Part shown: one piece after another, positions 1-64,000 of the stretch
Numbering within the stretch: the stretch's first letter is position 1
Layout: every line of letters begins with the position of its first letter
NCBI GenBank assembly: GCA_030568195.1
Contig: JAJLTO010000007.1
Span: 310,001 to 374,000, forward strand
Reading direction: 5' to 3'
DNA from: Dipodascopsis uninucleata var. uninucleata
Lineage: Eukaryota > Ascomycota > Lipomycetes > Lipomycetales > Lipomycetaceae
Length of the DNA stretch: 64,000 bases
Position numbers and translations under genes: made by a program
Notes under the pieces: model-generated
What the model was told of the DNA's origin: nothing
The model's input: the letters and a program-made list of their open reading frames with translations, nothing else
Databases searched by the model: none

Positions 1-1164
1 ATCTTCTTTTGAATTAATTGATATTTGGCAAGTGGATTTCCCTTGAACTGCTTGCGGTCAAGAGCATAAGTCCGAGTAAGATCTAGCGCTCCTTCAAGAG
101 CACCCATGGTTCCCCACGCAATACCATATCTAGCATTATTTAAGCATGAAAATGGACCCTTGAGACCTTTAATAGATGGAAGGAGATTCTCTTTTGGAAC
201 CTCAACTTCATCCATCAAAATCATGCCAGTGATACTGGCGCGGAGAGCAGTCTTTCCCTTTATCTGTGGGGTAGATAAACCTGGGCCTGCTCTTGATCGC
301 TCGACCAGAAATCCTCTGATTTCGCCATCAAGTTTTGCCCAAACTACTAGTAAGTCTGCAATTGGTGAGTTCGTAATCCAGTTCTTTGAACCATTTAGTA
401 GATAAACACCCTCCTTTCTAGGATGAGGAACTGCAACAGTCTCCATTGATCCTGGATCCGATCCGTGATTTGCTATATTCTCGTAATACAGGAATCAGAG
501 ATATTATCAATTAATTTTCTTTGACTTTGATTTACTTACGCTCTGTCAACCCAAAACACCCAATGAGCTTGCCATCTCGCAGGTCAGGGAGAAACCTGTC
601 TTTCTGTTCCTGGGTTCCAAATTCGTGTATAGGATGCATTACCAAACTTGACTGCACGCTCATGGCAGATCGATATCCAGAATCAACTCTACAAACAAGA
701 GTTTGGTTAGACACTTTTAGAAGTATAGCTGTACACACAGCCCAGACGTATTGATATCAGACAAATATTTACCTCTCAACTTCTCTCGCAATCAACTGAA
801 TAGATATGAGATTGACAAAAATTAGTTCTCAAGATCACTAAATCATTATTCATGTACTTACACCGTAGCCAATAGAACTGGCTCCTGCGCATCCATAATC
901 CTTCAAGGTAGGTCCGAGGAAACCAATCTCTCCAAACTCTCGCATTATATTCTTATCGAAAGTTTCGTTTCGATGACCCTCTAGTACTCGAGGCTGCAGT
1001 TGACCTTGGCAGAATGTATGAGCGGCGCTAGAGATATCCCGTTCTTCTTCGGTCAGAAGCTCGTCGATAAGGAGCGCATCTCTCCATTGAAATGTCGATG
1101 CACGCCTGATACTCTGTCGTGACAGCTGAAATCTAGCTACGGCACCACGACGAATGCTTAACAT
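1..1164 (-). CDS. GCDH: Glutaryl-CoA dehydrogenase (3' end outside window)
   Basis: Acyl-CoA dehydrogenase family flavoenzyme of mitochondrial lysine/tryptophan breakdown, converting glutaryl-CoA to crotonyl-CoA. The start at 1164 gives an Arg/Ser-rich N-terminus typical of a mitochondrial presequence. The read-out matches the family closely: GYG, then [20 protein letters not shown], then [16 protein letters not shown] (flavin-contacting loop), then [10 protein letters not shown], then the [10 protein letters not shown] block and the ALDRKQF block near the window edge. At least four exons are needed. One is a 23-nt microexon at 773-795 encoding LIAREVE plus a split Arg codon, and it joins both neighbours in frame. 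The catalytic Glu and the C-terminal domain lie beyond position 1. It is divergent from the AP-1 beta gene across 1.57 kb. Confidence 0.93.
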
Positions 1165-2730
1165 ATTTGAATACTAAAAATAGAACTATTATAGCTTACG
1201 TCTAGTGCAAAGAATTTATTATACAATACGACAATCCAATATACGGAAAGTACTATCTATGAAGTAATGGCGGAATTGGTGAAAATATAGCGTTGTGATA
1301 ATCCGCTATAAGTTTGAATCCGAAAAATTTATAAATCGAGTTACCGATTATCCGGCATCAGCTCCTATATGGGCGGTTAGGCTAATTTTTATAATCAAGA
1401 TTCTCTTCATTAAACAACAAGAGCCATACGGCTTCTGTCTTAAAACAATAATCATATAACTGCTAACAATATCAAAATGCGTCGAGCTTTATATGTAATG
1501 ACAAAAAAGTTATTAACAATAATTAGAAATAAAAAAATTCTGTGGCTCTTTCGTGTTCAGTTATCACTACTGTTATGAGCTTTTAACACATATATAACCT
1601 ATCTAACATATTTCAATATACAATACAATCATTAAATTCGCACATTTAAATTACGAGTCACATAGGATAAATTCTACTAACCAATTCTTTAATAATTGGA
1701 GAGCATAACACGATGTGAAATGACTACAACACCATATTGCTGACGTACGTAACAATTGCATCGTTAAATTCCGAACATATCATCGGTGTCCTGGCAAAGC
1801 CATATAAGATGCCGATCTAACTTACAATTTATCTCGCTACTCTCCAAACAACAGTTAACTCTATAGCTGGATTAATCTTGGCCATCCTGAGAGCCGTTGT
1901 GCAATGAAACTGAAGAGTACGCATGATCCTAGAAAACCCATAAAATTGAAGAACTGACGATCCAGGAGCGAGTATTGCACAGAACAGTACGTTAGCACTA
2001 TAATCGTAGATCAGAAGCTTTAAATCATGCTAAGTTGACAAATTGGAAATTCTCTTACAGCGCGTCTTGAGTATTTACGCTCCTCGTCATCGGATCTAAA
2101 CGACGCAAAGATTCTTCGTAGATTTGGAAACTGCTAGATCGAGTAAATGTACTCTGTCAACATTTGACTAGCCTCGCCAGAGATTAAAATCATTAAATTC
2201 TTCATAACTTTCATACCATTCTAAGGAAATTCTGTGATTCTAGCAATCCTTAGTAGAATTGAACGAGTGCCGACGGTAACAATGTTATTTTTGATCTGTG
2301 GTAGTAAGATATCGTCAATTGCCTAACTACAACAATCTTTCATTATTATTAACGTCTAGATAAACCTGATTTCTCAGAAAGACAATTTTTATCTCAGTTG
2401 AAGCACTTGGGAGTATATAGTCTATAAATTGGAACTCTCAAGGATGGCTTCGTGAAAGTAGCTGCGAAATAGTGCTTCGGCGTTGTTAGAGAAATATCGC
2501 TACCCTTTTCTACCGCCAAAATTGACCTCAGCGCCTAATCTTTGAATTCATCGTACACACTAAGGGACAGCAATCACTTTTATCGACTACCATTTTGTTT
2601 CTGTACACGCCATGCAGGCATCAATAGAGAAACGAATTAGGAGCGTCTTTCAGATTCCTCGGAAAGGTAGGGCTTAGAGAAGTGAAAATGAGAATTTAAG
2701 ATAAGCCAGTGGGAATTGGTTTATCAAAGA
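1165..2730. other. Intergenic region between divergent GCDH and AP-1 beta genes
   Basis: About 1.57 kb of AT-rich DNA with no convincing gene. It must hold both promoters. A short coding-like patch on the minus strand around 1810-2160 (see rejected items) could not be built into a gene with a start codon. No tRNA or repeat was seen. Confidence 0.6.
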
Positions 2731-5375
2731 ATGAATGAACGTAAAGGAGGACGTCGACAGACGACATATATCCGGCGCTGGTTAACATGCTTAACAGGTG
2801 AAACTTATGAACTCCGAAGTGGATTGGTGTCGCAGTATGCGTATGAACGGTAAGTCGATTGATGAAAGACTACTGAGATGAATCGGTATAACGTCTCAGG
2901 TACTAACTAATTATTGCATACAGCAAAGATGCGATTCAACGCACGATTGCTGCTATGACACTAGGAAAGGACGTGTCGCCACTCTTTCCTGACGTCTTGA
3001 AAAATATCGCGACTCCCGATCTCGAACAGAAGAAACTGGTTTATCTTTATTTAATGTAGGTGCTTAGAGAGCCGTTTTAAGTCTCGACTGATGTGGAACA
3101 ATGGCACTGGTTGCTGTCTCTCTCAGATTGTCTTTAGATTATGCTATATGTGAATGCATTAACTTTTTGCATTACTAACGTTTTAATAATTGCCTGTTCA
3201 GGAACTATGCTAAGTCTCATCCAGACCTGTGTATTTTAGCTGTTAACACGTTTGTGCAGGTATGGTATTCAGTTCCACTTTCTTCTTTCCAGCTGATAAT
3301 TGGGATCTTTCTAACGATGTAATTGATGCGTTTGTAGGACTCGGAAGATCCTAATCCTTTAGTTCGAGCGCTTGCCATTAGAACAATGGGATGTATTCGA
3401 GTTGATAAGATCATTGACTATATGGAAGAGCCGTTGAGAAAGACGTTGAAGGTATGAAATTACCGCACGTGTACTTCATGTTTTGTATTATAGATCGGTT
3501 AACAATAGTCAATGGATAGGACGAAAGCCCTTACGTCAGGAAAACTGCTGCTATTTGCGTGGCCAAACTCTTTGATTTAAATCCTTCACTGGTGGTTGAG
3601 AATGGATTTTTGAGTACGTTACAAGAGATGATTGGAGATGCTAATCCTATGGTGATTGCGAATGCTGTATCTGCACTCTCAGAGATCCAGGAGTCAGCAC
3701 CAGAGACGAATGCTTTAGTGGTCAATTCAGACATCTTAAAGAAACTTTTGATGGCACTGAACGAATGTACCGAGTAGGTTATTTTCTAGTATTTTGCTGT
3801 GTCATTTCTAACTAATAGTATTGTAGGTGGGGTCGTATTGCCATCTTAACTTCCATTGCGGACTATAGAACCGTCGATGTGAGAGAAGCCGAGCATATTT
3901 GCGAGAGAGTTGTACCTCAATTCCAACATGTCAATCCTAGTGTAGTCTTGGCAGCCATCAAAACCGTGCTTTGCCATATTCACTTATTAGATCCAGAACT
4001 GAAAAAACAATACCTTGATAAGATGTCACCTCCTCTAGGTAAGTTCAAGTGATGTCATCAGTTGTTTGTGTCGGCGTTGATATTGCGAGTGCTAACATCC
4101 GTGATTTATAGTGACATTAGCTGTTTCGGCTCCGGAAGTGCAATATGTGGCATTACGCAATATCAACTTGATTTTGCAGAAGTATCCAAATATATTGAAT
4201 AATCAAATGCGAATATTTTTCTGTAAATATAATGACCCTTCTTATTTGAAGGTCGAAAAACTTGATATAATGATTCGTTTGGCGAACTCGACCAATGTGG
4301 ACACTCTTCTTATGGAGCTCAAGGAGTGAGTATCTAATTTTTGGAACCAAATATGATGATATTCTAATTCTAGAATTGTGTAGATACGCTCTGGAGGTTG
4401 ATATGGACTTCGTTAGAAGAGCTGTTCGTGCTATAGGGCAATGCGCTATTAAGATTGAAACTTCCACTGAGAAGTGTGTAGATGTTCTACTCGAACTTAT
4501 CAATACTAAGGTTGACTATGTTGTCCAAGAGGCTGTCATTGTCATGAAGGTAAGCTTGATGATTTATTAGCGCATATATAATCAGGTAACTAATTAATTT
4601 TTATCTTCAGGATATTCTGAGAAGATATCCCGGATACGACGGCGTTATTCCAACGTTGTGCCAAGGCATTGACGAGTTGGATGAACCAGAATCGAGAGCT
4701 GCGATTGTTTGGATAATTGGGGAATACGCAGAGAAGATTGAAAATGCAGACGACATTATAGCAGATTTTATCGATGGATTTTTGAATGAAGCTACGCAAG
4801 TACAACTTCAGCTACTAACGGCTACAGTGAAGCTTTTTCTAAAAAAACCTCAGAATACACAACCTCTTGTTCAAAAGGTTCTACAAACTATCACAACATC
4901 TTGCGATAATGCTGACCTCCGAGACCGAGCTTTTATTTACTGGCGATTGCTTTCTGCAGACCCCCAGAAATCAAAGGATATCATAATGGCGAAGCGGCCT
5001 CCTGTCAAGGATGTTATCCAGCATCTTCCTGCGCCTGTACTGGAAGAATTGCTACGAGAGCTCTCCACTCTTGCATCTGTGTATCACAAGCCGGCTGATA
5101 CCTTTGTTGGTCAAGGTAGATTTGGCTCCGATGCTCTCCAGAAGAAGGCGATTGAAGAACAGAAGCAGCTTGCAATCGAGGAGCCTATTCAAACGACTAC
5201 AAAGACAGCTAATATTGAGAACTTGCTAGATATAGATTTCGATGTTGAGCCTGTCGCACCACCTGCAACTGACATGTCTAACCTAAGCATTTCGTCGGGT
5301 ACTCCTACACTAGATACTAATCAGCCAGCTCAGTTCCGCAGTAATGTTGATGATCTGTTAGGAATGTTTGACTAG
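2731..5375 (+). CDS. APL2: AP-1 complex beta adaptin (large subunit)
   Basis: Beta subunit of a clathrin adaptor, probably AP-1, sorting cargo at the trans-Golgi and endosomes. Nine exons can be joined in frame from ATG 2731, giving about 678 residues. They read through the conserved adaptin trunk: [92 protein letters not shown] and [10 protein letters not shown]. The C-terminus is a hinge with clathrin-box-like NLLDIDFD and ends LLGMFD. The C-terminal ear domain of animal beta adaptins is absent, as in fungal Apl2, so the length is normal for fungi. AP-2 beta (Apl1) is the alternative. The first exon (about 40 residues) is the least certain, since its extreme N-terminus is not conserved. It converges on the BolA gene 270 bp downstream. 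Confidence 0.92.
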
Positions 5376-5645
5376 ATGTTACCAGGAATATGCATACTTA
5401 ATTTTAATGTCGTCCGTTTGATTAATTTTTGTTTCTGATCTTGTTAAAATCGATGATGGGCTAGAACAAAGCAAAGATGAGCAGAAAAGCCATGAATTTA
5501 GATCTTACTTTACAAAAAGATAATTAATCTACATATAAGTACGATTTCGTACAAACAAGTAGATTTCTCTGATAGCGAGAGTATTTCCCACTATATTTTA
5601 GTCCAATATATATGCATTCCTCTAAACCTTTGATCTGGAAATTTC

Positions 5646-6053
5646 CTACTGTGTCGACTTTTTGTGCCATTCTGCTGGTGTGTAATCCTTCTGCAAACAT
5701 GACGAGTGGTTAACGATGCTGGCTACGTTTTTAGTTGGTTTAAACGCTGCTAAATCTTACCTGTGTAAATGCATGTATTCTCGCTATTTCTTCTTTAAGA
5801 GCTGCATTCACCAGACGATGTCTCATTAAAACATTCTTGCCTTCAAATTTTGGACTCACTATTATCACTTCAAAAGCTTGTCCACAGCCGCCTACATAAG
5901 TATTTTCTCTTTCATCAGTATTCTACTCTCAGCATACAATATTGGACCTTGGACATCGTTCATACCTGAGTTGTCAACAACCTCTGTATACACGGCATCG
6001 AGTCTCTCTCGGATCACAGCCTCTAAATACTGGGCTGGTATACCCTCGCTCAT
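5646..6053 (-). CDS. BOL2: BolA2-type protein (Bol2/Fra2)
   Basis: Small cytosolic/nuclear BolA protein. Its family partners with monothiol glutaredoxins to handle [2Fe-2S] clusters and signal iron status. Three exons read [20 protein letters not shown], then [20 protein letters not shown] with the invariant Cys, then [20 protein letters not shown] (the RHRLV and HAFTQK signatures), then a short last exon ending [11 protein letters not shown]. Length is about 87 residues, typical of BolA2. The ATG at 6053 was chosen because it gives the standard BolA2 start. The longer upstream open frame begins with GTG and is not used. Strong family match. Confidence 0.92.
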
Positions 6054-6614
6054 CTCTACTCTCGGTTTAATGCAATCCTTAAGCGTTACCAAGGATATAT
6101 CAGTCTTTCGCCTACTTATACTTCGAGAGAATGAAATTCGCCGCACTTCAATGTAAATTAAAGGAATGCGAAATCTGATAAAGATTTTTGTTTTGTTTTC
6201 TCGTCGATTATTAATTGCAAAGATCTGAATGACTCAAAACCATGTTTCATTTTCACTTATGCAGGGGAATAATAGCCCAGGCCACAAAGAGCTTAACACG
6301 TTCAAACTGGTTACTTTCTGCATATAGAAAGGGCTATGCTTGCTCCAGCTCCGATCACCAAATTTATTAGAAAGATATCTGCGCTATAGTTCGACAAGAG
6401 AATAGTCCATCATATGCTAATTGAGAGTTGGCTCCAGAGTTGACATTGTGGAAACATGATTGTGGCTAGTGATACTTCACTAGCCACAACCTCTAATGTG
6501 AGTGGCTATACGTAGTGTTGATCGTTTAGGAGTTGAGTCCAGTGAATTAATTTAATACCACGTCTTTTATATATTGAGACGCAGTCGGTATATATTATAT
6601 TTCCTGAGATAAAA
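6054..6614. promoter_or_regulatory. Shared upstream region of BOL2 and NIF3
   Basis: A 561-bp divergent intergenic region that must contain both promoters. It holds a perfect 13-bp inverted repeat at 6460-6489, listed separately. No other gene was seen. Confidence 0.55.
6460..6489. repeat. Perfect 13-bp inverted repeat with 4-nt loop
   Basis: The left arm TTGTGGCTAGTGA (6460-6472), loop TACT (6473-6476) and right arm TCACTAGCCACAA (6477-6489) pair without mismatch. It lies 125 bp before the NIF3 ATG and about 400 bp before the BOL2 ATG. A partial echo, AGTGGCTA, follows about 13 bp later. It could be a dyad protein-binding site, a hairpin in a 5' UTR, or a relic of a small mobile element. 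Nothing in the sequence decides between these. Confidence 0.9.
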
Positions 6615-7807
6615 ATGTCACGGCAAGTGCTAAATCAGTCGGCGATGAGAATTGTGAAAAATTTGGTTTCAACAGGTAATGTAGAAAATAACGTGGTGAG
6701 ATTTTTTTGGTCGTATTGCAAGAACTAGTCTCTGACTCAACGCTCACGCGAGAATATGTCGTTTCAGTTCAGCAGCTATACCCCAAGTCACTTGCAGATA
6801 GCTCATGGGATAATACTGGGCTATTGTTGGAGTCGCCAATTCATGATTATCATCTATCAGGAAACAAAATCGGAGTGTTATTAGCTATCGACTTGGTTGC
6901 TGCAGTAGCAGACGAAGCAATCAGAAAAAATGTACAGCTTGTTGTTGCGTATCGTAAGTAGCGATGTGATAGCAATCTCTTTTGGATTCGAAAAGTACCT
7001 AATTCAATGCATAAAGATCCCATTATATTTAGAGGACTTAAGTCTATTACTCTTGATAACTCACAACAGCGATCACTTTTACGTCTTGCTCAGGCTGGAA
7101 TTAGCGTATATTCACCACACACTGCAGTCGATGCTCAGATTGGTGGAATGAACGACTGGCTGGCAGATATCGCTTCAGGAAAAAGGTATGCAGAATCTAA
7201 AGTTATTATTGCTACCTCTCCTGAGAGCACCAATACTGGTTTTGGACGTTATATCAAACTAGAAGGCGAAGGTCTTTCACTGCAGACAATCATTAGCAAC
7301 ATTAAGAAGGGTTTGAAACTGGATTATGGTAAGCAATAGAAGATTCAAATGGCATCTTAATTTCAATACTGATAACGGAATATACTTTAGTTCAAGTTGC
7401 GATCGCTGATCGACACAAGGATGTAGAGGATTCAATTATCAAATCAATAGCCATCTGCGCTGGATCAGGTGCATCTGTATTACAGAAGGAGGAGGCTGAT
7501 CTCTGGTTTACTGGTGAATTGAGCCATCATGAGGTCTTGGCTGTGCGTGAACGTGGAATTTCTGCTGTTATCTGTAAGTTAAATGAGCTGTTTGCTTAGT
7601 ATCTATTAAGACAAGTTATTAATTACACGAAATTAAATAGGTGGACATACAAACACCGAACGAGGATATCTTTCGGAAGTCTTACAGCCGAAATTGACAG
7701 CTCAAATTCTTGTCAACAAGAATAACTCCTGTGTAGATACCTACGAAGACTACGACATCGAGGTCATGGTTAGCGAAGAAGACAAGGATCCACTGACCTT
7801 GTTCTAG
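6615..7807 (+). CDS. NIF3: NIF3-like dinuclear-metal protein
   Basis: Member of the NIF3/DUF34 family, conserved hydrolase-fold proteins with a two-metal site and no firmly settled function in fungi. Five exons (6615-6675, 6729-6953, 7017-7328, 7391-7573, 7641-7807) join in frame to about 315 residues. Family blocks seen are PKSLADSSWDNTGLLLE, VVAYHPIIFRGLKSIT (metal-binding HP motif), YSPHTAVDAQIGGMNDWLA and, near the end, FTGELSHHEVLAV and CGHTNTERGYLSEVL with its metal-site residues. The exon 2 acceptor is ambiguous: AAG at 6720-6722 and TAG at 6726-6728 both preserve frame and differ by two codons. Strong match. Confidence 0.93.
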
Positions 7808-8103
7808 TGATATTCAGCTTTGAATGCCATAATGAGAAAACAAACTTCGCTCTTAAGTGACCTATTACCTATATACAATGTATTCATTCACCTAGCAGTT
7901 AGGAAAAGGCCACATAAAAAGAATCAGTATTCTTCATACTAATATCTTTCGTTCAGCCTATTGTGATTTCTAAAATAAATTCACTCAAAAGTCCGAAATT
8001 TCATGTAAGAGATAACTTCTGTCTATAAACTATACCCTTCTTTCAAATACGTCTCAAATAAAAATAGTGCTATACTAAATACATACATATAATACATATA
8101 TAT

Positions 8104-10741
8104 CTATATATTTTTTGTCTTCTTTTCAACTATCTCCTTCGATGGCAGGTACTCGGCGATGTAATCTAATTCTTTGATCAAGCTATCTATTGCCTCCTTT
8201 GACACCACTGGAGTCTCTTTATAGGGCCTTAAATAAGTTCTACGACTATCGTGACTGTAAAGATCTTCTAAGAAGTTATCATAATAAAGGAATTCTTCTT
8301 CGGATTCAGATACCTCATCTGATTCGGAAGACGAATCGGAGTCAACGCTATCATTTTCACTCTCCTTGATAGCTTCTCGCTCATCTCTAGCTCTGGCGTT
8401 TTCGAATTTTCTACTTTTTCTCTGTTCTTGCTTGAAAATGACAGTCGAAACGTACCGAATCCATTTCGTAAGTTGGTGTGCCTCTTCTTTATGTTCAATA
8501 GCATACCAATTCATATTATCTCCAATCAGGTTATCAGATAAGTCCGAAGTGGTAGATTCAGCATCAGCTCTGTCTTCTTGGCTACTATCACCAACAATTG
8601 GCTTTGTAGAAGATTCATAATGCCTTGTCTTTATCTCTGTCTTCTTATTACTCTTAGGTAAAATAAATCGTCCAGTAGGAGAAGGCAGATTACTAGCTTT
8701 GTGGCACATTATCCAAGATCCCCATCCAATTTGACTCTTTCCTCGCTCTGCAAAAAGCCAATAAATGTTTCCAAAGGCATCCATCCCTAGAGGAATATTT
8801 CTACTGGCCATTTTTCTTCGTCTTCGAAACATATCATCCTTTATATTTCGGATCTCTCTTTGACATCGCAACTGAATTGCCTCGTACCTATCACTCCAAG
8901 CATCACGTCTCTCTGGTGGGATTTCTAAGTATTGCAACTTCATGTTTTCAAGTTCCATATTGTTGGATTCATTAAGAGATTTCATTTCTTCCGAGAGTTG
9001 TGTCATTTTTTTTCTTAAAGTATCGCTTTCGATCTCAATAGTTTCCCTCATGTAATTACCCGCGAGAGAAAGAAAAATAAGCTCCTTAATATAACTGAGC
9101 TTTTCTAATTCAACATTATCTGTTTTGAATACAGATTCTACCCGCACGGGTGTAGCCACAGTTGACTGTGTAACCGGAGAGAATGAAGGAGGCGACGAAA
9201 GGTACGCGTTGGACGCTTCATCACCATCGGTATCAATCACTTCTGGCGGAGTGTCACTCTGCAAACCCAATTCTCTACTGTCATTTAAAGATGCTGGCAT
9301 TTGAATTGTTAGCAAATTGCTCTCAGTTGCAGGTTTTCTCTGTAATTTTGAAGAGCCATTCATATCATCTGATTGAGTAGCAAAATTTATAACAGATCCT
9401 TCTTCTAACTTCACACGATCTGATATATTCACCCGTTGATCATTTTGTTGAGCCTCAGGTCCTTTAATTTCATCAATTTCTCCCTCATCTACTTCATTTG
9501 ATTGACTTTTATCTGATTTCTTACTTTCTACTTCACTTTCCAGTTGTGCATGAGTATTGTTTGTCTGTTGGCTAGAATCTTGCTGTCCATCATCACTAGA
9601 CGTCAAAGTCTGTGTTTTCAAGACATCTTGGACAATCCACCAGATCTTCTCGTTGTCAGATGCTGTTTTTTCTACTTCTTTAATAGCATTTTTAAGTATC
9701 TGCGTTGGAACAACGGGAAAATTGTCTGAGTAGATGATTCGTAAAATGTTAGCAGTAAGAGCTTTGAATGTGACGTCTCCCCAGGTTCCCGTGACGTCGT
9801 TGATTATATTAATATGCTTGAGAGGCAATCTGCAGTGTCTCTCAAATCGTAGAACATATTCACGAATCAAAAGACGACACTGTAAATGCTCCTCTCCAAG
9901 GTCAGTAATGATTGGATTAAAATCTGGTGGCTCTACCACAGCAATAGGAGGCGATTTAGGACGCTGAGATTTCTTAGAACGCTTAAGCTTGTTCGGCTTG
10001 GACTTCGCGTCCTGCCCTTTCGAAGTCTTGAACTTAGCTCGCTTTCGGACAGACGATGCATTAAGCCTTTTATTCGAGCCAACTTTAGTCATATTTCTAC
10101 TTTTTGGCGTTGAATACTTGGTGTCTGTAATCGAATCTCCGATAGTATCACCACTTTCTATACTCTGGTTCTGTTTAGAGTGGAAAACAATCTTGACCTT
10201 GGGGCTAGCGCTGTTGTTTCCATTTCCCTGTCGGCTTATAGAAGAAGGCTTAGAAGTCTCCTTTTCGTTCGACTCGTTGGAGCTATGATGAGACGAATCC
10301 TGAAGGAAGCGAGTGTTAGGATGTAACTAGAATCATAAAAAGTAATAAATTGCACAATAGAGAACTGAGCAAATCGTAGAAAAATTTTCATCACAATTTC
10401 AAATAAACACATAGCAGCAATCTGCCACTGCAAAGCATCATATTCAAATAATATATAAATGCACTCACCGAACTGGCACTATTATTTGCCTTTGATCTTG
10501 CCTTCGAATTTGAAGCACCTTTATCCTTAGACCGCGCGGTTCCCGTCTTCTCAATACGCGACTCCTTTGATAATTTCACACGCTTCGCGGGCTCAATGCC
10601 TTCATTTGTAATAGAAAGTTCCCGCTTCAGAGAAGATTCTTTCCGTGTGTCCTGATCTCCTGCCATTGGAGAGCTGACTGGTTCCATAGAATTGTGATCG
10701 TGTGAATACGCGCCGTCAACTCGTATGGCAGTCAGGGCCAT
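8104..10741 (-). CDS. DDT/WHIM-like chromatin-remodelling accessory protein
   Basis: Two exons (10741-10469 and 10299-8104) give about 822 residues. The first ~215 residues are Lys/Arg/Ser-rich and disordered-looking. Around residues 225-330 sits a helical block, HLQCRLLIREYVLRFE, resembling DDT/WHIM1 domains. Near residues 590-605 is PLGMDAFGNIYWLFAERG, resembling the WHIM2/WSD signature (L-G-x-D-x-x-G-x-x-Y-W). The stretch after it contains GWGSWIMCH, and the tail has a Ser/Asp/Glu-rich acidic run. DDT-WHIM proteins (ISWI partners such as Acf1/Itc1, Rsf1 and fungal relatives) contact ISWI ATPases and linker DNA. The subfamily cannot be fixed by eye, so no symbol is given. Exon 1 begins MALTAIRVDGAY, and the exon 1 donor and exon 2 acceptor are consensus. 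Confidence 0.72.
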
Positions 10742-12150
10742 CTGAACGGTGACCAGCCCTCTGTTGCTTTCTTATCTACACAAGAACCGTATCCACTGCA
10801 CCCAATACTGAAAATCAGGTAGACTTATGGTATTTCTGTTTTTGTGTGGCAGTGCTCTTCTGCATACGATAGATGTGTCTTATGCTTCTGATTGTGCTGC
10901 TATCCAGTTTTCTCACTGCAATAACTAAACAACAAAGGTTTTCTTGCTAGACGCGGGCGCCTCTTATTAGAGAGCACTGAGTAGTTTCTCGTGCGGCGTA
11001 GCTCTATGTGCTTTAAAGCAATATTTTCACCTACAGAGAAATAATATTCTGTCTATGAGGACAGTTTCATAACGCTCTATTGCTTCTTATACGATCAGAA
11101 GCTGAATTCATATCTAAAAAGTAATATAAAAAGCAGAGATTCTACGATCGGAGTACCTGCAGCTTGCCCGGATTTTATCTCTACGGAAACAATGCGAGCG
11201 GACCAAAACGAATACTGATCCAGTTAAACAGAAGTCGATGTCAAAAAATTTCAGTTGTATTACATACTGTCATCCTTGAAAAGAGGAAAACCGGTCAAGC
11301 TGTCCGGTGACCGCAAATTTATGATTGTCTACCGATCGTGTTTGATTAGTGCCTGCAGAAGGTGATTTACGTTATGTGTCGCTCTTCTTCTTTCTGCACG
11401 CACTCCTTATTCGAGTTCATTTTTATGCTTCCAGATGGGTCATGTCAATGCCAGTCGTAATAGATACCTGTGCCATTATAAGTCTCTGTATGGAGACCAG
11501 ATCCTACATTCTGTAGATCCCTGATAAACTCTTGCGCAGCGTCGAACTGTAAGAGCTACAGTAATCCGCAGTTTCCCGAGTCAAGCATTTCGAGCGCAAT
11601 TTTATTAGAACTCACTGACACCCTTTTCCGCTCTTAAACTCATACACCTTATAATCAGCGAGTGTTTGTTTTCGTTTTTGGCTGTCATCAGCCGAACTTG
11701 CTCTGTTTTCTTAGCCTCCTTGATCCGTTGGAAAGTTCAGGGGAAAATATTAAGCACGCTGGAAAGTTCGTTAATGACAGTAAATGATGACTAAGTTAGA
11801 ATACTACAGCAACATAAGCGATATTGTATTATAGTATAATATAATCTATATTATTAGCTCATCAATACTAGTACGTCTTAGGATATCAAATCACATATAT
11901 GTGATCAACTCACAAATGTCATGTGATTTTTGAGGAGATACAAACAACACCAGCTAATTGCTCTTTTTTCCGCTATTCTCCTAAGCAAGTTTGAACGCCA
12001 TCTTTCTTCTCTTTGCCGCATAAAATATCCTAGAGATCCTTGTGCTCGTATACAGAGCTTGAAAGAGGACTTTAGTGAATAGAGGCAACACAGGTGCTTA
12101 GCGGGGAAAGATTAAGCAGTTGCAGTATTTCAAGAGCGGTTAAGATCACT
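10742..12150. other. Intergenic region between DDT/WHIM and PIB1-like genes
   Basis: A 1.4-kb divergent intergenic region with no convincing ORF. It holds a 16-bp perfect palindrome, ATCACATATATGTGAT (11890-11905), next to an AT-rich stretch (11820-11875). Promoters of both flanking genes should lie here, and the sequence just before 12151 is likely 5' UTR. Confidence 0.55.
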
Positions 12151-13650
12151 ATGGAGGTGACGATTCCGCCGTGGCAGGCGGACTCTGATGCTCTCAACTG
12201 TCCCATCTGTCACCGTCAGTTCACAGTGTTCTATAGGCGGCACCACTGCAGGTGAGTTTATTTTTTTGGTATGGAAATAGGCGGATGTGCACGGGATGGA
12301 ATGGGCGGATGGTATCGTTGATGGCAGCCTGGCTGGGTAGAGCCGGCGATAAGCTGGAAGACGCGGGGCTTTAGGATAACGTTTGAAACCACAGTACGAA
12401 CAGAATATATAAGAGAGAGGAATTTCATTAAAGAAAGAGATGGAGATGTGTGCTTTTAGATAACTGATACTAACTGCGCTTGTGTGAATTTTTACGCTGA
12501 ACTGCTTATCTACAGAATTTGTGGAAGAGTCATATGTGGAAGGTGTTCCGATTCGTATATTCCATATCCTCCAGGCACGTATGTTTTGGCTCCATATCAG
12601 CGAACTGCGGAACCAGCAGGAACGCTTTTGCGAACCTGTGATGATTGTATAAGGGAGCCGGAGTTTGATTCTTCATCAGAAGATGTATCATATTCGTCAT
12701 TCCCGTCGTCATCCCTGACTCGATCACAAACATTGACGTCTCTTTTATATCCACAACGCTCGTCGGCTATGGAACATCATAGTCGTCATTCTTCCCTGTT
12801 TTCTAAAGGTGCCATTATCAGCTCTGGTGGCACATCTGCAGCACCAGCTTACCTCAGCCATTTTGACCCGGCGTCAACCCCGGCGGGATCAAGTTCTCGT
12901 CAAAACAGCAGAGATGGCCGAGGTCACCGTCTTACTAAATCAACATCTTCTAGCAGAGCATTCACGCAATCCGATCGTTTAATGTCGTCATCATCATTTT
13001 CTGCTGCTTCTGGGTCATCATCGCGTGCCTTAGGGCACTACTCTAGGGATGACAGTTCTATCAGATCTTCCTCTAGCGAAACTAAGACTGCTTCAAATCG
13101 GGGTCTCATGTCTGCTTTTCGATTTGTAAAGTACAAAAACGCCAATGGTAATATCAAAAGTAGTCCAACAACTACAGTTCAACCAATCTCGTCAAAATCT
13201 GCGACTGTCGAAATAGCACAGCCAAGTAATGCTCAAATTACAGGTCAGCCTATTCACAGACAGGGATTACGTTTTTTGCAGAGGGAGGATACTACCCTTA
13301 ACAATGCTGAGGATGATGACGACGACGAAGAAGATACTTGTCCAATTTGTTCTTATAAATTGAGCAAACTGGATACTGATGAAGAGCGACAGTCTCATGT
13401 TAATGACTGTTTAAATAACGCTGTATTTTCAGGTTCCCCTGAGCAACAAAGACGAAGGAATAGAATGATTGTTTATAAGTTGCCAGAGTCCCAAGCAGGC
13501 AAGGAATGTGTTATTTGCTTTGAGGAATTTGAGGAAGGAGATTTAGTTGCAAGGCTTGAATGTCTATGTGTTTATCATAGAAAGTGTATTCGAGCTTGGT
13601 TTGACAAGAAGGGTGCCGGAGAGTGCCCAATCCATTCTGTACACAAATGA
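12151..13650 (+). CDS. PIB1: FYVE and RING-type E3 ubiquitin ligase (Pib1-like)
   Basis: Endosomal/vacuolar ubiquitin ligase recruited by PI3P. Two exons (12151-12251, 12516-13650) give 411 residues. Residues 7-60 form a FYVE finger: WQADSDALNCPIC, then the PI3P-binding RRHHCRICG, then ICGRCSD and TCDDCI. The middle is a long Ser/Thr-rich linker. A Cys2/His-Cys motif (CPICSYKL to HVNDC, near residue 308) looks like a small UBZ-type finger. The C-terminus is a RING: CVICFEEF, CLCVYHRKCIRAWF, then CPIH, close to the ZNRF/Pib1 type with its final CP[IE]H. The domain order FYVE-RING equals yeast Pib1 (286 residues); this one is longer because of the linker. Neighbours do not inform its role. Confidence 0.88.
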
Positions 13651-14513
13651 TTTTCAGGATTGGTTGGTCTTATGACCAAATCACAATTATATAAATTCGA
13701 TACCTGCATTCTATTAAAACCAGGTTTTGTTATAACACATGTTGACACACTTTACATGTTGAGTCATCGGACTGTTATTTTGGAAGCAATGCATGTTCTA
13801 TTTGCATTTCATTCTTCGCGGTAGAAGTGCATTGACAGTTCTAGGTGATTTTTTGTTGGAGGAGGTATACATGGTTTCCTCTTAATTTTTTTTTGATCAA
13901 GAATAGACGCATAGCAAGAGAGAATTCGAGACTATTTTCATTTCAGTAGATATTTACGGAGTGCAAGGAAGGAATTTATGCAAATGTCTGTTGTTTAGTC
14001 ATATTTTTGTCAATTGGGTTTCTTTTAATATTCAGCATTTTTCCTTTGTTTCTTTTATATTGCTCGATTTTGTTTAGAAATCATGATGTTTTGTCTTGTT
14101 ATTGTTTACAGCAAGCTAATTCTGTAGCTTTTTTGTTCGTTAGCGTTGACTGTTGCCAATCTGTTTGTCCGCTTAAATACTACAGTAATTCGATTTTCTC
14201 GAAGTGTTGATTTCTCAAAGATCGCGTTTGTTTTGGGTTTCGTGAGGTGATTCACGATTTATTACTTTTTTTCATTGTCTCTTGACGTTTCTCTTTCTAA
14301 TTTCAAGTCGGTTTTGGCATATCGAGAAAGGTCTGATTTCGTTTTTTAGTTCTGTACGTAATGATATTTAATGGAATACAACTCTTCTTTTAACATCGTA
14401 ATGTATCTAGCTATTAACTTTTTCATTTATAGTGAACCTAAATCCGGACGTCGTCAAGCAATTTATATGCTACTTCACTATAATTTGCAGTTTACTAACT
14501 AGAAAATACATGC
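13651..14513. other. Convergent intergenic region (PIB1-like and RPB3 3' ends)
   Basis: This 863-bp T-rich region downstream of both stop codons probably holds 3' UTRs and poly(A) sites. A 67-codon open frame at 14007-14210 has no family resemblance and a composition expected from T-rich DNA, so it is not called. Confidence 0.5.
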
Positions 14514-15644
14514 CTAATAGCCCATTTCGCTATCTTCATCTTTCATAGAAGTAACAATAATTGCTAGTTTCTCTTGTAAAACCCGGATACCTGACAACAC
14601 AATCTCATTTGGAGGAAGCGAACCAACAGCTTCAACATCCATGTAAAATCTTTCTGGTGTAGCATTATAATCAAATGGCTCGTTATCTTTTGGAGGCTCT
14701 TCCCAATCGGCATTTTTGCTCTTGGGCCATTCCTTCTCAGCATCAACCTCAAACCAATACTCCGTGTGCCTTAACTTGTTCCACGGATCATATTCGAAAG
14801 CAATCGCGCTGGCCGGTGACCATTTGGCGTGCTCTTTAGCAATCCCTTTCTTTGCGATACATTTCAGCTTAAGCTCCTGATGTTTTCGTAGCTTGCATAT
14901 TAAAACACCTTTTCCTTCAGTATCTAATTCGTATCACATCGATGTGTTAGCAAGTATAGTGGTATTAAAAGTAACCACATGGATCTTCAAATATCAAGTT
15001 AAGTCAGACATACCATTAATTATAGGAGCACCAATCTTGGGATCTCGACTTCTTGAAACTAGATCTCTCGTGTATACATCCATAGTGGCATCACCAGTAC
15101 ATCGAGCTTCAAGCGTCAACTCTACTGAGCAATTCTCGCAATATTGGTCGCAATCACAATCTCTGGTATTCAGAAGCTTATCCGCATCGGATGAGGCTAA
15201 CGGAATCAGTCCCAATCGATGTGCAATGAATTCATCCGCCAATACTGATGTATTTATTTCGATTTCAACTAAATCAATAGCTATACCAATAACATTAGTC
15301 ATGAACAGTCGGCTCTATTGTTTACAACAATCATCCATCATACGGCAACGAGACAATTTCCAAGCGCCATACAAATCAGGATATCATACCAATTGTAGGG
15401 ATTTCTGCCACCATTACTCGTCGTAGTGAATTAGCGAGACTATAGTAGAATTACTCATTAGAAACGTGTTCCACATGTTGCCTGTCTAACAATATGTCAT
15501 CATTCGTCCTCATCTGTCCTCATCTCATATCTTGAATACATACGCTAAGTCCACATTTGATAGTACGAAATCAACATTATCCCTTGTTGCCTTTCTAATT
15601 GTTACCTGCGGCCGCTGTTGTGCTCCGTCAAGATCGAAATCCAT
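14514..15644 (-). CDS. RPB3: RNA polymerase II subunit Rpb3
   Basis: Alpha-like subunit of RNA polymerase II, which dimerises with Rpb11 to nucleate assembly. Four exons (15644-15544, 15439-15390, 15280-15014, 14923-14514) total 828 nt and give 275 residues, the same as human POLR2C. Signature blocks: [40 protein letters not shown] (alpha motif), [19 protein letters not shown], the zinc-binding Cys cluster [10 protein letters not shown], and [20 protein letters not shown]. The second exon is only 50 nt. The third intron's branch point and acceptor are clear. It converges with PIB1; a small unknown gene lies upstream on the same strand. Confidence 0.96.
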
Positions 15645-15847
15645 TCTTTCTAGTTATGTCGAGATCTCTGTCTCCTGCTGCGTTATGTTTGCTATGGTTC
15701 TTATGAGACTGTATCTGCAAATCACTCTACCTGCATAATTAAGTAGCTAATATACAATAATTCAATCAATTACCACTAATGTAATGCAATATCTCGATAA
15801 TTCTATTCTCCTAGATGAATTTGCGATATATCTTGACCGCGATTCGA

Positions 15848-16184
15848 TTATCGAGTATATTTCACTCTATTCTCTTTTGAAAGATACCAAAATCAATATT
15901 AGCAGATTTGCCCAAAAAAAAAAAGATTTAGTATGCCACAAATCCCTTATTATACTGTCATCACGTGAATGAGGTTTTCTCACTTTATACGCTCCATAGT
16001 TTACACCAAAATGACATAGATATTCCGGTTGGGAGAAATGCTCTTTTCGTATATCATTCGGCGCTAAGATGCCATTACTCCCGTTACGAGTTCTAAAGGC
16101 TAAAAAAATTTCATGATATTTTCTGACAGGAAAATTTAGTCTGGTCGCATATTTAAGTGCAGATAGAAAAGTTTTATCAAGCAT
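15848..16184 (-). CDS. Small protein of unknown function
   Basis: An open frame starts at ATG 16184 (MLDKTFLSALKYATRLNFPV) and runs at least 73 residues through FGVNYGAYKVRKPHS. A possible intron (GTGATG donor at 15964; branch-like GCTAAT and AAG acceptor near 15878) would give about 82 residues ending RVKYTR. Unspliced, the frame continues to 15867 through a run of Phe that looks non-coding. The protein is basic, has no signal peptide or membrane helix, and matches no family I recognise. It is divergent from RPO41 across 228 bp, so a mitochondrial role is conceivable but unproven. The alternative is that it is not a gene. Confidence 0.4.
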
Positions 16185-16412
16185 ATTCGGCGGATATAGT
16201 GCAGAAGTACATCAATCTTCTGTAATATTTATTTCTGCTTTATAGAGCTTGATACATATAGATTTGAAGTACATAAATTTTAAAGAGAGGAAAATACAAT
16301 TAGACGATACAATATTGTTGCCATTTACTGCTACCGGACAAGCTGTCATCTGTCAAGTGACGAATCGTGATTTGTTTATCTCATAATCAGACGAGACTAC
16401 GGTACAGTTGCA

Positions 16413-19400
16413 ATGTTTGTATTAAAGCATGGTCAAAGAACTATAAATAAACGAGCGGGAACCATCTGCTCGCGAAGACAGCAACAATTCTCTAACAAGA
16501 CGAAGTCATTGAATGTGTTTTCCCAGCAAGCTGCTAGTAGGCTGGGCAGTCAGGGAAATGACTTTCCTGAGGCAGCATCTTCGGCAACAACGGCATCGTC
16601 TCTCGTAGAAGGCGGCCGCCAATCACTCAGTCTGGGGCTGAATACGGGACGCTTGATTGTTCTCGATGAGTTCCTTGATGACAAGGCTGGCATTTCTACA
16701 GATCTAAAAAGTCGGAACCAGTACACCCGAAACAAGACGCATATTCTGTCGTTGCTTGATGCACTTATTGTCAATGGTAGTCTCAAGCGAGCTGATAAGA
16801 TTTTGGAAACAGCGCATCATCTTTTAGCTCCAGAGGAGTTTAATCGTATTTGCTCGAATTTTCTCCAAGCTCTAGTGAAGCAGGATCTAGAGGATCATCG
16901 AAACATTTCTTATTCAAGAGAATGGGCACGGGATCTTCTGCAAGTCCGATTCAAAGGCCTACTAGTGCAGGATATTGTTCATGCAATTTTATTGTCGGGA
17001 GCATGTAAAATTACCGATAGCATCGAGGCTGATAAGATTATTAGAGCCGTGCTGAACGATTACATCTCGGAAACGAATCGACCACCTAGAGAGATATTAA
17101 AGTATGTGGACCTTTTTTCCTATAGAGATGTTAGAAGGATCGCACACGTTGGTAAGCTTCCTGAGGAGGATCTTCCATCTCAATTCCGAAAATCTTCGTT
17201 ACCATCATCTGAGGAAGAGAATGTTGGTTCACTGAATGAAGCTGTGAATCGCCACAACCAAAAGGTGGCCAAAGAAATTCTTAGCTCCTTGCCGCCGGAC
17301 GTTGAAAAGCCAGGATTCGACCCGCTCACACCAGTCGATTCTTTTGGTATAAAGCTACTTCGAAATGCATTAGTTGGCGTGGCTGAATCGCAGAGACCTA
17401 CAATTCCTGTGTATTCTAAATCGGAACATGAAGATAATTTCGTTGGTTTCACCAATTTTGAAGAGCAGATCGCTAATCTTCCGGAGGAAGATCAAAAGCG
17501 GTATAGAGAGGCATTTGAAGCTTACAATTATAGTCGTCAATATGCATTAGAAACATTAGTTATTGAGAACGCAAAAGAAAAGTGGAAGTATGATTACGAG
17601 CAAATGAAAGCTCGCGGTGGTGTTCGAACTAGAAATATCAACGAGTATCTCTGGGAATGGTATACAGCTATGCAAGAAAAAGTGGAAGAAGAAATAAATC
17701 GTGTCAGGAAGGTGTCGGAGTTCAAAGCCTCAGAGTCTCGCCAACTATCTGCTTCAGATAAAGCTAGAATTCGGTATGGACCTTATTTGCAACTTCTTGA
17801 TTCAAGAAAGTTATGTGTTATAACTATCTTGGAGCTTCTTAAACTCAATTCTACAGGGGGTATCTCAGAAGGTATGCGTACAGCTCGCGCGGTACTCACC
17901 GTTGGACGAGCGATAGAATCTGAATACAACTCAGAACAATTGATGAGAAAGGAAGCTACGACTATGGGATTTTTCAAGCCAACGAGATCCGTTCTTCAGA
18001 GTAAAACTGAATTTAAGAAAACATTGGCAGCGGCAAAACGAAAAAATGAACAGGGTCATTTCTTTGACTCTTGGAAACCTGACTGGCCGGAAGATATCAA
18101 AGCTGAAATTGGATCTGTTCTCATATCGATTCTCATCCACGTTGCAAAGATATCGGTTTCAGCAACGGATCCTGTCACTGAACAAAGAGTTTCTACTTTA
18201 GTCCCAGCATTCACTCACACCTATCAATTTGCATCTGGTATGAAGCTTGGCGTGATCAAAGTTCACCCAGATTTTGCTACCAAGATCTCGAAGGAACCAG
18301 CAAATGGGGTTCTCCATCCCCAGCAACTTCCTATGCTCGTTAAGCCTGAACCATGGGTTGACTGGAATACTGGTGCTTACAGATTCTCTAAGACTTCTAT
18401 CATGCGAACTAAAGACTCTGCAGAACAAACTGCATATCTAAAAGAAGCATGCCGTAAGAATGACTTACAGCATGTGTATGAAGGTCTAGATGTTCTTGGT
18501 GCCGCAGCATGGGTAATTAATGCTGACGTATTCAAAGTCGTTTCTAAAGTTTGGAATAGCGGGGAGGAGTTCTTGGACATTCCTAAGCGTTTTGAGGGAG
18601 ATATTCCATTTCCTGAAGAGCCTTCACGAGATGCCGATCCTGCGATAAGACGTGATTGGGCACGAAAATGTAAAGCTCTGGTTCATACCTGGCGTACCAG
18701 TCATTCCCAGCGATGTGACATTAATTATAAGCTCGAGATTGCAAGAGCCTTCCTAGGTGAACGAATGTATTTCCCACATAACATTGATTTCCGTGGTCGT
18801 GCATATGCTATTCCACCTCACTTGAATCATTTAGGAAGTGATCTTTGTCGTGGCCTTTTAATGTTTTGGGAAGCCAGACCTTTAGGTGAGCGTGGAATGA
18901 AATGGTTGAAGATCCACCTTGCGAATGTTTGTGGATATGACAAGGCAGACTTTCAGTCACGAGTAGAATATGTAGATAATCACCTAGAAGATATTTTTGA
19001 TTCTGCTGATCATCCGCTTGACGGAAGGAAGTTTTGGATGAAGGCTACTGATCCCTGGCAGGCATTAGCTGCTTGTATGGAACTTACGAGAGCCCTAAGA
19101 TCTCCCGAACCGTTAAAGTATAAATCGAGGCTTCCAGTTCATCAAGATGGCACCTGTAATGGTCTTCAACATTATGCGGCTCTAGGTGGTGATATCGAAG
19201 GTGCACAGCAGGTTAATTTGGAGCCTGGCGAGAAGCCGGCCGATATTTATACTCATGTTGCAAACGGCGTGCAAAATATTGTTCATGAGGACGCACTTAA
19301 GGGAGATCCAATTGCTAAGCTTCTTGATGGTAAGATTGCTCGAAAGGTTGTTAAGCAGTCGGTAATGACAAATGTTTACGGAGTTACTTATGTCGGTGCC

Positions 19401-20645
19401 AGAGCTCAGATCATGGGTCAATTGAAAGATATGCCTGATATTCCAGACGAGGCAATATGGCATAGTGCTGGATATATTACCACTCTGGTGTTCAGAGTCG
19501 TACGAAACATGTTCAGCGGTGCCCACTTGATCCAAGATTGGTTGAGTGAATGTGCTAAGAGAATTTCGCATTCATTTCCTCCAAACTCGTCTCCACAAGA
19601 AGTAGTTGCGAACAAGTGTATGACTTCCGTCGTCTGGACGACGCCTTTGGGTCTTCCAGTTGTTCAGCCATACCGTTCAGTTGTCCGTAAACAAGTCAAT
19701 ACTAATTTGCAATCGGTTTATATATCTGATCCATATGCTATGCAGCCAGTCAATTCGAGGAAGCAAGTCACTGCATTTGCGCCTAACTTTATACATTCTT
19801 TAGATGCTACACATATGCTTATCTCTGCCATGGCCTGTGGTCGTAACGGCCTTACGTTTGCTGCAGTTCATGACTCATACTGGACACATGCTGGTGATGT
19901 AGACAAGATGAATGCAATTCTCCGAGACGCCTTTATTAAATTACATGAAGGTGATCTCATTAGCAGACTCAAAGAAGAATTCGAAATCAGATATACTGGT
20001 TATTTCCAAATTTTAAAGATTCCTAAGAATAGTCCGGAAGCAGCAAAAGTACTGGCTTGGCGAAAAGAGAATAAAAAGTTAACTATACACGATGAAATAA
20101 GCTTGGAAATGAAACGTGACGCTTTATTGAAGTCAGAGGATCCTGTCAAACAAAAACAAGGTTGCGAAATGGTTACTCCACTTAGCTTATTGCACGGCTG
20201 TGATTTTGAAGAACTTTCGAAGCGTATTCCAAAGACTACGTCGAAGCCGGTCGCCTTGGTCAAAGAACGACGTGACGTCGTCAAATCGAACGAAAATGAA
20301 TATGGCGAAAAGACTTCAGATCAACTTATTAGAGAAGCGTTGGGCCTTAGCGACGAAGAAGCAGATGCAATGTTGTCGAGCAATGATGTTCAGTCAGTTG
20401 TTGAAGAAGATTGCTCGTTACTTGACGATGCTGAAGATGGGCTCGAAATTATGAAAGATACCGCAACGGATGATTCTGATCCTATGGAAGCAGATGGTCA
20501 CGATATCGATTCTAGTACAGCATCTTCAAAAGTCAGGTCTATATCTACGATCAAAATTGCATGTCCATTGACTTTTCCTGACGTTCCACCTAAGGGCGAT
20601 TTTGACGTACGTAAGCTACGAAAGAGTTTGTATTTTTTCTCATAG
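16413..20645 (+). CDS. RPO41: Mitochondrial RNA polymerase (T7-type, single subunit)
   Basis: Nuclear-encoded single-subunit polymerase that transcribes mitochondrial DNA. One uninterrupted exon encodes 1410 residues starting with a basic, Gln/Ser-rich presequence. The catalytic core is intact: DFRGRAYAIPPHLNHLG; HQDGTCNGLQHYAALGGD with catalytic Asp912; the motif B helix with Arg977, Lys981 and Tyr989 at T7 spacing (R627, K631, Y639); and VHDSYWTHAGDVD with His1153-Asp1154 (T7 H811-D812). After the palm, about 170 mostly acidic, Lys/Asp/Ser-rich residues (roughly 1205-1380) precede the terminal GDFDVRKLRKSLYFFS, equivalent to the T7 C-terminal foot. N- and C-terminal additions are usual in fungal Rpo41. 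A host gene. Confidence 0.98.
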   Translation: MFVLKHGQRTINKRAGTICSRRQQQFSNKTKSLNVFSQQAASRLGSQGNDFPEAASSATTASSLVEGGRQSLSLGLNTGRLIVLDEFLDDKAGISTDLKSRNQYTRNKTHILSLLDALIVNGSLKRADKILETAHHLLAPEEFNRICSNFLQALVKQDLEDHRNISYSREWARDLLQVRFKGLLVQDIVHAILLSGACKITDSIEADKIIRAVLNDYISETNRPPREILKYVDLFSYRDVRRIAHVGKLPEEDLPSQFRKSSLPSSEEENVGSLNEAVNRHNQKVAKEILSSLPPDVEKPGFDPLTPVDSFGIKLLRNALVGVAESQRPTIPVYSKSEHEDNFVGFTNFEEQIANLPEEDQKRYREAFEAYNYSRQYALETLVIENAKEKWKYDYEQMKARGGVRTRNINEYLWEWYTAMQEKVEEEINRVRKVSEFKASESRQLSASDKARIRYGPYLQLLDSRKLCVITILELLKLNSTGGISEGMRTARAVLTVGRAIESEYNSEQLMRKEATTMGFFKPTRSVLQSKTEFKKTLAAAKRKNEQGHFFDSWKPDWPEDIKAEIGSVLISILIHVAKISVSATDPVTEQRVSTLVPAFTHTYQFASGMKLGVIKVHPDFATKISKEPANGVLHPQQLPMLVKPEPWVDWNTGAYRFSKTSIMRTKDSAEQTAYLKEACRKNDLQHVYEGLDVLGAAAWVINADVFKVVSKVWNSGEEFLDIPKRFEGDIPFPEEPSRDADPAIRRDWARKCKALVHTWRTSHSQRCDINYKLEIARAFLGERMYFPHNIDFRGRAYAIPPHLNHLGSDLCRGLLMFWEARPLGERGMKWLKIHLANVCGYDKADFQSRVEYVDNHLEDIFDSADHPLDGRKFWMKATDPWQALAACMELTRALRSPEPLKYKSRLPVHQDGTCNGLQHYAALGGDIEGAQQVNLEPGEKPADIYTHVANGVQNIVHEDALKGDPIAKLLDGKIARKVVKQSVMTNVYGVTYVGARAQIMGQLKDMPDIPDEAIWHSAGYITTLVFRVVRNMFSGAHLIQDWLSECAKRISHSFPPNSSPQEVVANKCMTSVVWTTPLGLPVVQPYRSVVRKQVNTNLQSVYISDPYAMQPVNSRKQVTAFAPNFIHSLDATHMLISAMACGRNGLTFAAVHDSYWTHAGDVDKMNAILRDAFIKLHEGDLISRLKEEFEIRYTGYFQILKIPKNSPEAAKVLAWRKENKKLTIHDEISLEMKRDALLKSEDPVKQKQGCEMVTPLSLLHGCDFEELSKRIPKTTSKPVALVKERRDVVKSNENEYGEKTSDQLIREALGLSDEEADAMLSSNDVQSVVEEDCSLLDDAEDGLEIMKDTATDDSDPMEADGHDIDSSTASSKVRSISTIKIACPLTFPDVPPKGDFDVRKLRKSLYFFS

Positions 20646-21536
20646 ATGATATGTCGAATTCACACAGCATGATATATCTTCTCTTGAAGTTTTGAATATT
20701 CACTTGGACAAAATATGCTAGTTTTATATTTTTTATTTCAATACAATTTGGGAAAAGGATTTTTTTTGTAAGATACGCACTTGGGTTCTACTGTCTTTAT
20801 TCATCTCATTTTGCCTATCATTCAATGTATCTGGTCAACACTATTGTGCAGTACTCGATACCTTTTTTCGGTCCTTAACATTAAATCTTTTTTATATATC
20901 ATTTACATACATGTTCATATATACAAGAAATGCGAGTACGTTGGTTATATTATTTATACGGAAGTATCTCTCAACTTGTAAAAATTAGTTTAGTTTGTAC
21001 ATAGTTTGGACTTTTCAAAAGAGCTGTAATGAATATTTTAAAAGAAATTGGAGAAGAAACTCAAACAGTGATCTGCTGATATTATAATATTCTTAATGGC
21101 CACGGAATATCGTTTTTCTACATTAGAATGAAATTTCTAACCGCCTCAATTATAATTATCACAGAAGCAGTGCTTGACAAACTCAATAATACTACATCCA
21201 AGAGTAGTACTTGCGCTAATAGAACAACAATACAAAATCGAAAGTTTACATTAAACATAAAATGATATTTAATTATTAAAATAAGTTGTCCGTATACAAA
21301 ACTCACACTTTAGACAATATTCTCTTAAAAAGACCCAGTCCTGGTACCCAATATATATATTGTGCACATGATAAGAAAATATAATATCATCAGCAACATT
21401 GCTGACGCAAAAGAGAAAAGAATCATTGACTCCCCACGCACTGGCATTAAAACGAATTGTGTATATATTTTACTATTTTTATGCCCTGCCTCTACCATAA
21501 GATTTTGTTGGACACTATTCGGACAATTGATTTCAT
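20646..21536. other. Convergent intergenic region (RPO41 and KEI1 3' ends)
   Basis: This 891-bp AT-rich DNA presumably carries 3' UTRs. Open frames of 60-70 codons here (20781-20981, 21118-21306, 21362-21571) look like chance frames in T/A-rich sequence. No gene or repeat is supported. Confidence 0.5.
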
Positions 21537-22566
21537 TTAATAAACCTCAGAGTCAGTCTCGAGAGTGTTGACCATTCGTCCCTTTCCAGCTCGCCTGCCA
21601 CCCATTCTCCAAAAAGAGGAAGCAATGGAAAGTAAAATGAACTGCAATGCTCTGCTATACTTGCCAGTGCCGTTGTCTGGTCTCAAGTCAGACTTTCTCA
21701 CTAGCAGACGTGCAAATCCAAACAAAACAAAGCAAAAATAAATCTTGGCCACCAATGCAAGGACAATGACAGTTATTGAAAGACCTCGTTCAGAGGCAAC
21801 ATTCAAACTGTCGCCTCCGTTATTGTTGCCGTCCTCACTAGTCTTCTCGTCGAAATGTCGGAACCAAGTGACGCTGAAATAAATTGTGAAGGCGACGTTT
21901 GCAAGCATGTCGAAAAAATAGATATACGAGTAGGCTACAACAGGTAATGCATTCTGCTTTCTAATGCTGTGTAAAGCAAACAAAAATGATATAAGTAAAA
22001 TAACAGATAAGACGTTCATTAAGAGCTGTGGTGCTGTTATAGGATGTCCTATATAATATCGTAGTTAGCATAACCATACGATCTACTGAAACCGTTGATA
22101 TTTTCCCATTCCACCCCTCAATGAACAACGACAGGTATCTATTTTCCTCTAAATCTAACAATAAGAACTTCTGTATCTTATCTACAATTTCTCTTTCTTG
22201 CGGTTCATTTCTGTGAAGAATTTTTTAGATATACGATATGTTACATCAATATCGATTGTACCTGACATACTCGAGAAAATCCTTCAACTTCAACGGAGTT
22301 CAAATAACAGACAGCCCGACCCATCCTATCAAGCACCGACGAAAGCATAATACTAACCAGTAACAATAGACAATAATCCGTATATTCCGCTAGCTTTGTT
22401 AGCGATGGCAAACATCGTTATAAGCTCCGCCCCGACCGCGATGGGGACAAAGCCCATGAAATATTTCTATGATGACATTGTTAGTATCTCATTCCAAGAT
22501 CTCTTTACATACAAAAACACAAGTTATCCATCACATTATACTCACGTTTGGAACTATTGAGAACAT
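21537..22566 (-). CDS. KEI1: IPC synthase regulatory subunit Kei1
   Basis: Golgi membrane subunit of inositol-phosphorylceramide synthase, partner of Aur1 in fungal sphingolipid synthesis. Three exons (22566-22546 coding MFSIVPN, 22466-22358, 22048-21537) sum to 642 nt and 213 residues, near yeast Kei1 (221). The diagnostic N-terminus KYFMGFVPIAVGAELITMFA, then NKASGIYGLLSIVTGHP, matches the DUF1753/Kei1 family. Further on come hydrophobic segments VLSVILLISFLFAL, YIYFFDMLANVAFTIYFSVT and VIVLALVAKIYFCFVLFGF, followed by ARLLVRK. It has about four membrane segments and a basic cytosolic tail. The first exon is only 21 nt. It is divergent from RFC5 (363 bp). Confidence 0.9.
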
Positions 22567-22929
22567 CTTGTACCTTTCTCTATAGTTTATTGATAAACGT
22601 GTGAGTTTACACAGAAGTCTCTCCTAAACTTGAAATACTAACCGAACCAAACCTACTGTAGATATCAATTATAGATAGCTCGGGGCTTAGGACATTTCAT
22701 ACTTTCTTTGCCGCTATTGTAACACCCTAACCGCTTAAATGTACAATACCCTTGTTATTCAAAACAACTGACCTTCAACGCGTTTCATAATTTACAAGAG
22801 AATTTCTCGCGTCGCAATTTGTGTAGTAACTTAGCTGTATAATACGGGAGGCTAGACGATCTAAAAGTCAAGTCAGACTAAGGTAGCAATAATTTTTGCT
22901 TAATTTAAGGACCTTGGATACCAGAATAA
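22567..22929. promoter_or_regulatory. Divergent KEI1/RFC5 promoter region
   Basis: This 363-bp region between two start codons must hold both promoters. I could recognise no specific site in it. Confidence 0.5.
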
Positions 22930-24410
22930 ATGGCATTGTGGGTAGACAAATATCGACCGAAGTCGTTAGATACGCTCTCATATCACGGTGAGCTATCAGT
23001 TCGATTAGCATCATTGGTAAGTATAAGCACAGCACATTTGGTAAATTTTCGTAGTAAAACTAGAATTCAACTAGGCAATTAAACTTATATTCACATTATT
23101 CTAGGCAGCAAGCAGCGATTTCCCACATCTATTGGTATACGGACCATCGGGCGCTGGAAAGAAAACAAGAGTGGTTGCAACACTTAAAGAGCTCTATGGA
23201 CCAGGCGTTCATAAACTAAAGATAGATTCAAGGATGTTCCAAACGTCAAGTAATAGGAAACTGGAATTCAACGTAGTGTCAAGTAACTATCATTTGGAAA
23301 TCACTCCTAGTGATATGGGAAACAACGATCGGCTGATCATACAAGAGTTACTAAAAGATGTAGCGCAGACGCAGCAAGTATACACAAGCGCTAAGCAGAA
23401 ATTCAAAGGTGAGTAGTCTTATTGTCTTAAAGTTATCCTTAAAGTGCTTCTGCTTCTATATAATAAAAATTTATACTAACTGGTGATAATTGATACAGTC
23501 GTAGTTATCAATGAGGCAGACTACCTGACACGCGATGCGCAGGCAGCGCTTCGAAGGACAATGGAGAAGTATTCCCCAAATATCAGACTTATCCTGCTGG
23601 CTAATTCTACTTCGAATATCATTGCACCTATTAAGTCACGTACTCTTTTGATACGAGTTTCGGCACCTACACATGAGGAAATTACTGAAGTTTTGCAGTC
23701 TGTAGCAAAGAAAGAGCATATCGAACTTCCTCAAGAGTTTGCGTGGAAAATTGCGAATGACAGTGGCCGTAATCTTCGAAAAGCACTACTCATGTTCGAA
23801 TCGGCCTGGTCTATAAATGGCGAAATAACCAAAAGTACAGCCATACCGCCTCCTGACTGGGAGGTTGTCATAGCTAGCATTGTGGATGATATTATACAAG
23901 AGCATTCCGCAGCAAGGTATGATTAAGTCTAATTCTACCTTCTACATGATTGAATTTAATACTAATATCATTCTTATGACAGAATATTGAAAGTGAGAGC
24001 AAAATTTTATGAGCTATTGTCGCATTGCATTCCTGCACATATCATTTTAAAGGTGAGTTTCCTTGTTTAACCTCTTGAAGAAGGCTAATTTTGCTCATTC
24101 CTATATCCAGACTCTGCTGTTCAAGCTCTTGCCGCACATCGATAACGATATCAAACCCGAAGTTGTAAGCTGGGCTGCATTCTATGTATGTTTCTAGCTT
24201 TTGCTCCATTAATATTACTGAAATAGTGTGCTAATATTATGGTAGGAGCATCGTCTACATCAGGGAAATAAAGCTATTTTTCATTTGGAAGCATTTGTTG
24301 CAAAATTTATGAGAATTATGGAAACGTAAGTTAGAACACCTTTAAATCATATTGATGTAAGCTAACAATAATTCACCAATTGTAGCTATATAATGGGACT
24401 AGATTTTTAG
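22930..24410 (+). CDS. RFC5: Replication factor C subunit 5 (human RFC3 orthologue)
   Basis: Small clamp-loader subunit that helps load PCNA. Seven exons (22930-23016, 23105-23408, 23499-23916, 23983-24052, 24111-24185, 24246-24325, 24386-24410) sum to 1059 nt and 352 residues (yeast Rfc5 354). It starts MALWVDKYRPKSLDTLSYHG. Walker A is GPSGAGKKTR, the form typical of this subunit. The Walker B-like segment VVVINEADYL lacks the usual DExD acids, as in yeast Rfc5, consistent with a subunit that does not hydrolyse ATP. Then LRRTMEKYSPNIRLIL carries the equivalent of the sensor/SRC region, followed by RNLRKALLMFE and HLEAFVAKFM. Its stop lies 60 bp from the convergent uL16m stop. Confidence 0.95.
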
Positions 24411-24470
24411 ACAACCTAATATATTTACATATTGACAGTAAAGCAGCTAACATATATATAACTATATCCA

Positions 24471-25365
24471 CTACCTATAAGGAGCAAAGTTCGGGTTCTT
24501 AGCCATTACTCTATTAGCCCATTTCTTTGAAGGATCAGTTTTCATTTCTTCAAAAACATTCGTCTTTGGTTTCTTCTCTGCCGGTTGAAACCCTATGATC
24601 TCCTTAGGACTGTTGACTGTCACGAATTCCATGATTCCCGGTAATTTCGACGCAGCGAGTCTTAAAGCTTCTCGAGCAACTTGTTCGTGTAAATCACCAT
24701 CCAGCTCAAAGATCATTTTTCCCGTTGGGACTCTAACTGCCCAGTAGTCGAAAGGACCTTTTCCTTTACCCATACGTGTCTATTTCAAATATATTAATTA
24801 ATAATTTCAATGCTCCGCTTTGGTTTGCTATTGCTCTTTTTTACTCCTTACCTCATTTCCCTTTGTGCAAACTGCTATGTTCGTCGCTTGCCGTGGGTAC
24901 ATTTTCACCCCATTGAGTGGACGAATGACTCGCATAATGACATTCTCCGCTTCTTGTAACTGCTGTGCAGATATTCTGACTCCTTTTGATTGTAACCGAA
25001 TACCAAATTTTCCAAATGCAAGAGAAGTTCCTCTAGAAGAGCCGCCTGTCTTAACCTTTACTCGGCCCTTGTGTTGCTTTTCAATCTCCACAAATCTCGG
25101 CCCTATAGAATTATTTCCTCAATTAATAATTACTATTCTTCTTGCCTATTATAGTAGTGTAGCCATGCTAATAACTTACGGTACTGATGGCCATGGCGAA
25201 CCTGTGAAAAGAACACTGAAGCTCTCGGAGTTTGAGGAACTATTTGTAAAAACACCAACAATGTTAGCAATCAGCTAGATTTTTAGTTTCCACGCAACGC
25301 GACACAAGCCAAGACTTACCAGCTCTCAATACAGTTGACGAAAATATGCTTCTAATAAAATTCAT
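24471..25365 (-). CDS. MRPL16: Mitochondrial large-subunit ribosomal protein uL16m
   Basis: Mitochondrial ribosomal protein at the peptidyl-transferase/central protuberance region. Four exons (25365-25320, 25239-25180, 25102-24852, 24779-24471) sum to 666 nt and 221 residues. The N-terminus [15 protein letters not shown] is a typical import presequence. The L16 core follows: [40 protein letters not shown], IKxKxPLxG-like [13 protein letters not shown], and [20 protein letters not shown], the most diagnostic block. It is divergent from mitochondrial PheRS (256 bp), another mitochondrial translation gene, and converges tightly on RFC5. Confidence 0.95.
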
Positions 25366-25621
25366 TGATGTATTATTCTTCTCTATATTGATAAATGATA
25401 TTACCTCAATCCTTATTTTGAGAAAATGGAAAAAATCGTTAGTCTTACTGCCAAAAATTTTCGATCACGATATTTCAATGCTCCCAATCCATTAAATCTT
25501 TTTGTCTGAACATCAACGATAGATTAGTCACAAGACGTTAAACCACTCGTCATACTAGCGGATCTTAATATCAACAAGTTGAAGTTCTGAAATTGTACCC
25601 AAGTACTAGTCGCATTAATTA
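25366..25621. promoter_or_regulatory. Shared promoter of MRPL16 and mitochondrial PheRS
   Basis: This 256-bp region separates two start codons of mitochondrial translation genes. It contains CAAAAATTTTC at 25452-25462, which resembles the RRPE/AATTTT growth element known from promoters of mitochondrial and cytosolic ribosome genes in many yeasts. The motif is short and AT-rich, so it may be chance. Confidence 0.45.
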
Positions 25622-27007
25622 ATGATGGTTAGACTGTACTTGCGACGGTCATTGTACGAATTGAACTGTATATCATATAGCTTTAATCGGTCGAGTACAA
25701 AGTTTTTCGTAAACGTCGTCAGATTTAATTCAGGTAAAGCGGTAGCAAGCGCAACTAGCGATACCATTGAGATAGAAAACGTGAGCTATCCTAGGGATTC
25801 ATGGACAAACGTCGGTACTGCAGTATTAAATTGTGTGCCCAGGAAACTACTTCAAAATCCTAGTCATCCACTTGCTACAATCAAAAATATTATCGAGAGC
25901 AACTTTCCGAGAGATGAATACACAGCTTACACGAATATATCACCGGTAGTCACTACGAAAGAAAATTTTGATTCGCTTTGCTTTCCTGAGGATCATCCTG
26001 GAAGAAGTAAAACTGATACGTACTACGTAAATGAATCGCTTGTGCTCCGAACGCATACGTCGGCTCACCAATGCCAAATGTTCAAAAGCTGTCCTACACC
26101 AGGCTATCTGATATCGGCAGATGTCTACCGTCGTGATGAAATTGATAAGTCTCACTATCCCGTCTTTCACCAAATGGAGGGAGCAAGGACCTGGTGTACT
26201 ACTGGCAAGTCTACAGAAGAGCTTGTAAAAGAAATCAATATCTGCACTGAGAAGATTCCGTCAAGTGACCTTGAAATTGTTGAACATGGTGTGTCGTTTG
26301 GAGAGAACAATCCAAAGCAGCCAGTTCATGCTGATGAAGTTTGCATTGCTGTCGGAAATCATCTTAAGAAATCATTGGAATTGGTGATCGCTGACATCTT
26401 CAAAAGGGCACAAGAAAGCTCGGGAAATAGACAAAAACTTCGGGTTCGTTGGATTGACACATATTTCCCATTCACTTCACCGAGTTGGGAAATGGAAATT
26501 TTCTGGCAAGGAGACTGGCTCGAAGTATTTGGATGTGGTGTGGTCGAGCAAGGTGTCTTTAATAATGCTGGTATGCCTGAACGTGTGGGATGGGCCTTTG
26601 GACTTGGACTAGAAAGACTGGCCATGGTGCTCTTTGGAGTACCTGACATAAGATTGTTTTGGTCGACCGACGATAGATTCATCAGCCAGTTCAGTCCCGG
26701 TAAGGTTTCTCTTTTTACTCCTTATTCAAAGTACCCAGGGACGTCGAGAGACACGTCATTCTGGGTTGGCCAGAAGGATTTGCATGAGAACGACTTAATG
26801 GAGATAGTCCGAGGACATGCCGGAGACCTTGTCGAGAGCGTTAAACTAGTAGACCATTTTGTACACCCGAAGACAGGAAAACAGAGCTTGTGCTATAGAA
26901 TTAACTATCAATCTATGGAGAGGTCACTGACAAATGATGAAATCAATAACTTCAACGATAACATCAGACAGGAGCTTGTAGAGAAGTTTGATGTCAAGCT
27001 TAGATGA
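25622..27007 (+). CDS. MSF1: Mitochondrial phenylalanyl-tRNA synthetase
   Basis: Monomeric class II synthetase charging mitochondrial tRNA-Phe. A single exon gives 461 residues; start ATG ATG at 25622 gives a basic presequence (MMVRLYLRRSLYELN). Motif 2 region: LVLRTHTSAHQCQMF, then DVYRRDEIDKSHYPVFHQME. Motif 3 region: GVFNNAGMPERVGWAFGLGL followed by ERLAMVLFGVPDIRLFWS. The C-terminal anticodon-binding domain starts at KYPGTSRDTSFWV. Length and order match FARS2/Msf1. It is divergent from uL16m and convergent with MGE1. Confidence 0.96.
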   Translation: MMVRLYLRRSLYELNCISYSFNRSSTKFFVNVVRFNSGKAVASATSDTIEIENVSYPRDSWTNVGTAVLNCVPRKLLQNPSHPLATIKNIIESNFPRDEYTAYTNISPVVTTKENFDSLCFPEDHPGRSKTDTYYVNESLVLRTHTSAHQCQMFKSCPTPGYLISADVYRRDEIDKSHYPVFHQMEGARTWCTTGKSTEELVKEINICTEKIPSSDLEIVEHGVSFGENNPKQPVHADEVCIAVGNHLKKSLELVIADIFKRAQESSGNRQKLRVRWIDTYFPFTSPSWEMEIFWQGDWLEVFGCGVVEQGVFNNAGMPERVGWAFGLGLERLAMVLFGVPDIRLFWSTDDRFISQFSPGKVSLFTPYSKYPGTSRDTSFWVGQKDLHENDLMEIVRGHAGDLVESVKLVDHFVHPKTGKQSLCYRINYQSMERSLTNDEINNFNDNIRQELVEKFDVKLR

Positions 27008-27311
27008 CATTTGTAAGGAATCAACCTGTATATAGTCTACATTTTACCATACTCATAGTTTATTATATATGCAGCGAACGCTTAATAAACAATAATAGAA
27101 ATGTCGCATAGTATTAAGTAACAAAACAATTAAACGAGAGATAACAAGAACAAACAAAAATATACACGATATTAATGCCAATGAAAGATAACTCTTGCTA
27201 ATCTTCGACTAGGAGAGGAGAATTATATACACATATCTGACTTATAATCGAACTTTAAGCCATCAAATTTCCTTTTCATATTACAAATAGCGGTGTCATA
27301 CAATTGACATT
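27008..27311. other. Convergent intergenic region (MSF1 and MGE1 3' ends)
   Basis: These 304 bp of A/T-rich sequence between two stop codons are probably 3' UTRs. Nothing else was seen. Confidence 0.5.
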
Positions 27312-28112
27312 TTACTTCTGCTTAACGACACCAACCTTAGCAGCGCGGAGAACTCTGTTGTTGAGAGTAAATCCTGTCTGTTGGACGAAGAAAACTGTTC
27401 CCGGTTCCTTATCTGGCTGGTCAATTTCGAAAGTAGCTTCATGCTTATGAGGATCGAACTTCTCGCCAAGTGGATCTATCTTCTCAAGGCCATGTCGCTT
27501 CAGAGTCTGCTCAAGGATCTGCTGAGTCATTTTAACGCCATCATAGAGTGCCATGAGTTCTTGATCCTCATCCTTCTGCTCGTCACCCGAGCGTTTCTCT
27601 TCGGGAATCGTAGCCAATGCGCGCTCAAGGTTATCGACGGAGTCTAACAAGTCACGCGCAAACTTCTGGATGGCAAAATCTCTTGAATTCTGAACTTCAC
27701 GCTTTGTAGTCTCCTGTAAATTACGAAAATCAGCAACCTGACGCAAGAACTTGTCTTTGAGATCGGCAGCCTCCTTTGCTTTTGCGCTCAAAGCCTCTTC
27801 AAGCTCTTTGATCTTCTTCTCAACCTCGCTTTCGACAGACTTATCTGACGCATTTTCACTCGCCGCCGAAGTGCTCTCCTCCTTGTTCTTATCACTTGAA
27901 GATTCTGACGATGGCGAAGCAGTAGTAGAGTAACTGTGTGCTTGCGTAAGTGTATTTCTCGTAAAAGAAGTCTGTGATGCCAAAACTTTTGTCCACAGAG
28001 GCAGTGTAGCAGGGCTTGCGTTTAGCACGGCGCCGCTTCGAAGGGCAGACTGTCTACTAGCCAGCGACAATTGTCGCAATGAATTACCAGCTGATCTTCG
28101 CAGCATTGTCAT
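27312..28112 (-). CDS. MGE1: Mitochondrial GrpE nucleotide-exchange factor
   Basis: Nucleotide-exchange factor for mitochondrial Hsp70 (Ssc1) in protein import and folding. A single exon gives 266 residues. The N-terminal ~45 residues are rich in Arg, Ser and Leu (mitochondrial targeting). A Ser/Glu-rich spacer follows, then a long coiled coil (KKIKELEEALSAKAKEAADL). GrpE blocks: FRNLQETTKREVQNSRDFAI, LLDSVDNLERAL, GVKMTQQILEQTLKRHGLEK, GEKFDPHKHEATF and QTGFTLNNRVLRAAKVGVVK. Start at 28112; a second Met two codons on is an equal candidate. Confidence 0.97.
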   Translation of the reverse strand: MTMLRRSAGNSLRQLSLASRQSALRSGAVLNASPATLPLWTKVLASQTSFTRNTLTQAHSYSTTASPSSESSSDKNKEESTSAASENASDKSVESEVEKKIKELEEALSAKAKEAADLKDKFLRQVADFRNLQETTKREVQNSRDFAIQKFARDLLDSVDNLERALATIPEEKRSGDEQKDEDQELMALYDGVKMTQQILEQTLKRHGLEKIDPLGEKFDPHKHEATFEIDQPDKEPGTVFFVQQTGFTLNNRVLRAAKVGVVKQK

Positions 28113-29589
28113 AGAGGTATTAAAGTAATCACTGAATCGACATTAAATTAGCGTTGCTATTCTACTAATATTTTGACTAAACGACTCAGCGCGGTACGTA
28201 CCTTTAGAATCTTTCAGAATTAAAACGAAAACGTGGATGTAGATGCACTTCGGGTCAATTTGGAAGGTCCTATTTTCTTTACGACTCTGCAATATGATGA
28301 CTAACAAAAATCTTTTTATCCAGTGTACTAATTTCTGAAAGAAAAATTATTTTACCAAGGACTGGGTACGTAAGTCAGTCTTTTGATGTGTTCAGAATGG
28401 TATAGAAGACTAGAGAGCGAGAAAAATTTAAAAAATATTCCAGTTCAAATTTTCCTGTTTACACAAAAGCCTTATTTATTTATTTACTTTCTTCGTGTAG
28501 TGCTACAGCAAATGCCCGTCGTCCACAATTGGCGGGCCAGCGCATCTTACGTCATAAAATTCATCACTTCTTTCTCTTTTCCTCTCGAGTGTGAAGCCTA
28601 CTGAATGCCGCGGAAATTACACCTCTGCTATGAAATGCTAAATTCAGCTGCTGTACTATCTAGTAGGATATACTGTATCCAGATTGCACTTGATGTAGTC
28701 TTCTTAGCATCTGTTCGTCTGACGCCCTGCACCTCGAGCTCGGAGCCCTGCAGAGCTGCAAAGCAAGCATGTAATACAAAACCCTTACGGTGTGTAAAAG
28801 TCACGTGGCGCGGGTAAGTTGCACGTCTTGAATATCACGGACGGAGATCATAGGAAAGTTATGTCAAAGACATCACCATATGCGGCTGGCTTATGACCCG
28901 AAAGCAGATTTTACTATTGCTAAAGGATAAGCTGTCAAATAAATACAGTAGAATGAGACTAACACCTTGCCCTTTCATTATTTACCGACTTTATATCCAA
29001 TTCTGGGTGCTACTGTCAGAAACGAAAACGAGGTCCGGACACATTAGCATTTAAGATAGTTTACATACTGAAGTACTGCGCATCCAGTACCGGTATTTAG
29101 TTAGTAGGTAAAATTGCAGTGCTGTCTGGGACGCTAAGCGCAAAAAGCGTGAAATAAGGAAGCTCGCGAACTTTGAGGCGTAGTTGTGAGAAAGGGGAAG
29201 ACAAAAAGCGTCGTTTGACCATCGATCTTACACAGCCACGCCCATATTGCCACTGTTTCGAAGGCTATCAACCGAGAAATATTCGGCATTAAGCTTACTA
29301 GAGATAGCTGCGGTAGATTCGTGGTCTTCTGCGAAGTCGTAACTGCTACATTAGGATACCGGATGCCAAGTTACAGGATCTAGTTGAGCAAACACAGATA
29401 GAATATATATTTGCGAGGCCCCGGCCAAGTGCAGGTGAGAAGATAAAGTAAAATACTGTAATTTTCATCACAGAAATCATTAAATGCTTTTATAAGGCTA
29501 TCACAACTCTAACACTATCATATATTAATAAGATCTACTCTCGGATAATCTGCACAAGACGATAAAAACAGTACTGGCTGAAGCGAAAT
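28113..29589. other. Intergenic region between MGE1 and RCN1
   Basis: A 1.48-kb divergent region. Two short open frames (28383-28604, 28605-28817) show no family resemblance and are not called. Two near-matches to the Crz1 calcineurin-response site (consensus GNGGCKCA) are present: GTGGCGCG at 28805-28812 and GAGGCGTA at 29175-29182, each with one mismatch. Near-matches of this size are expected by chance at some frequency. Confidence 0.5.
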
Positions 29590-30534
29590 ATGATTATGCA
29601 TGAAATCAGCAATAATAGTAGCAATATTCCCGATCCTCTCAATCGTTCTTTTCTAACTTACCCTAGGAAAACACCGACAGCGCCCCTATTGGAGCGAAGA
29701 CACAAATTGGCTATGGAATTACCGTCTCTGGCGCGAAAGGAAGCCTTGAGAATGCCGACATCAAATACACTAGTCATCACAGGACTAAGCAGTGACAAAG
29801 ATTTTGAAAAGGAAAAGCTCGACGCAGTCTACAATGAAATAGATACTGCCACCAGTGAGGGCAACGCTGACAATCAATCTGCCATTGTACATTGGGCACC
29901 GCTCAAGAGTTTTGGCCGTATAGTGGTGGTCATGAAGACGGTCGAGGATGCCCTGATCGTAAAGTATCACTTTAGGGGAAGTACGTCGATCAGGAAGCTG
30001 TTTAGTGGACGACTCAAGGTCTACTTTGGCGAAAACACTCCAGCAGAATGTGTCGAGACTCTCATGAACAAGAGTAAGTCCCGTGATTCCATGCATCTCC
30101 AGCTTCCGGATGCAGGAAAACTGTTTTTGATCTCTCCTCCACCATCTCCTCCAATGGAATGGGAGTCTGGCTACGAAGAGCCACCAAACACTGAAACTGG
30201 TGTGCTACCAGAACTTCTTGCCCGAGCTCTGATGCAGGTCGACGATATCGACGAAAATCAAATGTCTGTTTCGTCATCGGAGGAATCCGCTAGTCGCAGC
30301 AACAGCTTTGGTTTAAACCGAACTTCGACTTCAAGTTCGCTTTCGCACCATACGCCAAGTGTAGTTGTTATAAAGCCTGATGAAGGAGAGGGAAATCCTG
30401 GCATTATAATCAGTGATTACTCAGATGAAAGCACAGCTGAATATTTTTCAGCGCCGTCGTCCGATTTTACTACTGAATCATTTAAAGCGAGAGCCAGCCT
30501 GAGTCGAACGTCCCGACCACCAATGGAATACTAA
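29590..30534 (+). CDS. RCN1: Calcipressin (calcineurin regulator, RCAN family)
   Basis: Cytosolic modulator of the Ca2+/calmodulin phosphatase calcineurin. A single exon gives 314 residues. An RRM-like fold spans roughly residues 55-150 (NTLVITGLSSDKDFE, HWAPLKSFGRIVVVMKTVED). The calcipressin signature LFLISPPPSPPMEWESGYEE carries the FLISPPxSPP motif whose serines are phosphorylated in relatives. Further on, HTPSVVVIKPDE matches the TPSVVV docking motif of animal RCAN1 (PxIxIT-like calcineurin binding). The C-terminus is Ser/Asp-rich. Start at 29590; an internal Met near residue 38 is possible. In other fungi and animals the gene is itself calcineurin-induced. Confidence 0.94.
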   Translation: MIMHEISNNSSNIPDPLNRSFLTYPRKTPTAPLLERRHKLAMELPSLARKEALRMPTSNTLVITGLSSDKDFEKEKLDAVYNEIDTATSEGNADNQSAIVHWAPLKSFGRIVVVMKTVEDALIVKYHFRGSTSIRKLFSGRLKVYFGENTPAECVETLMNKSKSRDSMHLQLPDAGKLFLISPPPSPPMEWESGYEEPPNTETGVLPELLARALMQVDDIDENQMSVSSSEESASRSNSFGLNRTSTSSSLSHHTPSVVVIKPDEGEGNPGIIISDYSDESTAEYFSAPSSDFTTESFKARASLSRTSRPPMEY

Positions 30535-30964
30535 AAAGCTCATATCAATTTCATAAGTCAATCATTTGCTCTCTATTGTTTTCTAGTTCATATGGGTGGT
30601 TGCATTTTCTCGTGCATTTAGTATATCTTTCGTTGGAAAATCTGGGATGTTTCATTTTGTTATCGTTATTCATGTCAGTTTTGATCATAGACATTGACCG
30701 GTGGGTATTAGTTTGGAATCCTAGTTTTATCTAAGGTAGTTTGATTTGGTTTCGTTTCACGTCAATATATCAAAATTAGAATGTATATAATATATTATTG
30801 TAATTTCGTAATGGTACAAGTAATTGTAATAAAAAGATCAAGTTAGTAAAATACAAAAGAACCTTCGAGCAATCGATATACATCAATTTTTCACAGATGC
30901 TAATTGCATAACGTCGTGCAGTTGATCAGTGATATCTTAGTCTGCATCTGAGTCATAGTTTCAG
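30535..30964. other. Convergent intergenic region (RCN1 and Nudix gene 3' ends)
   Basis: These 430 bp of T-rich then A-rich DNA hold the 3' ends of both genes. No additional feature was seen. Confidence 0.5.
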
Positions 30965-31785
30965 CTATAAATCTTTGTTAATTGATGATTTACTGAGAGC
31001 ATCCAAGAGCTCCGGTCTATCGATTATTCCGCTGGTAGCTTCCTTATATGTGATCTAAAGAAGTAGAGAGAATAGTGCAAAGTCAGTACCTACGCAATCC
31101 ATAATTTCTAATGCAAAGCCGCTGCCATTATATTAGAATGCTGCTCACCCATTTCCTCAGTCTCTTATTCGACTCAGGCCATTGGTCGTGTACCCGGTCG
31201 ACTATCATTTCAAAAAAATGATACTCTGCTCTTGGAGGTATGGCCCTGTCAGTATTTGACTCGAAGTATTTCGCAGGCCTCGAGTCTTCAATAACGCCCA
31301 GACCGACAGTAATGTTTCCAGTAACACCCGCTTCTTCCCATGCTTCACGCAAAGCCGCGTCCTCCGGCGTTGGTTCGTCGATTTCGTATCCACCTTTGGG
31401 CACGATGAAGCGATCCTGTCGCTGCATGGAAGAAACGACCAGTACTTTTTGCTTATCTCGCGACAATGGCACAACTCCAGCGACCAATCTAGCACCCGAT
31501 GCAGAGTACCCTGCCAGGCAATTTAATGAAACAAATTTAGTCAGCTAAGCTATTTCTGGAGGCCCCGTTACGATCCAACCTCTATAATGCAGTACTTTTC
31601 TTTTCTTTGCTATAGATTGTACTCCATCTGTTTGTCGTAGTATATCATGCAGAACAGCTGAAGACCAACTGACAAAAAAAATTCTACACTTTAAAAACCC
31701 ATACGCTACAGAACAAACCGCCATTCATACTTTGCTTTTCACGCCCTTCGCGGGCCACCATAGGTCGTGCTGACGGTTGTGACAT
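30965..31785 (-). CDS. APS1: Diphosphoinositol polyphosphate phosphohydrolase (Nudix, Aps1-like)
   Basis: Nudix hydrolase that removes beta-phosphate from inositol pyrophosphates and cleaves diadenosine polyphosphates. Three exons (31785-31731, 31510-31149, 31054-30965) sum to 507 nt and 168 residues. The first exon ends REKQ and splices to give QRYSASGARLVAGVVPLS, matching Aps1/DDP1 N-termini. The Nudix box is complete: GGYEIDEPTPEDAALREAWE followed by EAGV, and FIVPKGG precedes it. A family-typical EYHFFEMIVD strand follows, then KRLRKWV and a short tail ending SINKDL. The 220-bp first intron is long for this window but is fixed by the restored QRY junction. Confidence 0.92.
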
Positions 31786-32453
31786 CGTTGTTAGTGGCTA
31801 TTGACTGATCTATCTAGTCGCTAACCAAGATATGCTATTCTTTGATTCTTCTATCCTTTCCTTTTTCCTTTTTTAAGAAAAAGCTATATCAATAATCAAA
31901 TTTTCTCTTGCAAAATCGCGTGACATGAGTAGTTATCTAAAGTCGTTCTTTTATCCTACACGGAGTCATACTCGGTTTTCTGTTGCTTAGACCAATCCGT
32001 TTCTGCTCCCTCTTTGTCATAATGTACTTAAGCTCCACACGTTTGTTCATGCGCTGCAATTTTGCGTGGACAGCATATGCGGCTCATGTAAAGAATGGCC
32101 AAACCTATTACCCGGAATTTAATAATTGACCAATGATATGAGTACAATCAGATAATTACCCTGCATAACATAAAGTTCTGTGAATTATTATGATATATGG
32201 CGTAAAAACAACAAATATGTATAAATGACTTTATATCAGTCCACCTGTAGTTTGATACTAGCTGTGTGAAGAGTGAATAAGCCATAGAGCGACAGCAACA
32301 GTAGTAAAAAAGAAAAGGAAAAATCGTCCACTAAAAATTTCGTCTTTCAAATTCGTACAAGGATCTTTTGTTTTCCTAAAATTTTGATAGATTCATTCTA
32401 CCAGTTTTACTCTACATCCAGATAATAATCAACCTGAGAAGACAATAACTACA
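31786..32453. promoter_or_regulatory. Divergent APS1/COX12 intergenic region
   Basis: This 668-bp region contains the promoters of both genes. An AAAATTTT core occurs at 32379-32386, about 70 bp before the COX12 start. No gene was seen. Confidence 0.45.
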
Positions 32454-33336
32454 ATGCCAAATCTTACTCCGATTGACGATCTTGCTGACGTTGAGGTCGA
32501 GTTCCCTACCTCTACCGATGCCACCGAACGTCGCACCCAGGAAAATGCTGTCGAGGAGAAGTTCCCTTCAACTGTGCGACACCTTTTGTTCACCAAGAAG
32601 CCTCTTACCGAAGAACAGGCTAAGTGGGCTTCCAGCGAGCCAGTTTTGAAGAGTATGTGATATGTGAGATTTACTTGCGAAGGTTATAAATGGATTGGAT
32701 GCGTTCGTGGGAGGAGTTTGGACAGGTGCTTGCAATAAACCTGTAGTAGTACACACAGTTTTTTCATGGAGGAAAACGCCGTAGACTAACATTTTTTTCA
32801 ATTTTATAGTTCGAAACCCCGCTACTAAATATGACCCTCGGTATGTTATATTTGCTCCGAATGATTTCGACTTCTCTATTGTCGGATAATGGCGAGGGCT
32901 GTACTAATGATCACTATTAATCTGCAGATTTCCCAACCAGAACCAGACTGCTCACTGTTGGTAAGTTATTTTCATATTCAAATCACTAACTATTAATATT
33001 TTACTGGAGAATATCCAGCGATTTTTGATGACGATTTATTGTGCTAATTGATTGTGCAGGCAAAACTACGTTGATTACTTCAAGTGTGTTGCTGCCAAGG
33101 GCGACACTTTCCGACCATGCCTCCAGTTCCAGAATAGTTACAGAATGTTGTGCCCTGCAAGCTGGATCGAGAAGTGGGACGAACAGCGAGGTGAGTCTTG
33201 ATTGATTGATTGATTGATATTATTACTGTAGCAAGAGCTATAGTTTTGGACTGGCGTGACTCATTGAGGTATTGACAATTTTTTGTTTCTTTGCAATCTA
33301 GACAACGGTAACTTTGCTGGTGACTTGAGTCCTTAA
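32454..33336 (+). CDS. COX12: Cytochrome c oxidase subunit 6B (Cox12) with long N-terminal extension
   Basis: Intermembrane-space subunit of complex IV. Five exons (32454-32652, 32810-32840, 32928-32960, 33060-33190, 33302-33336) sum to 429 nt and 142 residues. The conserved core begins at [20 protein letters not shown]. It has the twin-Cys signature C-x9-C (C in HCWQNY to C in FKCVAA) and C-x10-C (PCLQFQNSYRMLC), then WIEKWDEQR and a final NFAGDL. About 67 residues precede the core (start MPNLTPIDDLADVEVEF), acidic then mixed, with no classical presequence. Yeast and animal proteins are 80-90 residues. Intron 4 opens close to a short TTGA/GATT tandem repeat. Confidence 0.93.
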
Positions 33337-34080
33337 ATAGTTTTAAATCGGCAATTGGACATTTGACTCATTTTTATAATTTTACATAAATATTTATTTT
33401 ACTTTTACTGGTTTGTACTCTGGCAGTAAAAGTGATAAATATAAATTCTTTCAAGGTATTGTTAAGTATCGAATGTACTTTATTCGAGTAATGCAGATTT
33501 TTAAATACTAGAATTTTTGTTCTATATTCAAATCTCACAATTTGCAAACTACACCTATATATAAATACCAATGCCTGTGTTTTATGCGCCCTTATTTTAG
33601 TTTTTGCTCTTCGGTCATTCATACTGAATCTTCATATCTTAACGGCATCTTTGTCTACACCATTGAATATATTTTCCTGCAGTGCTGCGAGTGAATATGA
33701 GTAAATGTGGTTATGTGCCAAGCATTCTAAATGCATTCTATAGTTTAAACAACTTTTCTTTTTTTCTTTTTTGTAATGCCTGACTGATAGCCGTAAAGCT
33801 CATATAGTAGTGTTATGCTTGGTTACTGTTTATTCCTTAAGAATTTGAGGTGTTTTGCTTCACGTATCATTTGAAACATCCTTTCGAAAACAAGTGTTTT
33901 GTACCTTAAATTATGTTACCCGGAAAATGTCAGATTACGTCCAGATTTTTACGCGTTGGGTTTACGTGCCCAAGAACAGCATCGTTCATTGACACTGGAG
34001 AAATCATCAGTTTGCGAATCGATTCGTCTTGACGGAGACCGGGTGTCTTTATTCTCAATTATCCAAGAAAAGACTGATCA
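33337..34080. other. Intergenic region between co-directional COX12 and RFC1
   Basis: This 744-bp region holds the COX12 3' end and the RFC1 promoter. It is A/T-rich. An open frame on the minus strand (33374-33622) and one on the plus strand overlapping the RFC1 start (33899-34156) have no recognisable product. Confidence 0.5.
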
Positions 34081-37000
34081 ATGGATATTAGAAAGTTCCT
34101 CACCAAGAAGCCTGTGGCAGGTGAGCAGAACAATCCTTCAAAGACGAGCAATGTAGTCTCAGACTACGAAGAGAAGGTATGTTCATATATTGTTAGCTAT
34201 CATGCAATGTAGCGCCAGGCTAGTTTCGTGTAACATACGCAAGAAATATATGTGCAACCTGAACTAAGGATCCGAATATTATTGTCAAATTTTTCTGGAG
34301 AACGAAAACTGTCAAAAGACTGAGAGAGAACTTAACTGACCGTCGTCAATCCATTAGGATTCATCGCCAAAGAGATCAACGGTGGTTCGCGGATCAAATG
34401 ATCATAGCAAAAATACTAAAAAAGGAAACCAAAAACAAGAAAACACGAGTCCATCTCGATCATCGAGTAAATCAACTAGTACAACAAGCAAGAAAGATGA
34501 TGATGACATGTATGTCGACAATCTAGTGAAAGAAGAAGATGACAGTACAGTGCCTTTGAAGTGAGTTTGCAATTTTTGTAGTTTTGTCGTCCTCTTATTA
34601 GATAGCGTCATTCTTGTTTTTTGAAGATGTCTGCTAGTATTTGAGGGTAGCTGATAATTTGTTATGGATGACTTATTAAATATAACTAATATAAAAGTGT
34701 TAACGATAGATCTCGAAAACGAGCAGCGAAACCAGCTTCATCGTATGTGCAGCCACTAATATATAACATGTTCTTTCTAGTTATAAAGAGATCGAGTCGC
34801 TAACGTCCTTAATATTTGTAGTAAGACAAGCAATAATAAGAAATTAAAGCGGGAGTCCGAAGAGGACACGAAGTCCGAGCATTTATCTAAGAATATGACC
34901 AAAAAAGAAATTCCGACTCCAGCGTCAAGTGCACGCAAGCGGACTCAGTCGCATGAAACAAAGGAATCCTCTAAAGACTCTATTAAGAAACCAAAAGTAT
35001 CTGCTGAACAAGAGCCCGAAAAGAAAAAGTAAGACTTGTCATCTGGTTTGTGTATCATGTAACATGCTGGTTTAGAGACCCTTCGCTAACCCGTTGAACT
35101 ATTCGTGCTAATCCTGCAGATTTAACTATTATGAGCTCAAAGCAAGACAGGCTGCTTTACAGCCAGTTGCTGGTCAAGTTGACCTACCGGTTGGCAAGGA
35201 CAACTGCTTAGCAGGATTGTCTTTTGTATTCACTGGAATATTAAAATCTCTTCCTCGTGAACAAGGTATTGATCTGGTCAAACGTTATGGTGGTGATGTG
35301 AAATCTGCACCATCAAGACGCACTTCCTATATTGTACTTGGAGAAGAGGCAGGCCCAAAGAAGCTTGAGGTCATTAAAAAACTTAATCTTAAGACAATTG
35401 ACGAGGAGGGACTTTTCAAGCTTATTCGTGAAACTCCTGCCAATGGTGGTTCAAGCGATGCTGCCAAAGCGTATGCTGACAAGCAAGCTGCCGAGCAGAA
35501 AAAAATTGTCGAAATGGCGAAGTCTATGGCTACAGAAGAGGCGGCGGCAAAGAAACGTTCAGAGTCGTCAAATATGCCTCTGTCACAACTATGGACTGAC
35601 AAGTATGCTCCATCAAATTTGAAGGAAATTTGTGGAAATAAGGCAAACGTAACGCGATTACAAGACTGGTTGAGTAAATGGTACATCTACAATTGATTTA
35701 ATATAAGTAACTTTAGTCTAATTTATGTCCTATAGGCGCGAAAATTCAAAGCATGATTTTAAGCGTCCTGGACCTGATGGAAGTGGAATATTCCGAGCGG
35801 TCATGATAACAGGACCGCCTGGTATTGGTAAAACTACTTCGGCACATTTGGTGTGTAAGCTTGCGGGATATGATGCTATCGAGACAAATGCAAGTGATGC
35901 GCGAAGCAAGAAAGTTATTAATGTAAGTTTAAGGAACAAAGTCATATTATATAGCAGGATCTGACTCCCATGCAGGATATGTTCAGTGGAATGCTGAACA
36001 ATACATCTTTAATGGGCTTTTTCCGAAAAAAGGACGATGAGACTGCAACTCCTACTGTGACAAAGAAGAATATTGTCTTGATCTTGGATGAAGTTGATGG
36101 AATGTCCGCCGGCGATCATGGAGGTGCACAGCAGATGGTGCAGTTGTGTAAAACTACCAATATTCCAATCATTATGATCTGTAATGACTATTCACTTCCG
36201 AAGATGCGGCAGTTTGACAAAGTTGCGTACACATTAGCATTTCGACGACCAGATGCTGCTGCTATTAGATCTCGAATTATGACAATCGCATACAGGGAGG
36301 GATTGAAAATACCTCCTACTGTTATTGACCAACTAGTTCAGAGCACGCATTCTGATATTCGTCAAATTCTGAATCTTTTGTCAACCTTTCGTCTTCTAGA
36401 TCAGGAGATGAATTTTGATCAAGGAAAGGCATTGTATGTATCTTTTTATTAGTGCAAGCTCTGACCGTTTCATCAGTAAATGCTAACTCTAATATAGATC
36501 AAAATCCTGGGAAAAACAGGTGATATTGAAACCATTTGATATTACTTCGCAGCTCTTGGGCGGACAGATGTTTGCTCCAAACAACACCTACAGTATGAAC
36601 GATAAATTGGAGCTTTATTTCAATGACCATGACTTCAGTCCTCTTATGATACAGGAGAATTATCTCAAAACAAATCCACAACTAGCACGAAATGCTTCGC
36701 AAGGCCCAGAGCGCACTCTTAAGCTTTTGGAGCTCATTGACAATGCTGCATCGTCTATATCAGACGGAGATCTATGTGATCGAATGATCCATGGCTCTCA
36801 GCAGCAATGGAGCTTAATGCCTCTTCATGGCGTTCTATCTACCATTAGACCAGCAGCATTTATTTCTGGATCTGGTGGTGGTGAGAGGTATGGTTTTACG
36901 AGTTATCTGGGAAACCTATCAAAGCAGAATAAATTGATGAGATATCTCCAAGAGATACAATCTCATGCTAGACTACGTATATCAGGAGATCGATATGAAG

Positions 37001-37479
37001 TTAGACTTCAGTACTTATCTTCTTTCAACAATAATTTGTTCAGTCCAATTATTCGCGACGGTGTCCAAGGTATAGGTGACGTTGTAGCATTTATGGATTC
37101 CTACTTTTTAACTAAAGAGGATTTTGATGCTATTATTGAGCTTGGTGTAGGACCAAATAATGGTGAAGAAGCATGGAAAAAAGTTTCTACAGCAACTAAA
37201 ACAGCATTTACGAGAAAGTACAATTCCATGAGCCACCCAATCCCATTCATGAGAGCAAGCGCTGTTTCTGATCCTAAGAAGGTTAAGAAGGATGTACCTG
37301 ATTTAGAAGAAGCTCTTGATGACGTTATCGGAGATGATGGAGATGATAACGACAAGGCTGAAGATGACGATGAGAACATGGATTTGTCAAAAGACAAGTA
37401 TATTCAGAAGCCAAAAACAATAGCTGGCGGAAAAGGAAAAGCTACGGCCAAAAGAAAAGGGAAAGCTAAAGTTAAGTAA
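34081..37479 (+). CDS. RFC1: Replication factor C large subunit (Rfc1)
   Basis: Large clamp-loader subunit that opens and loads PCNA at primer-template junctions. Eight or nine exons join to about 910 residues (yeast 861). The N-terminus [15 protein letters not shown] matches the MDIRKFF start of human RFC1 (PCNA-contact motif). A charged Lys/Ser/Asp-rich region follows, then a BRCT domain ([36 protein letters not shown]). The AAA+ core is [18 protein letters not shown], Walker [11 protein letters not shown], and Walker [13 protein letters not shown] with [10 protein letters not shown] (sensor 1). A C-terminal helical domain follows, then an acidic run and a Lys/Gly-rich basic tail (KAKVK). 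Early exon boundaries are the least certain. The stop lies 72 bp from the convergent pseudouridine synthase stop. Confidence 0.95.
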
Positions 37480-37551
37480 GCTCGTCGGTTAATAACAATA
37501 CCAATTTTATTGACACAATGCATGCGATTAGTACAATCTCTATATTTATGT

Positions 37552-39154
37552 TCAAGGAAGCGAAAAATCTTCTTTTGCCCAATAAGGCATTTCTGTCTGA
37601 TATTCCCACTCCCCATCTTTTGAGCCATATATTAAGGCATGGAGCCATAGCTGCAAATCATTTAAACCTGGATCGTGATACAAATCTGTGCCGCAAACAT
37701 CACATTGTTCACCAGTCAGCATCTCGCCGAGCTTATCACAAAACTGCTTATAGATCTCAGAATAAGCAACAGTCTGTGCCTGCTCTGTTTTGCCCATACG
37801 CGCCAATTTTACAACGATATCATCATCTTCGCCAGTACCGCTGGCTCCTAGATCTGGTCCAAAAACGCGACGATTGGCATAAATAGGATCGTTAGCAATA
37901 GGATGACCTAAATATTGTAAATGAACACGTATCTGATGTGTGCGTCCAGTAAGTGGTCGACACCGTACTACACTTGTTGTACCGTTATAAGATAGCCTTT
38001 TAAATATAGTTGTAGCAGGCTTCCCTGTATCAAATCGTACTCGATTAAGACCAAGCTTAGGATTGACAGTAATGACAGGAAGCTCACAAGTGATTTCTTC
38101 TTCTGGAAATTCACCTACAACACGGGCAACATACTCTTTGAACACAGATCTTTCCCTTAGTTTTTCTGCCATCGATTGTGCAGCCTTAGCGTTTAATGCA
38201 AGGAACATAATACCAGATGTGAGGCGATCGAGTCGATGGCATGCTATTAAATAGTTAGATAAAAAGCTTCTAATATAAAATATTTATGATACTTACGGTG
38301 AACAGCTAATCCCAATTCATGTTTCATGATCTCAGTAATAGTATTAAATCTATAGCGTCCAGTAGGATGTACAGGAATTCCAGAAGGCTTGTCAATTGCA
38401 ATAATGTTTTCGTCTTGGTATACAATTTTGATTGGTGTTGCAGGGATTGGAGGCTCGTGCCGGTGTATTCTGTGACTTATTAAATCACCATTTCGAACGA
38501 CAGTGTCCACAGTAGCTAATTTCTTGTTTAAAGTCACTAATCCCATTTCGAGAGCCTCTCGCTAATAAATAAGTACAACAGTTAGAATAAAATGACCTAA
38601 AACTTTGAAGTAGCTACTGTACTTACGTAGTAAGATTCGTCTCTATCTCTAAACTCTGAGCTGAATATATCAAGAATTGTTCGGTCACGCCAACGCTGCT
38701 TACAATACGTCAAGTACGTAAAGTAAAATGGAGGCACCTTACGCAGACCATCCTTTATAACATACTTGGCTCCCTGCGAAACCTCATCGTGAATTGTGAT
38801 CTCTGCGAACTGTTCATGATTTGCAGAAACATCCTTTGTAGCTCCGAGAACATCAGCAATCGTTTTCAGTCGCGAATCTAGAACAGGCTGTCGCAACCGA
38901 AAGCCACCAGCATCATATTGACGCTTAGCGTGCGTAGAAGGATATTTAGGTCGTTTAGCTGCGCTCTCAAATAATTCTAAATTGCACGCTATTTGCTGTT
39001 TTTCGTCGCGCTCAGCGACATTAGGACTTGTGGAAGTAGCAAATTTGGCTATTTTACCAGTGCCAATCTTTGATTGTATTTCCTTCTCTGCCAACAAAGC
39101 ATTTCCCTCAACCAATAAATCTGATGAGTCAGTAGCTATGCTCTCCATCATCAT
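37552..39154 (-). CDS. RluA-family tRNA pseudouridine synthase (Pus8/Pus9 type)
   Basis: Converts uridine to pseudouridine, most likely at tRNA position 32. Three exons (39154-38627, 38561-38297, 38243-37552) sum to 1485 nt and 494 residues. Features: [20 protein letters not shown] (family N-terminal block), an S4-like segment ([19 protein letters not shown]), [20 protein letters not shown], and the catalytic HRLDRLTSG with the Asp nucleophile, split by intron 2. Then come [20 protein letters not shown] and a C-terminal [12 protein letters not shown] block. No deaminase domain follows, unlike yeast Rib2. The start is the first of three Met codons at 39154; the open frame extends upstream but lacks an ATG. 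Pus9, Pus8 and RPUSD2 homology cannot be separated by eye. Confidence 0.9.
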
Positions 39155-39739
39155 TCTCAGTGGGTGAAGCGTGTTTTGGTGAATCGACTGCTTCAACTGA
39201 TCGCTGTTTCGACTTGACAAGGTTTTGATGCCAGTCGAGAGACTGACACTCTTATTCAAAGCCCCCAACGACCTAATTTTTTCGGATTTAAACTATGATA
39301 CTATAGTATATTGGATATTGTTATCCAATTCCTGATAAACTTAGTTATATAGAATCTAGATACCCACAAAGGACAAGTCTGTTCTTTCCAAATTATTTTT
39401 TATATGGCAATTACTCTCCCTGAAGTATACAAATATAATAATAAAAAAATGCGTCGGGAGTTTAGTTACCCTGTGCTCATTCGCAGGGTAAGTAATTTGT
39501 AAGATGTGTCATTCTTCTGTAGCAGTAAAAATATTGAATGATTGAATGAAAGTTAAGCAGAAAAGAGCAACTCTATAAAAAAAAAAGTCGACTCGACTGT
39601 TTCTGACGACATAATTGAGCAATTGCAAAGCAAAAGCCTTGTTTCAATAGAGATTGATACGGTACTTATAGTATTAAATCTTGCTAAGGAAATAGTATTT
39701 GAAATTGAAGAGCGAGTCTAGAGACCATAATAGAAAATC
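39155..39739. promoter_or_regulatory. Divergent pseudouridine synthase/TRP2 intergenic region
   Basis: This 585-bp region should contain both promoters. I saw no convincing Gcn4-type TGACTC site upstream of TRP2. The sequence is A/T-rich with no other feature. Confidence 0.45.
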
Positions 39740-41321
39740 ATGGCGCCAACTGTAAGTGGAGAAAGAATTCAGGTTCGGATGAATAGAGTCTAAACATACT
39801 TACTGACAAATAAATGTATATTTTCAGATCACAATTCAGCCTGGAAAAGATACTATAAGTTCATCTCTGCTAAGAGATCCAGAGGCAAATTTGATTCCAG
39901 TGTACGCATTTGTTTCAGCGGATTTTATTACTCCGTCAGTGGCCTACCTCAAGCTAAAAAATGCAGCGCCTAAAGGATCATGTTCATTCTTATTCGAGTC
40001 TGCACATAATGGAGAGACAATTGGCCGATATAGTTTTCTGGGAGCGAATCCAAGGAGCTCAATCACTACTGGAAATGGATTTGGTCCTGACATTGATCCC
40101 TTACTCGAACTTGAGAAGGAGCTTGATCAGTACAGTATGCTTAAAGTGAATGGACTACCTCCGTTGTCTGGCGGTGCAATTGGATATGTTGGTTACGACT
40201 GTATTAAGTACTTTGAGCCTACAACAGCCTCTGAATTAAAGGATAATCTGGGAATTCCGGAAAGTGTTTTGATGCTCTTTGATACCGTGGTTGCTTTTGA
40301 TCATGTATTTCAACGGCTGCAGATTATTACAAATATTCATATTGGCAGCGACAGGTCAACCTTTGTCTTAGATGATGCTTTGGAGCAGGCTCGAAAAGAA
40401 ATTCAGAACATTTCGGATACTCTTTACAATGATGAGGTTAAGTTCCCTGAGCAGCAGCCTATCAAATTCAACAATGAACTTGCTTCTAATATAGGTCAGA
40501 TAGGTTACGAAAATCATGTTAAAAATATCAAAAGTCACATTTACAAGGGTGATATTTTCCAGTGCGTGCCTTCGCAACGTATAAGTCGCAAGACTTCTTT
40601 ACATCCTTTCAACATTTATCGACATCTGCGAACGGTCAATCCATCGCCATATATGTTCTATATTGACTATATTGACTTTCAAATCGTAGGAGCCAGCCCC
40701 GAGCTGTTAGTCAAGTCTGAAAATGGTCGAGTGATTACTCATCCTATCGCTGGAACTGTCAAGCGAGGAGCCAGCAGAGACGAGGATGATAGACTGGCTG
40801 CCGAACTCAAATCATCTCTCAAGGATCGTGCGGAGCATGTGATGCTCGTCGACTTAGCTCGTAATGATATAACGAGAGTTTGCGATCCCAAGACTACAAA
40901 TGTCGACCGGTTGATGGTCGTCGAACGATTCAGCCACGTCATGCATCTCGTTAGTCAAGTGTCAGGTGTATTGCGTCAGGACAAAACACGGTTTGATGCT
41001 TTCCGAAGTATTTTCCCGGCTGGCACTGTTTCTGGTGCGCCTAAGGTGCGTGCTATGCAAATCATTTCTGAGCTGGAAGGAGAACGCCGAGGAGTTTATG
41101 CTGGTGCAGTCGGACATTGGGGCTACGAGAAAAATAACATGGATACGTGTATTGCTCTCCGAACTATGCTTGTGAAGGATGGTATTGCTTATCTACAAGC
41201 TGGTGGTGGTATCGTGTTCGACTCTGACCCCTATGACGAATATATTGAGTCAATGAACAAGCTCGGTGCTAATATTCGAACGATTAATGAAGCTGAGAAG
41301 CTTTTTGCAGAGAAAAAGTAA
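39740..41321 (+). CDS. TRP2: Anthranilate synthase component I
   Basis: First committed step of tryptophan synthesis, chorismate plus glutamine to anthranilate, with the Trp3 glutaminase subunit. Exon 1 is tiny (ATG GCG CCA ACT at 39740-39751, GTAAGT donor) and joins exon 2 at 39828, giving 501 residues (yeast 507). An alternative donor at 39773 (ATT CAG|gttcgg) also keeps frame. Core blocks: FLFESAHNGETIGRYSFLGA (feedback-site region), LSGGAIGYVGYDCIKYFEP, GDIFQCVPSQRI, HPFNIYRHLRTVNPSPYMFY, ITHPIAGTVKRGAS, LKDRAEHVMLVDLARND, FPAGTVSGAPKVRAMQI and YLQAGGGIVFDSDPYDEY. All chorismate-enzyme residues appear to be present. No fused glutaminase, as in fungi. Confidence 0.97.
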
Positions 41322-41387
41322 TATGTATCTCACATTAATAATTCTGTAATATTTGCTGTCCTGCTTTATACGATTTTGCCTTTCATT

Positions 41388-41748
41388 TTAATCTCTAGAA
41401 CTACAAGTATACATATATGTATGTATAATAACATATCTAATACCACGCCAGATAATATGATATGTTCCGTTTTCGCGTATAACATAGTCCTTTTCTGGAT
41501 AATATTCCTCTGCAACTTCTTCATCACAGTCGTCCCCTACACCTAATATATAATAAGCATTCAATTATCATTATAAATCCTCTATCTTCTATTGTGGCTT
41601 TAGCTGCCATAAGCATACGCAACGAACTAACATCTATAGCTCTGGTCTTGCTTGCTGTCTCTTTGTTACCAGGGCAGGCGTTTCCAGACGAAAAAAATCC
41701 AGCATGGGTTAGGGCAGTACCTCTGATAAATGAGGTTCTAGTCAGCAT
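41388..41748 (-). CDS. Small protein of unknown function, possible mitochondrial presequence
   Basis: A two-exon model (41748-41619, 41542-41388; 76-bp intron with GTATGC donor and TAG acceptor) gives 285 nt and 94 residues in frame. The N-terminus MLTRTSFIRGTALTHAGFF is basic and hydroxylated, like an import presequence. Exon 2 is acidic then aromatic: DDCDEEVAEEYYPEKDYVIR, then ENGTYHIIWRGIRY. No family is recognised. Support is the clean splice model and non-random composition. The start would be only 84 bp from the divergent LRR gene. The alternative is a chance frame or a different 5' end (an in-frame Met lies at 41826, which would nearly touch the neighbour). Confidence 0.42.
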
Positions 41749-41832
41749 TATATGTATCGATAAGTGTTCGTAATCAAGAACCATTAAATTGATAGGGGCC
41801 CAATCGAATAGGTGCTTTACATACAAGGCGTG

Positions 41833-42897
41833 ATGGGAAGCTACTCAGCGGGTAGTTTGACTTACACGAAGGGTCATAGTGGGCGGCACAGAAATATGAA
41901 GTCAATGGACGAAAGTTCGTGGTTTATGATTCCCGTGAACTACTTTCTCAATCCTGGCGATAGTGTTGAAGGGTCTTTGATAGCTAAGAGTAGTTTGCTT
42001 AACGAGAATAACCCATATAATACTACAAGCACTTCCGAGGCAGATACAAGAAGGACCTTACTGTATAGAGCAGCTCAGCGAAGGGACGAGAAGGTGTCTA
42101 TTCTTACCAAGAAACAAATGTCAAAAGAGTCATATTCCTACGTTCAGACTCATATACCTACATTACCGCCATCATTTTTTGAATATTTTCAGCATGTATC
42201 AGTACTGAAATTGAGCTGTGGTTTGAAGAAGCTTTCACCTCAAATAAGGAATTTGCGCAATCTTAGATCGCTTGATTTAAGGAAGAACGAGCTTGCGTCC
42301 TTGCCATGCCAAATCACCAGTCTAAATTTGCTACAGATACACGTTGATGACGTTTTACAGCCCGATTATTCCGAACTCATGCTTACAGATTTTGTCTATC
42401 AGATACCTACCAGTGATAAAATATCAATAACTGGAACAGCAGAAAGCAATCGTGTTTACAAAGAACCAAAGGAGTTTTGGGATGCGCCACCTTCTCTCCG
42501 CGAGATTGTGCTGAGAGTAATTTTCAAGTCTGTGCCGTTATCTGATTTTGATACGCCGGATATTATGCCACCGTTGAGTTATATACCAAGGCATATGAGA
42601 ACGCAAACATACCCTCCAGACATATGCAGCGAATGTGAGCAATTTTTAATTGAAAGTGATTCGCGTGCTGGCATAAGGACGATTGTGAGGTACAGAAAGG
42701 AAAATGTGGCATTACGAAGACTTGTAGTAGAGCATGTTTTTTGCTCTAAAAGATGTCTCATATCGGCAGAAGAGCGCTGGCGAGGAGAAGATATTGAGGA
42801 ACAGCTAAGATACGTTCAAAGAGGCTTCAGATTTGTTACTGAAGACGGCTTCTTCTTATCTAACGACATATCACGGACTACTGTTTCTGAAGCCTAA
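41833..42897 (+). CDS. Short leucine-rich-repeat protein with C-terminal Cys motif (LRRC58-like)
   Basis: A single exon gives 354 residues. The start ATG at 41833 was chosen; the frame upstream begins with GTG. Residues ~115-165 hold two or three LRRs (VSVLKLSCGLKKLSPQIRNL, then LRNLRSLDLRKNELASLPCQ). The second half has PPSLREIVLRVIFKSVPL, PRHMRTQTYPPDICSECEQF and RRLVVEHVFCSKRC, the same order as animal LRRC58 (PPSL-helical segment, a CxxC pair, then a final CS..C pair), suggesting a small zinc-binding module. No signal peptide or membrane segment, so likely cytosolic. Molecular role is not predicted. The assignment rests on motif order rather than long identity. Confidence 0.68.
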   Translation: MGSYSAGSLTYTKGHSGRHRNMKSMDESSWFMIPVNYFLNPGDSVEGSLIAKSSLLNENNPYNTTSTSEADTRRTLLYRAAQRRDEKVSILTKKQMSKESYSYVQTHIPTLPPSFFEYFQHVSVLKLSCGLKKLSPQIRNLRNLRSLDLRKNELASLPCQITSLNLLQIHVDDVLQPDYSELMLTDFVYQIPTSDKISITGTAESNRVYKEPKEFWDAPPSLREIVLRVIFKSVPLSDFDTPDIMPPLSYIPRHMRTQTYPPDICSECEQFLIESDSRAGIRTIVRYRKENVALRRLVVEHVFCSKRCLISAEERWRGEDIEEQLRYVQRGFRFVTEDGFFLSNDISRTTVSEA

Positions 42898-43866
42898 TGA
42901 AGTCTTCGTACTTCTAGCTAGGAATACTATTGTACTTTCATTCTTGTAAATATTTTGAAATGGTTTTGGAAGGAGCAGTGAACTATGGATAAGAGATCAT
43001 AGATTTAATTAGTATGAGCAAGTTATATACTTTGCTTGTGGGATAGCAAGACTAGTTCGTTCCAGAAGTAAAACGTATGTTTATCTTTACGGCAAAGCCT
43101 TTTTGGTTTATTTTGACACACCATATTATGATGATCGGGGTAAGAAGCTGTACTTATAAAGTATTTAATGAGCGTCCTTAATAGATTCTGAAATTACATA
43201 TCTAAAACAGATGGATACGGTTATCTTCAAGCTCCTAGATAGCACAAAGAAGCATCACCATTTCTTTATTTCCGTAATATTAATTAGCTTATTAAACCAA
43301 TGAAAGTAAATATTTTACAGTATGTCCAATCTATTTTAAAAAGCTGATCCTATAGCGATAGATATATGCTTATATAGACATCATCTCATATAAGTTTTCG
43401 CACTACCAGTCTCATTATAGATTTACAGACTAATAACAATGCTTGAAACAAAAGCGAGATACCGATTTACAACCCTATAAAATATAATATTGCACTCAGT
43501 TTAATAAACTATACCTGTCATGGGACAGTTGAAGAGTAGTATAGTAAGAATATCAAGTGAAGTCCAAAAATTATGTTATGGATAACAGAAATTATGCAAT
43601 AATTTCCGACATACTATTGTCATATATAAAAAGAACCGAACAAGACAAGAATCTAGATAGTAGACGAACCAAAAATGAGGAACAAGAGTAGTAGTGAAGC
43701 AGACTCTCCAAATAAAACAATCGCTAGAAGTCTCTAGAGAATAAATATGCAAGAAGAAATATATAATCCTTCATAATCTCCACTGCTATTCTTTTCAATA
43801 AGCTCTTCAATTCCCTCCGTGTCATGAAACAGATAACTGTAAGAGGCCATAAGAGAATTTTTAGAT
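42898..43866. other. Convergent intergenic region (LRRC58-like and RGP1 3' ends)
   Basis: These 969 bp of A/T-rich sequence are unusually long for a convergent gap here. An open frame overlapping the RGP1 end (43734-43973) is a shadow. No RNA gene, repeat or coding signal was recognised. Confidence 0.45.
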
Positions 43867-45984
43867 CTAAATTGCATAACCGCCCATTGGATGCAATGAA
43901 AATGACATAGCAGCAATATCTTGATTAGTAGGAAAAACTTTAATCGGGATTCGACATTCAAAAGTTTCGGCACTCAGATATTCAACAGCCGAGAATACGG
44001 CTACACGATCATCCTTGCCACTACAGCTCAAAATTTCTGGTTTTTGGAACTCAATTGACATTGACGACCGAGAGGGTTTTGCCACAGACTGAGGCGAGAG
44101 AGGAGGTGAGGATGGAAGAGCAATATTCTCAGGCGGTGTAAAGCCTGAAATTGAAAGCGATCGTGGGTGTACGTGACTTTCAGAAGTGCGTCGACTAACA
44201 GGTGACGGGGGAATCTGCGGCTGCTTTATCGGGACTGTAACAAACTGAAGTCGTATGGACCATCTAGATGAAATATAAGAAGTATCGAATTGAGGAGTAG
44301 CAGTAGTAGGAATGCAAAATGAAAACGAGGTTCGTTTGCTCGAAATCGTTGTCAATGACGACTGCACGTATACCTTTCGGGTGGCCCTTTCGTTAAATGA
44401 CGGCGTTCTTTGTGCGACTTCTGAACTTATAATCTCTGTAGTCTCCAAGCTTGCGGTCAAGTGGTAACAAGGAAGAATGGAATGAGCAAAGTCAAAAACA
44501 AGAATCACAGTCTCTCCTAGTTTATATACTGGTTTCGAAAGCATCAAAGTACAAATCTTTTGTTTATTGCGCGCAATTTCAAAAACACTATTTAATGCAG
44601 CACCATCAGCAGAAAAGCTATTGCGCTGAATAGCAAAATCAATGGACTCTCTAAAAGACGACTTCAAAGGGCGATGAGGAGGTGGTGGTTTACTAGACGA
44701 TGGAAATACAGGCGATGTCGAGAATTCAGGTGTCGAGGACGACGAAGGAAACTCCGGCGGTGTATCCGGCAAAGACGAGTCAGAAAACTGCCGAGGAGTT
44801 GCAACAGTACCATTTCTATGAGATAACAAACGATCGACGTAGTGCGTGAAATCCTGTAAAGCAGCACTGCACTCAATCTCTGTAGTTTTCTGCCGAGGTG
44901 CTGACTTTTCTGATAGTTCGCCGAGTGGTCTGATTATTGCTTCGTCGCGGAGAATAATAATAGGAGACGTTAATGAATGTACTGGCTGGTTTCCACCAGG
45001 ATCTATATTCTGAAATACTCTAAATGGGAACTTCGTTACTTTCGGTTGTTGAAATCCCTTATCTATCCGTTGAGTACCTATAGAGAGATGATAGCTAATT
45101 CTAAGTGCTCTACCTCGATAAGAAGGAGGAAGTGCTTTTGGAAGAATCATCTTATAGCTGTATGATTTCGACTCTCCAGGATTAAGTCTGAGGTCAACAA
45201 ACAGCAAAGACTGTGGAGTTGATATTATGGTAATTGCATTAGATGAAGCCATAGACTTCATTTCAGCAATCGAGCTTACTTCGGTACCATTAATTAATTG
45301 GCTTATGCCATTGCTCAGACCAAAACCAAGGCTCCAAAGGTACCCTGGATCCGGTTTTCCTGAAGCTGCTAAGCCGACAACACCACCACCCATGTTACCA
45401 CCTACTATGCCTTGCTTTTTTGCCTCTTCAAAGATCTCTGTGTTCACTAAGGACTCATCTAAAACAAACGAACCTGACAGTTGCACATATCCCATCATTA
45501 AAGTCTCGCCACCCCTTGATTTCGGCACCTTCATAGACGACCGTCTCTGGGTGGACTGAAACCCTGGTCTTGCGCTTGGCGACATAGGGCTACCATTTGT
45601 ATTGCTAGATATAATGCCCGTGTTGCTAGATATACTACTACCGTTAGTCCCATTCACGGGGTTACCATGCGGCGATTGCCCTGGGACATGAGACTGGACC
45701 ACCAAAACGTGAGAATTTGCTTGCTGATACTGATGTTGCTGATGTTGTTGTTGAGTCGACTGCGGTTGACTTATGCTAGAAAGGTCACTTGATACATCGG
45801 ACGATATCGACTGTGTGCTAGCTTTCCGAAGACGAGCTCCACTATTTGTTCTCTGCAGTTCAAAAGGCATGATATTCCGGAATGTGATTTTACACTCCAA
45901 CTCTTCACCCGCAAAGTATACAGGATCCGAAAAGACCACATCCACCTTCAAATGGGAAGCTGCTTGCTGGCTTCCCGTCGACAT
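43867..45984 (-). CDS. RGP1: Rgp1, subunit of the Ric1-Rgp1 Rab6/Ypt6 exchange factor
   Basis: Golgi-associated partner of Ric1; the complex activates Ypt6 (Rab6) in endosome-to-Golgi transport. A single exon gives 705 residues. The N-terminus VDVVFSDPVYFAGEELECKI followed by TFRN is the arrestin-like opening of Rgp1. Later come SYSYKMILPKALPPSYRGRA, then LRISYHLSIGTQR, KFPFRVFQNIDPG, and the closing FECRIPIKVFPTNQDIA. Inserted Ser/Gln/Pro-rich low-complexity stretches (roughly residues 45-150 and 385-450) explain the extra length over animal RGP1 (about 390) and resemble the longer fungal proteins. Confidence 0.9.
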   Translation of the reverse strand: MSTGSQQAASHLKVDVVFSDPVYFAGEELECKITFRNIMPFELQRTNSGARLRKASTQSISSDVSSDLSSISQPQSTQQQHQQHQYQQANSHVLVVQSHVPGQSPHGNPVNGTNGSSISSNTGIISSNTNGSPMSPSARPGFQSTQRRSSMKVPKSRGGETLMMGYVQLSGSFVLDESLVNTEIFEEAKKQGIVGGNMGGGVVGLAASGKPDPGYLWSLGFGLSNGISQLINGTEVSSIAEMKSMASSNAITIISTPQSLLFVDLRLNPGESKSYSYKMILPKALPPSYRGRALRISYHLSIGTQRIDKGFQQPKVTKFPFRVFQNIDPGGNQPVHSLTSPIIILRDEAIIRPLGELSEKSAPRQKTTEIECSAALQDFTHYVDRLLSHRNGTVATPRQFSDSSLPDTPPEFPSSSSTPEFSTSPVFPSSSKPPPPHRPLKSSFRESIDFAIQRNSFSADGAALNSVFEIARNKQKICTLMLSKPVYKLGETVILVFDFAHSILPCYHLTASLETTEIISSEVAQRTPSFNERATRKVYVQSSLTTISSKRTSFSFCIPTTATPQFDTSYISSRWSIRLQFVTVPIKQPQIPPSPVSRRTSESHVHPRSLSISGFTPPENIALPSSPPLSPQSVAKPSRSSMSIEFQKPEILSCSGKDDRVAVFSAVEYLSAETFECRIPIKVFPTNQDIAAMSFSLHPMGGYAI

Positions 45985-46635
45985 GGTTAGATCTGATGGC
46001 GACGGGGCTCACTCTGATGCAAGCCTTATGGTACTCTCTACTATGCGCCTTATCAGATAAATTCTAGACTAGAATACAATTCAATCAGATCACTATTATT
46101 CTATATGCCAATCTCATGGTTCACCACTATGTTGCTTGCTAGATTTCTGCGTTTCTTCGTATCTCCGGCAAAAATAGAATCAAAAAGGAGCTTTTCTGCA
46201 CATTTATATGGGAACAAATACTTGGCCGTTTTGAAGTTTTAACCCTAAAATCAAATGCGGCTCAGTACAGGGTAATTTACAATTCGGGTTAGGTTATTGT
46301 GTAGCATTCAGATGTGTATATTGTAGAAATCGCACCAAAACAAATTATGTAGTCAGGAAAAAATTGGCGGCAGAAAAAAACTTCGAATAGTATCGTTCGT
46401 AATAAGAAGCAAATTGTCAAAGAGTGTAGACAATTATTTCTGTCATCAAAGCTTAGAGGTGAACTAATAACTAAGTTTAGTGATTTAAGATCGCGGGAAC
46501 TGAACGTTTATGAGCTGTAGCGTGCTTTTAGTCAAAGGCATCCGGAAAATAGAGCTTCTTCATCTTCATCCTCCGAATGGTCAAGCAGAAAAGTGAAGAT
46601 AACGTGCAAAAGAATCAAGCTACTAAATATTAGCT
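45985..46635. promoter_or_regulatory. Divergent RGP1/MRPL24 intergenic region
   Basis: This 651-bp region holds both promoters. A coding-like stretch without a start codon (about 46351-46520 and 46530-46670) is discussed under rejected items. An AAAAAATT run at 46358-46365 loosely resembles the AATTTT element of mitochondrial ribosomal promoters. Confidence 0.4.
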
Positions 46636-47238
46636 ATGGTGGCCTTATCTAAGCGTCTTATATTTCGGGTCTCAACGGGATACTTGAATGTGATATCCGG
46701 AAAGAATTTCAGTACGTCGAGTACATCTCTTGCATCTCTCAAATATGTAGTACATCGGAAACTTGCTAGAGACCCGGCTCCACGTTCATCATATTGGGTT
46801 AAACAATTCTTAAAAACCGGCAAGAAAATCAAGTATCCTCCGTATCCATATGGTGACGCTACACTTTACAAGCAGTCAAACAATGGTCTTTATGGTGGAA
46901 AGTTTCCAATGTCTGGACACATAGTCTCAGAGAAGCTAGAGAAGAAATCTCTCCGACGATGGACTCCAAATATTGTTAAAAAGACTCTATATTCAAGGAC
47001 TTTGCAGCGCAAGATTAGCATACGAGTAGCTACAGGTGTTTTGAAAACTATCCGAAAGGAGGGAGGATTGGACAATTATCTCACGAAGGATAAGCCAGCA
47101 CGAATTAAAGAGCTAGGACCGCGAGGTTGGCGATTGCGTTACGAAGTTTTGGTTCGCAGACGAGAATTGGAGAGAGCTAGTATCCGAAAGAGAATCCTTG
47201 CAATCAGGTCGAAGAATAGATTGCACAAGGCATTATAA
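46636..47238 (+). CDS. MRPL24: Mitochondrial large-subunit ribosomal protein bL28m
   Basis: Component of the mitochondrial 54S subunit (yeast Mrpl24, bacterial L28). A single exon gives 200 residues. The N-terminus MVALSKRLIFRVSTGYLNVI, then FSTSSTS, is a presequence. The L28 core: GLYGGKFPMSGHIVSEKLEK, KSLRRWTPNIVKKTLYSRTL, RKISIRVATGVLKTIRKEGG, LDNYL. A basic C-terminal extension (RRRELERASIRKRILAIRSK) follows, as in fungal forms. It is convergent with UGP1. Confidence 0.93.
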   Translation: MVALSKRLIFRVSTGYLNVISGKNFSTSSTSLASLKYVVHRKLARDPAPRSSYWVKQFLKTGKKIKYPPYPYGDATLYKQSNNGLYGGKFPMSGHIVSEKLEKKSLRRWTPNIVKKTLYSRTLQRKISIRVATGVLKTIRKEGGLDNYLTKDKPARIKELGPRGWRLRYEVLVRRRELERASIRKRILAIRSKNRLHKAL

Positions 47239-47956
47239 ATAGGAGCCTAATAGTGGGATATTTCACCGTCACTGGCTTATGTTTTGTTTAAAATTTAGGT
47301 GTCTTCTGGTACTTAAAATTTCGTCCCTTTGTACTTTGTTCTTGTAGATAATATATATAATCATGTCTTATATTACTCATTTCATCTATTATTAGCCTCA
47401 TTAAGGTCTGCTATTATACCAATAGGAGCTAGCATATAATAAACTGGGTAGACAAGACAAAGAAAGACAATCCTAAATATTAACACATTTAAAAGATCAG
47501 GCAGCCACAATGATTTGCTGTCTCTTTACGCTAAGATATAAAAGTTGACATTTTAATATCAGAGATGAGATACCTCGATACTGGCAATATCGTCAATTAA
47601 AAACTATTAAAAGAGGTCATTAAGTAGTTAAAGATACATATTAATTGATAGGATATATAACATTAACATTATTAAATAGTTCAAGGACATGCTCACGTAC
47701 TCGATGACGGAGAACACCTATTCTGGTTAGGTAAATAGAACTGAACTTCAACAACAATACTATAATATATGATGAATAGACTAAATAGAAAAACGACTTT
47801 AGACAATGAATATATATATAAGGAAGCGGGAGCAAAAATTCTTTGGAACGACCATAATCAGATCTTAATACTTATATATATGTAGATATTGCTGTATATT
47901 TTATATACTGAAATACTACCCAAGCATCAAATATTTTATATAAGATATTTCTTTAT
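47239..47956. other. Convergent intergenic region (MRPL24 and UGP1 3' ends)
   Basis: This 718-bp, very AT-rich region contains several TATATA-type runs. Only 3' UTRs are expected; nothing else is supported. Confidence 0.45.
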
Positions 47957-50317
47957 TTAATGCTCAAGAATAGAAAGATTACCAGTAATAACCACATTCT
48001 CCAAAATACTGCCGTTCGGAATATCGATCTTCTGGCCATCAGAGCATACGACAATAACAGTACCCTTAAGTGTGACACCCTTACCAAGCGTGACATTTCC
48101 TGTTATGGTAAGATGGTCCAGCTCAACAATTTTTGGCATATGTGGAATGCGCTTCTGGAAGTCAGAGACTTTCTTGAAATGACCACCAAGTTTGATCAAT
48201 GGAGCAGGTCCGTATCTACCAGGAGAGAGCTCAAGAGCTCCGTGAGAGAGCGAGTATAAGTCAGACTTGACCAAAAGCAAGTCTGAGCAAGTTTTGACTG
48301 GTAAAAATCGTCGTCGAGGAACATTGACACCATGGGCATTCTTAAAATGACGAATAGCAGCACCAACGGCGGTTTCGAGCTGGAGTACACCAATATCGGA
48401 CTCACCCTTACCAACAGAGATAGACTTGAAGTTTGGAATAATTTCCATTTCAAGCTCGTTATTTTCAACTACACGCTTCATAGCCTTAAGGTTAAGCCAG
48501 ATGTTGTTCGTGTTAAAGTACTTAAACTTCTTAATTGACTTGAACTCTTCAGTATGATCTTTAGGAACCTGGGCTATTTCAAGCAAGCGCACTGATCCAT
48601 TGTAGTCAATAATAGTACCTCCCTTGACATCGGCACGAGTCTTATCTGTCAGCTCCATAATGTACTCAGCCTTAGACTCGATCATGTGAGAAAGAATCTT
48701 GAAGTCGACTACAGCACCAAGATTGTCTGAGTTGGAAACAAAGAGGATCTCCTTTCCACGCGAGATAAGCTCATCAAGTACGCCAGAGTTCATCATAGAC
48801 TCAAACAAGTCACCATGACCAGGTGGATACCAAGAATCGATAGGAGAATTTATATCTTTTGGAACTGGTAATAGAGAGTCCTTGTAAACTCTTGGGAACT
48901 GGGACTGATTGAATGTGATAATTTCAATGTTATGGCCCTCATACTTCTTGATAATAGACTGTGTGTCATCATCGGTATTAAAAGAATTCATGAGAACGAA
49001 AGGAACGTTCACATTATACTTGCTGTTCAAGTATTCAATTTGACGTACTGCAAGATCCAAGAAAGACTGTCCCTCACGGACCTCGATGACAGACTTAGGA
49101 CCAACACATCCCATAGAAGTTCCAAGACCTCCATTGAGTTTCAAAACCACTAGCTTAGATAGAAACTCTGTTGTCATATTCTCAGGCAGATCATCATAAG
49201 AAATAACTTGTTCTGGGTTTGGTGGTTGAATACGATCCCAGTCGCTGTTTGTTAAAGATTGTGTTGTTAGCGATCAGTTTCTCCATCTATTCATGTCTAG
49301 CCGCTCCCATCACGCGCCTCGTTCCATTTCATTACTTTTTTCACTTCGGTCAGCACGACCCCCCACAAACATAATACTCATAAGTCCTTACATATGAGCT
49401 ATTACATATTGGATGACAACAGATATGCACATTCAAATACTTATCACGTCAATACGCGTAAAGTTTCTGTTATCGGCAGTAACATCACATAAAAACACTT
49501 ACAGTGCAGTTCCCTTGGCCTTATCTGTCAAGTATCTTCTGAATAGAGCAAAGAAAGCATCCATCTGAGTCTCAAAGTTCTATATAATTGTAATGTGCCA
49601 GCCACCATACTGGATAGCCATCAACCCTTAGCAAAGACGATTATTTTCTCCCCTGCACAATGTTTTGCTTAAGCTACGGGAAGAAATAATACGTCAACGC
49701 CAACGTCATAGGCCATCAAGTAATGCCACCACCGAAAATTCGTTAGTTGTACTAACCACAATACCAAATAGCCAGTTATGTTACATTATGACTAACCTTT
49801 CTCATTTTTGCATCACTGACGCTGTCAGCCAATTTATTCAAGGCATTGCGCATTTGGCTCGCCGCGATGGCAGTAGCAGTATTCTCAAATAACTATAGTC
49901 AAAAACACAAATTGTCCATGGAATCTAGGTGACAAGACGAAGTGGACTTTATAATCCAGTTCGCCGTTCCCATCCATGGTAATTTCCTTTCGTTAGCACT
50001 CTATTTGTATTGGCCACGTGTTATGCAGCGGTGAGCTCTCGTTACTCCATCTTCTACAAGACATCCCCTGCTCTCGTCACGCTTGCATCTAAATGCTTCC
50101 CCAACTATCCCCTCCATTCTCTTACGCCAGCGCCATCCCACAGTCTGCGAAGACCACAAAAATTTATAGCACATTCTATTGTGCTGAACTAAGCCACACA
50201 AATCCTATAACATAGTCTGCGTCCCTTCCTCTCCTGCCTGTGTGAACTTACAAATGTGCTCTGGCTCTTAGCATGCTTGCGCTCAGTAGTAGGTGTACTT
50301 CCGTTTGCTGTAGTCAT
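47957..50317 (-). CDS. UGP1: UTP-glucose-1-phosphate uridylyltransferase
   Basis: Makes UDP-glucose for cell-wall glucan, glycogen, trehalose and N-glycan precursors. Four exons (50317-50252, 49892-49797, 49579-49503, 49244-47957) sum to 1527 nt and 508 residues (yeast 499). The N-terminus [20 protein letters not shown] parallels the phosphorylated N-terminus of yeast Ugp1. Then [26 protein letters not shown], the catalytic [97 protein letters not shown] and the C-terminal left-handed beta helix ending [12 protein letters not shown]. Introns cluster at the 5' end; the first is 359 bp, among the longest here. Confidence 0.97.
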
Positions 50318-51670
50318 TTTGCTTCTGTTGTCTGCGAGATCTACTAAATGAGATAATTCACAAGTTTGTCAATGATCTCTGAAAGTATTACAAGTCCTCT
50401 AGTCCGATTTCGATAAGAAAACAGGTAAATGTTGCGATATTCTGCGCGCTGTATTCATTTAACTTCGCATCTAATGGAGGGAGAAAAGATGCCCTTTTAA
50501 AAAAGGCTTCTTGTGATGCTGCATCTATTAGGGCGCGTCCTGAACGAAACAGGAAGGCACGAGGACATATTAGGAGTTGTGGTTGCTATTTATGGCATAA
50601 CTGCATGTAGTTTACTCATTTGAGGAACATACACGCCTAAAGCGTGTCAGGTACATGTTGGCTGCGTGGTATACAAACAAATCATCCTGGTGACCGCGAG
50701 CAGTTTTTCGGAATTTACGAGAATATACGATTTCTAGCTAAGAAATAGACGACATCTGCGAGATACAGTGATCGAGCAGACGATGAGTCTATATATCACA
50801 TAGATGCCACAGCATTCGGTAGCCGGACAGTGTTATTAGAAGCACAGGACACAGTTCATGTAGCGTGAGACTCGATTAATTGGTAAGTACCAAAAATAGA
50901 TCATTAGGTACAGACCATGCAAATAGAGCGAAGAAAAGGCATGCGACGACAGGTCAGCAAAATAGCACACATAGAACTACGAATTGCTAGGGTGTAGCAG
51001 TACGGAATCTTGATTCATCAGATTGAACAAGAGAGTCTCAAATATAGAGTTGTGGTAACAAGAGCGAATGTCATGAAGGTACTGGACTATGATGGAGCGG
51101 AGCTCGTTTGCGAAGTTTTTTCTTCGGCATACCCACTTTACACCAATTATCTCAACATTCTGTGGAGCAAATCAGTTAAATAATGATTGTGTCATTCATA
51201 CTATCAGATCTCTATGAAGAAATGCCTTTATAATGACTGTATAAGATGCTCGGCTTCAAGGGGTTGAGTAGAACTGATAGAATTTGGGGGCTGTGTATAG
51301 GCATTAAAGTGTGCTATGTCTAAGGATGCATTTGGTATAGGACTCTGGAGGAAGCAACAGTCGTTATGTGAATAGTTGGTCTACGCGTCTCTTGACACTT
51401 TTTTCGTTATATCTATGATGTGGAATGCTGAGTAGTGATCTACTACCATTTAATCTCTAAACATTCACTGATTTGATATGTATAGATAATCGGAACACTA
51501 TTTATAGACGAACGTAAGAATAGAAATCGGAAACTATCGAATACTGCGAGATTGTTACTATCGACGTACAAAATTTTATCTGGAATTATAGGACTTATCG
51601 GTATCAAGGATTCAGGAAGGGGAATAGGGACAACAGGCATCAGGATTTTAAGTAGGAACAAGATTTAGCA
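50318..51670. other. Intergenic region between UGP1 and the TRP/Flc-like gene
   Basis: This 1.35-kb divergent region has no convincing ORF. The stretch 51443-51661 just before the next gene has an open frame on the minus strand that I regard as chance. Both promoters must lie here. No repeat was recognised. Confidence 0.5.
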
Positions 51671-54600
51671 ATGGGAGACTGTACCAAAAAACATGGGACT
51701 GTAATATCATATTGGCTGCTCTTAGTAGTTTTCATTGCAGTCGACTGTGCATCTGCTGCACGACTAGATTTCTCAAATTGTGTTGCGGCCAGTGTGCGTC
51801 AACAGGGCACTTACTTCGAGGCCAATGAGGTGGACGTATATTATGACATGGACACAGGAGTTATCAACATGACAGTCTGGGGGGAAATGTTTGGCTCACT
51901 ACCGGAGCTGAGTTCAGAGACCAATCGCTTGACAACTTTGCGTACGCAGGCTCAAGTATTGCAGTACCAAACTGAAATGCAGTATAATAGCTTTTGTGAG
52001 TTCACTCTTGATCACATTTGTCCTTTTGGGCCTAGCAACTTCACTGGATTTTATTCCCAAATAGATATCCAAGACACTTACTACTTCTTATCTCTTGACA
52101 CTCAATTGGCAATTATTGATCCAACATCGCAGGCCAATATCGTAGCCTGCATTAACACAGAAATTACTCCTAAATTCCCTTCGTATATTTACTCTCTTTT
52201 GATATGGGTTCCTGCAGGAATCTTGATTTTGGTAGCAATCACTGTTGTACTTGCTGCAACTCTCAATCCGTGGAATGGTACAAAAGATTTCTTTGCTTGG
52301 AGTAGCAACTATGGCCAGGATCCAGATACAACAAGATTGCTTACACCAGGCTTCGGGGACTTGCTTCAATATCTTCAATATGCTTTTCTTCTGGGTACGC
52401 TTACTCTCGATTATCCAGGATTTTACCAGCCAGCCTTGTCTAGTATAGGATGGTCTGTACTTCAGTTCAATAGCTCTTTTGTTTCTGACAAGTCACATGA
52501 TTCTGGTATTGATAACTTATTTGCTGTTTCTGGACGCTATGGCATTTCTACGATGTCGCAATTAGCGGGCCAGGGCTCCGAAAGTGATATATGGGTGAGC
52601 TTCATAGTTTATTTCCTAATTGTTACTGTCGTGGTGGTAGCTATATGCCAGTTAGCATTCTTCTTGAAGTGGATTTGGTATAAAGTCACTGAACGACATC
52701 CTGTTGATCTTCGTTCAAAGAATATTCCAGTCACTGGTGGTATGCTTGTACGTCTATTTTTTAATTATTTCTCACTACCACTCATTACTTATTCTACCTT
52801 CCAGCTTTTGATATCAGCTTCTTCCAAGGTATATAGTAGTGTACTCGCTGGTGTTTTGATTGTTCTTTGGATTGTATCTGGTATTCTCATAATTCGTACA
52901 ATTCGCACTACCAGGCCTCAACAAGCTCTCTATGATGATTTGCCTACTCTTCTACTTCTAGGGCCTCTATATAATACTTTCACAGAACGAGGATTCATGT
53001 TTTGCTCGATTCAACTTTTTCTCATTCTCTGGCGTGGCATTGTGTTTGGAGCTGTTCAAGACTCGGGAATAGCTCAAATTGTGTTGATAGCTGTTGCGGA
53101 AGTTATTTATTTCCTTTCTATCAACATATTTAGGCCATTCAACCGCCTAACAAGCATGAACTCTTACTATATGGTTCTTACAGCAGTTCGCTTTCTAGTC
53201 TCTATATTTTCCTTAGCGTTCATTCCTTCGCTAGGAATTAACTCTGTTGCCAAAGGGTGGATTGCCTATGTGATTTTACTCCTTCATTCCTTGGTTCTTC
53301 TTCTTGTGTTTGCTGTTCATGCACTCCAAGTAGTAATAGAGCTTCTCGCTACCTTTGTTGGTGTTAGGGGAGAGTCTCCAAGCACATTTGCACGTGCATT
53401 TGGCGTTCGTCAACTTGCTCGTCGTCGTGTTCCAAAGGAGAAATTTGACAATCCTGTGCTGTCTCATCAGTCTGGATTTGCATCCACTGCTATGGTAGTT
53501 CCTTCTCATAATCTCGCAAACTCATCTCCTAAAGAGCTCAATGTTATTGCTACAGCAAATACTTTCAATATGCTAGATAGTGGCCAAGGATCTTCTCGTA
53601 TCGATGGATCTAGTGCTGGTGGTACTGGTCAACAGCAATCACCTATCAGTCCTGGTGCTATAAGTGGTTACGATTATTATCGCATGCCAAGACGTGGAAG
53701 ATTAAGTAATAAGAAGTCATGGACTGCTGTATCAGACTCTGATCCTACTGCGGTACGAGAACTAGCATCATCTTCATCTTCAATATCTTCACGAATTCAG
53801 CAAGTACCAGATAACTTTGGAAGTAGACAAGAGCCTTTACCTGCTAGTTCGTCTAAAATTCCTCTTAATCAAATTTCTGACGCTGACGCGTATAACTACG
53901 ATAATGATTTGTGGACATCAGCATCACTTGAAACACCATCGAAAAATATTGATTATGCTGTTAGAGAGTCTGACGTTTACTTTCATACGCGATCTGCTGC
54001 AATGTCTACTCCGTCGGGACACTCAGCAATGCCTTCAATGTCTTCTAATATGAACGTACAGCCATCTAAGCTCACCCCACCTAAGACTAGGGAGCCGCTC
54101 TCAGATGGATCACGATACTCTCGGAAACTTGGAACTGGACCTGCAGATCCAACAGGTGTAAGTGCTGGTGTGAAAGGATGGTTCACAAGACAACTTGACA
54201 TAGCTAGCGATAGATTACATTTGGGCCGCAGTAATCGGGGCTTTGTAGTTGTCAGGAATGCACCTCTTGGTAGGCTAGAGGATGAGGATAAAGACCAGCC
54301 TGTTACGTCGTCTGAAGGACCGAATACAGGGGAACTGCAGATTAATGAAGATGCTAACTCTTCAGCTGGACCTCGTCTTAAGCATTCTAACCAGAGCCTC
54401 AACATAGTTGTTGATAAGACCGTGGAAAAGAATACGTTCACACCAATTATCAAATCACCTGTTCCTCCTGCTAAACGCAAACAGCAACAACAAAGTCAGA
54501 TCGAACCATCGTCGTCTAGACACCAACTACATGTTCTAGATTTTGCGCAGTCTGACTCTTGTTCGGAAACTAGTGGCGCCTTACATCTTAGTAATAGCAG

Positions 54601-54772
54601 CATGGCTCCTTTATTTCCCTCACAATTGCTAGATGTTGAGAACGGATTCGGAGGAAATCAGCTTGATACTTCTGTTGGTGCAGTTAGAAGTATGAGAGTT
54701 GGCGATGCGATAAGAACAAGTAGGTATGGTTCTCAGGAGCTAAAGAGTACCGCGGAGCTTGTTGACGAATAG
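51671..54772 (+). CDS. TRP/Flc-type multispanning membrane protein
   Basis: Fungal TRP-like family (flavin carrier Flc, Spray, Pkd2 relatives), implicated elsewhere in Ca2+ flux, haem/FAD transport and wall integrity. A single exon gives 1033 residues. A signal peptide (WLLLVVFIAVDCASA, cleavage near residue 30) leads into an extracellular ML-like domain with Cys residues and N-glycosylation sites. From residue ~175 there are about nine to ten hydrophobic segments, including YSLLIWVPAGILILVAITVV, the conserved LGTLTLDYPGFYQPALSSIG loop, VSFIVYFLIVTVVVVAICQL and VILLLHSLVLLLVFAVHAL. The last ~430 residues are a Ser/Gln-rich cytosolic tail. Localisation (plasma membrane, ER or vacuole) and cargo are not predictable from sequence. 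Confidence 0.88.
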   Translation: MGDCTKKHGTVISYWLLLVVFIAVDCASAARLDFSNCVAASVRQQGTYFEANEVDVYYDMDTGVINMTVWGEMFGSLPELSSETNRLTTLRTQAQVLQYQTEMQYNSFCEFTLDHICPFGPSNFTGFYSQIDIQDTYYFLSLDTQLAIIDPTSQANIVACINTEITPKFPSYIYSLLIWVPAGILILVAITVVLAATLNPWNGTKDFFAWSSNYGQDPDTTRLLTPGFGDLLQYLQYAFLLGTLTLDYPGFYQPALSSIGWSVLQFNSSFVSDKSHDSGIDNLFAVSGRYGISTMSQLAGQGSESDIWVSFIVYFLIVTVVVVAICQLAFFLKWIWYKVTERHPVDLRSKNIPVTGGMLVRLFFNYFSLPLITYSTFQLLISASSKVYSSVLAGVLIVLWIVSGILIIRTIRTTRPQQALYDDLPTLLLLGPLYNTFTERGFMFCSIQLFLILWRGIVFGAVQDSGIAQIVLIAVAEVIYFLSINIFRPFNRLTSMNSYYMVLTAVRFLVSIFSLAFIPSLGINSVAKGWIAYVILLLHSLVLLLVFAVHALQVVIELLATFVGVRGESPSTFARAFGVRQLARRRVPKEKFDNPVLSHQSGFASTAMVVPSHNLANSSPKELNVIATANTFNMLDSGQGSSRIDGSSAGGTGQQQSPISPGAISGYDYYRMPRRGRLSNKKSWTAVSDSDPTAVRELASSSSSISSRIQQVPDNFGSRQEPLPASSSKIPLNQISDADAYNYDNDLWTSASLETPSKNIDYAVRESDVYFHTRSAAMSTPSGHSAMPSMSSNMNVQPSKLTPPKTREPLSDGSRYSRKLGTGPADPTGVSAGVKGWFTRQLDIASDRLHLGRSNRGFVVVRNAPLGRLEDEDKDQPVTSSEGPNTGELQINEDANSSAGPRLKHSNQSLNIVVDKTVEKNTFTPIIKSPVPPAKRKQQQQSQIEPSSSRHQLHVLDFAQSDSCSETSGALHLSNSSMAPLFPSQLLDVENGFGGNQLDTSVGAVRSMRVGDAIRTSRYGSQELKSTAELVDE

Positions 54773-55447
54773 ATGAAGCTTAGTATTCATAGTTTTATTT
54801 GCATAATTGCCAATCTGTTATTTGGCATAATATAGAACTTTATTATTGTCATTAATTTTGCGTATTGCATTCGTTTTTAATATTTCTTTAATTTTTTGAA
54901 TATTACTGTTTAAAGATTCTGTGTTCATTTGTATCTTTATGTCACTTGTTACACATGAAGATTCGAAAAAGAAGGATCGGGCGCACAAAAGGTAGCACAC
55001 TATTAACATTATCTCGGATGTTTTCGATATCTTCACGTTAAAAATAGCATATCTTCATTTTGGCAATAAGGCTTGGGCGACAATGCTTTAAGAAAGGTTG
55101 GGATGAGAAGGCAGTGGTGATCTTGAACAAAAACTTTACTACGCGACTTCGGTCGCATAGATAGACACTCATTATAAACAGAGTACAATATATCTTGTTA
55201 TATACAAAATAATCATTTCAACAGTGGTCATTCTAATAATCATTGTAATGTTACAATCTGTTTGTATGGTCTTTAATAAGAATATAAACTAAGTTCAAGT
55301 AATAATTATCCGTTCAAATCCCATGATGAGCCATCGATATTTTGATCCCATTTCAAATACTAGAAAAAATTAAGTCGACTTATATGAAACAATCCATTTT
55401 CATGAAATTCAGCGATCAACCAAAATTCCAATACTTCCATAAAAATT
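54773..55447. other. Convergent intergenic region (TRP/Flc-like and NOP53 3' ends)
   Basis: This 675-bp AT-rich region contains a small stem-loop, GCGAC-TTCG-GTCGC at 55143-55156, whose C(TTCG)G loop is an exceptionally stable tetraloop in RNA. No gene was recognised. Confidence 0.5.
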
Positions 55448-56850
55448 TTATTTGAAGTCTTTATAGCTCCATTTTTCAACCACCTTTCTCTTGTACTTTC
55501 TCCCTCCAACGAAATGAACTCTCGATTCAATTATACCTCGTTCCTGTAAACTAATAAAGCGATCCTTGGCGACGCTACCTTCTGGCTGTTAAGAAACAGT
55601 TAGAGAATAAAATTCTTACAATATCCTTCTTCATCATACCTTGATTAACCTCATAGAATCAGTAAGTTCATCTGACAATTTGACTTCCAGTGGTCGCCGC
55701 ATTACACTACTTAGATGTTAATATAGAGCATTATTCCGAATATTATTTAGCTACACATACCGATGCTTTCCAAGTTTGTGCTTTCGCACTCCACTATTAT
55801 TTCTAATCAAACTAATCTCAGTTCGCGATGATTTTTGGATGACACTCTTCTCGGACTGGCGACGATCTGCTGCATCTGGCGAATTCTCCCTTTTGATAGC
55901 TGTTCCGTCTAGCTTTTCAGTAAATATTTTATCATTTGACTCTTCACTCCGCGCAGCTTCGTCATCAGAAGAAGCCTCGTCCAAGCCAGCCCTCTCTCGC
56001 GCATCTAGCAACTCGCCAAGAGCCTCAATCCTAGCCTGTCGCTCCTCCTCGCGTTTATGCTCCTTCTCCTGTTTCTCGAGAACAGCATGCTCTCTAGCCA
56101 GTAGTGACTGCCATGACTGCAATGTTGGATTATAAGACTTTCCTTCTTCAGGAAGTTCAACTGCTCGTGCACTCTCTCTAAAAACAATTCTGGGCCTGTT
56201 GATAGTGGACGGTACGTTTTTCGCCTTTGCAAAACTAACTGTTTGGCTAAGCTTTATATGCTCAGCATGAAACCCAAGTTTTGTGTCTTCTTTTTTCTTT
56301 CTCTCCTGTACGTCCTCATAGTTCCATGGATCATAAATATCCTCAGGTAGCTTGGAATCTGCTTTCAGAATCGTAACTGACTTCCCAGTAGTCGCTCTAC
56401 CTGCTACTCGCAAAAGTCTACCTAGTTCCTTATATGTCACGCCCTGTACCTTTCCTCTCTTGGAACTTTTCACATTTTCTGTACCAACAGATCGCTTTCT
56501 GGAAACCAGAGCTGGAACTGCAGATCTCTCTGCCAAGATCTCATCTACTTTAAGAGGCTTCTTGCCAACTTTCTTCAATCCGCTTTTTGATGGTGCATCA
56601 TCAACCATAAACAGCTTTGACGAGTCTGATCTCTCAGTAATTGCATCACTATACAACAGGACCTGTTAGCTAAAATCGCAGAAGTATTCTCTGCAAATTG
56701 AGACTCATATACATACCCTAGTAATCGTTTCTCTTCTCTTAGTTGTTCAAGTCCGTCTTCGACCTCTTGGATATCTATGTTCTTTCGCCATGCCCTTTTT
56801 CCCTTCCTTGAAGGTTGGACAGGCTTTTTCACACTATCTGTGGATACCAT
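55448..56850 (-). CDS. NOP53: Ribosome biogenesis protein Nop53
   Basis: Nucleolar 60S factor that docks the exosome/Mtr4 on pre-60S particles for ITS2/7S processing. Four exons (56850-56717, 56648-55761, 55709-55640, 55585-55448) sum to 1230 nt and 409 residues. Diagnostic: KRAWRKNIDIQEVEDGLEQL, SSKLFMVDDAPSK, then EDIYDPWNYED; in the second half EEGKSYNPTLQSWQSLLARE followed by a long Lys/Glu coiled coil, KLGKHR, RRPLEVKLSDELTDSMRLIK, and the closing GSVAKDRFISLQERGIIESR and RKYKRKVVEKWSYKDFK. In yeast the arch-interacting motif (L-F-x-V-D) near the N-terminus recruits Mtr4; LFMVDD fits it. It is divergent from ESF2 (320 bp). Confidence 0.93.
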
Positions 56851-57170
56851 TTCACAAATCTATAGATCAATAGTATTAAACCTATACTAAATGATATTCT
56901 ATTGGACTTTCTAATTCTATTATCAAATAAAATATACCGGGGTCCTGGTTATGAGCTTTCTCACTAAAAGGGATTTTGACCTTTCAATTTTTTGATAGTC
57001 AAAAATTTTTTTGGGAGAACTTAGTTTTCAGGGATAGGTGGTGATGATTAAATTAAGTCAATCCAAAAAAATCCTTCATCAACGGGCACAAAAGTAGTCT
57101 AAAACTTCTCGTATAGGTTTTCATCTTTATATAGTTCTCATCTGATAGTCACATACGAAGATTTTGTAAA
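56851..57170. promoter_or_regulatory. Shared promoter of NOP53 and ESF2 with RRPE-like motif
   Basis: This 320-bp gap lies between the start codons of two ribosome-assembly genes. TCAAAAATTTT at 56999-57009 differs by one base from the yeast RRPE consensus TGAAAAATTTT. CTCATCTG at 57137-57144 differs by two from the PAC core CTCATCGC. Both motifs were defined in ascomycete yeasts, and the AT-richness of the region weakens the case. Confidence 0.4.
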
Positions 57171-58283
57171 ATGCCTGAGAGCAAGAAAAGAGACTGGTTC
57201 TCTCTCGGAGGTGAATTGGAAGATGATTATCGTCATAGTGATTCAGAGAATGACATTGAACGGACTAAGAGTTCTGTGAAGTCGACGGTCAAATCTACAA
57301 CGAAACAACAAAAGAAACGTTCACGGCACGATGAAGACGCCCTGGAAAGCACCCTTGAGAGTCGATCAGGGGCAACTGGTAAACTGCCGAGTCGAAGCAA
57401 GAGGAATGCTCTTTCAGAGTTTTCAAAAGCACAAGAATCTGATAGTGATGAGTATGACGACAATGACATGCCACTCTCTTCTAAAAACGATAACTATGCT
57501 GAAGAGGCAGACGAAATTGTGACGTCCAGTGATAGGAAATACGACGAAGATGATGTTGATGAAGATGGTAATACTAAAGGTGTTTTGAGGCTGATCACTG
57601 TGGAAGAACTAGAGTCTTATCATGATAAAATCGAGAAGTCAGGAGTTGTCTACCTTTCCCGGATACCTCCATATATGAAGCCTTCTAAGGTCAGACAAAT
57701 TTTATCTCGGTTTGGAGAAGTGGATCGTGTTTTTTTGGCACCTGAAGATCCAAAAGCGTATGCTAAGCGTGTGAGATTTGGAGGAAATAAGAAGCGTAAG
57801 TTCATAGAAGGCTGGGTAGAATTCAAAAATAAAAAGAAAGCAAAATTAGCAGCCTCCACACTTAACGGTAACATTGTGGGTGGCCGAAAAGGATCATATT
57901 ATTACGACGATATTTTAAATATTAAATATCTTCCAAAATTCAAGTGGCATCATCTCACTGAGCAGATCGCCTATGAAAACCAGGCTAGACAAGCCAAACT
58001 CCGGGCAGAGATTTCACAAGCTACAAGGGAAAATAAGGCCTTTATTCGTAATGTGGAGAGAGCTAAGATGATTGAGCACATTCAAGAAAAGAAGAAAAAA
58101 AGGACTCGATCAACTAAACCAGAACTATCTGAAGATCCCACTGATTCTGTTGGTGATATTGATATTAGAAGAAATTTCAAGCAGCGGAATGTTAATAGTA
58201 GATCTAATGTTTCGGAGACTTCTACAAAAAACAGCGAAGGAGAGACGAAGTTAAAAAATGTCCTTAGCAAAATATTTGCCTAG
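57171..58283 (+). CDS. ESF2: Pre-rRNA processing factor Esf2 (ABT1 family)
   Basis: Nucleolar small-subunit processome protein that stimulates the Dbp8 helicase and pre-18S cleavages. A single exon gives 370 residues. The first ~140 residues are acidic and Ser/Lys-rich. The RRM-like core: KSGVVYLSRIPPYMKPSKVR, ILSRFGEVDRVFLAPED, RKFIEGWVEFKNKKKAKLAA, LNGNIVGGRKGSYYYDDILN and IKYLPKFKWHHLTEQIAYEN. A basic coiled segment follows. All are strong Esf2/ABT1 signatures. Convergent with NMD3 (263 bp). Confidence 0.96.
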   Translation: MPESKKRDWFSLGGELEDDYRHSDSENDIERTKSSVKSTVKSTTKQQKKRSRHDEDALESTLESRSGATGKLPSRSKRNALSEFSKAQESDSDEYDDNDMPLSSKNDNYAEEADEIVTSSDRKYDEDDVDEDGNTKGVLRLITVEELESYHDKIEKSGVVYLSRIPPYMKPSKVRQILSRFGEVDRVFLAPEDPKAYAKRVRFGGNKKRKFIEGWVEFKNKKKAKLAASTLNGNIVGGRKGSYYYDDILNIKYLPKFKWHHLTEQIAYENQARQAKLRAEISQATRENKAFIRNVERAKMIEHIQEKKKKRTRSTKPELSEDPTDSVGDIDIRRNFKQRNVNSRSNVSETSTKNSEGETKLKNVLSKIFA

Positions 58284-58546
58284 ATTGTTGTGATATTACT
58301 TTTGTTACATGAGCATAACGGTTGATTTTCTTAAAAATGGTTCGTCTAGATTTTAATATGTCATACTATTCAAATATTATCATTTATTAACCATATCCAT
58401 TACCAAAAAGTAGCATATAGAATCAAACAGTTGAACTAATGTAAAACTCGAAATAATAATCTATAAAACTTTGATAGATCTTAGGACGCATATTCAAATG
58501 AATAATAACGAATAATTTCAAAATGAAAACCTTTTTATTGCACCAT

Positions 58547-60313
58547 TTACTGCACTACCTCCTGATATCCGTCCTCTAATGTAAGTTCATCTATTTCATC
58601 AAGAAGTTCATCGAGACCAACTTCAGGGAGTGACCCAGCATCAGAACCGTCGTCATTGTCAGCCTCTTCCGCACCTTCCATTTGGGTATAAGCAGCAGCT
58701 GCATCTTGGTCTGTCTCCATAATATCATCATCTTGTAAACGAGTATTAGAAGCTTCTGTAATACCTTCCATTTTTGAAGGTCTTGGACCACGCTCTCTGT
58801 CTTGAGTTTGGGAATTCGACTGCTTGTAAAGGTTAATTGCACTTCGCAATTCTCGATCTTCCTCCAATTCTTGCAGAAATAGCTCGTAGTCACGCTCCAC
58901 TCTATCCTGCTCGATCTGTTTTTGTTTAGCAGATAATGCACTTCCGGAATCTTCCATTTCATTATATTCTTTAGCCATACGTTTAAGCCTCCAGTTTCGG
59001 CCCTTGTTGCGCTTTTTACGAGGATATGACTTCTTAACCAGGATAACTTCTGGTACGTTATCCTGATCCAGTGTATCCCACAACTCGTGGTTGAAATTGA
59101 CATTCGACAAGAAATAGCCTAAAGCAGTATCGCCAGGATGAAGGATACCGCCCAAATGAGTTCGTACATAGTAAGTATTGTCATTGCGCCCCATATCAGC
59201 AGAGCGAGCAATAGTAGCATCGGCCAGAGCCCATTTGCCTTTCATGACTCCAGTAGGCTCGATGTCAAGTACCATAAATTCACTAAAATTCGCAGCTGTG
59301 GTTAGAGAAGTAAATGGAGATCGCCAAAAGGTAGGAGGCTGAAGGTCTATGGTATCTAAAGTCATTGGATCCATAAGATGAACTGCATTTCCAACTCTGT
59401 TACATAGGACTAACTGTGAGATATTTCCTGCCGACCGAGCAATCTTCTTAGGAAGACACACAAGATCGTCCTTGCAAATAGGAATCAGCTCTACTGAAAA
59501 AGTAAACTTGAAACTCTTTACACTTGTATGTGTATCCATGGAAATCAGCTCTTCAGACTTCTTGGTCTTAATGGGTGCTACAGACGCTAAGAAATCCAAC
59601 ATTTTGATAGCATGATTCTTTTGGCTGTAGAAAAAGTCGAGACCATCTTTAGTTTCCTGAATAGAGATTGTATCTCTATGAGCATTGTGCTTAAGAATGA
59701 GTTGCTCTAAGTAAAAAAAGGTACGCTTATGAGGAACTTTTTGTCTGATCTGAACAGTAGCTCTCCAGGTATTTGCAGTAAATGATTTGGCACAATCGGG
59801 ACACTGTGTAGCTATGACAACATATTCCACCTCGAACGATTGCTGGATGATGGTGTTAGACATAGCTTCGCCTTGGACAGTGAGCTTGACTTTGATTCGT
59901 CTCGAGTGTGGTTCTGTCCATATGAACGAGGCGTCAACCAGCCTTACTTTATTAAGTCCTCGTAGTCGCTTCAAACACAGAGCGAGCAGCTCTCTGCTCT
60001 CCAGTTGTGCTGCCATCCACTGATTTGGTGGTCGGAGAAATCGCTCGCAATTTCTGCAAAAATTTAATGAACTTTCCCTTTGAATTCCGTCTGTGATATC
60101 CACTGACAACCTTACACAGTCATAGCACATAGACATACCAGTCGTACCATCGATGGGAACGCCACAATTACAACATAAAACTGTAGCTGTGTTCAGTTGA
60201 GGTATGGTATCGTTATGGACTGCTGCTGGTGCTAATGGTGTAGCACCACCATTGATGTATGCCGTGGCCGCTCCTAGACTGATATCTGAAAAAGCTGATT
60301 TATATGACTCCAT
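58547..60313 (-). CDS. NMD3: 60S export adaptor Nmd3
   Basis: Adaptor linking pre-60S subunits to exportin Crm1; it is released in the cytoplasm when uL16 (Rpl10) is loaded. A single exon gives 588 residues (yeast 518). The N-terminal zinc domain has four CxxC-type pairs: CCNCGVPIDG, MCYDCVRLSVDITDGI, FCRNCERFLRPPNQWM and CPDCAKSF. The core reads LKRLRGLNKVRLVDASFIWT, RIKVKLTVQGE, QIRQKVPHKRTFFYLEQLIL, and the eIF5A-like part contains APIKTKKSEELISMDTHT. The C-terminus is acidic with coiled regions and Leu-rich acidic stretches (LPEVGLDELLDEIDELTLED) that look like a Crm1 nuclear export signal. It is divergent from SQT1. Confidence 0.97.
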   Translation of the reverse strand: MESYKSAFSDISLGAATAYINGGATPLAPAAVHNDTIPQLNTATVLCCNCGVPIDGTTGMSMCYDCVRLSVDITDGIQRESSLNFCRNCERFLRPPNQWMAAQLESRELLALCLKRLRGLNKVRLVDASFIWTEPHSRRIKVKLTVQGEAMSNTIIQQSFEVEYVVIATQCPDCAKSFTANTWRATVQIRQKVPHKRTFFYLEQLILKHNAHRDTISIQETKDGLDFFYSQKNHAIKMLDFLASVAPIKTKKSEELISMDTHTSVKSFKFTFSVELIPICKDDLVCLPKKIARSAGNISQLVLCNRVGNAVHLMDPMTLDTIDLQPPTFWRSPFTSLTTAANFSEFMVLDIEPTGVMKGKWALADATIARSADMGRNDNTYYVRTHLGGILHPGDTALGYFLSNVNFNHELWDTLDQDNVPEVILVKKSYPRKKRNKGRNWRLKRMAKEYNEMEDSGSALSAKQKQIEQDRVERDYELFLQELEEDRELRSAINLYKQSNSQTQDRERGPRPSKMEGITEASNTRLQDDDIMETDQDAAAAYTQMEGAEEADNDDGSDAGSLPEVGLDELLDEIDELTLEDGYQEVVQ

Positions 60314-60752
60314 TATTCTCGTATGTACTATAAATAAGTACTGTAAGGATATTCCTTATAGTTGCTGCCTTTTTGTAAAAAGTGCAAAAAGTAAAAGAGA
60401 AATAGTGTCTCCCAGAGACACATAAGATGTAGTAAGAATTTTGGGGGCAAAAAAAAAATATCAAAAATAAAAAATTTCTGCTTACAAAATAAATTTGGGA
60501 GATTAATATTTATTACGTAGGAACGTGCTTGGTAAGAAAATACAGCAAATTTTCGCTAAATAGATTTTTTAAATAGATCTTGTCATCGCAATTGGAAGTT
60601 TTGCATTCAGAAAATTTATAAATTATAATAGAATATAGAATTAAGTACAGTAAGTATGGCGCTGCAGTATTTGTATAACAGATAATGTGTTGTGGGAATA
60701 ACTAGTATAAAAGTTAAGAAGGTGTACTAATAGCGTTTTGGTTTTGAGAGAC
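60314..60752. promoter_or_regulatory. Shared promoter of NMD3 and SQT1
   Basis: This 439-bp divergent region has a poly(dA) run near 60449-60458, typical of nucleosome-depleted promoters. AAAAAATTT lies at 60469-60477 (partial RRPE) and GTCATCGC at 60582-60589, one base from the PAC core CTCATCGC. A perfect short dyad is listed separately. Motif function is inferred only. Confidence 0.42.
60405..60421. repeat. Perfect 7-bp dyad GTGTCTC-CCA-GAGACAC
   Basis: The inverted repeat, with arms 60405-60411 and 60415-60421 and a 3-nt spacer, lies 92 bp upstream of the NMD3 start codon. It could be a binding site for a dimeric regulator or a 5' UTR hairpin. Confidence 0.85.
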
Positions 60753-62033
60753 ATGGATGAGCACGAAGAGCATGTTCCAGCGGAGATCAATGTAGAATCA
60801 GAAGAATACGTCGATATGGATTCTGCAGCGGATGTCATACCTGATGATCCTGAGGACGCAGACCACGAAATGTCCGATGCTTCAGATGGTGAGGATGTCG
60901 ATGGAGAAGATGAAGAGGCAGAAGAGATCGATATGTCGAACAACTCCACGACATACTTTGACCGACACAAAGACTCGATTTTCATGATAGCCACACACCC
61001 AAGTCTACCACTTGCAGTAACAGGTGGAGGAGATGATATTGGATACGTATGGACTACTCATTCAGTGCCTCCAAAGCTTGTAACTACACTGTCTGGACAT
61101 ACAGATTCTCTGATATCCGGTGGTTTTACTGCTGACGGTGAATGGCTTGTCACTGGAGGCATGGATGGTAAAATCAGAATCTGGAGGGCTCGCTCAAGAG
61201 GACAGAAGTGGGAATTCAAGGACTCAATAGAGGAGGTTGAAGAGGTTACCTGGTTATCTTTTCATCCTACACAACCTATCTTTGCTTTTGGAGCAAACGA
61301 CGGATCTGCTTGGGTTTACTCGCTGGCTTCTAAGGTCGAACAGTTATGTGTTTTATATGGTCATTCAGGAGTATGTACTGCAGGCGAATTTATTCCAGTA
61401 GCTGAGTTAGCAAGCTCACCAGATGAAGAGGAGATTAATCTTGTTACAATCGCTGAAGATGGCTGTCTTATTTCCTGGAGCATCCCAGCTGGTGTTCCAA
61501 ATTACAGACTAGATCCTTCTCAGTTCCACTTTGAGGCCGTCTGGGTTAGCTTGAAACTGCATCCAACCGGAACCTCTGTGGCTATTGGATCTGTTGATGG
61601 AAAAGTGTCCGTTATCGGTCTTCGTACCGGGAGTATAATCGCCAGTATTGATGTACTAGAAGCGACTGGAAAAGCCGACATGGCTGATGAGGAGAAGTCA
61701 ATTGAGAGCTTATCGTGGTGCGACACAATGAATATTCTTGCCGTAGGAATGGTTGCAGGCCTTATTTGTCTTTTTGACACAGGTTCCTGGCGTCTTCGGC
61801 GCTCACTTGAAGTGCCTGAAGCTGTTACTAAACTTGAATTTGTTCCTGGATCGACGGATTTGATTGTCAGCTCTATGGATGGAGTTTTACTCAAATTTGA
61901 CGCTCGCATTGGTTCTGAGACATGGAAAGGGACTGGTCATTCGAGTGGAATTCTGGACTTCTCTATTGCAAATAGCGGTCACACGATAATAACTGCATCT
62001 GATGAGGGTGTTGCATTAGTGTACAATATCTAG
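60753..62033 (+). CDS. SQT1: Sqt1/AAMP WD40 protein, uL16 (Rpl10) chaperone
   Basis: In yeast, Sqt1 is the dedicated co-translational chaperone of ribosomal protein uL16. A single exon gives 426 residues (yeast 431). ATG at 60753 was chosen; the frame upstream starts with TTG. An acidic N-terminus (about 70 residues) is followed by about eight WD repeats. Blocks: IFMIATHPSLPLAVTGGGDD followed by IGYVW, LSGHTDSLISGGFTADGEWL, TGGMDGKIRIW, VTWLSFHPTQPIFAFGANDG, LHPTGTSVAIGSVDGKVSVI and ILDFSIANSGHTIITASDEG. The order and motifs match the AAMP/Sqt1 family rather than generic WD proteins. It is divergent from NMD3, its functional partner in uL16 loading. Confidence 0.9.
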   Translation: MDEHEEHVPAEINVESEEYVDMDSAADVIPDDPEDADHEMSDASDGEDVDGEDEEAEEIDMSNNSTTYFDRHKDSIFMIATHPSLPLAVTGGGDDIGYVWTTHSVPPKLVTTLSGHTDSLISGGFTADGEWLVTGGMDGKIRIWRARSRGQKWEFKDSIEEVEEVTWLSFHPTQPIFAFGANDGSAWVYSLASKVEQLCVLYGHSGVCTAGEFIPVAELASSPDEEEINLVTIAEDGCLISWSIPAGVPNYRLDPSQFHFEAVWVSLKLHPTGTSVAIGSVDGKVSVIGLRTGSIIASIDVLEATGKADMADEEKSIESLSWCDTMNILAVGMVAGLICLFDTGSWRLRRSLEVPEAVTKLEFVPGSTDLIVSSMDGVLLKFDARIGSETWKGTGHSSGILDFSIANSGHTIITASDEGVALVYNI

Positions 62034-62941
62034 ATTGACAGTTCCGCGATTTCAATATTCGCGGCTGTCCAATATTAAGAGCTGGGTAGACTATCTTAAC
62101 GAAATCTACCGACTCAATTTTAATAGTAATTCTCTAAATATTACATATATGCGTATAACATATTATACTTTTATAAAAAATTAGTTCTCGTGAGGTGGTT
62201 GAATAATTTGTGAAAAATTTGTGTAATTTTTGGTCAGAATGGAAACCAACCATCGCTGAGCCGCACTATCACGGTGACTCGCACATTACTGGCGCTCGCG
62301 TCTAATTTCACTTTTTCTTACTATATTACGGGCTTGAAGAAGCTCTTTTCACTATAATGGTATATTAGAAATATCGGCTGTTTTTATATTACTATTTGCA
62401 TATCGGGCTTAATCTAATGTCAAGTTGGCTATCACTGTTAGCCTTATTTCTCGGAATAAAGTACATAGCTCGAGGTGCTATTTCGAAGGAAATGGCTGAT
62501 TTAGTGGGAGAGGAGGTTCGATCAAGCTGGTCGGCATCTGAATTCAGGCTCTGACTGGGATACTTTTGATATAATTGGTAATATGGATAGATTTTTTGCA
62601 AGGGATGTCTATTGATCCAATATAGAGCTATCAATACATAATAATACTAATAGCAATTCTGCAATCCTGTTCTTCTCCTTCACGGAATATTTTCTGTTTC
62701 TTTCTTCTTCTTCACGTTATATAATATACTCTCCTCCTTTCCAAGAAGAATCAGGTATATTTTACGAAATATATATTCATACGCTTTGTTTGAATTTTAG
62801 GAAATAGTTCTTTTCTCCTTTCTAAGCTCGTGCTTATTATATCTGACCTGTTAAATAGATATCAGAGATAAATTATCCATTATCGATAGATATCTCGTAT
62901 TAACCGCGATAAATATAACGTCTAGTTAATACAGAACCAAA
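62034..62941. other. Intergenic region between SQT1 and the terminal ORF
   Basis: These 908 bp between two co-directional genes are AT-rich. An open frame on the minus strand (62392-62634, about 80 codons beginning with TTG) has no family resemblance and is not called. No tRNA was found. Confidence 0.5.
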
Positions 62942-64000
62942 ATGGATAACTATTCGAGTCCGATCAAGAATTTCGTGCCTCCTATTTCGCTCGAAACTGA
63001 GCCAGATCCTGAACACAAGGCGGCTGAGAGTGTGGAGACGAACACGACGAAATACACGAAGACTATGAGTCCTGTTAACGGTGGACAGCGATCACCATAT
63101 CCGTTTATGAAAGCTACCAGTGTCATGGGTGCTGATAGATTTAAGATTTCCCAAAGCTATGTTCATAGCCACGTCGACAATGCCGAGGATAGCTCTTCAT
63201 CTCCAGAAGTCTCCCCAACCTCTACGGCATCGAGCTATTATGCAAACGAATACGACATAGAGTTTGATGAGAAACTTGATCCCGAAATATTCGGTAGCAG
63301 AGATGATATGGTCATGGTTATAATGAATGATCCGCCAGTAACCGTGAAGGATATCGAGACAAAGGAGATTGAGGAAATTTCCAAAGAGTACGAAAAGGAA
63401 AATGTTGAGATCGATACGAGCGACGAAGAAATCGAACGGATAGAGAAGGTGCCTGAGGTTGATGTTGAGAGAGTACCTGATCAGAGAGAGACATCAGAAG
63501 ATTTTAACTATGCGCTTGCTTACTGGCGTCAATTAGAGAATACCTCGCTAGAAATGAAGGCTGCTGAAATAAAGCAGCGACGAGAGAGGAAGCCTATGGG
63601 CTACAAAGCGAATCCTGATAACATAGATCACACACTCTCTTCTGTGGCAAGCTCAGAGATATATCATGATAAACCATATTCTTCTAAAAAGATTGAAGAA
63701 GACATTATAGAAGAAGATCCTGAGACGCCTGTTGCGCATCAAGCTCGCGAAGCTCTTAAGGAGATCAATGATATTAACAAAAGAGTTATGGTGGTTGAGA
63801 AGGAAGGATTTCCTGTAAAGGCAGAGATTTTTGGAGATAATGGTGATGAAATGTTTGATAAAGACCAAGACCCTTACTTTATGACTGACGATGAAGAAGA
63901 GGACTATATTGATGACTTAGAAACACCAAAAGCTGAAGCAGATAATGCTAAATTCCATGAATACGCAGAGTGTGAATATCCAGTCGAGGCTGATGGTAAT
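62942..64000 (+). CDS. Large acidic protein of unknown function (runs off right edge)
   Basis: An uninterrupted frame of 353 codons from ATG 62942 to the window end, with no stop seen. The start reads MDNYSSPIKNFVPPISLETE. Composition is Glu/Asp/Ser/Lys-rich and looks mostly disordered, with charged coiled-coil-like parts (VKDIETKEIEEISKEYEKEN; REALKEINDINKRVMVVEKE) and an acidic run (MTDDEEEDYIDDLETPKAEA). One more ordered-looking patch is NYALAYWRQLENTSLEMKAA. No domain is recognised. It is real coding sequence judging by length and codon regularity. Cytoskeletal or septum-associated scaffold proteins share this composition, but that is only a guess. Co-directional with SQT1. Confidence 0.8.
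   Translation, partial: MDNYSSPIKNFVPPISLETEPDPEHKAAESVETNTTKYTKTMSPVNGGQRSPYPFMKATSVMGADRFKISQSYVHSHVDNAEDSSSSPEVSPTSTASSYYANEYDIEFDEKLDPEIFGSRDDMVMVIMNDPPVTVKDIETKEIEEISKEYEKENVEIDTSDEEIERIEKVPEVDVERVPDQRETSEDFNYALAYWRQLENTSLEMKAAEIKQRRERKPMGYKANPDNIDHTLSSVASSEIYHDKPYSSKKIEEDIIEEDPETPVAHQAREALKEINDINKRVMVVEKEGFPVKAEIFGDNGDEMFDKDQDPYFMTDDEEEDYIDDLETPKAEADNAKFHEYAECEYPVEADGN

Follow-up and report, generated by a model that had tools for sequence, protein, structure and literature searches.

A tail-to-tail arrangement of two divergent ribosome-biogenesis gene pairs in Dipodascopsis uninucleata, and a candidate element in their shared promoters

Genes and layout of the block

The window analysed here is a stretch of 64,000 nucleotides (positions 310,001 to 374,000 of contig JAJLTO010000007.1, assembly GCA_030568195.1) from the 16.2 Mb genome of Dipodascopsis uninucleata var. 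uninucleata. Four genes, NOP53 (-), ESF2 (+), NMD3 (-) and SQT1 (+), fill positions 55448-62033 of the window in the arrangement (- +)(- +), i.e., as two divergent pairs, with gaps of 320, 263 and 439 bp from left to right (Table 1). All four are ribosome-biogenesis genes and immediate neighbours, as in an RRB adjacent gene cluster, and they belong to four Pfam families (Nop53, RRM, NMD3 and WD40) and are not tandem duplicates. Esf2 has a role in the SSU processome, and Sqt1 is the chaperone of uL16.

The original prediction had named these four genes in this order and orientation, and matches to Pfam families, PDB chains and homologues bear this out. It had also held that no unrelated gene lies within the block, and none was recognised between the four members in 55448-62033, whether among open reading frames, tRNAs or Rfam families; in the window, no tRNA was found (under bacterial settings) and no Rfam gene matched at gathering score. 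To the left, the block is flanked by a protein with TRP-channel domains; to the right, the flanking frame runs past the end of the window and its first 353 aa, which lie inside, gave no match in Pfam, and no further RRB gene was recognised adjoining the block. About 17.6 kb beyond the block, and not adjacent to it, there is a NUFIP1-domain protein (L003:5617-6651, at about 389.6 kb of C7), possibly an Rsa1-type snoRNP assembly factor.

For NOP53, a simple search for donors and acceptors gave a model with four exons and three introns that stays in frame to the stop codon. The spliced product of 408 aa scores 250 bits against Pfam Nop53, compared with 124 and 50 bits for two unspliced pieces. 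An alternative acceptor for intron 1, located 14 bp upstream, was rejected since it disrupts the frame. Position 55448, at which the original prediction had the block begin, is the end of the NOP53 stop codon. NMD3 and SQT1 match PDB chains bearing their own names (1.2e-224 and 3.5e-87, respectively), and the SQT1 protein is 100% identical to an entry named Dipodascopsis uninucleata. ESF2 matched no PDB chain named Esf2, its best weak match being Nop15, another RRM protein; among the best 120 of its 882 homologues, identity is 52-57% in Lipomyces and Myxozyma and 48% in Limtongia, and some further matches carry the name Esf2.

Table 1. Positions of the genes, intergenic regions and candidate promoter motifs of the block (window coordinates)
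Feature	Position	Strand	Motifs or basis
NOP53, pre-60S factor	55448..56850	-	in-frame splice model, Pfam
NOP53 exons	56850-56717, 56648-55761, 55706-55640, 55585-55448	-	best in-frame model
NOP53-ESF2 putative shared promoter	56851..57170		AAAAATTTTTTT at 57001, TGGGAGA at 57012, CTCATC (PAC core) at 57137
ESF2, RRM protein, single exon, 370 aa	57171..58283	+	Pfam, homologues
ESF2-NMD3 convergent intergenic region, 263 bp	58284..58546		no gene recognised
NMD3, 60S export adaptor, single exon, 588 aa	58547..60313	-	Pfam, PDB chain
NMD3-SQT1 putative shared promoter	60314..60752		TGGGAGA at 60408 (-) and 60496 (+), AAAAATTT at 60470, GCGATG (PAC-like) at 60584
SQT1, WD40 protein, single exon, 426 aa	60753..62033	+	Pfam, PDB chain

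A composite sequence in the shared promoters and across the genome

Each of the two regions between divergent genes contains TTTGGGAGA close to an A-tract/T-tract resembling the RRPE, so that the tract expected of an RRPE-controlled RiBi promoter is present in both as a putative element. The combination of A-tract/T-tract and TGGGAGA has its strict form in the NOP53-ESF2 promoter and only a relaxed form in the NMD3-SQT1 promoter. The full consensus of the PAC element is GCGATGAG; it is absent from both promoters of the block, which have partial cores only. TGGGAGA is not over-represented in the window as a whole (6 occurrences against 6.4 expected); three of the six fall inside the 759 bp of the two promoters, a post hoc count, as the motif was first read there.

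RRB genes outside the block were found via the Pfam families Brix, DEAD, Utp12, MMR_HSR1 and RsmB-F, and the upstream sample comprised 26 RRB and 62 other regions, excluding nine ambiguous open reading frames and any locus that had been retrieved with the motif. Labelling of the RRB genes was not blind, several labels having been given once the motif was known, and many are presumed identities based on the look of the sequence. TGGGAGA is present in 7 of the 26 RRB regions and in 1 of the 62 others, which places it first of 4840 7-mers (p = 6.6e-4, uncorrected). Two of the seven hits are a single region that serves both a DBP7-type helicase and RPC5; counting it once gives 6/25 (p = 0.002), and if only RRB labels predating the motif output are used, 4/19 (p = 0.01). 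The motif is missing from 19/26 RRB regions, partly because some of the sampled starts are internal exons. A long A/T tract likewise distinguishes the two groups (9/26 against 4/62, p = 0.002), and the PAC cores show no significant enrichment in this sample (GATGAG, 5/26 against 5/62, p = 0.13; GCGATG, 4/26 against 5/62, p = 0.25). Two other candidates were set aside: the E-box CACGTG as a common signal (0/26 RRB, 3/62 other) and GGGAGA, i.e., the motif minus its leading T, which does no better than TGGGAGA (7/26, 7/62, p = 0.07). The sole carrier of TGGGAGA among the 62 non-RRB regions is a gene with single-subunit (mitochondrial-type) RNA polymerase domains (16413-20645), the motif lying about 380 bp upstream at 16030-16036.

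A genome-wide count without gene labels is the stronger test. The strict composite was defined as AAAAWTTTT 0-30 bp from TGGGAGA, in both orders, with the reversed pattern as control, and it occurs at 12 distinct sites (5 + 7 by order; 16 raw) compared with 0 + 1 for the control. At a spacing of 31-60 bp the counts are 1 + 2 and 1 + 3, respectively. When the tract is relaxed by one base there are 18 distinct sites (21 raw, control 0) in one order, both promoters of the block among them, and 12 (16 raw, control 2) in the other, giving 30 distinct sites against 2 controls.

Eleven strict sites fall outside the block, and at 6 of them the search tools identified a neighbouring RRB or Pol I/III gene, namely NOP7, NOP14, RPA190, NIP7, SSF1-RRP3, and an SPB4/DBP7-type helicase with RPC5. 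Two further sites adjoin genes which we take to be NSR1 (an RRM protein) and FPR3/4, the latter without a match in the searches run, and their inclusion would bring the count to 8/11. If a random site is assumed to have a 10% chance of an RRB neighbour, 6/11 corresponds to p = 3e-4 and 8/11 to p = 1e-6. One of the relaxed sites (C2:320446) is followed, after about 260 bp, by the open frame of a gene with a Utp12 domain. The other three strict sites (L068, L069 and L079) have no RRB gene in view. At two of them, L079 (C5:493399) and L068 (C2:508929), no recognisable protein or Rfam gene is found beside the element in the stretch examined, so that noncoding genes, considered as an explanation for such sites, were discarded for want of an Rfam match; at L068, GGGGATGAG sits between the A/T tract and TGGGAGA.

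The same genome contains other divergent pairs of RRB type, namely SSF1-RRP3, a DBP7-type helicase with RPC5, and a DBP4-type helicase with a REX4-like exonuclease, the names DBP4, DBP7 and REX4 being our presumed assignments. The last of these (L012:1-3510), with an A-tract/T-tract between its two genes, is likely to be an RRB pair. Among the papers listed in literature searches, none was relevant to TGGGAGA as a ribosome-biogenesis element.

Linkage in relatives and the chance of a run of four

Linkage was scored from protein searches with ESF2, NMD3 and SQT1 (the best 120 of 882, 3719 and 168 matches, respectively), two genes being called linked if they lay on contigs of equal size in the resulting tables, which is a statement about contigs and not about adjacency. 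Each table row stands for a cluster of proteins at 90% identity and shows the longest contig in it, so strains may be mixed, as in L. starkeyi; L. chichibuensis, L. tetrasporus, L. doorenjongii and Kockiozyma, each named for one gene only, were dropped from the counts. The original prediction had put absence of the cluster from all close relatives, together with uncorrelated expression, as a reason to give it up, and such an absence is not what the contigs indicate. Among the matches listed, ESF2 and NMD3 are linked in five of seven other Lipomycetaceae (L. arxii, Limtongia smithiae, L. oligophaga, L. kononenkoae and Myxozyma melibiosi) and on unequal contigs in L. japonicus and the mixed-strain L. 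starkeyi clusters; NMD3 and SQT1 are linked in three of eight (L. arxii, Limtongia and L. oligophaga) and on unequal contigs in L. kononenkoae, Myxozyma, L. japonicus, L. starkeyi and D. tothii; and the contigs of ESF2 and SQT1 are unequal in L. orientalis too. Thus, at contig level for ESF2, NMD3 and SQT1, the block is not private to the D. uninucleata genome. Chance would give such linkage with probabilities of about 2e-5 (5/7) and 0.01 (3/8) if the species were independent, which they are not, and if each genome were 16.2 Mb, as assumed for all. Slow rearrangement alone could produce the contig linkage seen in the Lipomycetaceae.

Outside the family, again among the matches listed, NMD3 and SQT1 are linked in one of 14 named species, Scheffersomyces xylosifermentans; among the 13 others, S. 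stipitis, whose entries belong to separate assemblies, and Wickerhamomyces, with its short contigs, are weak negatives. ESF2 and NMD3 are linked in two of five named species (Tortispora and Yamadazyma), on megabase contigs where linkage has little meaning, and unlinked in Sugiyamaella, Pachysolen and Spathaspora sp. JA1.

The frequency of runs was simulated with 6000 genes, the gene numbers being assumed and the block having been singled out post hoc. In random order, a run of at least four RRB genes appears in 0.6%, 1.8% and 3.2% of simulated genomes with 200, 250 and 300 RRB genes, respectively. With 250 RRB genes and pairing rates taken from PMC3500266, the figure rises to 12% for S. cerevisiae-like pairing and to 35% for C. 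albicans-like pairing (24%). Published rates differ: two sources give 44/282 RRB genes adjacent in S. cerevisiae (PMC3500266) and 28/305 ribosome-biogenesis genes clustered in C. albicans, close to random (p = 0.053; PMC7911571), and pairing as low as the latter would lower the expected chance of a run of four towards the 2% of random order. Since the expectation thus ranges from about 2% in random order to 12-35% with pairing, the run of four RRB genes is unusual, not astonishing. In an informal look at other RRB seed genes, many of the neighbours in view were not RRB genes. Runs of three are described as rare in the part of PMC3500266 available, where the sole run of four mentioned is the maltose cluster, and no paper naming NOP53, ESF2, NMD3 and SQT1 together was found in the literature searched.

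Interpretation and comparison with known systems

The reading we favour, and consider likely, is that the block consists of two divergent RRB pairs placed tail to tail, each with a shared, bidirectional, element-bearing promoter, and that the pairs are co-regulated. Each pair would be read from its shared promoter, in which the RRPE-like A-tract/T-tract lies within 30 bp of TGGGAGA; the composite element would be bound and would drive transcription in both directions, growth-responsive factors acting on it would raise or lower all four genes together, the four transcripts would be co-regulated, and selection for this co-regulation would hold the genes together. As judged from the promoter sequences, expression of the four genes probably rises and falls together, because the promoter of each pair carries the signature found beside other RRB genes.

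The four genes may also owe their proximity to chance or neutral inheritance, the pairs having formed singly and two of them having become neighbours by rearrangement, in a family where gene order changes slowly; there would then be no four-gene unit. We hold this to be a genuine possibility, if a somewhat doubtful one; it overlaps with the favoured reading, which requires shared promoters only, so that belief in one does not exclude the other. It is in keeping with the 12-35% of genomes in which the pairing rates in PMC3500266 predict such a run, with the post hoc choice of the block, with the convergent orientation of ESF2 and NMD3, which have no common promoter, with NMD3-SQT1 linkage missing in five of eight relatives (among the matches listed), and with a 17% chance that some two of the 30 element sites would lie as close as these. 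Yet the most persistent linkage is the one between the pairs (ESF2-NMD3, as counted above among the matches listed), which would count against neutral inheritance if it exceeds the background rate of contig linkage in the family, and the near-random clustering in C. albicans, as given in PMC7911571, would bring the expectation nearer to 2%.

The original prediction had suggested that the block could be a co-expressed domain. As a single chromatin domain over all four genes, in which the promoters act on each other, it would by analogy resemble the promoter sharing over long distance between convergent RRB genes described for MPP10-MRX12 in S. cerevisiae (PMC6001612). The contig linkage of the convergent genes ESF2 and NMD3 in five of seven relatives (among the matches listed) would agree with such a domain, but each promoter has an element of its own and mutual dependence of the promoters is therefore not needed. 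We regard the domain as unlikely, and two adjacent bidirectional promoters fit the data at least as well.

With this block, the clustering of adjacent genes for ribosome assembly reaches a run of four in the Lipomyces family, and linkage in relatives offers a way to tell selection from slow rearrangement as the force that preserves blocks of this kind. TGGGAGA is a candidate through which one of the largest growth regulons of yeasts may have been rewired. A wider and more tentative suggestion is that in Dipodascopsis, and perhaps in the Lipomycetaceae at large, RRB genes are under a composite element where TGGGAGA, read by some factor, lies next to the RRPE tract at the position occupied by PAC in other budding yeasts, and that RRB genes cluster where one element can serve two of them, the block being the largest case so far.

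Neighbouring RRB genes have been described before, for the most part as pairs, and the statement in the original prediction that clustering of ribosome-biogenesis genes was already known agrees with PMC3500266. As far as the accessible portions of PMC3500266 and PMC6001612 describe them, the adjacent RRB genes of budding yeasts resemble the present block in being neighbours, in all orientations, without tandem duplicates; they differ in that they are mainly pairs, whereas the D. uninucleata block has four RRB genes in a row, and in that co-expression, which is predicted for the block, is their defining result. The RRPE half of the composite element is likewise already known: compared with the RRPE/PAC RiBi promoters treated in the part of PMC2570694 available, the A-tract/T-tract resembles the RRPE and each promoter of the block has a PAC-like core, whereas in the D. 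uninucleata RRB sample it is TGGGAGA that is enriched and the PAC cores are not significantly so. According to the same portion of PMC2570694, where the Lipomycetaceae do not appear, PAC is present in nearly every hemiascomycete that was examined, Yarrowia being the exception. In the present lineage, TGGGAGA may be a specific partner of PAC or a substitute for it.
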